30,945 nucleotides of DNA, taken from a virus. Positions 1 through 30,945 of this stretch are shown here, piece after piece. Location of the stretch: IMG/VR virus record IMGVR_UViG_3300044695_004172, positions 1-30,945 of that record; one strand, given 5' to 3'. A model generated the notes under the pieces. It was not told where the DNA came from. It saw only the letters and a program-made list of their open reading frames with translations, and did not search any database. The first letter of the stretch is position 1. The number at the start of each line of letters is the position of its first letter. A program made the position numbers and the translations under genes.

Positions 1-12
1 AGAAACCCGTGG

Positions 13-18
13 TAGAGT
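13..18 (+). promoter_or_regulatory. possible -10 element upstream of the AAA+ gene (truncated promoter)
   Basis: TAGAGT lies 12 bases before the first ATG and is preceded by GTGG, much like the TGTGG that precedes TAAGGT in the uvsE promoter. A matching -35 would fall left of the window edge, so the promoter cannot be confirmed. Confidence 0.25.
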
Positions 19-30
19 GTCTTCTGTAAT

Positions 31-1002
31 ATGAAGAATAAATCATCTCTGAATCTTGTAACCGTTGACGCATCTCAAGTTAAGTCCTTCATCAAGGACT
101 GTGACAAGTTGAAGCCATCCTCTTTGGTGATGGATTCAATTAAATGGAAGTATCTTGTACGCAGTGTAATGCGTGGCAAGAACATTCTTATCGTTGGACC
201 TACTGGATGTGGCAAGACATTGGCTGCTCAAACTGTAGCTAAGGCTCTAGAACGTCCTTACTTTTATTTCAATCTTGGTGCTACCCAAGATGCTCGTAGT
301 GCTCTTATTGGTAATACTCATTATGATAAGAACACTGGTACTTACTTCAATGAATCCGCCTTTGTTAAGGCTATTAAGACTCCAAATGCTGTTATCTTGA
401 TGGATGAAGTTAGCCGTGCTCATCATGATGCTTGGAATGTATTGATGACTGTTCTGGATGATCTACAACGTTATCTTCGTTTGGATGAAAAGAAGGACAG
501 TGAAGTGGTTAGTGTAGCTGAAGGTGTATGTTTCATTGGTACGGCTAATATTGGTAATGAGTATACTTCTACCCGTGTTATGGACCGTGCTTTGATGAGC
601 CGTTTTCCTGTCAAACTGGAAATGAGTCCATTGTCTAAAGATGTTGAGTTTAACTATCTAAAGAACCGTTTCAATATTTCTGAAATGGAACATCTTTATA
701 TTTTGAATGCGGTTGTTGAAATTGCGGTTCATACCCGTGATCAGATTAAGAGTGAGGACAGTAAATTGAGTAATTTTATTCCTACTCGTTCAACCGTTGA
801 AATTTCAGAATTGATCTTGGATGGATTTAATTTGCTTGAAATTGCTGAGACTGCCATTTATCCTAACTTTGCGGTTGAAGGAGGTATGGATAGTGAACGG
901 ACATATGTAAAACAATTGGTTCAAAAGTATGTCAAGGTTGAAACTAAGGACAAGTTGTTTTCAGATCCGTTGGCTAAGTCACTAGAACAACCTCCGTTCT
1001 AA
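31..1002 (+). CDS. cobS: CobS/MoxR-like AAA+ ATPase
   Basis: A 323-residue AAA+ ATPase. Walker A is GPTGCGKT (56-63), Walker B is VILMDE (121-126), sensor 1 is TAN (171-173), and arginines in DRALMSRF (185-192) suit an arginine finger. The family is the MoxR/CobS group, whose members remodel partner proteins carrying a VWA domain. T4-like cyanophages often carry a homologue annotated CobS, named after the cobaltochelatase subunit, although a role in cobalamin synthesis is unproven for phage copies. The next gene encodes a metallopeptidase and, in another frame, a VWA domain, which is the expected MoxR partner arrangement. ATPase class is near certain; the cobS name is a convention. No Shine-Dalgarno site precedes the start. 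Confidence 0.88.
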   Translation: MKNKSSLNLVTVDASQVKSFIKDCDKLKPSSLVMDSIKWKYLVRSVMRGKNILIVGPTGCGKTLAAQTVAKALERPYFYFNLGATQDARSALIGNTHYDKNTGTYFNESAFVKAIKTPNAVILMDEVSRAHHDAWNVLMTVLDDLQRYLRLDEKKDSEVVSVAEGVCFIGTANIGNEYTSTRVMDRALMSRFPVKLEMSPLSKDVEFNYLKNRFNISEMEHLYILNAVVEIAVHTRDQIKSEDSKLSNFIPTRSTVEISELILDGFNLLEIAETAIYPNFAVEGGMDSERTYVKQLVQKYVKVETKDKLFSDPLAKSLEQPPF

Positions 1003-1033
1003 TAAATAAACAAAACATTGCCTGTCAAAATAT

Positions 1034-2374
1034 ATGAGTAATTACAGTGATTATTGGTTGGATGATGATGACATCTATCAAGATGATATTGATGCGGGTT
1101 CATCTGTAAACTTCAATCTAATTAAGTTGGCTGTAGCACGCCGTGCTGTAAGTAACTTTGTCAATATTTTGACAGGCAAGTCTATTCCCGTTTATTTTAG
1201 TTCTGAAGGTAAGGATAATTGTACTGATGGTAAGACTGTATATTTGTCCGCAGATATTCTGGATAAATCAGACTTTGATCCTGCTGTAGGACTTGCCTTA
1301 CATGAAGGTAGTCACGTTATATTGTCTGATTTTGATTTGGTTAAGACTCTTTGGACAAAGGTTGATCGTAGTCTTTATGATTTGGCACAACCACTTCAAG
1401 TTAGTAAAGATGAGGTAGCTGTTTTGGTTAAGACCTGTCTTAACTATGTAGAAGATCGTTATATTGACTGGTATGTATATAACAATGCTCCAGGCTATCG
1501 TGGATATTATTTGGCGTTGTATGAGAAGTTTTTTGATAGTCCAAAGATTAAAGTGATGTTAAAGAGCAATCTATATCGTGTGCCTTCTATTGAAAGTTAT
1601 GAAACTCGTATGATTAACTTTACAAATGAAAATACTGATTTGGATGCATTGCCTGGATTGCGTGAAATTGCTAAAGTAATTAATCTTTCTAATATTCAAC
1701 GGTTGTCTACACCAAAAGACCGTTTGAATGTTGCTATGGAAGTAGCTAAAATCATTCTTAGTAACATCACTGAACACAAAAAGAAAAAGAATGAATTATC
1801 AGATGAAGTTGGTGAAGGAGAATCAGTAGATGATGCATTGGGTGGAGAAAAGGTGGAGTCACCATCATCAACTGATGATGTAAAGAATGATAGTAGTTTT
1901 GATCCTGAAGTATCAGATAGTAAAAATAAACAAATCAAGAAAGCTATTCAGAAACAGAAAGATTTCTTGAACGGTAATATTAAGAAAAAGAGGGTTAATA
2001 AAAAGGAAAAGAAGATTCTTGACGCAATTGAACAGAGTGGAATGACACTGGTAAAGAGTGGATCTGATTATCTTAAATCAGATGGATACTACAGCATTGA
2101 TACTATTCTTGTAACTAAATTGACTAAAGAATTGATTGAGACTGATGTATTTCCGTTGAAGTATGTTGTATACAATCATTATACTGGACGGTATGATTCT
2201 ACTGCTGTTATTAATCAAGACAACCAAAAGGCTGTAAATGCTGGATTGGTGATGGGTGCGGCTCTTGGGCGTAAACTACAGATTCGTAGTGAAGTTAATA
2301 ATACCAAGTATATGCGTAAGCCTGTTGGTAAGATTGACCGTAGGATTTTATCTGAATTGTGTTTCAAAGTATAA
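1034..2374 (+). CDS. HExxH metallopeptidase-like N-terminal part of a VWA protein
   Basis: This frame gives 446 residues. HEGSH at 90-94 is an HExxH zinc site, and NYVEDRYID about 45-50 residues later can supply the third, glutamate ligand, as in gluzincins. A charged low-complexity linker follows (about 245-330). The frame stops at 2372-2374 just where a VWA domain continues in the +1 frame, so this is probably the front two thirds of a 656-residue protein. Metallopeptidase-VWA proteins beside a MoxR ATPase are a known pairing, often called CobT-like in phages. The start context, A-rich with ATATATGAG and no Shine-Dalgarno site, matches the gene at 3086. Whether the break is programmed, a mutation or an assembly error cannot be told here. 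Confidence 0.75.
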   Translation: MSNYSDYWLDDDDIYQDDIDAGSSVNFNLIKLAVARRAVSNFVNILTGKSIPVYFSSEGKDNCTDGKTVYLSADILDKSDFDPAVGLALHEGSHVILSDFDLVKTLWTKVDRSLYDLAQPLQVSKDEVAVLVKTCLNYVEDRYIDWYVYNNAPGYRGYYLALYEKFFDSPKIKVMLKSNLYRVPSIESYETRMINFTNENTDLDALPGLREIAKVINLSNIQRLSTPKDRLNVAMEVAKIILSNITEHKKKKNELSDEVGEGESVDDALGGEKVESPSSTDDVKNDSSFDPEVSDSKNKQIKKAIQKQKDFLNGNIKKKRVNKKEKKILDAIEQSGMTLVKSGSDYLKSDGYYSIDTILVTKLTKELIETDVFPLKYVVYNHYTGRYDSTAVINQDNQKAVNAGLVMGAALGRKLQIRSEVNNTKYMRKPVGKIDRRILSELCFKV

Positions 2375-3005
2375 ACATTCATACATTCACATTTCTGTAG
2401 ATGCAAGTGCAAGTATGAGAGGAGACAAATGGGCAAAGACTATTACTAGTGTTGTGGCTATTTGTAAGGCTGCTTCTATGATTGATAATCTAAGGGTTAC
2501 CGTATCATTTAGAACTACATTTAATTCTAGTAACAGTAATTGTTCTTCTAATCCTTATGTGATTATTGGATATGATTCTGCTGTGGATAAGATCAGTAAA
2601 ATTAAGTCATTGTTTCCATATTTGAGTCCAAATGGATCTACTCCAGAAGGATTGTCATATGAAGCAATTATGAAACATTTGCCGGAAACATCCGCAGATT
2701 CAGATTATTATTTTTTGAATTTCAGTGATGGTGAACCAGCTATGAACTATACCACACAGAACGGTGATCGTATCAGTTATAGTCAAGAATCCGCAGCACT
2801 TCATACCAAGAAACAAGTAACAAAGATCAAGAACAACGGGTATTCTGTTTTGAGTTATTTTATCAAGTGCAATGATTATGTTAATCCAAGCTCTGTAGAG
2901 TTGTTTAAAAAAATGTATGGAACAAATGCTTCATTCATTAATCCAAACAATCTATTACAGGTTGCCAAGACAATGAACAGAATGTTTCTTGAAAAAAGTC
3001 ATTGA
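2367..3005 (+). CDS. VWA domain, C-terminal part in the +1 frame of the metallopeptidase gene
   Basis: About 212 residues form a von Willebrand A domain with a complete metal-ion-dependent adhesion site: DASAS near the start (fused residues 456-460), the threonine in GSTPEG, and the aspartate in FSDGEP. The frame is open further upstream from an ATG at 2256, but that stretch only overlaps the conserved end of the upstream frame and looks like a shadow. No ATG in this frame lies between the overlap and the MIDAS, so independent initiation is unlikely. A +1 shift at AAAG (2366-2369) would give CFKYKHSYIHIS running straight into DASAS, which reads as natural protein. MoxR ATPases typically act on VWA proteins, and such an ATPase is encoded just upstream. 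Confidence 0.75.
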   Translation, partial: KYKHSYIHISVDASASMRGDKWAKTITSVVAICKAASMIDNLRVTVSFRTTFNSSNSNCSSNPYVIIGYDSAVDKISKIKSLFPYLSPNGSTPEGLSYEAIMKHLPETSADSDYYFLNFSDGEPAMNYTTQNGDRISYSQESAALHTKKQVTKIKNNGYSVLSYFIKCNDYVNPSSVELFKKMYGTNASFINPNNLLQVAKTMNRMFLEKSH

Positions 3006-3030
3006 CATTTTGGAGGATATAATATAAAGT
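3002..3030 (+). promoter_or_regulatory. sigma70-like promoter, TTGACA-N17-TAAAGT
   Basis: TTGACA (3002-3007) and TAAAGT (3025-3030) are 17 bases apart. The same arrangement occurs at 5355-5383 and 6317-6345, which argues against chance. The -35 overlaps the last codon and stop of the VWA gene. A start about seven bases past the -10 would put the hairpin at 3039-3053 at the RNA 5' end, ahead of the gene at 3086. Confidence 0.7.
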
Positions 3031-3038
3031 ATTTATAA

Positions 3039-3053
3039 GGTTGAAGTTCAACC
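3039..3053 (+). promoter_or_regulatory. 5'-terminal mRNA hairpin
   Basis: GGTTGA and TCAACC are exact inverted repeats around a 3-base loop, placed where transcripts from the 3002-3030 promoter should begin. About 30 A-rich bases with almost no G follow before the ATG at 3086. A hairpin also follows the promoter at 6317. Short 5' hairpins are known to protect phage mRNAs from 5'-dependent decay; that role is inferred here. Confidence 0.5.
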
Positions 3054-3085
3054 AATAAACATAAACAAAAAACAAAACTAAATAT

Positions 3086-3469
3086 ATGAGTAATACTAAG
3101 AAGACAGACCGCAAGAACAAGACAAACCTAACTGTAACCTGGCCATCAAACGACACTTACTTTGGTGTAAGTGAGTTGACAAATCTCAATAAGGATTTTA
3201 TTGCGATTACACTACGAGTTCGTTTGAAGAATGCTCTTGATGAGGGTGTTGTAACCCAAATTGGAACTGTACATGGTGGTAAGGGTCGTCCTAAGCTTGC
3301 TTTCGCAATGAGTCCAGTAACTGAAGCTGCGATTACATCAGCTCGTTCTGCTGGTGTTGTGCTTGTTGACAAGTATAATACCGTAAATGTTCTTGATGTT
3401 AAGGCTGAGAATGATACATCTGGACATGAAACCGTAACTGAGTCAAAGACTAACGAAGTAGTTGCTTAA
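3086..3469 (+). CDS. small protein of unknown function, possibly a winged-helix DNA binder
   Basis: 127 residues, not recognised. The centre (about 20-95) alternates basic helices and short strands; the segment around ALDEGVVTQIGTVHGGKGRPK resembles the recognition helix and wing of a winged-helix domain, an impression only. The tail (about 100-127) is acidic, rich in Thr and Asn, and looks disordered. The gene has its own promoter, a hairpin leader and a strong terminator 17 bases after its stop, so it is a one-gene transcription unit. That layout suits a protein made in quantity or a regulator. Its reading frame is clean and of higher GC than the glycan genes. Confidence 0.7.
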   Translation: MSNTKKTDRKNKTNLTVTWPSNDTYFGVSELTNLNKDFIAITLRVRLKNALDEGVVTQIGTVHGGKGRPKLAFAMSPVTEAAITSARSAGVVLVDKYNTVNVLDVKAENDTSGHETVTESKTNEVVA

Positions 3470-3486
3470 TCTGTAAGATACATAAA

Positions 3487-3530
3487 AATGCCGTGTGGGT
3501 ACTTTGTGTATTCATACGGCATTATTTTTT
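3487..3530. terminator. bidirectional intrinsic terminator
   Basis: AATGCCGTGTG (3487-3497) pairs with the complementary arm ending ACGGCATT (3516-3523), an 11-pair stem with one G-T pair and a loop of about 15 bases. A T tract (3525-3530) follows on the + strand, and an A run (3483-3488) gives the reverse strand its own U tract. It ends the unit starting at 3086, and the - strand ORF at 3522-3755 ends inside its right arm. Confidence 0.85.
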
Positions 3531-3755
3531 ACCTATATATGGTTTTATTGGTTTTAATTTTATTAATTGTTTTAGGGTATAATAGTAGATAGTTATATCT
3601 TTGGGTAACAATTTATTTATATCCACTTGAATTTTGACTTTACTGCCGTATGATATTGGTTGATCCATTAAACTATCATACAGAGCGATTGTTGTTGAAT
3701 CTATCTCAATATAGTGGTATATTTTTTGAGTTGGATCTGGTTTTTTAAATGTCAT
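3522..3755 (-). CDS. small hypothetical protein
   Basis: 77 residues, not recognised, beginning MTFKKPDPTQK. The frame is open 28 codons further upstream, but the ATG at 3753-3755 is preferred because the longer form would run into the divergent gene at 3769. Residues 10-60 look like mixed strands with YHYIEIDST and KVKIQVDINKLL; the C-terminus is lysine-rich. Its TAA lies in the stem of the bidirectional terminator, which supports a real transcribed unit. It is the only - strand gene candidate in the left arm, and its promoter would have to lie inside the divergent gene. It could still be a chance frame. Confidence 0.45.
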   Translation of the reverse strand: MTFKKPDPTQKIYHYIEIDSTTIALYDSLMDQPISYGSKVKIQVDINKLLPKDITIYYYTLKQLIKLKPIKPYIGKK

Positions 3756-3768
3756 ACTAAATATAAAT

Positions 3769-4950
3769 ATGGGAAACGAATTTTTTGATGCTGGTGAGTT
3801 TGAATTTGAACTGGAGAAATCTAAGTTTATCAAAAACATTGATTATTTGAAGAGTATGTCTGCTGAAGAACAGACATTTTATAAGAAGTGGGTAGAGGTA
3901 CAAACTTATAAAGATTATTTAAATAAATCTGGTGTAGTTAAAGCTAAGATTTGGACTCCAACTGATATTACCAATATAGATTTGACGATCAAGGAATTAG
4001 AAAATTTGAATCCAACTATTGTTCATGTAACTGCTGGAAGTCCATATGAACACGACTGGTTGATGTTGAGGTTATTTTGTCATACTATGGAGTATGCTCA
4101 AACACCAGGTAGATTCATTAAATTGCTGATTACTGATGGTAATGTGGATAATCCACGATATTTGGGTGCGGTAAGTATATCCAGTGATGTTATTGTAATT
4201 ACTGATAGAGACGATTACATTGGATGGACTGCTGATAATAAGTTAAAGGATAAACGATTGGTACATAGTGCAATTGGTAGTTGTATTATGAGTACTCAAC
4301 CATTTGGTTATAATTTCTTGGGTGGTAAGTTAGTAGCTGCATTGATTACTACATCCAAAACCAGAGAAATTTGGAAGAAACTATATGATGAAGAATTGGT
4401 TGGCATGACTACCACATCATTGTATGGTAGTTATAGTATGTATAATAGTCTTAAATGGTGGCATAAGTGTGGGTCAAGTACTGGTAAGATGATGATTAAA
4501 CCAGATGATAGTGTATATGAAGTATGGCATCAATGGATAAAAGATAATAGAACAGAACAGTATAATAAAGCGATGACCCAAAAAGAAGGCGTTAGTGGAC
4601 CTGTTACTGGTGCAAAGACTAGGGTTATTAATATGATATTCCAGACATTAGGAATTAAAGCAAGTGATTATACTCATGGATATGAAAGAGGAGTATATTA
4701 TAGTTGTTTTTATGAAAACACCAAAGAATTCTTACAAAATAAGATAACCGAAAAGGATTTGAAGTTAAAGGAATTGTTTAAGAAGGATGTACAAGGTGTT
4801 TTGGACTGGTGGAAACCAAAAGCTATAGAAAGATATAAAAAACTTCATGGCGAGGGTAATATTAAATCCGACATTCTATATTATAACAAAATGATGGGAA
4901 TGACATATGATGAAGCTAAATCAAAGTTTTTTAATGAAGTTGGACGATAG
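3769..4950 (+). CDS. DUF4338 (DruA-like) domain protein
   Basis: 393 residues. From about 115 to 250 the protein follows the pattern I associate with DUF4338, the domain of Druantia protein DruA. LGAVSISSDV leads to RDDYIGW, then a loop, IMSTQPFGYNFLGGKL, an amphipathic helix ending in WKKLY, VGMTTTSLYG and a GSSTGK turn. Around this are a helical N-terminal region of about 100 residues and a lysine-rich helical C-terminal region of about 110. The DUF4338 reaction is unknown to me. DruA works in a bacterial anti-phage system, so a copy in a phage could be a counter-defence or inter-phage exclusion factor, or simply a DNA-associated enzyme. The assignment is from remembered motif order and is moderate. 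Confidence 0.6.
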   Translation: MGNEFFDAGEFEFELEKSKFIKNIDYLKSMSAEEQTFYKKWVEVQTYKDYLNKSGVVKAKIWTPTDITNIDLTIKELENLNPTIVHVTAGSPYEHDWLMLRLFCHTMEYAQTPGRFIKLLITDGNVDNPRYLGAVSISSDVIVITDRDDYIGWTADNKLKDKRLVHSAIGSCIMSTQPFGYNFLGGKLVAALITTSKTREIWKKLYDEELVGMTTTSLYGSYSMYNSLKWWHKCGSSTGKMMIKPDDSVYEVWHQWIKDNRTEQYNKAMTQKEGVSGPVTGAKTRVINMIFQTLGIKASDYTHGYERGVYYSCFYENTKEFLQNKITEKDLKLKELFKKDVQGVLDWWKPKAIERYKKLHGEGNIKSDILYYNKMMGMTYDEAKSKFFNEVGR

Positions 4951-4969
4951 TTATATATTTATATAACAA

Positions 4970-5350
4970 ATGATCGTCAATTTTATCAAAGATAATAGAT
5001 TTCCTAAGTTTATCAATAAATTAGCTTCTAATTCATTGAATCAAACTGACAGCACATATGTGGATGATAGTCCTGATGGAATTTTCGACGGTGATATTGG
5101 TACAGTCTTGATAAAAGACGGTAAAGATATATTGTACAGAACAAATACTGATACTGAATTTACTAATATTTCTAGTTATTACAAAACAGTAGTAGATGCA
5201 AAAAGTGGATTACTTACAAGCGGAATAAATAAAAAAGCTACTTGGATTAAAAATAGTTCTTCCACTGAAAAGTCTTGGAAATTTTTGGGATATACTTGTC
5301 CATTTGATAGTACTTGTGCTGCTTGTCCAATTCCATATACTTACTATTAA
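4970..5350 (+). CDS. hypothetical protein with Cys-rich C-terminus
   Basis: 126 residues, not recognised. The middle (about 35-105) alternates short beta-like strands with polar turns (GDIGTVLIKDGKDILYRT) as in small phage structural or decoration proteins. The last 20 residues carry four cysteines (CPFDSTCAACP) that could bind a metal or form disulfides. It starts 19 bases after the DUF4338 gene and is probably co-transcribed with it. The uvsE promoter follows its stop directly. Confidence 0.55.
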   Translation: MIVNFIKDNRFPKFINKLASNSLNQTDSTYVDDSPDGIFDGDIGTVLIKDGKDILYRTNTDTEFTNISSYYKTVVDAKSGLLTSGINKKATWIKNSSSTEKSWKFLGYTCPFDSTCAACPIPYTYY

Positions 5351-5354
5351 GTTC

Positions 5355-5383
5355 TTGACATTTTTATATTTTTGTGGTAAGGT
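5355..5383 (+). promoter_or_regulatory. promoter for uvsE, TTGACA-N17-TAAGGT
   Basis: TTGACA (5355-5360) and TAAGGT (5378-5383) are 17 bases apart, as at 3002 and 6317. The -10 ends only seven bases before the uvsE ATG (5391), so transcription should begin at or next to the start codon. TATAAA at 5383-5388 would need a 22-base spacer and is not favoured. Confidence 0.65.
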
Positions 5384-5390
5384 ATAAACA

Positions 5391-6305
5391 ATGAAAAAAT
5401 CATTGTGTTGTATTTCTCTTCAACTTCAAGAAAAAGGTTATAAAGCTAATACCATGACCAAGACTAGGTTCTTGACATTGGAACGCAAAAATGCTTTATC
5501 TACTGTTTCACAACGAACTCTTAATAATGTACATGTTGCGGTGAATACATTTGCATTTTGTGCAAGTAAAGGTTGGAATTATAGAATTAGTAGTGACTTG
5601 TTTCCATTGGCTACTTTGCCAGAAGCTAATCTATCATTTGATGTTCTTCCCGATAAAGATCGTATTTATGCCGAATTCAAGCGTGGTGCAGATATTATCA
5701 AAAAGAATAATTTACGATGTAGTACACATCCCGATCAATTTGTTGTACCTGCAAGTGCTACGAAATCTGTAGTAGAAAAATCCATTGTTGAACTAAAAAA
5801 TCATGCTACAATTATGGATTTGTTTGGTTTACCGCAATCATACGAAGCTCCAATGAATATTCATATGAATTGTTACAAAGGTGATACCAAAGATATTGCC
5901 AAACGGTTTATTGATGTTTACAATGATTTTCCTGTTAATGTTAAGTCTCGTCTTGTTCTTGAGAATGAAGACAAACCTAACAGTTGGAAAGTAGAAGAAT
6001 TGTATGATTTGATTTATTCAAATACTGGTATTCCTATTACTTACGACAATCTTCATTTTCGTTGTAACTCTGGTAAATTGATTGCTAAAGATGCAATGAA
6101 GTTGGCTATGTCTACATGGGGTAGTTATCGTCCATTGTTTCATTTTAGTGACAATGATTTGTCCAACAAAAATCCACGAGCACATGGTGATTATGTTCGT
6201 AGTATTCCTGAAGAATATGTTGACATGAATGGAGTTGACTATGACTTTGAATTCAAGGCTAAGGATTATGCGATTGAACGGTTTGAAAAAGAATTTAAAT
6301 TATAA
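5391..6305 (+). CDS. uvsE: UV damage endonuclease UvsE (UVDE family)
   Basis: A 304-residue TIM-barrel endonuclease of the UVDE family, which nicks DNA 5' of UV photoproducts to start alternative excision repair. Visible family motifs are CCISLQLQ at the N-terminus, YRISSDLFPLA (64-74), THPDQFVV (112-119), NIHMN (156-160), LENED (190-194), YDNLHF and FHFSD, which supply the His, Glu and Asp residues that hold the metal ions. Length is normal for the family. The ATG at 5391 keeps the conserved first strand; the next Met (22) would remove it. It is expressed from its own promoter with almost no leader. A repair enzyme fits a phage exposed to sunlight. Confidence 0.9.
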   Translation: MKKSLCCISLQLQEKGYKANTMTKTRFLTLERKNALSTVSQRTLNNVHVAVNTFAFCASKGWNYRISSDLFPLATLPEANLSFDVLPDKDRIYAEFKRGADIIKKNNLRCSTHPDQFVVPASATKSVVEKSIVELKNHATIMDLFGLPQSYEAPMNIHMNCYKGDTKDIAKRFIDVYNDFPVNVKSRLVLENEDKPNSWKVEELYDLIYSNTGIPITYDNLHFRCNSGKLIAKDAMKLAMSTWGSYRPLFHFSDNDLSNKNPRAHGDYVRSIPEEYVDMNGVDYDFEFKAKDYAIERFEKEFKL

Positions 6306-6316
6306 TTAAAAAGATG

Positions 6317-6345
6317 TTGACGAAACAGTGAACATGGTGTAAAGT
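6317..6345 (+). promoter_or_regulatory. sigma70-like promoter, TTGACG-N17-TAAAGT
   Basis: TTGACG (6317-6322) and TAAAGT (6340-6345) are 17 bases apart, the third example of this design in the left arm. It begins 12 bases after the uvsE stop and should drive the run of small genes from 6405 through gp62 and dNMP kinase, since no other promoter of this type is visible before 8209. Confidence 0.7.
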
Positions 6346-6353
6346 AATTTCAA

Positions 6354-6371
6354 GTTAGTAATGAAACTAAC
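6354..6371 (+). promoter_or_regulatory. 5'-terminal mRNA hairpin
   Basis: GTTAGT and ACTAAC are exact inverted repeats around a 6-base loop, beginning about nine bases past the -10. As at 3039, an A-rich leader of about 33 bases, nearly free of G and with no Shine-Dalgarno site, runs on to the ATG at 6405. Confidence 0.5.
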
Positions 6372-6404
6372 GAAACATAAAATAAACAAAAAATAAATAA
6401 AAAT

Positions 6405-6614
6405 ATGATTATTCGTAAAAATAACAAGATGCAGACTAATTTCGTATACAATAGTGCTGCTAAGGTAGAAACATTCATCTCGTATCCATTTGCTGGAACC
6501 AAGCGAGCTGGTACTCGTTTGACTATTCGTAATGGTAAGACTCGTATTGATTTGAATGGCCGTCAAGTTAAGGCACTACGCAAGGTTCTTGCTACTGCTT
6601 CCCGAGTTAAGTAA
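6405..6614 (+). CDS. small basic hypothetical protein
   Basis: 69 residues, not recognised. It is strongly basic (many Arg and Lys, few acidic residues). Strand-like segments (KVETFISYPF, TRLTIRNGKTRIDLNG) are followed by a C-terminal helix, RQVKALRKVLATASRVK. The shape would suit nucleic-acid binding. It is the first gene after the promoter at 6317, 14 bases ahead of another small basic ORF. Confidence 0.65.
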   Translation: MIIRKNNKMQTNFVYNSAAKVETFISYPFAGTKRAGTRLTIRNGKTRIDLNGRQVKALRKVLATASRVK

Positions 6615-6628
6615 TCTTTGGTTTGAGT

Positions 6629-6778
6629 ATGGGAAAGACATTTAGAAGAGACAATGAATTTAGAACCAAGAGTTCTAAGTTTAAAAAAAATAAAAAATTG
6701 TCAAAGGTAAATAAACCATATTTAAATAAAGGAGGGAAGGTAAGAAATTACCAAGATGAAGTAGATAATGAATATTAA
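6629..6778 (+). CDS. 49-residue very basic protein
   Basis: A short frame from ATG 6629 to TAA 6776-6778 encodes 49 residues beginning MGKTFRRDNEFRTKSSK, with more than a dozen Lys or Arg in the first 40 residues and an acidic last ten. It fills what would otherwise be a 150-base gap, and its end overlaps the next start by 11 bases, as expected in a packed operon. Function unknown; an RNA- or DNA-binding peptide is possible. Confidence 0.55.
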   Translation: MGKTFRRDNEFRTKSSKFKKNKKLSKVNKPYLNKGGKVRNYQDEVDNEY

Positions 6779-7127
6779 ATCAATAGTTGTCATAATAATT
6801 AATGTAGTATTATTTTCATTATCGCTTAAATTTCAGAGTGTAACGCCATTCGCAGTAATGTGGTTGGCGTTACATTCTTTTTATTTAAGTTATAAATTGG
6901 AAGAATATAAAAACGCAATTCTTGTTAGTATTGATGACGATAAGAAAAAATTGGAAAAGGAATTAAATACCTTGTATTTGAATCAAAAGACTGTATTATC
7001 GGTTATTAATGCTTTAAGAGCACGAATCAACAATCATTATGGGAAGACCCAAAAAACAAAAAACCCCTCTCTCAAAGAACGATTCAAATCAATCGAACGA
7101 AGAGACGCAGAACTTAACGAAGAGTAA
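6768..7127 (+). CDS. small membrane protein with coiled-coil tail
   Basis: 119 residues. Two hydrophobic segments (about 5-21 and 27-43) could form a membrane hairpin, followed by a charged heptad-like helix (about 50-90, DDDKKKLEKELNTLYLNQKT) and a basic end. The last 89 bases overlap the start of gp62 in another frame. Not recognised. Genes of this shape in phages include holin-like and membrane-anchoring proteins, but nothing here decides between them. Confidence 0.6.
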   Translation: MNIKSIVVIIINVVLFSLSLKFQSVTPFAVMWLALHSFYLSYKLEEYKNAILVSIDDDKKKLEKELNTLYLNQKTVLSVINALRARINNHYGKTQKTKNPSLKERFKSIERRDAELNEE

Positions 7128-7566
7128 ATCTTTATTTGATCATATCAATCAAATTAGGGAAGTTAAGAATCCTAAGTATTTTGATACACTTACTGCTGCA
7201 GATATTAAATCGTTCAATAAGTATACATTATTGATGGGACTTGGTATGGATCAAATGATTATTGAAGAAATTGCGTTTGTATCCAAGTATTTTGACATCT
7301 TACATGAGAAACATCTTTATAAGGTATTATGTGACTTTGTACCACATGGCAGACGGTTTTGTAAGTGGATTAAACCTAACAAAGTAAAATTCAACAAAGA
7401 TTTAATTCAATTGGTATCAAATAAATTTGAGGTAAGCAAAGATGATGCCTATAGTTATTGTGTACTATTTTTCAGAACGGAAAGTGGTATTAATAGTCTG
7501 ATTGATATATGTAAACAATATGGTAAATCAGAAAAAGAAATAGAAGGGTTAATGGAGAATGAATAA
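7039..7566 (+). CDS. 62: sliding clamp loader small subunit, T4 gp62-like
   Basis: 175 residues. VPHGRRFCKWIK (101-112) matches the T4 gp62 segment VPRGKRYGKWAK. The following helices (LIQLVSNKFEVSKDDAYSYC, then a GINSLIDICKQYG segment) align in order with the rest of gp62. With gp44, gp62 loads the gp45 clamp on DNA for replication and late transcription. The ATG at 7039 is the only ATG before the conserved region, the next being Met66, so the basic N-terminal extension MGRPKKQKTP is probably real. This makes 89 bases code in two frames. The stop overlaps the dNMP kinase start. It is the best single marker that this is a T4-like phage; gp44 and gp45 are not in the window. Confidence 0.82.
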   Translation: MGRPKKQKTPLSKNDSNQSNEETQNLTKSKSLFDHINQIREVKNPKYFDTLTAADIKSFNKYTLLMGLGMDQMIIEEIAFVSKYFDILHEKHLYKVLCDFVPHGRRFCKWIKPNKVKFNKDLIQLVSNKFEVSKDDAYSYCVLFFRTESGINSLIDICKQYGKSEKEIEGLMENE

Positions 7567-8209
7567 AATTTATATAGGAGTATCTGGATTTGCTAGAAGT
7601 GGCAAGAATTTATTTTGTGATATTGCTCAAAAAGTTTTAAAAGAAAAGTACAACTTGACATCTAAAACATATGCACTTGCATATTTCTTGAAAAAAGATT
7701 GTGAACCGTTTATTCAAGAAAAGTTGGGATTGAGTTCTTTCAGTGAAAAGACTGAAGATAAGAATGCCTTTAGAGAAATGTTGGTATGGTATGGTGGTGT
7801 AAAACGAAAACAGACTGAAGGCAAATATTGGACGGGGTTATTACATGAAGAGTTAAAGAAAGATACTAACGATGTTAATTTTATCAGCGACATTCGTTAT
7901 GTAGAATATACCGACGATGAAGTATTTTGGTTGAAGAAACAACTGGGTGGCAAGTTGGTTCATATTAGTAAATATACTTATGGATTTGCTACTGATGGAA
8001 GACATTATAGAATCAATGATAAAAGTAAGAAAATCTATACAGAAGCTCCTAATCAACATGAAGCGTTGAATGATCCTAAGATTAGATTTCTTGCTGATTA
8101 TAAAGTTGAATGGGAACAAATAGTTACTGATAAAAATCACAGTGATTTGATTAACAATCCGAATTTAAATCTTATTGTAGAGGATTGTCTTAAGGAGATA
8201 CTGAAATAG
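7559..8209 (+). CDS. deoxynucleoside monophosphate kinase (T4 gene 1-like)
   Basis: 216 residues. A P-loop GVSGFARSGKN (7-17) lies at the N-terminus, REMLVWYGG near 90 corresponds to the RRLMQALGT segment of T4 gp1, and FISDIRYVEY near 120 to its DTRQDHE region, followed by GGKLVHISK. The enzyme phosphorylates deoxynucleoside monophosphates to supply phage DNA synthesis. Its start overlaps the gp62 stop by eight bases, and AGAAGGG ten bases upstream (7542-7548) is one of the few plausible Shine-Dalgarno sites here. Its end overlaps the converging - strand gene by 20 bases with no clear terminator between them. Fold is sure; exact substrate range is inferred. Confidence 0.75.
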   Translation: MNKIYIGVSGFARSGKNLFCDIAQKVLKEKYNLTSKTYALAYFLKKDCEPFIQEKLGLSSFSEKTEDKNAFREMLVWYGGVKRKQTEGKYWTGLLHEELKKDTNDVNFISDIRYVEYTDDEVFWLKKQLGGKLVHISKYTYGFATDGRHYRINDKSKKIYTEAPNQHEALNDPKIRFLADYKVEWEQIVTDKNHSDLINNPNLNLIVEDCLKEILK

Positions 8210-8483
8210 TTTTGATGTGAATAGAATTATCATAAAATTCTATTGATTTGTCATCTGTTACTGAGAACAATAAATCTATGGTTTGTTGGTCAATGTTATT
8301 TATTGTAGAAACATATTTGTTATTACAGTCAAATAATTTTTGACCTTTTTCTTTTGATTTACAACTGCATATATTTTTAAATTGATCTACACAAGCACAT
8401 ATTTGCATTAAACTTCCATTGGATGTTAATTGTTCTTTTGTTTTGATATAGTTGTATAATTCATTTAAATTGGCGATTCTCAT
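8190..8483 (-). CDS. small Cys-rich hypothetical protein
   Basis: 97 residues, last gene of the long - strand operon. An N-terminal helix (LNELYNYIKTKEQL) is followed by CAC at 29-31, CSC-type cysteines at 39 and 41, and Cys53, a CxC-x7-CxC arrangement that could hold a metal ion. It overlaps the membrane protein gene upstream by four bases and the end of the converging kinase gene by 20. Not recognised. It is probably a phage core gene rather than part of the glycan pathway. Confidence 0.6.
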   Translation of the reverse strand: MRIANLNELYNYIKTKEQLTSNGSLMQICACVDQFKNICSCKSKEKGQKLFDCNNKYVSTINNIDQQTIDLLFSVTDDKSIEFYDNSIHIKTISVSP

Positions 8484-8812
8484 GGTGATAACTTATTGAA
8501 TACAAAATATGTAATTAGTGATGTTACATAAATAGTAGGTATTTCTAGAAACGAATAACCAAAAATAAATTTTCCTATTAAAATCATCCAAAAATTCAAG
8601 CAAAATGGACATGTAATCAATCTAGTAAAAAAACTATTATGTTTTTGTAATAGATATGAATGGTATGTAAGGGTAAAGTCAGTTTCTTTTGCATTTAAAT
8701 AGTCATATATTTTGAACCATTTAAGTTTTAATATATGACTATATTCAACAAATGCTTCTGTATTAAACCATATTACTAATAAAAATGTGTATATTAATAT
8801 AATAGGTATCAT
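8480..8812 (-). CDS. small membrane protein with CPFC motif
   Basis: 110 residues. Hydrophobic segments at about 2-16, 72-86 and 90-106 suggest two or three membrane passes. TCPFCLNFW (67-75) is a CxxC motif followed by aromatic residues, a pattern I associate with a family of small phage and bacterial membrane proteins of unknown role. Joined by 4-base overlaps to genes on both sides. Confidence 0.6.
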   Translation of the reverse strand: MIPIILIYTFLLVIWFNTEAFVEYSHILKLKWFKIYDYLNAKETDFTLTYHSYLLQKHNSFFTRLITCPFCLNFWMILIGKFIFGYSFLEIPTIYVTSLITYFVFNKLSP

Positions 8813-9684
8813 ATTTTTTCATATTCAATATCAATATCGGAAAATCCCCAATTATCTTTGTTTTGTGTTTTGTTTTGATATACGATTGCTCTATACATAT
8901 CATTTGCTTTTCTATTTACTCCTGTTAAGAATCCACCACCACCTCTTCCATGATTTATATGGAAGAATGCAGGATTATAGATAGCTTTTAATCCGTATCC
9001 GTGCATTACTGCTTTTTTCTGTACATTTGTGTCTGCATATAATGCGTATATCAAATCTTCTTCCATTCCACGAATATCATTCCATATATTATTTGGTGCT
9101 AATTGAAAATCGCCACAACAATTTACCATACTATAATCATCTCCTTGCATGGTTTTTTCTTCATAGTGTCTTTCTTCACTATTATTTATTAAATATTCTC
9201 TTACATCTTTCCAATTTTTATACTCTTCGTAATTATTATCTTTATTAAACTGTTGAATATTAGGAAGTTCCGCATCTCTTCTACTTACAGTATAAAATGT
9301 ATTTTTATCTAGTTGATTTATTGTATCTTCAAGATCATTTCGTCTTGGTGCGATAATATCTATATTTGTAGATACGATCCAATCTCCTGTAGCTCTTCTA
9401 ATACCAATATTTCTTCCTAATACCTCACAACATTTTTGTGCTTCTGCATCAAAGTTGGTTAACATTTTTGCTATTTTTGGTTCAATAACAATGTGATGAA
9501 AGTTACCTTTGAATTGGATATTTTGTTTTACTTCATTTAGAAGACTTTTTGTTTCACTATTCCAATCGATATAAAACACTTCATCAAATGTATCGATCAT
9601 TGAATTGAAACAATATGAAGATCGTTCAATTAAATTTCCACCATAATTGTCGTTTCGTGATACTATAACAGCTGATAATTTCAT
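8809..9684 (-). CDS. GT2-like glycosyltransferase (RNDNYGG type)
   Basis: 291 residues. A GT-A style start (MKLSAVIVSRNDNYGG), RNIGIRRATGDWIVSTNIDI (91-110) holding the nucleotide-sugar-binding acidic motif (NID), and a C-terminal WGFSDIDIEYEKI. It shares the RNDNYGG start, the RNIGIRR core and the WGF end with the protein at 21064-21984, so the two are paralogues. Likely role: cytoplasmic transfer of a sugar to a glycan acceptor. Donor and acceptor are unknown. Three bases separate it from the next gene upstream. Confidence 0.7.
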   Translation of the reverse strand: MKLSAVIVSRNDNYGGNLIERSSYCFNSMIDTFDEVFYIDWNSETKSLLNEVKQNIQFKGNFHHIVIEPKIAKMLTNFDAEAQKCCEVLGRNIGIRRATGDWIVSTNIDIIAPRRNDLEDTINQLDKNTFYTVSRRDAELPNIQQFNKDNNYEEYKNWKDVREYLINNSEERHYEEKTMQGDDYSMVNCCGDFQLAPNNIWNDIRGMEEDLIYALYADTNVQKKAVMHGYGLKAIYNPAFFHINHGRGGGGFLTGVNRKANDMYRAIVYQNKTQNKDNWGFSDIDIEYEKI

Positions 9685-9687
9685 ATA

Positions 9688-10614
9688 TTAAAATTGATTT
9701 CTATAAGATTCCCAAAATTGGATTGTTTGTTCTGGAAGATATGATTTATAATTTGAAAGATCATTTAATAATTTAAATGTATTTCTGTATCCAATTACTT
9801 CATTTTCCATGTTTTTAATTAGATCTTGAACATTTCTTTCTTGATATACAGTAGCTTTATTATAAACAACACTATTTGGGAAATAATATTGTGTAATGTA
9901 ACTCCCCCATATATCATCCATTCTTCCTATGTATGGTAAAACTGCATAAAATGGCAATACTTTTCTTGATAAGAATGTATTTTGTGAATTAAACGGCGCA
10001 AGTTGAGTTGATGCAAATGGATCAAATTTATTAAATTTTACTATTGGTTTTTTACTCAATCTACAAATTGCGTCTATATCAGGATCACCATCCCAAAAAT
10101 CGGCTTGAATTAATACATTGCGTCTAAATTTACCTTTATATTCATTATTGTTTTTAACATTTAGGCATTCGATTGGGTAACCTCTATGCCAAAGATCATT
10201 ACAATTTGTTACTGAAATTGGATCAAAATAATTACTATATAAGTTGGTATAAACGTCTACTTCAATTTCTTTATCAACATAAACATCATCACCCCAATTT
10301 TCATATGGAATGTTGTCATCATCTACAGTCGCAACTAATGATGCATTATTTCTGTATGCATAAACAAATCCTATATTTCTTCTTTGAATCGTTTTCCATC
10401 CAATTACATCGCTTAGTTCTTTACAAAAAGATTCTTGTTTTTCTGGAGATAGATAGATTACATTATCATTTTCTAATGCTTTATAATTTTCGTGTGGGGT
10501 TTTTAAGTCACCAACAATGACAAATTTCCAATTTTTCTTTACTGCAATTTCACAGTATTTTAATGTTGCAGTAGTTGGTTTATTAATTGTAGTCGTAACT
10601 ATAAATTTATTCAT
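9688..10614 (-). CDS. DUF288/STELLO-like glycosyltransferase
   Basis: 308 residues. A GT-A type N-terminal domain holds FVIVGDLKTP (31-40), TIQRRNIGFVYAYR (75-88) and ATVDDDN (95-101). The RRNIGYxYA helix followed by DDDN is the signature I recall for the DUF288/STELLO group, which is related to reversibly glycosylated proteins. The central part is rich in aromatic residues (LWHRGYP, RMDDIWGSY). It probably transfers or handles a sugar nucleotide in the glycan pathway. A 25-base AT-rich gap separates it from the upstream gene, with no clear promoter. Confidence 0.65.
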   Translation of the reverse strand: MNKFIVTTTINKPTTATLKYCEIAVKKNWKFVIVGDLKTPHENYKALENDNVIYLSPEKQESFCKELSDVIGWKTIQRRNIGFVYAYRNNASLVATVDDDNIPYENWGDDVYVDKEIEVDVYTNLYSNYFDPISVTNCNDLWHRGYPIECLNVKNNNEYKGKFRRNVLIQADFWDGDPDIDAICRLSKKPIVKFNKFDPFASTQLAPFNSQNTFLSRKVLPFYAVLPYIGRMDDIWGSYITQYYFPNSVVYNKATVYQERNVQDLIKNMENEVIGYRNTFKLLNDLSNYKSYLPEQTIQFWESYRNQF

Positions 10615-10639
10615 ATTAGCTATATATTTTTTATATACT

Positions 10640-11560
10640 TTAAAGATTTTTTATATATCCTTTATCGATTAGATTTTTAATGCCGGAATTTAAATATTCG
10701 TTCATTTTCAAATCAAATGTTTGTCTTTGATTTGGTATTTCTTTCAATTTTATAAATTTTTTGTAATATTGTGTATAACCTGTTTTGTTCATTGGTCCAT
10801 AGTTATATTCAACGGTGATTTGATTTTCAATAATGTATTGTTTAATATCAACTCCATGATTTTCTGCAAATTGCGATAATAACATTGCATAAAAATCACA
10901 TCCACCATAACCTTTCCATTCGTTTTTTATTAAAAAATTTTCCCACATTTCTTTATTAAATAAATCCATCCAACCAGCAAATTTAAATTTGTTTATTGGT
11001 ATAAGTTTAATTGGTAGATTATTGTTTTTCATATAATTCCGTACATCATATACATCTATAGTATTATGTTCTTTGTATGGTACATCATTATAATTTGGAT
11101 GTGAAATTACATCCCATGTATGATCCCATAATTTAGGAATTTGAGACGAAATTATAAAAAATTTGTTGGTTATTTCTTTTGAACATTGTAATAAGATATA
11201 CAATAAATGTTCATTGAAATACATGTCTGGATTTAGTGTCATATAGTGATCGATATGAGGTTCGGTTGATTCTCGCATCGTATCTAATCCACCATATAAC
11301 TCATTTCCATCATATATTTTAAACTTACATTTATAGTCATTTAGTAGTGGTTGTAATGAGTTGAATTTTTCTATAAAAAAATCTTTGGGTAATTTACTAG
11401 AATTCCAGTCAATTAAATAATTTGAAAGATTTAATGTTACATCAACATAAACTATATCATTCTCGTCTAAATAATATTTAGATTTTTTTAATTGGGTGAA
11501 AGATAATAAAGCATAATCTAATTCCCACGGCATTAAATGACATGTAATTTTATAATTCAT
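10640..11560 (-). CDS. putative glycosyltransferase, GT-A-like
   Basis: 306 residues, family not recognised. LLSFTQLKKSKYYLDENDIVYVDV near the N-terminus, then TLNPDMYF (108-115) with an acidic motif where GT-A enzymes bind metal, and GWMDLFNKEMWENF in the acceptor half. Position among transferases and the FkbM gene supports the call. It overlaps the FkbM gene by 11 bases. Confidence 0.5.
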   Translation of the reverse strand: MNYKITCHLMPWELDYALLSFTQLKKSKYYLDENDIVYVDVTLNLSNYLIDWNSSKLPKDFFIEKFNSLQPLLNDYKCKFKIYDGNELYGGLDTMRESTEPHIDHYMTLNPDMYFNEHLLYILLQCSKEITNKFFIISSQIPKLWDHTWDVISHPNYNDVPYKEHNTIDVYDVRNYMKNNNLPIKLIPINKFKFAGWMDLFNKEMWENFLIKNEWKGYGGCDFYAMLLSQFAENHGVDIKQYIIENQITVEYNYGPMNKTGYTQYYKKFIKLKEIPNQRQTFDLKMNEYLNSGIKNLIDKGYIKNL

Positions 11561-12194
11561 TTGGTATAAAAATTTTATCTACTCCATATGATGCAACTAA
11601 TTTATAATTTAATTTATTTAATAAATCATAAATATTTTCAGAATTGGTATTGTATCTATTTAACCATTTTTCACAAAATTCAATACATAAAACTGGTTTA
11701 AATTTTTTTATAGTTTCTATTGCTCCTAATAATGCATTAAATTCATATCCTTCGACATCTAATTGTATTAGATTACAATCTGGTAAGTTCAAATTATCTA
11801 ATATTATTGTTGGAATAAATCCGGCTCCGTTTACATGTACTCCTCCAGTATCATGTAATCTTTCGGGACGAATTAACTGTGATACATTTACAGTATTTAA
11901 TTCATTTCCAAGACAACATTGCATTTTTATTACATTTGTTGAAGTAACATTTTGATTCAAACAATAAAAATTTACAGGATCAGGTTCAAATGTATAAATT
12001 ATATTAAAATGTGATATGAATGTACTTAATAAAAATCCACAATTTCCTCCTGCTTGAATCATTACATTTTTATTTTTAATATATGGTAATATATAAGTTG
12101 ATAAATCTTTCAATTCATTTTGACCTTTCCAAGAATTTTCATCTATTATAGGCCACACCCATTTTTCATCTTTTAATGTTATTTTGTCTTTCAT
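11550..12194 (-). CDS. FkbM-family methyltransferase
   Basis: 214 residues. The SAM-binding motif I is VMIQAGGNCGFL (44-55), then FEPDP (69-73), NQNVTSTNV, and LIQLDVEGYEFNALLGA (142-158), the diagnostic FkbM/Methyltransf_21 sequence. These enzymes O-methylate sugars and other hydroxyl groups with S-adenosylmethionine, so it probably caps or decorates a glycan residue. The start overlaps the upstream epimerase gene by 29 bases, the longest overlap in this operon; the preferred start keeps MKDKITLKDEKWVWP. Compact compared with many FkbM proteins (about 230-280). Confidence 0.85.
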   Translation of the reverse strand: MKDKITLKDEKWVWPIIDENSWKGQNELKDLSTYILPYIKNKNVMIQAGGNCGFLLSTFISHFNIIYTFEPDPVNFYCLNQNVTSTNVIKMQCCLGNELNTVNVSQLIRPERLHDTGGVHVNGAGFIPTIILDNLNLPDCNLIQLDVEGYEFNALLGAIETIKKFKPVLCIEFCEKWLNRYNTNSENIYDLLNKLNYKLVASYGVDKIFIPNEL

Positions 12195-13089
12195 AAAATT
12201 CTATTGTTCTGGACAATCCTTCTTCAATATCTATTAATTTATATATGTTTGACAATTTTTTTATTTTGGTATTATCCCCACATAAAAAATTACTATTATC
12301 TTTTCGATTCAAATTTTTATCAAATATAATTTCTGATTTACTATTTGTTAATCGATATAATGTGTTAATAACATCTTTTAATTTATATTGGTTGCCGGAA
12401 CAAATATTATATACACCACGTTCATCGGATAATATTAAGCTATATACAAAATTTACAAAATCATCAATATAAAGATAATCTAATGTTGCACTACATTCGT
12501 TTAAATGAATCATTTCATTTTTTAATAATTTAGTTATTAAAGTGGGAATCAATCTCGTTGATACATCATTTGGACCGTATGTATAACACGGGCGTATCCA
12601 TTTCCAATTTATATCATTTTGTTTACAATATAATTCACTATATTGTTTAAATGTAAATTTTGATATTCCGTACAAACTATTTGGTTTTTCAAAATATTCT
12701 TCTGTAATTGGTGTATTATAATCTCCGTATTCAGCAAAACTACCAGCTCCTATGATTTTTGGTTTGTGTTTAAATTTACTTATCAATGTTAAAAACTTTA
12801 TATGGTCCGGTAGATTTTTGTAAAATTGATCTATACTATTTATATCTTTATAATTATTTGCACCATTCCATCCCAATAATAGTATTACATCCGGCAAAAA
12901 ATGTTCGATTTCATCTATATGATTATGAATTGTATCCATATAAGATGGAATAAATTTGTATTTATTGCGTTCAAATTGAATATTATTATTGTGTTTTGAT
13001 GTTATTAATACATGATGATTTTTATCAATTAATTTTTTTGTAATATTTGATCCTAAGAAACCATTTCCACCTGTAATTAATATATTCAT
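12166..13089 (-). CDS. NAD-dependent epimerase/dehydratase (extended SDR)
   Basis: 307 residues. Rossmann motif TGGNGFLG (G7, G10, G13), active-site YGISK (Tyr140, Lys144) and RPCYTYGPND after it. The GSFAEYGD segment stands where dehydratases carry the TDEVYG triad, so this is more likely a 4-reductase or epimerase than a 4,6-dehydratase. It lies next to a second SDR with nearly the same first 15 residues (MNILxTGxNGFxGSN), probably a tandem duplication. Likely role: a finishing reduction or epimerisation of the 4-keto sugar made by the enzymes encoded upstream. Confidence 0.8.
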   Translation of the reverse strand: MNILITGGNGFLGSNITKKLIDKNHHVLITSKHNNNIQFERNKYKFIPSYMDTIHNHIDEIEHFLPDVILLLGWNGANNYKDINSIDQFYKNLPDHIKFLTLISKFKHKPKIIGAGSFAEYGDYNTPITEEYFEKPNSLYGISKFTFKQYSELYCKQNDINWKWIRPCYTYGPNDVSTRLIPTLITKLLKNEMIHLNECSATLDYLYIDDFVNFVYSLILSDERGVYNICSGNQYKLKDVINTLYRLTNSKSEIIFDKNLNRKDNSNFLCGDNTKIKKLSNIYKLIDIEEGLSRTIEFYERQNNIKR

Positions 13090-13928
13090 AGTATATTCAT
13101 ATAGTGTTTATAACAATCTTTAATTCCTTGATGAATTCCTTTAAAATTTAAATTTAATGAATTTAATTTATGTCCATTTCCGGTATAACTTAATCCGACG
13201 GAGTGATTTTCTATCTTTATATCTACTTTATATGAGGACAATTCATTTATAATATTTGCAATATCACTTAATTTATACTTTTTTATATATGACACATTAA
13301 TGTCTACATATGATGATATTGAATTATTCAAAAAATATTTTACAATATTTATTAAATCTTCCATATAAAAGAAATCTATATATCTATCTTGATGGATAAT
13401 TATTGGTTTGTGATTTATATAATTATTTATATTATTTCTTATAAATCTCGTAGATAATTCGTTGTAGTAGAAACAACCAAACATTCTAAGATTTACACTT
13501 CTACGATAATTCATAGACAATTTTGAAATTACATTTTTCGACAGTCCGTAAAAATCCGTTGGAATTTTATTAAATATATCGTATTCATTTATATTTGATA
13601 TATTATCTTTACGATCAAACTCTGCGCCAGAGCCAAAATTAATAAATACTTTGTATCTATCATTAAATTTAATTAAATTTTTATACATTAATATATTTTT
13701 ATAAAACATTTCATATGTATCTTGTTCTAACCTATGACCACCTTCGATTGCACAATGTATTATTGTATCTATGTTGTTTTCATCTAGATATTTTTCGATA
13801 TTATCTGTTGAATATAAATCTATAGTATTTCTATTACCTTGAAATAGATTTAAGTTATCATGATTAGATAACAATTTTATTAGATTTGATCCAATAAAAC
13901 CATTTGATCCTGTAACTAATATATTCAT
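13086..13928 (-). CDS. NAD-dependent epimerase/reductase (extended SDR)
   Basis: 280 residues. TGSNGFIG (G7, G10, G13) binds the cofactor; FGSGAEFDRK and YGLSK (Tyr127, Lys131) form the active site; IHCAIEGGHRL resembles the segment in RmlD and GDP-fucose synthase type reductases. The C-terminal substrate domain is shorter than usual. Base composition is extreme (18% GC in the line 13561-13620, against 42% at 241-300). Overlaps both neighbours by four bases. Probably a keto-sugar reductase or epimerase; the exact sugar is unknown. Confidence 0.78.
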   Translation of the reverse strand: MNILVTGSNGFIGSNLIKLLSNHDNLNLFQGNRNTIDLYSTDNIEKYLDENNIDTIIHCAIEGGHRLEQDTYEMFYKNILMYKNLIKFNDRYKVFINFGSGAEFDRKDNISNINEYDIFNKIPTDFYGLSKNVISKLSMNYRRSVNLRMFGCFYYNELSTRFIRNNINNYINHKPIIIHQDRYIDFFYMEDLINIVKYFLNNSISSYVDINVSYIKKYKLSDIANIINELSSYKVDIKIENHSVGLSYTGNGHKLNSLNLNFKGIHQGIKDCYKHYMNIL

Positions 13929-14305
13929 AGTTTAGACAAAAATTCTAAAGTTTTGATTCTTACTAATTCGTTTCCAAATTCGAGTGCTTTATCATCTATA
14001 TAGTAATCCGCTAGGATTTTTGGACTAGACCCAGATAGTTTTTTGGCTTCTCTTTCTGGATTATTTTTGTTGACTTGATCAAATTCCAATCCTTGTTGTT
14101 TACACCATTCAATTGCTTCAGATAAACATTTCAATTTTTCATTATCTCCTCTGTTAGTCCAAAGAATCAAATAATGTCCTTTTTCTCTTAGTTTGATTAA
14201 GAGGTCCAATAGATTTTTTTGTTGTTCTGTCTGTTTTCCAATAGATGGAAATGCATACTCACATAGAGTACCATCAAAATCGACTGCTATAACTAATTGT
14301 TTCAT
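13925..14305 (-). CDS. HAD-family phosphatase
   Basis: 126 residues, a cap-less HAD hydrolase. DFDGT (9-13) gives the nucleophile and general acid, LWTNRGD (Thr50) motif II, and YYIDDKALEF (Asp104, Asp105) motif IV. Lysines before motif IV can supply motif III. It resembles small HADs of the BT0820 type. In this setting it may dephosphorylate a sugar phosphate intermediate. Five bases from the LdpA-like gene upstream and overlapping the next gene by four. A second, different HAD lies at 24988-25350. Confidence 0.8.
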   Translation of the reverse strand: MKQLVIAVDFDGTLCEYAFPSIGKQTEQQKNLLDLLIKLREKGHYLILWTNRGDNEKLKCLSEAIEWCKQQGLEFDQVNKNNPEREAKKLSGSSPKILADYYIDDKALEFGNELVRIKTLEFLSKL

Positions 14306-14310
14306 ATATT

Positions 14311-15468
14311 TTATTGTTTATTACTTTTGTTAATTAACTCTTTTGCGTTTAAAAATGCAAGTTTGATTAATTCATCATTGTTATAGAAATCGTTTGATGT
14401 AATGAATTCTTCAATCAAATCTCTGGCAAATGTTCCAATTGATACACCATTGATTCTTACACCTGCTTTTTCAGCTAATTCTTTACTAAATGAATTTGTT
14501 CCTCCTGAAATTAGGAGTGGAATGTTATCAACATCATTTATATCTTTATAAATTTTCTTTGATGAGATCTTTGGTTTTCCGAGTTTATCTACACCACGTT
14601 TTTTATCAATTCTCATGTTGAATTTTTTATTTACAACATCTGCACATGCAATTGCTTGTAAAGTAGTGTTATAATCGTCTTCTCCGCCACTCATAGGATA
14701 TCCATCTGCCTGAATCATTAAACGATTACCTGATACCTTTTTTGCTTCTTGAATTCTGTGTTCAAGTCTCAAATTTCCAAGGTTCAACCTATCCAAACAC
14801 ATAGAATTGTAATTGGTTGAATTAATTTCGTTGATAAGTTTCCATTCCTGTAATGTGATATCATCCTCACCAACTGCAGCGTGGAGTTCAAATAGTTCTG
14901 CTCCTGCATCCATGCATTTTGGTAATAGTTTGTTTACTTCTCTAGCATTATGTCGATATGAGATAATATCAGATTTTGGACAAATACTGCTGCATTTACC
15001 ACATCCGATACAAAGATCTTTAATAACAATTTCTTTTGATTGATCTTCAACATCAAATGATCCATTTAGATTTTTAAAAAAGTCTAGATTTTTAGTAAAG
15101 TCTTTGGGAATTGCATCGGTTGGACATATAGGAATACATAATGTACATGAAATACATTTATTTTGATCGATAAATGATTTTCTTACATGAGGATCGCCTG
15201 GCATACCAACACTAACCATAATATAAGGTCTGTGTTCAATTGTCACATTTAACTTGTGAGCATATTCGTATGCTAAATCAATACCCTCCATTGCAGATTT
15301 CACAATATCAACATTAGCAGATACATCTAAAATTTTTGTACCTGCTAAAGTATAAATAAAAGCCAATTTTTTAACTTGACTTTTGTCTTCATTTCCAGCC
15401 CCACATATCATTTTAAAACATTGTTCTTTATGAATAATGTCTTGTAAGATTTCAAATCGTGTTTTCAT
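14311..15468 (-). CDS. ldpA: LdpA-like double [4Fe-4S] protein
   Basis: 385 residues. The N-terminal part FKMICGAGNE...LAFIYTLAGTKILDVSA (18-51) and YIMVSVGMPGDPHVRK match cyanobacterial LdpA. Two ferredoxin-type clusters follow: Cys105, 108, 111, 115 and Cys153, 156, 159, 163. The C-terminal half has ADGYPMSGGEDDYNTT and ISGGTNSFS, then INGVSIGTFARDLI, matching the LdpA_C pattern. LdpA of Synechococcus is known for redox and light input to the circadian clock; its chemistry is not known to me. Here it ends a ThDP, HpcH, HpcH, LdpA gene run, which points to an enzyme or electron carrier in sugar synthesis. One idea is that it supplies electrons to the E1-type dehydrase, since no E3-type reductase is visible. 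Confidence 0.75.
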   Translation of the reverse strand: MKTRFEILQDIIHKEQCFKMICGAGNEDKSQVKKLAFIYTLAGTKILDVSANVDIVKSAMEGIDLAYEYAHKLNVTIEHRPYIMVSVGMPGDPHVRKSFIDQNKCISCTLCIPICPTDAIPKDFTKNLDFFKNLNGSFDVEDQSKEIVIKDLCIGCGKCSSICPKSDIISYRHNAREVNKLLPKCMDAGAELFELHAAVGEDDITLQEWKLINEINSTNYNSMCLDRLNLGNLRLEHRIQEAKKVSGNRLMIQADGYPMSGGEDDYNTTLQAIACADVVNKKFNMRIDKKRGVDKLGKPKISSKKIYKDINDVDNIPLLISGGTNSFSKELAEKAGVRINGVSIGTFARDLIEEFITSNDFYNNDELIKLAFLNAKELINKSNKQ

Positions 15469-15472
15469 GTTA

Positions 15473-16225
15473 TTATCTATTAATCAACGACTTTATTCTG
15501 TCATCTAATTCATTAACTGTCAATGTAAAATTGTTTCTTTTATATTTTAACAATTCGATTTCATATTCAAGTGCAGATTGAATTGTTTTTTCTAAACAAT
15601 GAATATTATAGTCGTTCAGTTTAATAACTACATTTCTAGTTTCAATTTTATCCAACAAATTGTCAAAATACATTTTTTTAATAAATTCTACACTTTTTGT
15701 AGATATATTACCTCCTAATGTAGTTGGATAATTATATTTTTTAGATTTTATAAGAATGTCTTTTACTTTATCAAATATAAAATCACAATTTACTTCTGAT
15801 TTATTCATGGAATATGATTTTGAAAAATCCGATCTACCAATAATAATTCCGTTTAACTTATTATTGCCATATTCCAATATATCATCTAAATTTTCATATG
15901 CAGTTTTCGTTTCTATAACTATATAAGAGTGTATTCTGTCTGAATGTAATGATATGATATCAGTAAATTTAGACAATGCAAATGAAGATTCCACCATGGG
16001 TGCAATTATATCATTTATACCATATTTGACGCAATTGTTTATATCGGTTTTAGCTTCACATCCACCAATTTTAACAAAACATTTAAGATTACAAATATCT
16101 GTAATTCTTCTAACTACAAGTAAATCATCTAAATTAATACCTTCATCTTCAAATGATTGTTTTAGTCCGATGATTCCATAATTAGTTGATAATAACTCTA
16201 AATTTTTTATTAAATTAACAATCAT
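15473..16225 (-). CDS. HpcH/HpaI aldolase/citrate lyase family protein, divergent
   Basis: 250 residues. LKQSFEDEGINLDDLL, FVKIGGCEAKTD (50-61) and IIAPMVESSFALSKF (73-87) are typical of a TIM-barrel subgroup often found in surface-sugar clusters. VIETKTAYENLDD (Glu105) and IIIGRSDFSKS (Asp133) keep the two metal ligands of the HpcH/HpaI family, but the DTEHG histidine is absent and the arginine is replaced by Lys52. Chemistry may therefore differ from pyruvate aldolases. Overlaps its canonical relative (16222-16920) by four bases, and the pair probably works together or on successive steps. Confidence 0.72.
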   Translation of the reverse strand: MIVNLIKNLELLSTNYGIIGLKQSFEDEGINLDDLLVVRRITDICNLKCFVKIGGCEAKTDINNCVKYGINDIIAPMVESSFALSKFTDIISLHSDRIHSYIVIETKTAYENLDDILEYGNNKLNGIIIGRSDFSKSYSMNKSEVNCDFIFDKVKDILIKSKKYNYPTTLGGNISTKSVEFIKKMYFDNLLDKIETRNVVIKLNDYNIHCLEKTIQSALEYEIELLKYKRNNFTLTVNELDDRIKSLINR

Positions 16226-16920
16226 AATTTTACAGTGTTTATTCCATTTTTAATAAAATCCGTATCCATGCCCCATATAATTAATTTAGGTACAATTTTG
16301 TTTTCTTTTTTATCGGAATTAAATTGTTCTATATTTTTAAATGTAGGAAGAAACATTCCTAATTTATCTTTGTCGATTATATTATAGATTTTATTGACAT
16401 ATTTTTTATATAACGAACTTTCCCATTTACATACACATCCAAGACTATTTGACAAGTCATATGGACCTATAATAAACATATCAAATCCACATTTATAAAT
16501 AGATTTTAAATTGTCTACGGATTTTTTTGTTTCTATTTGTCCAATTATAATTGGCATCTTTGTTCCTATACTATCATCTCCCCACTGATTTTCTCTTACA
16601 AGACCACACCCTCTTTTTCCATTATATAATGGATATTTACAAAAATCTACAATTTCTTTTCCTTGGTCATATGATTCTACAGTAGAAAAAATTACACCAG
16701 TTGCTCCTGCATCTAAACACATTCTCACCAAAGTTTTATTTAAATCAGTGAATCTAACAAAACATTGTTTTTTATATAAAGTTATTACTTGTATACAAGA
16801 ATATAACGTTTCATTATTAAAGTTACCGTGTTCAGTATCTAATACAACACCATCAAATTTAGAATTGGAGAACAATTCAGAAATTAATGTAGAGGGAATT
16901 GTTTGTAAAGTTAGATTCAT
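16222..16920 (-). CDS. HpcH/HpaI-type class II aldolase
   Basis: 232 residues with the full HpcH/HpaI set: DTEHG (His31), VRF (Arg56), QIETKKS (Glu130) and IIGPYDLSNSLG (Asp155). The Glu-Asp spacing of 25 is within one of the 26 I recall for HpcH. Such enzymes add pyruvate or related enolates to aldehydes, or cleave the product. Between a ThDP enzyme and a divergent paralogue, it may build or break a carbon branch on a sugar precursor. Slightly shorter than HpaI (about 260). Confidence 0.82.
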   Translation of the reverse strand: MNLTLQTIPSTLISELFSNSKFDGVVLDTEHGNFNNETLYSCIQVITLYKKQCFVRFTDLNKTLVRMCLDAGATGVIFSTVESYDQGKEIVDFCKYPLYNGKRGCGLVRENQWGDDSIGTKMPIIIGQIETKKSVDNLKSIYKCGFDMFIIGPYDLSNSLGCVCKWESSLYKKYVNKIYNIIDKDKLGMFLPTFKNIEQFNSDKKENKIVPKLIIWGMDTDFIKNGINTVKL

Positions 16921-18713
16921 TTTCTAATTTTATAAGAAATATCATTTACTTTTATAACCATATTACTTTCAAGTGTTTCTATTGAAAGCAAAGGAGACAT
17001 ATCTTCAATTGGAGGTGGTAGAATTCCATCTTTGGTTAAAATACCTTTAACTTTTGGCACCAAATCTTGTTCTGGATTCATATAACATTCCAGTATAGCA
17101 TATCCTTGATGATTTAAAAAGTCTTCCACAGAATTATTTTTAGTATTAAAATAAGGAATTTCAAATGCATCAGCTATACGTTTAAAACTTGGAAGACTTA
17201 CACCAGTATCTGCATTGACACCAGTATATCTTCCATTGAACAACATTTTTTGTGTATGTTTGATGAACAAATATCCTTCATTATTAAAAATAATAATTTT
17301 TATTGGGAGTTTATATCCTACAATTGTTTGCAATTCTTGAAGATTCATCATCATACTACCATCACCGTCAAATAATATTACATTACGGTCTTTTGCAGCA
17401 AATGAAGCACCAATTGCAGATGGTAATCCATTTCCCATTTCACCTAACCCATTTGATGCAAATACGGTCTGACCATTTTTTATTTCAAGTGACTGGTGAC
17501 ATGATGGTAGTGGAGTTCCTTGTCCTATAACAATTACATCGTCGTTTTTTAATAACTTTGATACATTATTTATAAAAACATAAGAATTGTCATGTTTTAG
17601 ATTATCTTCTAAATGACATTTTTCTACTAATGGAAAATTCTTTTTATACGTCAAACATTGTTGATACCATTGATTTTTATAACATGTAATGTTTTCTAAA
17701 AGCAATTTATTTATAAAATCTTTACAATCACTGTTGATCGTAATGTCATACCGAGAATGTTTTTTCAATTCTCCTTCATCATTATTGATCATTACAATCT
17801 TTGCTTCTGGCGCAAAATTGTTTATATTGTATCCTGTTTGTGGAAGAGCTAATCTACTTCCAAGTACAATTAATAGATCACAGTTTTGTATTACAAAATT
17901 TGCACAACGTTGACCATATAATCCAGGACATCCAAAATTATACTCATGATCAAACGAAAGATTGTCAATACCAGACCAAGAAAGTACGACTGGAATTTTT
18001 AACTTTTCAATTAATTTTTTTAATTCTGTTTGTGACTTAGACAGTCTTACACCATGACCCGCAAGAATTACAGGACGAACAGAACTTTTAATTAAATCTA
18101 CGATATTTGATACATTATAATTTTCTGTGGGATTTACAGATAATTCGTATTTGATTAGATCTTCTTTATTTAGAATTGCAGATTGCATATCCATGGGAAT
18201 ATCAATCCATACAGGTCCTGGTCTTCCATTTGTAGTGATATGATATGATTCTTCCAATGAAGACAATAATTGTGATTTGTTTTTGATGATTGTACTGAAT
18301 TTAACAATATCTTTTACCATTTTAGACACATTAAATCCTTGAGTGCCTAACATTCTTAAATGTGAATGTTCGTTGACATATTTTGTTGATTCTTGTCCGG
18401 AAATAACAATACAAGGAATAGAATCTGCCCAATTACACAAAACACCAGTAATAGCATTAGATGCACCTGCACCTGCTGTAACAATTGCAGCGGTAACTTT
18501 TCCTGTTGTTCTATAATACGAACCGGCTGCCATTACGACAGCTTGTTCATGATGCATATAGATTACTTTAGTATATCCTTTACGAGCAATTGAATCGAAT
18601 ATATAAGAATTTGCCGAACCAATTATACCAAATACAGTTTGTATTTCTTTTTCTTCAAGAAAATCTGCTATTAAGTCCGCTGCTAAATAATCGTTTTTGT
18701 TATAATTTACCAT
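16917..18713 (-). CDS. ThDP-dependent enzyme, acetolactate synthase/YerE-like
   Basis: 598 residues in the three-domain ThDP order: PYR domain with catalytic Glu56 in HHEQAVVMAAG, middle domain (about 190-330, LAGHGVRLS, IVLGSRL), and PP domain with GDGSMMMNLQ...IIIFNN (450-478) binding ThDP and magnesium. It resembles acetohydroxyacid synthase but sits in a sugar operon, not beside a regulatory subunit. YerE, which transfers a two-carbon unit from pyruvate to a CDP-3,6-dideoxy-4-keto sugar to make yersiniose, belongs to the same superfamily. The 4,6-dehydratase and E1-type dehydrase encoded just upstream would make that kind of acceptor. Overlaps by seven and four bases with its neighbours. 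The acyl donor and acceptor are inferred. Confidence 0.85.
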   Translation of the reverse strand: MVNYNKNDYLAADLIADFLEEKEIQTVFGIIGSANSYIFDSIARKGYTKVIYMHHEQAVVMAAGSYYRTTGKVTAAIVTAGAGASNAITGVLCNWADSIPCIVISGQESTKYVNEHSHLRMLGTQGFNVSKMVKDIVKFSTIIKNKSQLLSSLEESYHITTNGRPGPVWIDIPMDMQSAILNKEDLIKYELSVNPTENYNVSNIVDLIKSSVRPVILAGHGVRLSKSQTELKKLIEKLKIPVVLSWSGIDNLSFDHEYNFGCPGLYGQRCANFVIQNCDLLIVLGSRLALPQTGYNINNFAPEAKIVMINNDEGELKKHSRYDITINSDCKDFINKLLLENITCYKNQWYQQCLTYKKNFPLVEKCHLEDNLKHDNSYVFINNVSKLLKNDDVIVIGQGTPLPSCHQSLEIKNGQTVFASNGLGEMGNGLPSAIGASFAAKDRNVILFDGDGSMMMNLQELQTIVGYKLPIKIIIFNNEGYLFIKHTQKMLFNGRYTGVNADTGVSLPSFKRIADAFEIPYFNTKNNSVEDFLNHQGYAILECYMNPEQDLVPKVKGILTKDGILPPPIEDMSPLLSIETLESNMVIKVNDISYKIRK

Positions 18714-19663
18714 ATAAAATTGTTTTTGTAAAATTGTACTATTTTCTTTAGTTCTTCGTCAAATTGACATTGAGGAGACCATCCCAAATTTTTTAATTTG
18801 TCGTCATTTAACGCATATCTTACATCTTGTCCAATTCTTGTCAATGAAAAATCAATATATTTTTCTTTATATCCTGGTACCAATTCTCCGAAATATTCTT
18901 TCACAATTTTTTCTAATGTAACTATATTTGATTGTTCAAATCCTCCTGCAATATTATAAATCTCATTTTCAACACCCGATTCTATAATAGTTATAATACC
19001 TCTTGCAGTATCTTTTGCATGTAACCAATTTCTAATCGGTGTACCATTGTTATGAAGTGGTACTTTTCTTCCCAAAGCAATATACTTACATGTTTTTGGT
19101 ATTAACTTTTCCACATACTGTCCGATACCATAATTGTTTGTTGGTCTGACAATTACATATTTTACATTGTATGTTCTTGCCCATGCCAATATTAGTTGAT
19201 CTGCTGCAGCTTTTGTTGCTGCATATGGATTGCTTGGTTTCAGTATATCTGTTTCTATATGTTCACCGTGTTCAATATCACCATAAACTTCATCCGTGCT
19301 AAAGTGTATTAATAATGGTTTTACTTGTCCTTGTTTGTTATAATTTCTTAACAATTCCAATATATTATGTACACCGTTAATATTAGAATGAACAAAGTCA
19401 TCACTTTTTCTAATTGAATTGTCTACGTGAGATTCCGCAGCAATATTGATAAAATAATCACAGTCAATCAATCTATCTAGATCATTTATATCAGACTTGT
19501 CAAAACTAAAATTTTCATATTTATTGAATTCTTTAAGAATCTCTGGTTGTGCCGCATAAGTGATTTTATCAATCCCTCTGACATACCATCCTTTATTTAA
19601 ACATTCTCTGGTAACATAAGATCCAATAAACCCTAAACATCCTGTAATATACACTATTTTCAT
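18707..19663 (-). CDS. rfbB: nucleotide-sugar 4,6-dehydratase, RmlB-like
   Basis: 318 residues. TGCLGFIGS (7-15) binds NAD; AAESHVDNSI (75-84); STDEVYG (122-128) contains the Thr-Asp-Glu dehydratase triad; Tyr147 and Lys151 sit in YAATK; RPTNNYGIGQYVEKLIPK and GTPIRNWLHAKDTARG complete the RmlB signature. It oxidises C4 and removes water across C5-C6 of an NDP-hexose to give the 4-keto-6-deoxy sugar. RmlB itself uses dTDP-glucose and is about 355 residues; the CDP-glucose enzyme is a relative, and the nucleotide here is not decided. It is followed within six bases by the upstream E1-type gene, the expected next step. Confidence 0.88.
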   Translation of the reverse strand: MKIVYITGCLGFIGSYVTRECLNKGWYVRGIDKITYAAQPEILKEFNKYENFSFDKSDINDLDRLIDCDYFINIAAESHVDNSIRKSDDFVHSNINGVHNILELLRNYNKQGQVKPLLIHFSTDEVYGDIEHGEHIETDILKPSNPYAATKAAADQLILAWARTYNVKYVIVRPTNNYGIGQYVEKLIPKTCKYIALGRKVPLHNNGTPIRNWLHAKDTARGIITIIESGVENEIYNIAGGFEQSNIVTLEKIVKEYFGELVPGYKEKYIDFSLTRIGQDVRYALNDDKLKNLGWSPQCQFDEELKKIVQFYKNNFIW

Positions 19664-19669
19664 ATAATT

Positions 19670-20977
19670 TTATTTCTTAAAAAATGACTCTACTTTTTCT
19701 TGTATGTAATCTAATTGTTCTGAAGTAATTACTGGACTAGTTCCTAAGAAAAAAGTATCGGTTGTTACTTTTCTTGCATTAGGATATTTAGAAATTACTT
19801 CAGTTTTATCTATTAATCCAGTATATGCTGGTTGTAACATAATATTACCTGCGAAATATGGTCTGGTTTGGATTTTATTTGATTCTAAATAATCCACAAT
19901 ATCTTTACGTTTAAACAACGAATTGTTTTTAATAGTTACTGCAAATGCAAACCAACTAGGATCGGATAAATCAGTCGCAATTGGCAATAGAAAATATTCT
20001 TCATATGTCTTGAATATATTAACTAATCTAGTATGATTTTCTTTTCTTCTACGATGAATTTCAGGCAATTTCTTTAACTGTTCTAAACCGATAGAAGCTT
20101 GCAGTTCAATTGGTTTTAAATTATATCCAATTTCATCGTAAACGTATTTATGATCAAATACTTCATCTGGTAGTTCTGGTAACCAATTACTAAATCTAGT
20201 ACCACAACTACCATTTTTTAACAGACCTGCTTTTTTACCAACGCAATAACATCCACGTCCCCATTCACGGAAACTACGAGTAACTATTTCTTGCATCTTA
20301 GTATTACATGCAACAAATCCACCTTCACCCATAGTCATGTGATGTGCAGGATAGAAACTACAACTTGCTAGTTCACCAAAACTACCAAGTGGTTTACCAT
20401 CATAAGTTGAACCAAGCGCATCACAACAGTCTTCCAATAGAATTAAATTGTATTGTTTAACTATTTCCATCAAACGCTTCATATTGGGTGGGTTACCTAA
20501 TACATGAGCAAATGTAATGATTTTTGCGCCTTTCTTTGCTACTTCTTCAACTTGGTCTAAGTTGAGGTTTAATGTATCTAAATCAATATCAACAAATACT
20601 GGTTCAAATCCCACTTGAAAAATTGGATTTAATGTAGTAGGAAACCCTGCAATTGGTGTAATTACTTTAGTTCCTTTTGGTAGATTATATAATCTTTTAG
20701 ATGTCATTGCTAACATCATTAATAGATTTGAACTACTACCACTATTAGTTAGTATACCATATTCTTTGTCAAATTGTTTTGGAAACAGAGTTTCAAAGGT
20801 TATTGCATCTTGTCCTAAGACTAACCATTCATTCAATAATGATTTTACTGCAGCTATATATTCTTTATCATCAAAGAATGGTCCTGCATATTGCACCCAA
20901 TCTTTGCCTGCTTCCCATTTTTTTGAAGATTGTTTGTTTTTAATAAACGAAGAGATTTCTTGTAAAATGTTATTCAT
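19670..20977 (-). CDS. rfbH: E1/RfbH-type 3-dehydrase (PLP/PMP and [2Fe-2S])
   Basis: 435 residues, DegT/AryC1 fold. SFYPAHHMTMGEGG (207-220) places His213 where aminotransferases carry the PLP lysine, the hallmark of E1 (DdhC/RfbH) and ColD dehydrases. Cys185-x57-Cys243-x1-Cys245 matches the spacing I recall for the E1 [2Fe-2S] cluster (C-x57-C-x1-C-x7-C). The last ligand is probably Cys258, 12 rather than 7 residues on, because of a GKKAGLLKNG insertion. E1 removes the 3-hydroxyl of a 4-keto-6-deoxy sugar with electrons from an E3 reductase. No E3 is visible. GC is higher than in the neighbouring SDR genes. Confidence 0.9.
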   Translation of the reverse strand: MNNILQEISSFIKNKQSSKKWEAGKDWVQYAGPFFDDKEYIAAVKSLLNEWLVLGQDAITFETLFPKQFDKEYGILTNSGSSSNLLMMLAMTSKRLYNLPKGTKVITPIAGFPTTLNPIFQVGFEPVFVDIDLDTLNLNLDQVEEVAKKGAKIITFAHVLGNPPNMKRLMEIVKQYNLILLEDCCDALGSTYDGKPLGSFGELASCSFYPAHHMTMGEGGFVACNTKMQEIVTRSFREWGRGCYCVGKKAGLLKNGSCGTRFSNWLPELPDEVFDHKYVYDEIGYNLKPIELQASIGLEQLKKLPEIHRRRKENHTRLVNIFKTYEEYFLLPIATDLSDPSWFAFAVTIKNNSLFKRKDIVDYLESNKIQTRPYFAGNIMLQPAYTGLIDKTEVISKYPNARKVTTDTFFLGTSPVITSEQLDYIQEKVESFFKK

Positions 20978-21063
20978 ATTCTAATATTACGCAAAAAGTT
21001 TGAATCCACAAGTTTTTTTAAAAAATTTAATTGTAAGAAAACTACAGACTGTATTATTAAGTT
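20978..21063 (-). other. intergenic gap inside the glycan operon
   Basis: 86 AT-rich bases, the longest gap in the - strand operon. On the - strand TTGTGG, 16 bases, TAATAT is a weak promoter-like pair, and a run of A/T with self-complementarity (about 21012-21031) could be a weak pause site. Neither matches the TTGACR-N17-TAARGT promoters of the left arm. A boundary between two sub-operons is possible here, just ahead of the dehydrase gene. Confidence 0.2.
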
Positions 21064-21984
21064 TCATATAATATTATAAACATTACTTGAAATTTGTTTT
21101 GTTTCATATTTCACAAAACCCCAATCGTCTGGATTTTTCCAGATATACATTTGTCTTACATTATCTCTTTTTAGATCTTTTCTGGAATGTTCTATGTGGA
21201 AATATAAATTTTCTAAGAAATACACAGGCATTTTTCTCACCGCAAAATTATATATCATTTCACTATCCATTCCAGATTGTCTTTTATTTTTCTGACGGTG
21301 TTGTGAATTTGTTTCATCATATCCTCGGATTAAATCTTTTAAAATATTAGTATGACATGCAATAATATCTCCACTAGCAATTTCTTTCAACGGATCGATT
21401 TTTTCATTTAAAAAGTCAATTGTCGGAAATATACTATCATAAAAATTCTCTCCTTTAAAATTACAACTTTCATCTAAATGTTGACCTATTTCTGATATAT
21501 TGAATGTCATTATATTTGAATTTACTACATTTAAATCACTATTGGTTTTTATTCCCACACTAAATCTCGGTCTAAATACATGTGGTATAGTATTTTCTTT
21601 AGATAATAAAATGAAATTTTCAATTAAATCACTTGATAATAACAAATCACTATTTAACACAACAGTAAAAGTACCATTTGATCTTCTAATACCAATATTT
21701 TTTGCAAAATATTCATACAGAATATCAGTAGACAATCCTTCATTAATTGCTACACTTTGATTTATATTATATACCTTTAATTGGGGATATTTGACAATTA
21801 AATAGTTAAATTGATCTAATTCAAATAAATTTTTTTCAGTGGAAACCCAATCAGTTAGAATATATTCAAAGTCTTCTGTTAACTTTGATATTTCATCCAA
21901 GTTGTGTTCAAGAGATCTATATAAATTGTTTAGGAAATTTCCGCCGTAGTTGTCATTGCGACCTATTGTTGTGAATGTTATCAT
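21064..21984 (-). CDS. GT2-like glycosyltransferase (RNDNYGG type), paralogue
   Basis: 306 residues. GRNDNYGGNFLNN (8-20), AKNIGIRRSNGTFTVVLNSDLL (94-115) with the acidic NSD motif, GMDSEMIYNFAVR and a final NPDDWGFVKYE. The N-terminal, core and C-terminal motifs recur in the protein at 8809-9684, so one is a duplicate of the other, now diverged and placed about 11 kb apart. Likely transfers a sugar in glycan assembly. Overlaps the GT10-like gene by four bases. Confidence 0.7.
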   Translation of the reverse strand: MITFTTIGRNDNYGGNFLNNLYRSLEHNLDEISKLTEDFEYILTDWVSTEKNLFELDQFNYLIVKYPQLKVYNINQSVAINEGLSTDILYEYFAKNIGIRRSNGTFTVVLNSDLLLSSDLIENFILLSKENTIPHVFRPRFSVGIKTNSDLNVVNSNIMTFNISEIGQHLDESCNFKGENFYDSIFPTIDFLNEKIDPLKEIASGDIIACHTNILKDLIRGYDETNSQHRQKNKRQSGMDSEMIYNFAVRKMPVYFLENLYFHIEHSRKDLKRDNVRQMYIWKNPDDWGFVKYETKQISSNVYNII

Positions 21985-22877
21985 AAATTATTTAATTTGC
22001 ATATTTCTACTAATATATTTCGTGTTCTTCCCATTAAATCCGCATAATGTTTTGCAAGTACAAAATTATATTCTATTGCTTCTTTTCTTTCAATATAAAA
22101 TTCGGGGGTTAATTTATTAACCGATTCAATTATTTCATTTTCATCTTTGCAATATATAAATCCGTCTGGATTATATCCCAATTCTTCTAAATTTGGACAT
22201 CCCCAATATATAGGAAAAGTCTTAGATAAAAATGCATCAATTATTTTTTCAGTATGATAATTTTTATTAGATGAATTTTCTACTGCAACTGTAAACATAC
22301 TTTCCCATAATATTTTCTTTTCACTTCCGGGAGGTTGACCATCATATTGTTTAATTGTATGATGTCCATTATTGAAGTCATAATCTGGTAATGTATAATA
22401 CCATTGTTTTGGAATTACAATTTCGTTTTCTCGTTTATGTAAACGATGTCTTAAATGATGTCCTTCTATTCTAGTTTTTCCACCACATAAAAAAGAGACT
22501 TCAAATCTTTTTTTTATTTTATCTACACCGTCGATGTATTGTTTATCCAACCAAGTTATCCCCATTGGATGAAATAATGCATTTGGACAATTATCAAGGA
22601 TTTCTTGTCCCCATGTTAGAATAATATCATATTTATGATAGTTTTGTAACGCATAATTGTGTAGACCAAATAATTGATTTGGTTCCATAATCATCAATAT
22701 ATTAATATCATTTAGTGATAATTGATGTTCATTCGACGGATGATCATTAAATAGTGTTATTGATTTATATTTTAAGTCATCATTTCCATGTAAATAAAAA
22801 TCATTTGCATCGGGAGTATCATTCATTCCCTCTAAAAAAGTACTTAATGGGATAAAATTTGAAAATATTTTTAACAT
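21981..22877 (-). CDS. GT10 (alpha-1,3-fucosyltransferase-like) glycosyltransferase
   Basis: 298 residues. FTVAVENSSNKNYHTEK (195-211) followed by IIDAFLSKTFPIYWGCPNL is the conserved C-terminal block of GT10 enzymes, which use GDP-sugars, typically GDP-L-fucose. The N-terminal half holds the acceptor-type Rossmann domain (ILMIMEPNQ, YDIILTWGQE). A GDP-sugar donor fits the GDP-mannose 3,5-epimerase encoded at 28854-29852 in the same operon, whose product could be an alternative donor. Donor identity is inferred. Confidence 0.8.
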   Translation of the reverse strand: MLKIFSNFIPLSTFLEGMNDTPDANDFYLHGNDDLKYKSITLFNDHPSNEHQLSLNDINILMIMEPNQLFGLHNYALQNYHKYDIILTWGQEILDNCPNALFHPMGITWLDKQYIDGVDKIKKRFEVSFLCGGKTRIEGHHLRHRLHKRENEIVIPKQWYYTLPDYDFNNGHHTIKQYDGQPPGSEKKILWESMFTVAVENSSNKNYHTEKIIDAFLSKTFPIYWGCPNLEELGYNPDGFIYCKDENEIIESVNKLTPEFYIERKEAIEYNFVLAKHYADLMGRTRNILVEICKLNNL

Positions 22878-22936
22878 AATTATATTAAATTGTTTAGGTA
22901 TAAATTTATATGCAACATCATATCATAAAAAACAGA
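22878..22936 (-). other. 59-base AT-rich gap with a 12-base palindrome
   Basis: TATAAATTTATA (22899-22910) is a perfect palindrome about 22 bases upstream of the GT10-like start. On the - strand TATAAATT differs by one base from the T4 late promoter box TATAAATA and sits at a workable distance, but such strings are common in DNA this AT-rich. Confidence 0.2.
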
Positions 22937-23866
22937 TTATGTTAGTTTTTTATCAAATAATGTGCAATTACATTGTTCTTTGAAATATTTTATTGTTTCT
23001 GGATTAAACCAACTTTTAAAATCTTCTAAAACTTCGTAAAATTCTTTTAAAGGTCGTCCACCCAATCCTTCAATATAATGAAAGGATTTTATTTTTTTAT
23101 GGTCTGATGTATATAATTCATTATCTTTAACATACCAATACCATATTGGACTTAACATTCCATCGTAATTAGGGCCGCATTTATTTAATTTTCCATTTTT
23201 AATCATATTAGTTCCAAATACACCTTTTGATCTGGCATTGTATACAACTTTACTGGTTGGATATGGAAAATCAACAATTTCTACAGGATGTGTTTTTGTA
23301 ATCCATGCCATATCATTTAATGCACCCTGTTCAAGAAAATCAGTTGGACGAATTATACTTAAATCTATTAATGCTTTTATTGCTTTTGCATTATTAAAAC
23401 AAACTATATCAGCATTTATATTACCGTGATCAAAATATTCTTTTCCATCGTGTATATATTTAATATATGGTGTTGTCCAATATTCAGTGGATTCTTGACA
23501 TGGATAATTTAATGTTGCTAAAATGTCTGTGTTTTTATTTAAAAATTCATCTAATCTATTACATGTGATTGTATCAATTCCCATAGATATAATCTTGTTA
23601 TATCCATAAAAGTCCATTATATAATATGATAAAATTAATTTTAAAATTCCTACATTTGGATATAATTCTATTTCATTTTTTGTTCTAAACAATTCACAAT
23701 ATTCTTCAAAATTATTATTATCAATTAAAAAAACATCACAGTCAGGATGAAATTTTTTAAAACTATTAACTGCATCGGCTGTAAGTGGATTATATTTGTT
23801 TATATCACATTTATCATCTAATCCTAATTGTAAAAAAACTGCAGCAGTATTATTCATTTTTTTCAT
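22937..23866 (-). CDS. putative glycosyltransferase, GT8/GT-A-like
   Basis: 309 residues. After a Rossmann-like start (AAVFLQLGLDDKC), PNVGILKLILSYYIMDFYGYNKIISMGIDT (70-99) resembles the GT8 segment in which a helix leads to a strand and a DxD-type metal site, here GIDT. TDILATLNYPC and FNNAKAIKALIDL follow in the order expected for GT-A enzymes of this kind. Family assignment is tentative. Six bases from the next gene upstream. Confidence 0.5.
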   Translation of the reverse strand: MKKMNNTAAVFLQLGLDDKCDINKYNPLTADAVNSFKKFHPDCDVFLIDNNNFEEYCELFRTKNEIELYPNVGILKLILSYYIMDFYGYNKIISMGIDTITCNRLDEFLNKNTDILATLNYPCQESTEYWTTPYIKYIHDGKEYFDHGNINADIVCFNNAKAIKALIDLSIIRPTDFLEQGALNDMAWITKTHPVEIVDFPYPTSKVVYNARSKGVFGTNMIKNGKLNKCGPNYDGMLSPIWYWYVKDNELYTSDHKKIKSFHYIEGLGGRPLKEFYEVLEDFKSWFNPETIKYFKEQCNCTLFDKKLT

Positions 23867-23872
23867 AACATT

Positions 23873-24991
23873 TTATTCTATACAATAATCCTTGTATTTT
23901 TTTAAATACAAATTTATAATTTTATTTTCTACTTCTTTATCTACCGGAAATCCGTTGTAATATATAGTGTCTAAAATAGATAAAAGTCGATGTTGTATCA
24001 TTATTTCGTCATTTATATTATCACTTGTATTTGTTTTTGAAATTCTAGATTTCCAAAAATCAGGAATGTCTTCCATCGTCCATTTATAATCGGTACCTTT
24101 AATATTTTCTGCAAAATATGAATTAATTGTAGGATTTAAATTTGTTACTGTTTCATCAACATTTCTTTCATTAAATCCGTAATCTATTTTAATATTGTTA
24201 TCAAAAAAACCTTGAGGAATTTCAATTGCTGGACATTTATTATTTAATATTGGAGGATTACAATGTTGATAACCATCAAAATGTCTACAAAGTTCTTTGA
24301 GAGGTATTATTGATTTATGTATTGGTACATTTTTAATTTCTGCCAATCCAATTCCAAAATAATCAGGTCTAGGTAATTTATATTGATTGAAATTCCCAGT
24401 TAACCACCAATTTTTATATAATTCTTTAGTAATGATCTGAATACTATCAAAACAATTATTTCTTATATAAAGATAATCATTTTCAAATTTATAAGAATTG
24501 GAATTAAATGGCGGTGACCCTCCTCCTAATTTAGCCATTCTTATGCTTTCTGGCCAATGGGAATACCCTAAACTAACATATTCTTCTGAATCATTGTTCA
24601 TTTGTTCAATCAAATAATTCAAATAAGAATTATCGGAATCTATGAAAATATGATCGTGATTACAATAAAACCAAATTAATCTATCGTCTAATAAATCAAA
24701 TGATTCAATCCAGTCATTTTGATATACATTTCGTTTCCATTCCAAGTGAATAGGATAGTCTTTAAATTCTTGTTTTATGAATTCATTTAATTCATCTTGT
24801 CTGTGTTTATAACACTCATCTAATTCTATTTTAAGAATTATTTTACTCCATTTATATATTTTAGATACACTGGCTAATGAATATTTAAAAATATCAAAAT
24901 TTGTAAATTTTCTTAAATTGCCTCTATCAAGATAACCTTTTCCAATTTTCGGTCTCGTTTCAGTAATAAATGTATTGCAAAAATAAATCAT
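23873..24991 (-). CDS. putative glycan-pathway protein, possible glycosyltransferase
   Basis: 372 residues, not recognised. WSKIILKIELDE (48-59), then LDDRLIWFYCNHDHIFID (101-118), in which NHDH could be an acidic metal-binding motif as in GT-A enzymes; SHWPESIRMAKLGGGSPP and RPDYFGIGLAE follow. The last 60 residues are helical and charged. Position inside the transferase cluster, with overlaps of the operon type, is the main support for a glycan role. Confidence 0.45.
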   Translation of the reverse strand: MIYFCNTFITETRPKIGKGYLDRGNLRKFTNFDIFKYSLASVSKIYKWSKIILKIELDECYKHRQDELNEFIKQEFKDYPIHLEWKRNVYQNDWIESFDLLDDRLIWFYCNHDHIFIDSDNSYLNYLIEQMNNDSEEYVSLGYSHWPESIRMAKLGGGSPPFNSNSYKFENDYLYIRNNCFDSIQIITKELYKNWWLTGNFNQYKLPRPDYFGIGLAEIKNVPIHKSIIPLKELCRHFDGYQHCNPPILNNKCPAIEIPQGFFDNNIKIDYGFNERNVDETVTNLNPTINSYFAENIKGTDYKWTMEDIPDFWKSRISKTNTSDNINDEIMIQHRLLSILDTIYYNGFPVDKEVENKIINLYLKKYKDYCIE

Positions 24992-25350
24992 ATATCAATG
25001 TCTTTTAATCCAAAATTTCTGACTAAGTTAATTGAATATGCAGTTAACATTCCGTCTGGTTTAATATCGTTTACTACTACTCTTGGACCTCTTCCAACTC
25101 CCATAATTAATTGATCATAGAAAATTCCGGCTTCCTGCAATTGCTTAATAGTAATATCTCTATTACTTTCTCTTCTTCCGGTGGTTAAAATAATAGTATA
25201 TCCTTTTTTATTCCATTCTAATAACTTTTCAATGGTTCCATCTAAAACCTCCATTTTGTGAGAAGGTAAAGAGGTTTTACTAGGATTTTCATGTTTAACT
25301 AATGTACCATCTATATCAAGAAATACTGTTTTGACATCAATCTTTTCCAT
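24988..25350 (-). CDS. HAD-family phosphatase
   Basis: 120 residues, cap-less HAD fold. LDIDGT (11-16) has the catalytic aspartates, LTTGRRE (55-61) motif II, and VVNDIKPDG (92-100) motif IV with Asp95. It resembles small sugar-phosphate phosphatases. Overlaps the GatZ-like gene by 14 bases and the next gene by four, so it is probably translated together with the GatZ-like enzyme and may act on its product. Confidence 0.8.
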   Translation of the reverse strand: MEKIDVKTVFLDIDGTLVKHENPSKTSLPSHKMEVLDGTIEKLLEWNKKGYTIILTTGRRESNRDITIKQLQEAGIFYDQLIMGVGRGPRVVVNDIKPDGMLTAYSINLVRNFGLKDIDI

Positions 25351-26323
25351 ATAACTCTTTTAATTTATCTTTTATATTATTTTTAATGATATTGTCAATA
25401 TCAAATCTAACATTTTTCTTTATCTGATTTACAAAACTGTTAGTTGATAATACATAGTGTCCGCAGATATTAATCAATTGTTTTTTATTGGTGAAAGGAT
25501 CAAAAGTTTTGTTAACCCACTTTTCCCATTTTTTTGATTCATAACATATGTTAAAAAAAGTTTCAAATAACAAATCGTTATTATTTATTTCTTGTAAATA
25601 TGTTTTGGTTTCTATTTGACCAAATTCTGGTGCAATATTGATCGAATCTAATCCACATTCAAATTTTTCAAAAATAAGAAAGACAGGCAAATAATCGCCA
25701 TTGTGTTCTTTAGATAAAAGATTATATTTTTTACACACTGAAACCATGTCTAACAATCTTTGTTTATCATAAGATCCAGTATTTTTTGTTTCTTTTAAAG
25801 AAGTTCCGCTTTGAATTACTGCAAATTTTATTCTATCAAATTTTTCAACTGATAAATGTTTTTTCAAATATTCAATTAACTCTTCCAATTGATAGGATTC
25901 ATATTTAAAAATAGACTCCTCGGTACCTACTTCATATATGATGTTATTGTTTATATCAAAACAATGATCAATTAAGTTCTTTGTATTTATACATCCTTCT
26001 TTAAAAGATTTTGATATTTTCCACGGATCTATATGGATCGCATCGAAATAGTTTGCATCATGAATTAATGATGTTAATCCATCGTCATAGTGTAATCCTT
26101 GTCCTGGACCACCATGATCTCTTTTTAATAAAATATTACTGGATCGATCTCTTACATATTTAGAAAAAACTTCAGTCGTCCAATGATTTACATATCCTCC
26201 GATATAATCTACTTGTCTTCTAGATGGAATAAAAATCAAATGTTTATCGTTTTCGTTTGCATATTCAATACAAGCGTCAACGATGTTCTTTGACATCACT
26301 CCTATTCCATATTTATACTTCAT
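25337..26323 (-). CDS. GatZ/KbaZ-like TIM-barrel protein
   Basis: 328 residues. FIPSRRQVDYIGGYV (31-45), LLKRDHGGPGQG (65-76) and IHIDPWK (96-102) follow the pattern of the GatZ/KbaZ family, whose members support class II tagatose-1,6-bisphosphate aldolase (PT.NQV..GGYT; GGDHLGP). EVGTEES and NIAPEFGQIET also suit a barrel binding a sugar phosphate. No GatY/KbaY catalytic partner is visible. It lies between a shikimate-dehydrogenase-like gene and a HAD gene with overlaps of 11 and 14 bases. I infer an enzyme in its own right making or splitting a sugar phosphate; the reaction is unknown. Confidence 0.6.
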   Translation of the reverse strand: MKYKYGIGVMSKNIVDACIEYANENDKHLIFIPSRRQVDYIGGYVNHWTTEVFSKYVRDRSSNILLKRDHGGPGQGLHYDDGLTSLIHDANYFDAIHIDPWKISKSFKEGCINTKNLIDHCFDINNNIIYEVGTEESIFKYESYQLEELIEYLKKHLSVEKFDRIKFAVIQSGTSLKETKNTGSYDKQRLLDMVSVCKKYNLLSKEHNGDYLPVFLIFEKFECGLDSINIAPEFGQIETKTYLQEINNNDLLFETFFNICYESKKWEKWVNKTFDPFTNKKQLINICGHYVLSTNSFVNQIKKNVRFDIDNIIKNNIKDKLKELYGKD

Positions 26324-26960
26324 ATTTTATTCCGGTATATATTTCAAACTGTTTCATTGCTTGATTTAAATGAAATAAATTTCCAGTATCAGTTCCTACA
26401 ATACAATCAATGAAATCGTTTGAATTATCAAATACGATGTTAGTTACTGGTGTACAATTAAATATTAAACTATTTTTTAGTAAATTCAAGTTTCCCCAGT
26501 TATTTCTAGTAATATTGTTTACTAGAAATCCCATTTCTTTTGATTTAGATATTACAGCGTTGGCTAATCCGCCATTTCCAAGAATAAAAATTTCTTTGAA
26601 TTTATCTAATTTAGATACTAAAATTTTTTCGGTTGCATAGTAATCGGTATTGTATCCGATCATTTTGTTACTATCAAATAATATAGTATTTACTGATTTG
26701 CTGTTTATTGCACTTACATCTTTTTTATCTACCAATTCAAACGCAATTTTTTTATAAGGCATAGCAATTGCACATCCAGAAAAATTTAAATATATCGCAC
26801 TATTTAATGCTTTTTCGATATCATCGACCGAGAAGGATTTATAAATAGCGTTAATATTAAATTTTTTAAATGCGGGATTAAAGAATTCGCATCCTTTATT
26901 TCCCGCATTTTTACTGAATGAACAATAGATTTTAGTATCCTTATTTACTAATAGACTCAT
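26313..26960 (-). CDS. shikimate dehydrogenase-like oxidoreductase
   Basis: 215 residues, shorter than AroE (about 270). SFSK (14-17) parallels the shikimate-binding SxS motif; GCAIAMPYK (62-70) stands for NVTVPFK with catalytic Lys70; SVNTI and GYNTDYYA (102-109) give catalytic Asp106; ILGNGGLANA (126-135) is the cofactor loop. Both catalytic residues survive, so an active NAD(P)-dependent dehydrogenase is likely. No other shikimate gene is present, so it probably acts on a cyclic or keto-sugar relative made with the GatZ-like and fusion enzymes beside it. The missing C-terminal part may narrow the cofactor domain. Its start overlaps the fusion gene by 20 bases. Confidence 0.72.
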   Translation of the reverse strand: MSLLVNKDTKIYCSFSKNAGNKGCEFFNPAFKKFNINAIYKSFSVDDIEKALNSAIYLNFSGCAIAMPYKKIAFELVDKKDVSAINSKSVNTILFDSNKMIGYNTDYYATEKILVSKLDKFKEIFILGNGGLANAVISKSKEMGFLVNNITRNNWGNLNLLKNSLIFNCTPVTNIVFDNSNDFIDCIVGTDTGNLFHLNQAMKQFEIYTGIKYEV

Positions 26961-28857
26961 ATAACATTTCTGTTGACATAAACCACAACATTTTATTAAA
27001 TTTGTTGCTATGAAGAGGAGACATATTTAAATATATCAATCCAGTTATCATTTTTATTTTATTTATATCATAATTGTTATTGATCAACCAATTTTCATAA
27101 TTCTTTGTGAATTCTTGTAACTGAACTGTGCTTTCATATGAATAATTTACAGTTGATACTCCTTCTACAATATTAATCGAATCATCGTTTTTAAGTATAT
27201 TATATGGCAAGATGCACCCACCATACATTTTTGATAGATCGTAATGCAAATCACCACCATCAACTGATCCAGCAAAAGACTCCCTCCAATCAATATAAGT
27301 GAATTTATCAAAGGTTGAATTATAAATTACATTGTCAAATTGAAGGTCTCCGTGAAATGCACTGTAGAAAGAGTTTTCTTTTAATGAATTGAAATCAACA
27401 TTTGAAAGTATTTCCTTTAGAGAAGGATATTTCTTTGAATTAATTTCAAATGATTTATTGAAATAATCTTCGCCATACTTTTTTAAGAATGCATCTTTTC
27501 GTGAATTAGTTTTATCAATATAGAAAGAGTCAATTAAAGATTGATTTTTCCATTTGGATGATTCATCGATTACATTTTTATAGAATGACAAGAACTTATT
27601 GAATATTGTTACTGAATTGTATTCATATAAGGTTATACCCTCTTCCCAATCATAAGAAATGAAATTATTAGTAAGTTTGAAGTTGTTTGGTACTAACTTG
27701 TGTAATCTACATGCACGTTCACCTCTATTTTTTGTAATGATCTGATCAGAGTTAAATTTCAAGAATTTATTTCCGATTTTATATGTAACTTCATCAATTT
27801 CTTTATGTAAAGAAAGCGGAGAATCTTTGAAATGTTCTTTTGCTTTTTCAATATCATCCAAATTGCCGGTATCAAACCATTTTAATTCTTTTGCTTTTAG
27901 TGTAGGATATACACTTGGATTGTACCATGCAGAGACTAGTTCTGTATCTAAATCTGAAGATCCTAATTGTTTCCAGAAAATTTCATAATCCCAGATAGAT
28001 GCTAATCCAATAAAAGCATAATCAAATCCGTTCTCAGATTTATTTACGAAACTTGTTATATTATTATTTTCGTCTACTTTAGCAGTAGAGTATTTTTCTG
28101 GATAACTGGTTTGATGTACACCAAGCCAATTTCCGTCTAATTTAGGCATTTCAGAATCAATCAAACAATCAGCAGTAGTAATATAGAAAGGACGTTGTAG
28201 ATATTCCTTACATTTAAACGCAGAATATCCTGGTCCAATCTTTGAATCTTCCCATTTATCTACTTCTACAAAAGTAAATTTTCTTTGTGGATATGTAAGT
28301 TTACAATATTCAATCAACGAGTCTTTTTTATATCCAACTGCAACTACAATATCATAATTTTCTGGAAATTTTTCAATGATATGTGAAATAATTGCTTTAT
28401 TGTTTATAGAAACCAACGCTTTATTTTTTGATTTGGTGTGATGTTTTAATCTAGTTCCAAGACCTGCTGCTAGAATTAATACTGCTGGAGAAGAGTGTTC
28501 TCCTTCTATTTTTCCGTCTTTACGATTTGCATCATCTTCTAAACGAATTACATCATCTACTTCTGGTGTAGATACTTCTTGAAGAATAATATCAGTCAAT
28601 GCAATTACTCTATGTTTCTTTGGTGGAGTAACATTAAAATAATCACCAGCAGACATCATTTTCTTTTCAACTACACCGTCGTCATTTTCCAACCAAACCT
28701 CAGCATTGCCGGAAATTATATAGTTAGTTTCACGCTTTTTAACATGATATTGATAACTCGTTTTGTAACCTGCATTGATGTAAATTCTTTTATAGCAATA
28801 AACATCGTTTAATTCTAACCATTCTTCTTTTCCCCAAGGTTTAATTACAGTTTTCAT
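26941..28857 (-). CDS. triple fusion: cupin, sugar nucleotidyltransferase, kinase-like
   Basis: 638 residues in three domains. Residues 1-105 form a cupin (YINAGYKTSYQYHVKKRETNY with His38; PPKKHRV with His82), like the C-terminal domain of type II mannose-6-phosphate isomerases. Residues 125-350 form a nucleotidyltransferase: LILAAGLGTRLKHH (127-140), Lys146 in NKALV, ITTADCLI. Residues 370-638 form an aminoglycoside/choline-kinase-like phosphotransferase: HGDLQFDN (502-509) and YIDWRES with Asp523. Kinase then nucleotidyltransferase would turn a free sugar or polyol into an NDP-activated donor; the cupin may epimerise or isomerise it. This fusion order is not one I know. Substrate unknown; the GatZ-like and AroE-like genes may provide it. 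Confidence 0.82.
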   Translation of the reverse strand: MKTVIKPWGKEEWLELNDVYCYKRIYINAGYKTSYQYHVKKRETNYIISGNAEVWLENDDGVVEKKMMSAGDYFNVTPPKKHRVIALTDIILQEVSTPEVDDVIRLEDDANRKDGKIEGEHSSPAVLILAAGLGTRLKHHTKSKNKALVSINNKAIISHIIEKFPENYDIVVAVGYKKDSLIEYCKLTYPQRKFTFVEVDKWEDSKIGPGYSAFKCKEYLQRPFYITTADCLIDSEMPKLDGNWLGVHQTSYPEKYSTAKVDENNNITSFVNKSENGFDYAFIGLASIWDYEIFWKQLGSSDLDTELVSAWYNPSVYPTLKAKELKWFDTGNLDDIEKAKEHFKDSPLSLHKEIDEVTYKIGNKFLKFNSDQIITKNRGERACRLHKLVPNNFKLTNNFISYDWEEGITLYEYNSVTIFNKFLSFYKNVIDESSKWKNQSLIDSFYIDKTNSRKDAFLKKYGEDYFNKSFEINSKKYPSLKEILSNVDFNSLKENSFYSAFHGDLQFDNVIYNSTFDKFTYIDWRESFAGSVDGGDLHYDLSKMYGGCILPYNILKNDDSINIVEGVSTVNYSYESTVQLQEFTKNYENWLINNNYDINKIKMITGLIYLNMSPLHSNKFNKMLWFMSTEMLYESISK

Positions 28858-29852
28858 AGTTGTGTTTTAATCCAATTAAATGTTTTTTCAATACCTATTT
28901 TGAGAGGTTGTGAAGGTTCCCATCCCATTTTTTCACGATATAAAGTATTATCCGAATTTCTTCCTCTTACACCTGTTGGACATTTAAATCCATACTTTTG
29001 ACGGAACTCTTCACCGCCAAGATTTTTAATCTTTATATTTTTTCCGGTTAAATCAATTGCAATTTGTGCTAATTGATTGATAGTTACCATTTCTTCAGAA
29101 CCAATGTTTACTGGACCTAAGAAATTATCTTGTCTCATAAATCTTAATACTGCTTCTACACAATCATCAATATATAAGAATGAACGAGTTTGTAATCCAT
29201 CTCCCCAAACTTCAATTTCACTGTTGTCAGAAGATTCAAGAGCTTTTCTACACATTGCTGCAGGTGCTTTTTCTTTTCCGCCTTTATATGTACCACATGG
29301 ACCAAAGATATTATGGAATCTAGCAATTCTTACATCTAACTTATGGTTTCTGTTATATGCCAAATATAATCTTTCACTAAATAGTTTTTCCCATCCATAT
29401 TCACTGTCGGGTTCCGCAGGATATGCATCTTTTTCCGCACATTTTGGATTATTTGGGTCCATTTGATTATATTCTGGATATGCACATGCACTTGAAGAAT
29501 AAAATACTTTCTTTACTTTTTTCTTTGTACATTCATGAACAACATTTAAATTAATTAATGCTGAATTATGCATTACATTTGCATCATTTTGACCTGTGAA
29601 AATGTATAATGCTCCGCCCATATCAGCGGCTAATTGATATACTTCATCGGCATTTTCTGGAATTACTGATTTTACTACATTTGGATCGGTGAGATCGCCA
29701 AGTACAAAATCATCGGCGTAATTGTGATACTCATTGTTTTTAATATCAACACCACGAACCCAATAACCTTCTTGTTTTAGTCTTTTAACTAAATGTCCTC
29801 CAATAAATCCTCCCGCACCTAATACGACTGCAATTTTTTGTTGATTATTCAT
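28854..29852 (-). CDS. gme: GDP-mannose 3,5-epimerase
   Basis: 332 residues. GAGGFIGGH (12-20), LAADMGG (74-80), SSSACAYPE (119-127), YGWEK (152-156), RFHNIFGP, GGKEKAPAAMCRKA (191-204), WGDGLQTRSF and GVRGRNSDN are all diagnostic of GDP-mannose 3,5-epimerase. Cys123, Tyr152, Lys156 and Lys195 keep exactly the spacing of Cys145, Tyr174, Lys178 and Lys217 that I recall for the Arabidopsis enzyme. It converts GDP-D-mannose to GDP-L-galactose or GDP-L-gulose. In plants this leads to vitamin C; here it more likely supplies an L-sugar to the transferases, for example the GT10-like one. GC is relatively high (42% in line 29221-29280), suggesting separate acquisition. Confidence 0.93.
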   Translation of the reverse strand: MNNQQKIAVVLGAGGFIGGHLVKRLKQEGYWVRGVDIKNNEYHNYADDFVLGDLTDPNVVKSVIPENADEVYQLAADMGGALYIFTGQNDANVMHNSALINLNVVHECTKKKVKKVFYSSSACAYPEYNQMDPNNPKCAEKDAYPAEPDSEYGWEKLFSERLYLAYNRNHKLDVRIARFHNIFGPCGTYKGGKEKAPAAMCRKALESSDNSEIEVWGDGLQTRSFLYIDDCVEAVLRFMRQDNFLGPVNIGSEEMVTINQLAQIAIDLTGKNIKIKNLGGEEFRQKYGFKCPTGVRGRNSDNTLYREKMGWEPSQPLKIGIEKTFNWIKTQL

Positions 29853-30517
29853 ACTTTAAATCCTTTGTTTTCTTCTTCTGTAAACAATTTATTATACTTA
29901 ATATTTGTTTCTATTTGTTTTTCTATTGTCTTATTATGATGTAAAGATAGTTCATATACTGCCGGTAAATGAACATATGTTTTTGCACCTTCTACTTTTT
30001 CATGTAATCTGCGTTTCCATTCAATATAAGATACATTTTTAAATAATCTACCTTGTGGATCTGGCCAATTAACAATCAATCTATCTTCATAAGATGTTAA
30101 TCTCCAACCCCATTGTTTGGAATTTTCATGATTTACACCTTTGAAATCATTTATACGAGGAATCCAAAATAAGTCAACATCATTATTTAATTCAATCAAT
30201 TCTTTTAATGATTCTAATAACATTTCGGAAGGTAATTCATCATCGTCAATTTGAAAAATATATTTTCCTTTACATTGATTTTTACCATAGTTTTTATGTT
30301 CACTATAGTTTTTATTTAATTCGTGTTTGTATACCTTGAAAAAACTATTGTTAGATACATTATTTAATACTTCTAATGTTTCAATGTTATCACTATAATC
30401 ATCTAATATGACACATTCATTATTTTGTCCATATTTGTATAGTCTGTCTAATAGAATTTGAAGTTCAAATCCTGTATTTTTACATGTAACTAGATATGAT
30501 ACAAATGGTGTTGACAT
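29849..30517 (-). CDS. GT2-family glycosyltransferase
   Basis: 222 residues. SYLVTCKN at the start, VILDDYSDN (36-44), KNYGKNQCKGKYIFQIDDDE (75-94) with the DxD metal site, then WGWRLTSYEDRLIVNWPDPQ and a final helix. These are the GT-A motifs of GT2 in order. Short for GT2, with no membrane segment, so it is a soluble transferase. Overlaps the GDP-mannose 3,5-epimerase gene by four bases (ATGA). Confidence 0.82.
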   Translation of the reverse strand: MSTPFVSYLVTCKNTGFELQILLDRLYKYGQNNECVILDDYSDNIETLEVLNNVSNNSFFKVYKHELNKNYSEHKNYGKNQCKGKYIFQIDDDELPSEMLLESLKELIELNNDVDLFWIPRINDFKGVNHENSKQWGWRLTSYEDRLIVNWPDPQGRLFKNVSYIEWKRRLHEKVEGAKTYVHLPAVYELSLHHNKTIEKQIETNIKYNKLFTEEENKGFKV

Positions 30518-30520
30518 ATA

Positions 30521-30945
30521 TTAGGATACCTTGCTTATTTTAGGAAGTTCAATTTTTTTCAATTTAGGCAATACGATTTTCTTTTCTACTGCAAATTCCG
30601 GAACATATTTGTCCAAAATTCCCCACAATTTTGCATCCATCGATTGTAGACTAAACTTTTCCATATTTTCAAGACGAAGTTGTTCTGCCTTATCGGTGTA
30701 TGATTGGTTATAACTGTGATAATACTGTTTGAATTTATCTTCTGCCAATCCATAAGCAATATAAAACCAACTACTTTCTTTAATCAACCAATCATTTGCA
30801 GATTCAGGATGAATTTGTTTGAGTGAACCTTCAAAGAAAGATGTATACTTAGGATTTAAGAAATCCAAATGTCCACTCCAATTAGATGACAATACTGGTT
30901 TACCACTCAATGAAGCCAACAACAATGGATGTCCGAATCCTTCAC
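30521..30945 (-). CDS. GT4-like glycosyltransferase, C-terminal part (cut by window end)
   Basis: 141 residues visible; the frame stays open to the window edge, where EGFGHPLLLASLSGKPVL is the GT-B donor-site block of GT4 enzymes. No ATG lies in the visible part, so the true start is outside. The C-terminal half has SSWFYIAYGLAEDKFKQYY and ends in a lysine/proline tail (LPKLKKIELPKIS). Because the upstream end is missing, the operon continues beyond the window. Confidence 0.75.
   Translation of the reverse strand, partial: EGFGHPLLLASLSGKPVLSSNWSGHLDFLNPKYTSFFEGSLKQIHPESANDWLIKESSWFYIAYGLAEDKFKQYYHSYNQSYTDKAEQLRLENMEKFSLQSMDAKLWGILDKYVPEFAVEKKIVLPKLKKIELPKISKVS

Follow-up and report, generated by a model that had tools for sequence, protein, structure and literature searches.

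An operon in a metagenome phage probably makes a rare branched sugar from a custom-made carbon chain and a deoxysugar. We consider it fairly likely that the product is a nucleotide-activated, C-branched higher-carbon deoxysugar for a phage glycan locus, that the donor used by the ThDP-dependent enzyme is built by aldolases rather than being plain pyruvate, and that in sister phages the same aldolase module supplies a CMP-ulosonate synthetase instead. The window, meaning the whole stretch of DNA that was analyzed, comprises 30,945 nt of IMG/VR record IMGVR_UViG_3300044695_004172. A preliminary description had placed four ORFs encoding a ThDP enzyme, two HpcH/HpaI-type proteins (HpcH1 and HpcH2), and an LdpA-like protein. 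This placement was confirmed, with all four on the minus strand, 4-base overlaps at the ThDP/HpcH1 and HpcH1/HpcH2 junctions, and a gap of 4 bases between HpcH2 and the LdpA-like gene. Two points lay outside that description: the HAD phosphatase gene at 13925-14305 is part of the unit, and RfbH together with the 4,6-dehydratase defines the pathway. The operon genes are as follows.

19670..20977, minus strand: RfbH-like CDP-4-keto-6-deoxyglucose-3-dehydrase, C3 deoxygenation (NCBIfam RfbH, dehydrase His)
18707..19663, minus strand: NDP-glucose 4,6-dehydratase-like SDR (subthreshold TIGR01181 score)
16917..18713, minus strand: YerE-like ThDP-dependent lyase/ligase, predicted to couple the acyl unit of an alpha-keto acid to a 4-keto sugar (three TPP domains, JanthE match)
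16222..16920, minus strand: HpcH1, a class II pyruvate aldolase whose active-site residues are canonical (PF03328, His/Arg/Glu/Asp)
15473..16225, minus strand: HpcH2, divergent HpcH/HpaI-fold aldolase, the signature gene of the module (PF03328, AlphaFold/Foldseek)
14311..15468, minus strand: LdpA-like TIM-barrel protein, ferredoxin-type insert with two CxxCxxCxxxC [4Fe-4S] motifs (LdpA_Fe-S-bd, model)
13925..14305, minus strand: HAD phosphatase (HAD1), invariably paired with the LdpA-like protein (NF046079 BT0820-family, linkage)
13086..13928, minus strand: SDR1, a candidate for reducing the ketone that ThDP coupling leaves, a putative YerF-like role (PF01370, 79.6 bits)
12166..13089, minus strand: SDR2, second NAD-dependent epimerase/dehydratase/reductase of the operon (PF01370, 113.9 bits)

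The YerE-like enzyme and its deoxysugar partners

The ThDP enzyme carries three TPP-enzyme domains (N, M, and C), and the catalytic Glu56 and intact ThDP motif (a single GDG...NN at 450) are present as previously claimed. Its best PDB match is JanthE (504.1 bits, E 5.2e-150; PDB 8rph, named as JanthE in PMC12188165), and the next chain reaches 253.4 bits. Judged by sequence, the protein is a YerE-like branched-sugar synthase, and JanthE is by far its nearest solved relative. The best NCBIfam match is TIGR00118, but the score of 350.6 bits falls below the cut-off of 538.35. We rejected an ordinary acetohydroxyacid or biosynthetic acetolactate synthase (IlvB), an identity that the preliminary description had named as refuting its proposal, on the basis of the subthreshold score and of the 250 bits that place the enzyme nearer to JanthE.

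E1 dehydrases carry a [2Fe-2S] motif of the form C-X57-C-X1-C-X7-C. The RfbH protein, which exceeds the curated cut-off of NF011936 (NCBIfam RfbH; 461.1 versus 423 bits) and carries His rather than the PLP Lys within SFYPAHHMTMGEGG, contains the series Cys185-X57-Cys243-X1-Cys245-X12-Cys258, wherein the first spacings fit this motif and the last is X12 versus X7. The 4,6-dehydratase scores 311.1 bits with TIGR01181 (cut-off 365.1) and 72.5 bits with the CDP model; it thus appears nearer to the dTDP than to the CDP enzymes, which counts against our main pathway reading. Because the YerE-like gene adjoins those for RfbH and the sugar 4,6-dehydratase, the operon core corresponds to known chemistry of the yersiniose/erwiniose type. 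The proposal in the preliminary description that the operon makes a carbon-branched, higher-carbon sugar gains support from the YerE-like score (504 versus at most 253 bits) and from the RfbH neighbor. Neither an E3 reductase (DdhD-like) nor a CDP-glucose synthase was seen in the window.

HpcH1, HpcH2, and the LdpA-like protein

HpcH1 meets the Pfam cut-off for PF03328 (48.6 bits), reaches no single-function NCBIfam model, and retains the His31, Arg56, Glu130, and Asp155 residues first noted by the preliminary description. HpcH2 is more divergent (PF03328, 28.8 bits; cut-off 25), and its AlphaFold model (pLDDT 92.2) returns HpaI/SwHKA pyruvate aldolases as the top Foldseek matches. The loss of the catalytic histidine had been recognized before: Glu28 occupies its place, and the arginine is also gone (Lys52), with both substitutes invariant in the relatives aligned. 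The absence of these two HpaI residues counts against our main pathway reading. However, HpcH2 appears to be rewired rather than dead, since the metal ligands Glu105 and Asp133 are kept in all relatives aligned. We rejected a dead pseudoenzyme on the basis of this persistence and of the location of 18 of the 22 invariant residues at the barrel mouth.

To our knowledge, the only role known so far for the LdpA family is redox sensing in the cyanobacterial clock. The protein encoded here exceeds the threshold for LdpA_Fe-S-bd (38.7 versus 27.6 bits), narrowly misses that for LdpA_C (21.9 versus 22.2), and matches the NF045992 LdpA model over almost its full length at 142.1 bits, below the equivalog cut-off of 450. 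The eight cluster cysteines claimed previously (Cys105/108/111/115 and Cys153/156/159/163) are present and are invariant in 18 phage homologues. In the structural model the protein forms a TIM barrel whose invariant residues, including 18 polar ones, cluster at the mouth, and we read it as a putative redox tailoring enzyme. His196, Asp226, Gln253, and Asp255 are among the residues located there. A PDB search with the barrel gave no match, Foldseek returned only generic TIM barrels (TM-score ≤ 0.58), and one search of genome contigs with the LdpA query gave only ferredoxin-domain matches. No match to the LdpA-like protein was found in cultured phages or plasmids, and none to HpcH2 in cultured phages. 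A Bacillota LdpA relative (L142) is surrounded by housekeeping genes.

HAD1 scores 90.6 bits with the NF046079 BT0820-family model (cut-off 165). Its gene adjoins that of the LdpA-like protein in 21 of 21 loci and never occurs without it.

Two proposed consumers of one aldolase module

The identical order ThDP-HpcH1-HpcH2-LdpA-like recurs at five additional, distinct viral loci (L039, L116, L118, L125, and L127), and the four-gene set is therefore not a chance arrangement; the possibility, raised at the outset, that these genes never occur together elsewhere is thereby removed. A wider viral survey covered 72 distinct loci with HpcH2 or an LdpA-like protein. Among these, a YerE-like enzyme was found in 51 and a CMP-ulosonate-type cytidylyltransferase (CTP_transf_3/KdsB/PseF-like) in 16, and no locus had both (Fisher p 1.7e-11 on 71 loci, with kinship ignored). 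The five loci with neither consumer are all cut by a contig end, and no cytidylyltransferase score in the YerE loci exceeds about 16 bits. In the HpcH2 tree the consumer switches at least three to four times. RfbH accompanies YerE in 43 of the 51 viral loci; the SDR1 family is found in 45 of them and in none of the 16 cytidylyltransferase loci, and the SDR2 family in 4 of the 51. A dehydroquinate-synthase-like (DHQS-like) enzyme adjoins HpcH2 in 30 viral loci. Simple substitution of LdpA for an SDR and DHQS pair, suggested by L120 versus L101, is not strict, as L123 has both sets and two HpcH2 copies. Bacterial sampling took in only Bacillota, Acidobacteriota, and the related Aminicenantes. 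Within it, YerE adjoins HpcH2 in 19 of 21 homologues, several in the order RfbF-RfbG-RfbH-YerE-HpcH2-HAD.

From directly observed gene content, active-site residues, folds, and patterns of co-occurrence and exclusion, we infer the following reactions, their order, and the role of the LdpA-like protein. The 4,6-dehydratase and RfbH would yield an NDP-3,6-dideoxy-4-keto-hexose. HpcH2, joined by HpcH1 where YerE is of this subtype, would add pyruvate to a phosphorylated aldehyde, giving a longer 2-keto-3-deoxy acid from which HAD1 would remove the phosphate and which the LdpA-like [4Fe-4S] TIM barrel may tailor by a redox step. The YerE-like enzyme would then decarboxylate the alpha-keto acid and join the acyl unit to C4 of the 4-keto sugar, and an SDR would reduce the resulting ketone. 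ErwE is known to prefer 4-hydroxy-2-oxo acids as donors (PMC12247030); these are the kind of product formed by HpcH/HpaI aldolases, and so the preference fits an aldolase-built donor. The DHQS-like neighbor of HpcH2 and a fusion of HpcH2 to the HAD phosphatase in one locus (L060) also favor this reading.

A plain yersiniose-A-type pathway, in which the ThDP enzyme uses pyruvate to add a two-carbon branch and HpcH1, HpcH2, the LdpA-like protein, and HAD1 make a separate monosaccharide such as an ulosonic acid, seems unlikely to us. Pyruvate is indeed used by YpYerE, and eight loci that lack YerE carry the HpcH2-LdpA-HAD1 trio next to cytidylyltransferases. However, such an arrangement conflicts with the exclusion of YerE and cytidylyltransferase across the 72 loci and with the adjacency of YerE to nearly all bacterial HpcH2 homologues. 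CTP_transf_3 found no match among the window proteins scanned, and the cytidylyltransferase occurs only in sister loci. HpcH1 also tracks the YerE subtype: all five other loci of the near subtype have it, and no locus of the distant subtype does.

It is still less probable that the LdpA-like protein is a mere electron carrier standing in for the E3 reductase of RfbH, as its two [4Fe-4S] motifs and the lack of a separate DdhD-like reductase in the window might suggest. In eight LdpA loci the available DNA contains no RfbH, on which ground we rejected this role, and LdpA is absent from most RfbH/YerE loci; moreover, the 18 invariant polar residues at the barrel mouth are more than a carrier would need. 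That the ThDP enzyme is an ordinary acetohydroxyacid synthase, with the aldolases as auxiliary genes of amino-acid or central-carbon metabolism, is scarcely credible despite its best NCBIfam match, given the scores described above, the sugar genes on both sides of its gene, and the lack of any match to ilvN, ilvC, or ilvD among the window proteins scanned.

Several further observations count against our main pathway reading. Eight other LdpA loci have no YerE, and one locus (L114) has YerE, LdpA, and HAD1 with no HpcH2 in the available DNA. Two HpcH2 relatives reside in aconitase-type catabolic operons, and the family is therefore not only for sugars. A dehydroquinate-synthase-like (DHQS-like) enzyme adjoins HpcH2 in 30 viral loci. 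Simple substitution of LdpA for an SDR and DHQS pair, suggested by L120 versus L101, is not strict, as L123 has both sets and two HpcH2 copies.

More tentatively, HpcH2, LdpA, and HAD1 may constitute an undescribed route to an ulosonic-type 2-keto-3-deoxy acid with two fates, decarboxylative transfer by YerE or CMP activation, and the LdpA family may be Fe-S TIM-barrel enzymes. If so, cyanobacterial LdpA may descend from an enzyme or still be one.

Comparison with known systems

The preliminary description knew of no pathway with this gene set. The RfbH and YerE core is in fact already known, and what is new here is the aldolase module: the aldolase pair, LdpA-like protein, and HAD phosphatase are undescribed so far as the available literature shows. 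The YerE, ErwE, and JanthE systems (yersiniose A, erwiniose, and caryophyllose) share with this operon the ThDP subclass by sequence and the RfbH-type 3-deoxygenation partner, and the donor preference of ErwE (PMC12247030) matches aldolase products. In contrast, the present system is phage-encoded, combines two dedicated aldolases with the HAD phosphatase and the LdpA-like protein in a single operon, and shows no E3 reductase or CDP-glucose synthase in the window. We propose that such a module supplies ErwE-type enzymes with their long alpha-keto-acid donors, whose origin the available literature leaves open.

Sister loci (L014, L048, L060, and L129) resemble the KdsA-KdsC-KdsB logic of the CMP-KDO and CMP-sialic acid pathways, with an aldol-type C-C bond former, a HAD phosphatase, and then a cytidylyltransferase; in L060, HpcH2 is fused to the HAD phosphatase, with the CTP_transf_3 gene downstream. 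They differ in using an HpcH/HpaI-fold enzyme instead of KdsA or NeuB, and the window differs in having a ThDP enzyme and no cytidylyltransferase. The resulting rule, that HpcH2 is accompanied by either a YerE-like enzyme or a CMP synthetase but never by both, is testable.

The HpaI, YfaU, and SwHKA class II pyruvate aldolases share their fold and metal ligands with HpcH1 fully and with HpcH2 partly. HpcH2 has Glu and Lys for the catalytic His and Arg, plus GGN-S and ETRN motifs of its own. This uncharacterized aldolase family is hereby linked, in phages as well as bacteria, to the synthesis of branched sugars. For LdpA of Synechococcus elongatus, a circadian redox input protein whose mechanism in the clock PMC13421787 describes as unknown, homology is almost full-length and the two [4Fe-4S] motifs are common to both. 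However, the phage protein scores far under the equivalog cut-off and, with no clock genes seen in the window, lies in an operon of sugar enzymes, which gives the LdpA family an enzymatic setting.

Extent of the gene unit and its probable branched-sugar core

In the window, an IMG/VR virus record of 30,945 bases, the four minus-strand ORFs lie at the coordinates given in the preliminary description, with the same 4-base overlaps and 4-base gap, and the active-site and cluster residues named there are present in the sequence. The gene unit exceeds these four genes, with further members upstream and downstream on the same strand.

Genes of the unit
19670–20977, minus strand, RfbH, upstream of the ThDP enzyme gene
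18707–19663, minus strand, NDP-glucose 4,6-dehydratase-like SDR, upstream of the ThDP enzyme gene and overlapping it by 7 bases
16917–18713, minus strand, ThDP enzyme
16222–16920, minus strand, canonical HpcH/HpaI aldolase (HpcH1)
15473–16225, minus strand, divergent aldolase (HpcH2)
14311–15468, minus strand, LdpA-like protein
13925–14305, minus strand, HAD phosphatase (HAD1), downstream of the LdpA-like gene
Downstream part of the unit, minus strand, two SDR genes

The closest solved relative of the ThDP enzyme is 8rph (504.1 bits, E 5.2e-150, double the score of the next chain), which is the YerE-like enzyme JanthE (PMC12188165). Moreover, the ThDP enzyme falls below the cut-off of the biosynthetic acetolactate synthase model (350.6 versus 538.35 bits), and its neighbor RfbH, which carries a His at the position where PLP enzymes carry Lys, exceeds its curated cut-off (461.1 versus 423). 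The branched-sugar synthase ErwE favors 4-hydroxy-2-oxo acids as donors (PMC12247030). Pyruvate aldolases of the HpcH/HpaI type yield acids of this class. Together with the JanthE likeness and RfbH, this supports the earlier proposal of carbon-branched sugar synthesis.

The remaining half of the window is of phage type, with genes for clamp-loader-like and deoxynucleoside monophosphate kinase-like proteins, UvdE, and a CobS-like AAA ATPase; here a DruA-domain protein (PF14236, 79 bits) adjoins the UvdE UV-endonuclease (3769–4950 and 5391–6305, both plus strand). The glycan operon also includes a 638-aa protein in which a mannose-6-phosphate-isomerase-type cupin is fused to a nucleotidyltransferase domain (26941–28857, minus strand), possibly a sugar-1-phosphate activation enzyme. 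A 215-aa ORF (26313–26960, minus strand) has as its sole match the substrate-binding domain of shikimate dehydrogenase (PF08501, residues 26–93).

Genomic neighbors of HpcH2 and its predicted product

Viral contigs were scanned with alignments of HpcH2 (best 80 of 103 relatives used) and of the LdpA-like protein (24 relatives), and removal of duplicates left 72 viral loci among the matches listed. Within this set, 51 loci carry a YerE-like gene and 16 a CMP-ulosonate-type cytidylyltransferase (CTP_transf_3; PseF-like, or KdsB above cut-off in locus L129), but none carries both; in the remaining five, which have neither, the contig ends close to HpcH2. This exclusion gives a Fisher p of 1.7e-11 on 71 loci, uncorrected for kinship. 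The cytidylyltransferase models were seeded from loci lacking YerE, so finding these genes in such loci is in part built into the method, which does not hold for their absence from loci with YerE. In the latter, no such model exceeded ~16 bits at the most sensitive settings. Along the HpcH2 tree, the type of consuming enzyme switches at least three to four times, and one locus (L122) is nested among YerE relatives. In bacterial genomes, HpcH2 adjoins YerE in 19 of 21 cases, with one truncated at the end of its contig and another next to aconitase genes; several clusters are ordered RfbF-RfbG-RfbH-YerE-HpcH2-HAD or HpcH2-SDR-DHQS-YerE. Since YerE-like enzymes and these cytidylyltransferases both use 2-keto acids, the HpcH2 module is most simply read as a source of such an acid.

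HpcH2 carries Glu28 and Lys52 in place of the His and Arg of HpaI, and its Glu105 and Asp133, which align with metal ligands, are invariant across all relatives aligned. The AlphaFold model is confident (pLDDT 92.2), its best Foldseek matches are HpaI/SwHKA pyruvate aldolases, and 18 of 22 invariant residues lie at the barrel mouth.

HAD phosphatases come after HpcH2, and in locus L060 the two are fused (aldolase residues 10–226, HAD residues 256–375). In at least 30 viral loci, HpcH2 adjoins a DHQS-like "sugar phosphate phospholyase" (in L066, TIGR04425 score 397.8 versus a cut-off of 400). The substrate of DHQS is DAHP, a 3-deoxy-2-ulosonate phosphate. From these neighbors and the fusion, we infer that HpcH2 yields a phosphorylated 2-keto-3-deoxy acid.

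The single ORF combining HpcH2 and HAD phosphatase (L060, 6345–7478; also L061) is followed by an SDR and a CTP_transf_3 cytidylyltransferase. An HpcH2-SDR-DHQS-like-YerE-like-SDR cluster is conserved in L098, L101, and ~28 more viral loci, and in L155, L156, L172, L173, and L175–L183, in phages and Acidobacteriota. It could supply a terminally deoxygenated or cyclized, caryophyllose-like donor, the function of TIGR04425 being hypothetical only.

HpcH1 and cassette exchange

The active site of HpcH1 is canonical. Each of the five further loci carrying the near YerE subtype (62–78% identity) has its gene, whereas no locus with the distant subtype (31–38% identity) does. In L129 and L136, an HpaI-type aldolase adjoins KdsB. 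A canonical aldolase thus stands beside the consumer in both contexts, which suggests that it would make the last C–C bond of the donor. The L129/L136 gene order, HpcH2-LdpA-HAD1-HpaI aldolase-KdsB (CMP-KDO synthetase; above cut-off in L129), resembles a pathway that forms a KDO-like sugar by way of an aldolase.

In a near-identical phage (IMGVR_UViG_3300002835_008302; flanking proteins 97–99% identical), the ThDP/aldolase cassette is replaced by one with a 37.5% identical YerE and neither HpcH1 nor HpcH2. This is a natural exchange of a cassette, or glycan island, between close relatives.

The LdpA-like protein and comparison with known pathways

Over most of its length, the LdpA-like protein shows homology to cyanobacterial LdpA, yet it falls far short of the equivalog cut-off (142.1 versus 450). 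It is modeled as a TIM barrel in which a ferredoxin-type insert, itself poorly modeled, follows strand 3 (overall pLDDT 75.7). The barrel mouth is enriched in invariant residues (36 of 64 positions, p 2.3e-7), a pattern also seen in enzymes. The gene usually lies a few bases from HpcH2, and HAD1 accompanies it in 21 of 21 loci. We read the protein as a putative redox tailoring enzyme. A role as electron donor to RfbH was rejected because RfbH is missing from eight LdpA loci within the sequence covered.

Two loci (L010 and L043) have, between HpcH2 and the HAD gene, an 83-aa ORF with 42% identity to the LdpA-like N-terminus, an apparent remnant of it. The sole LdpA-family match in 349 Bacillota genomes searched (L142, 3186–4184, minus strand; above the LdpA_C cut-off) adjoins the housekeeping genes tmk/holB.

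The window operon thus encodes a predicted branched-sugar pathway of the YerE type that also has its own long-donor module and a protein of the LdpA family, a combination spread among uncultured phages; its HpcH2-YerE part is common to phages and bacteria. The core of the branched-sugar pathway is already known. What sets the operon apart from known YerE-type pathways is the proposed long-donor module and the LdpA-family protein, and the aldolase may already be included in a 2024 survey of ~200 YerE-like clusters.
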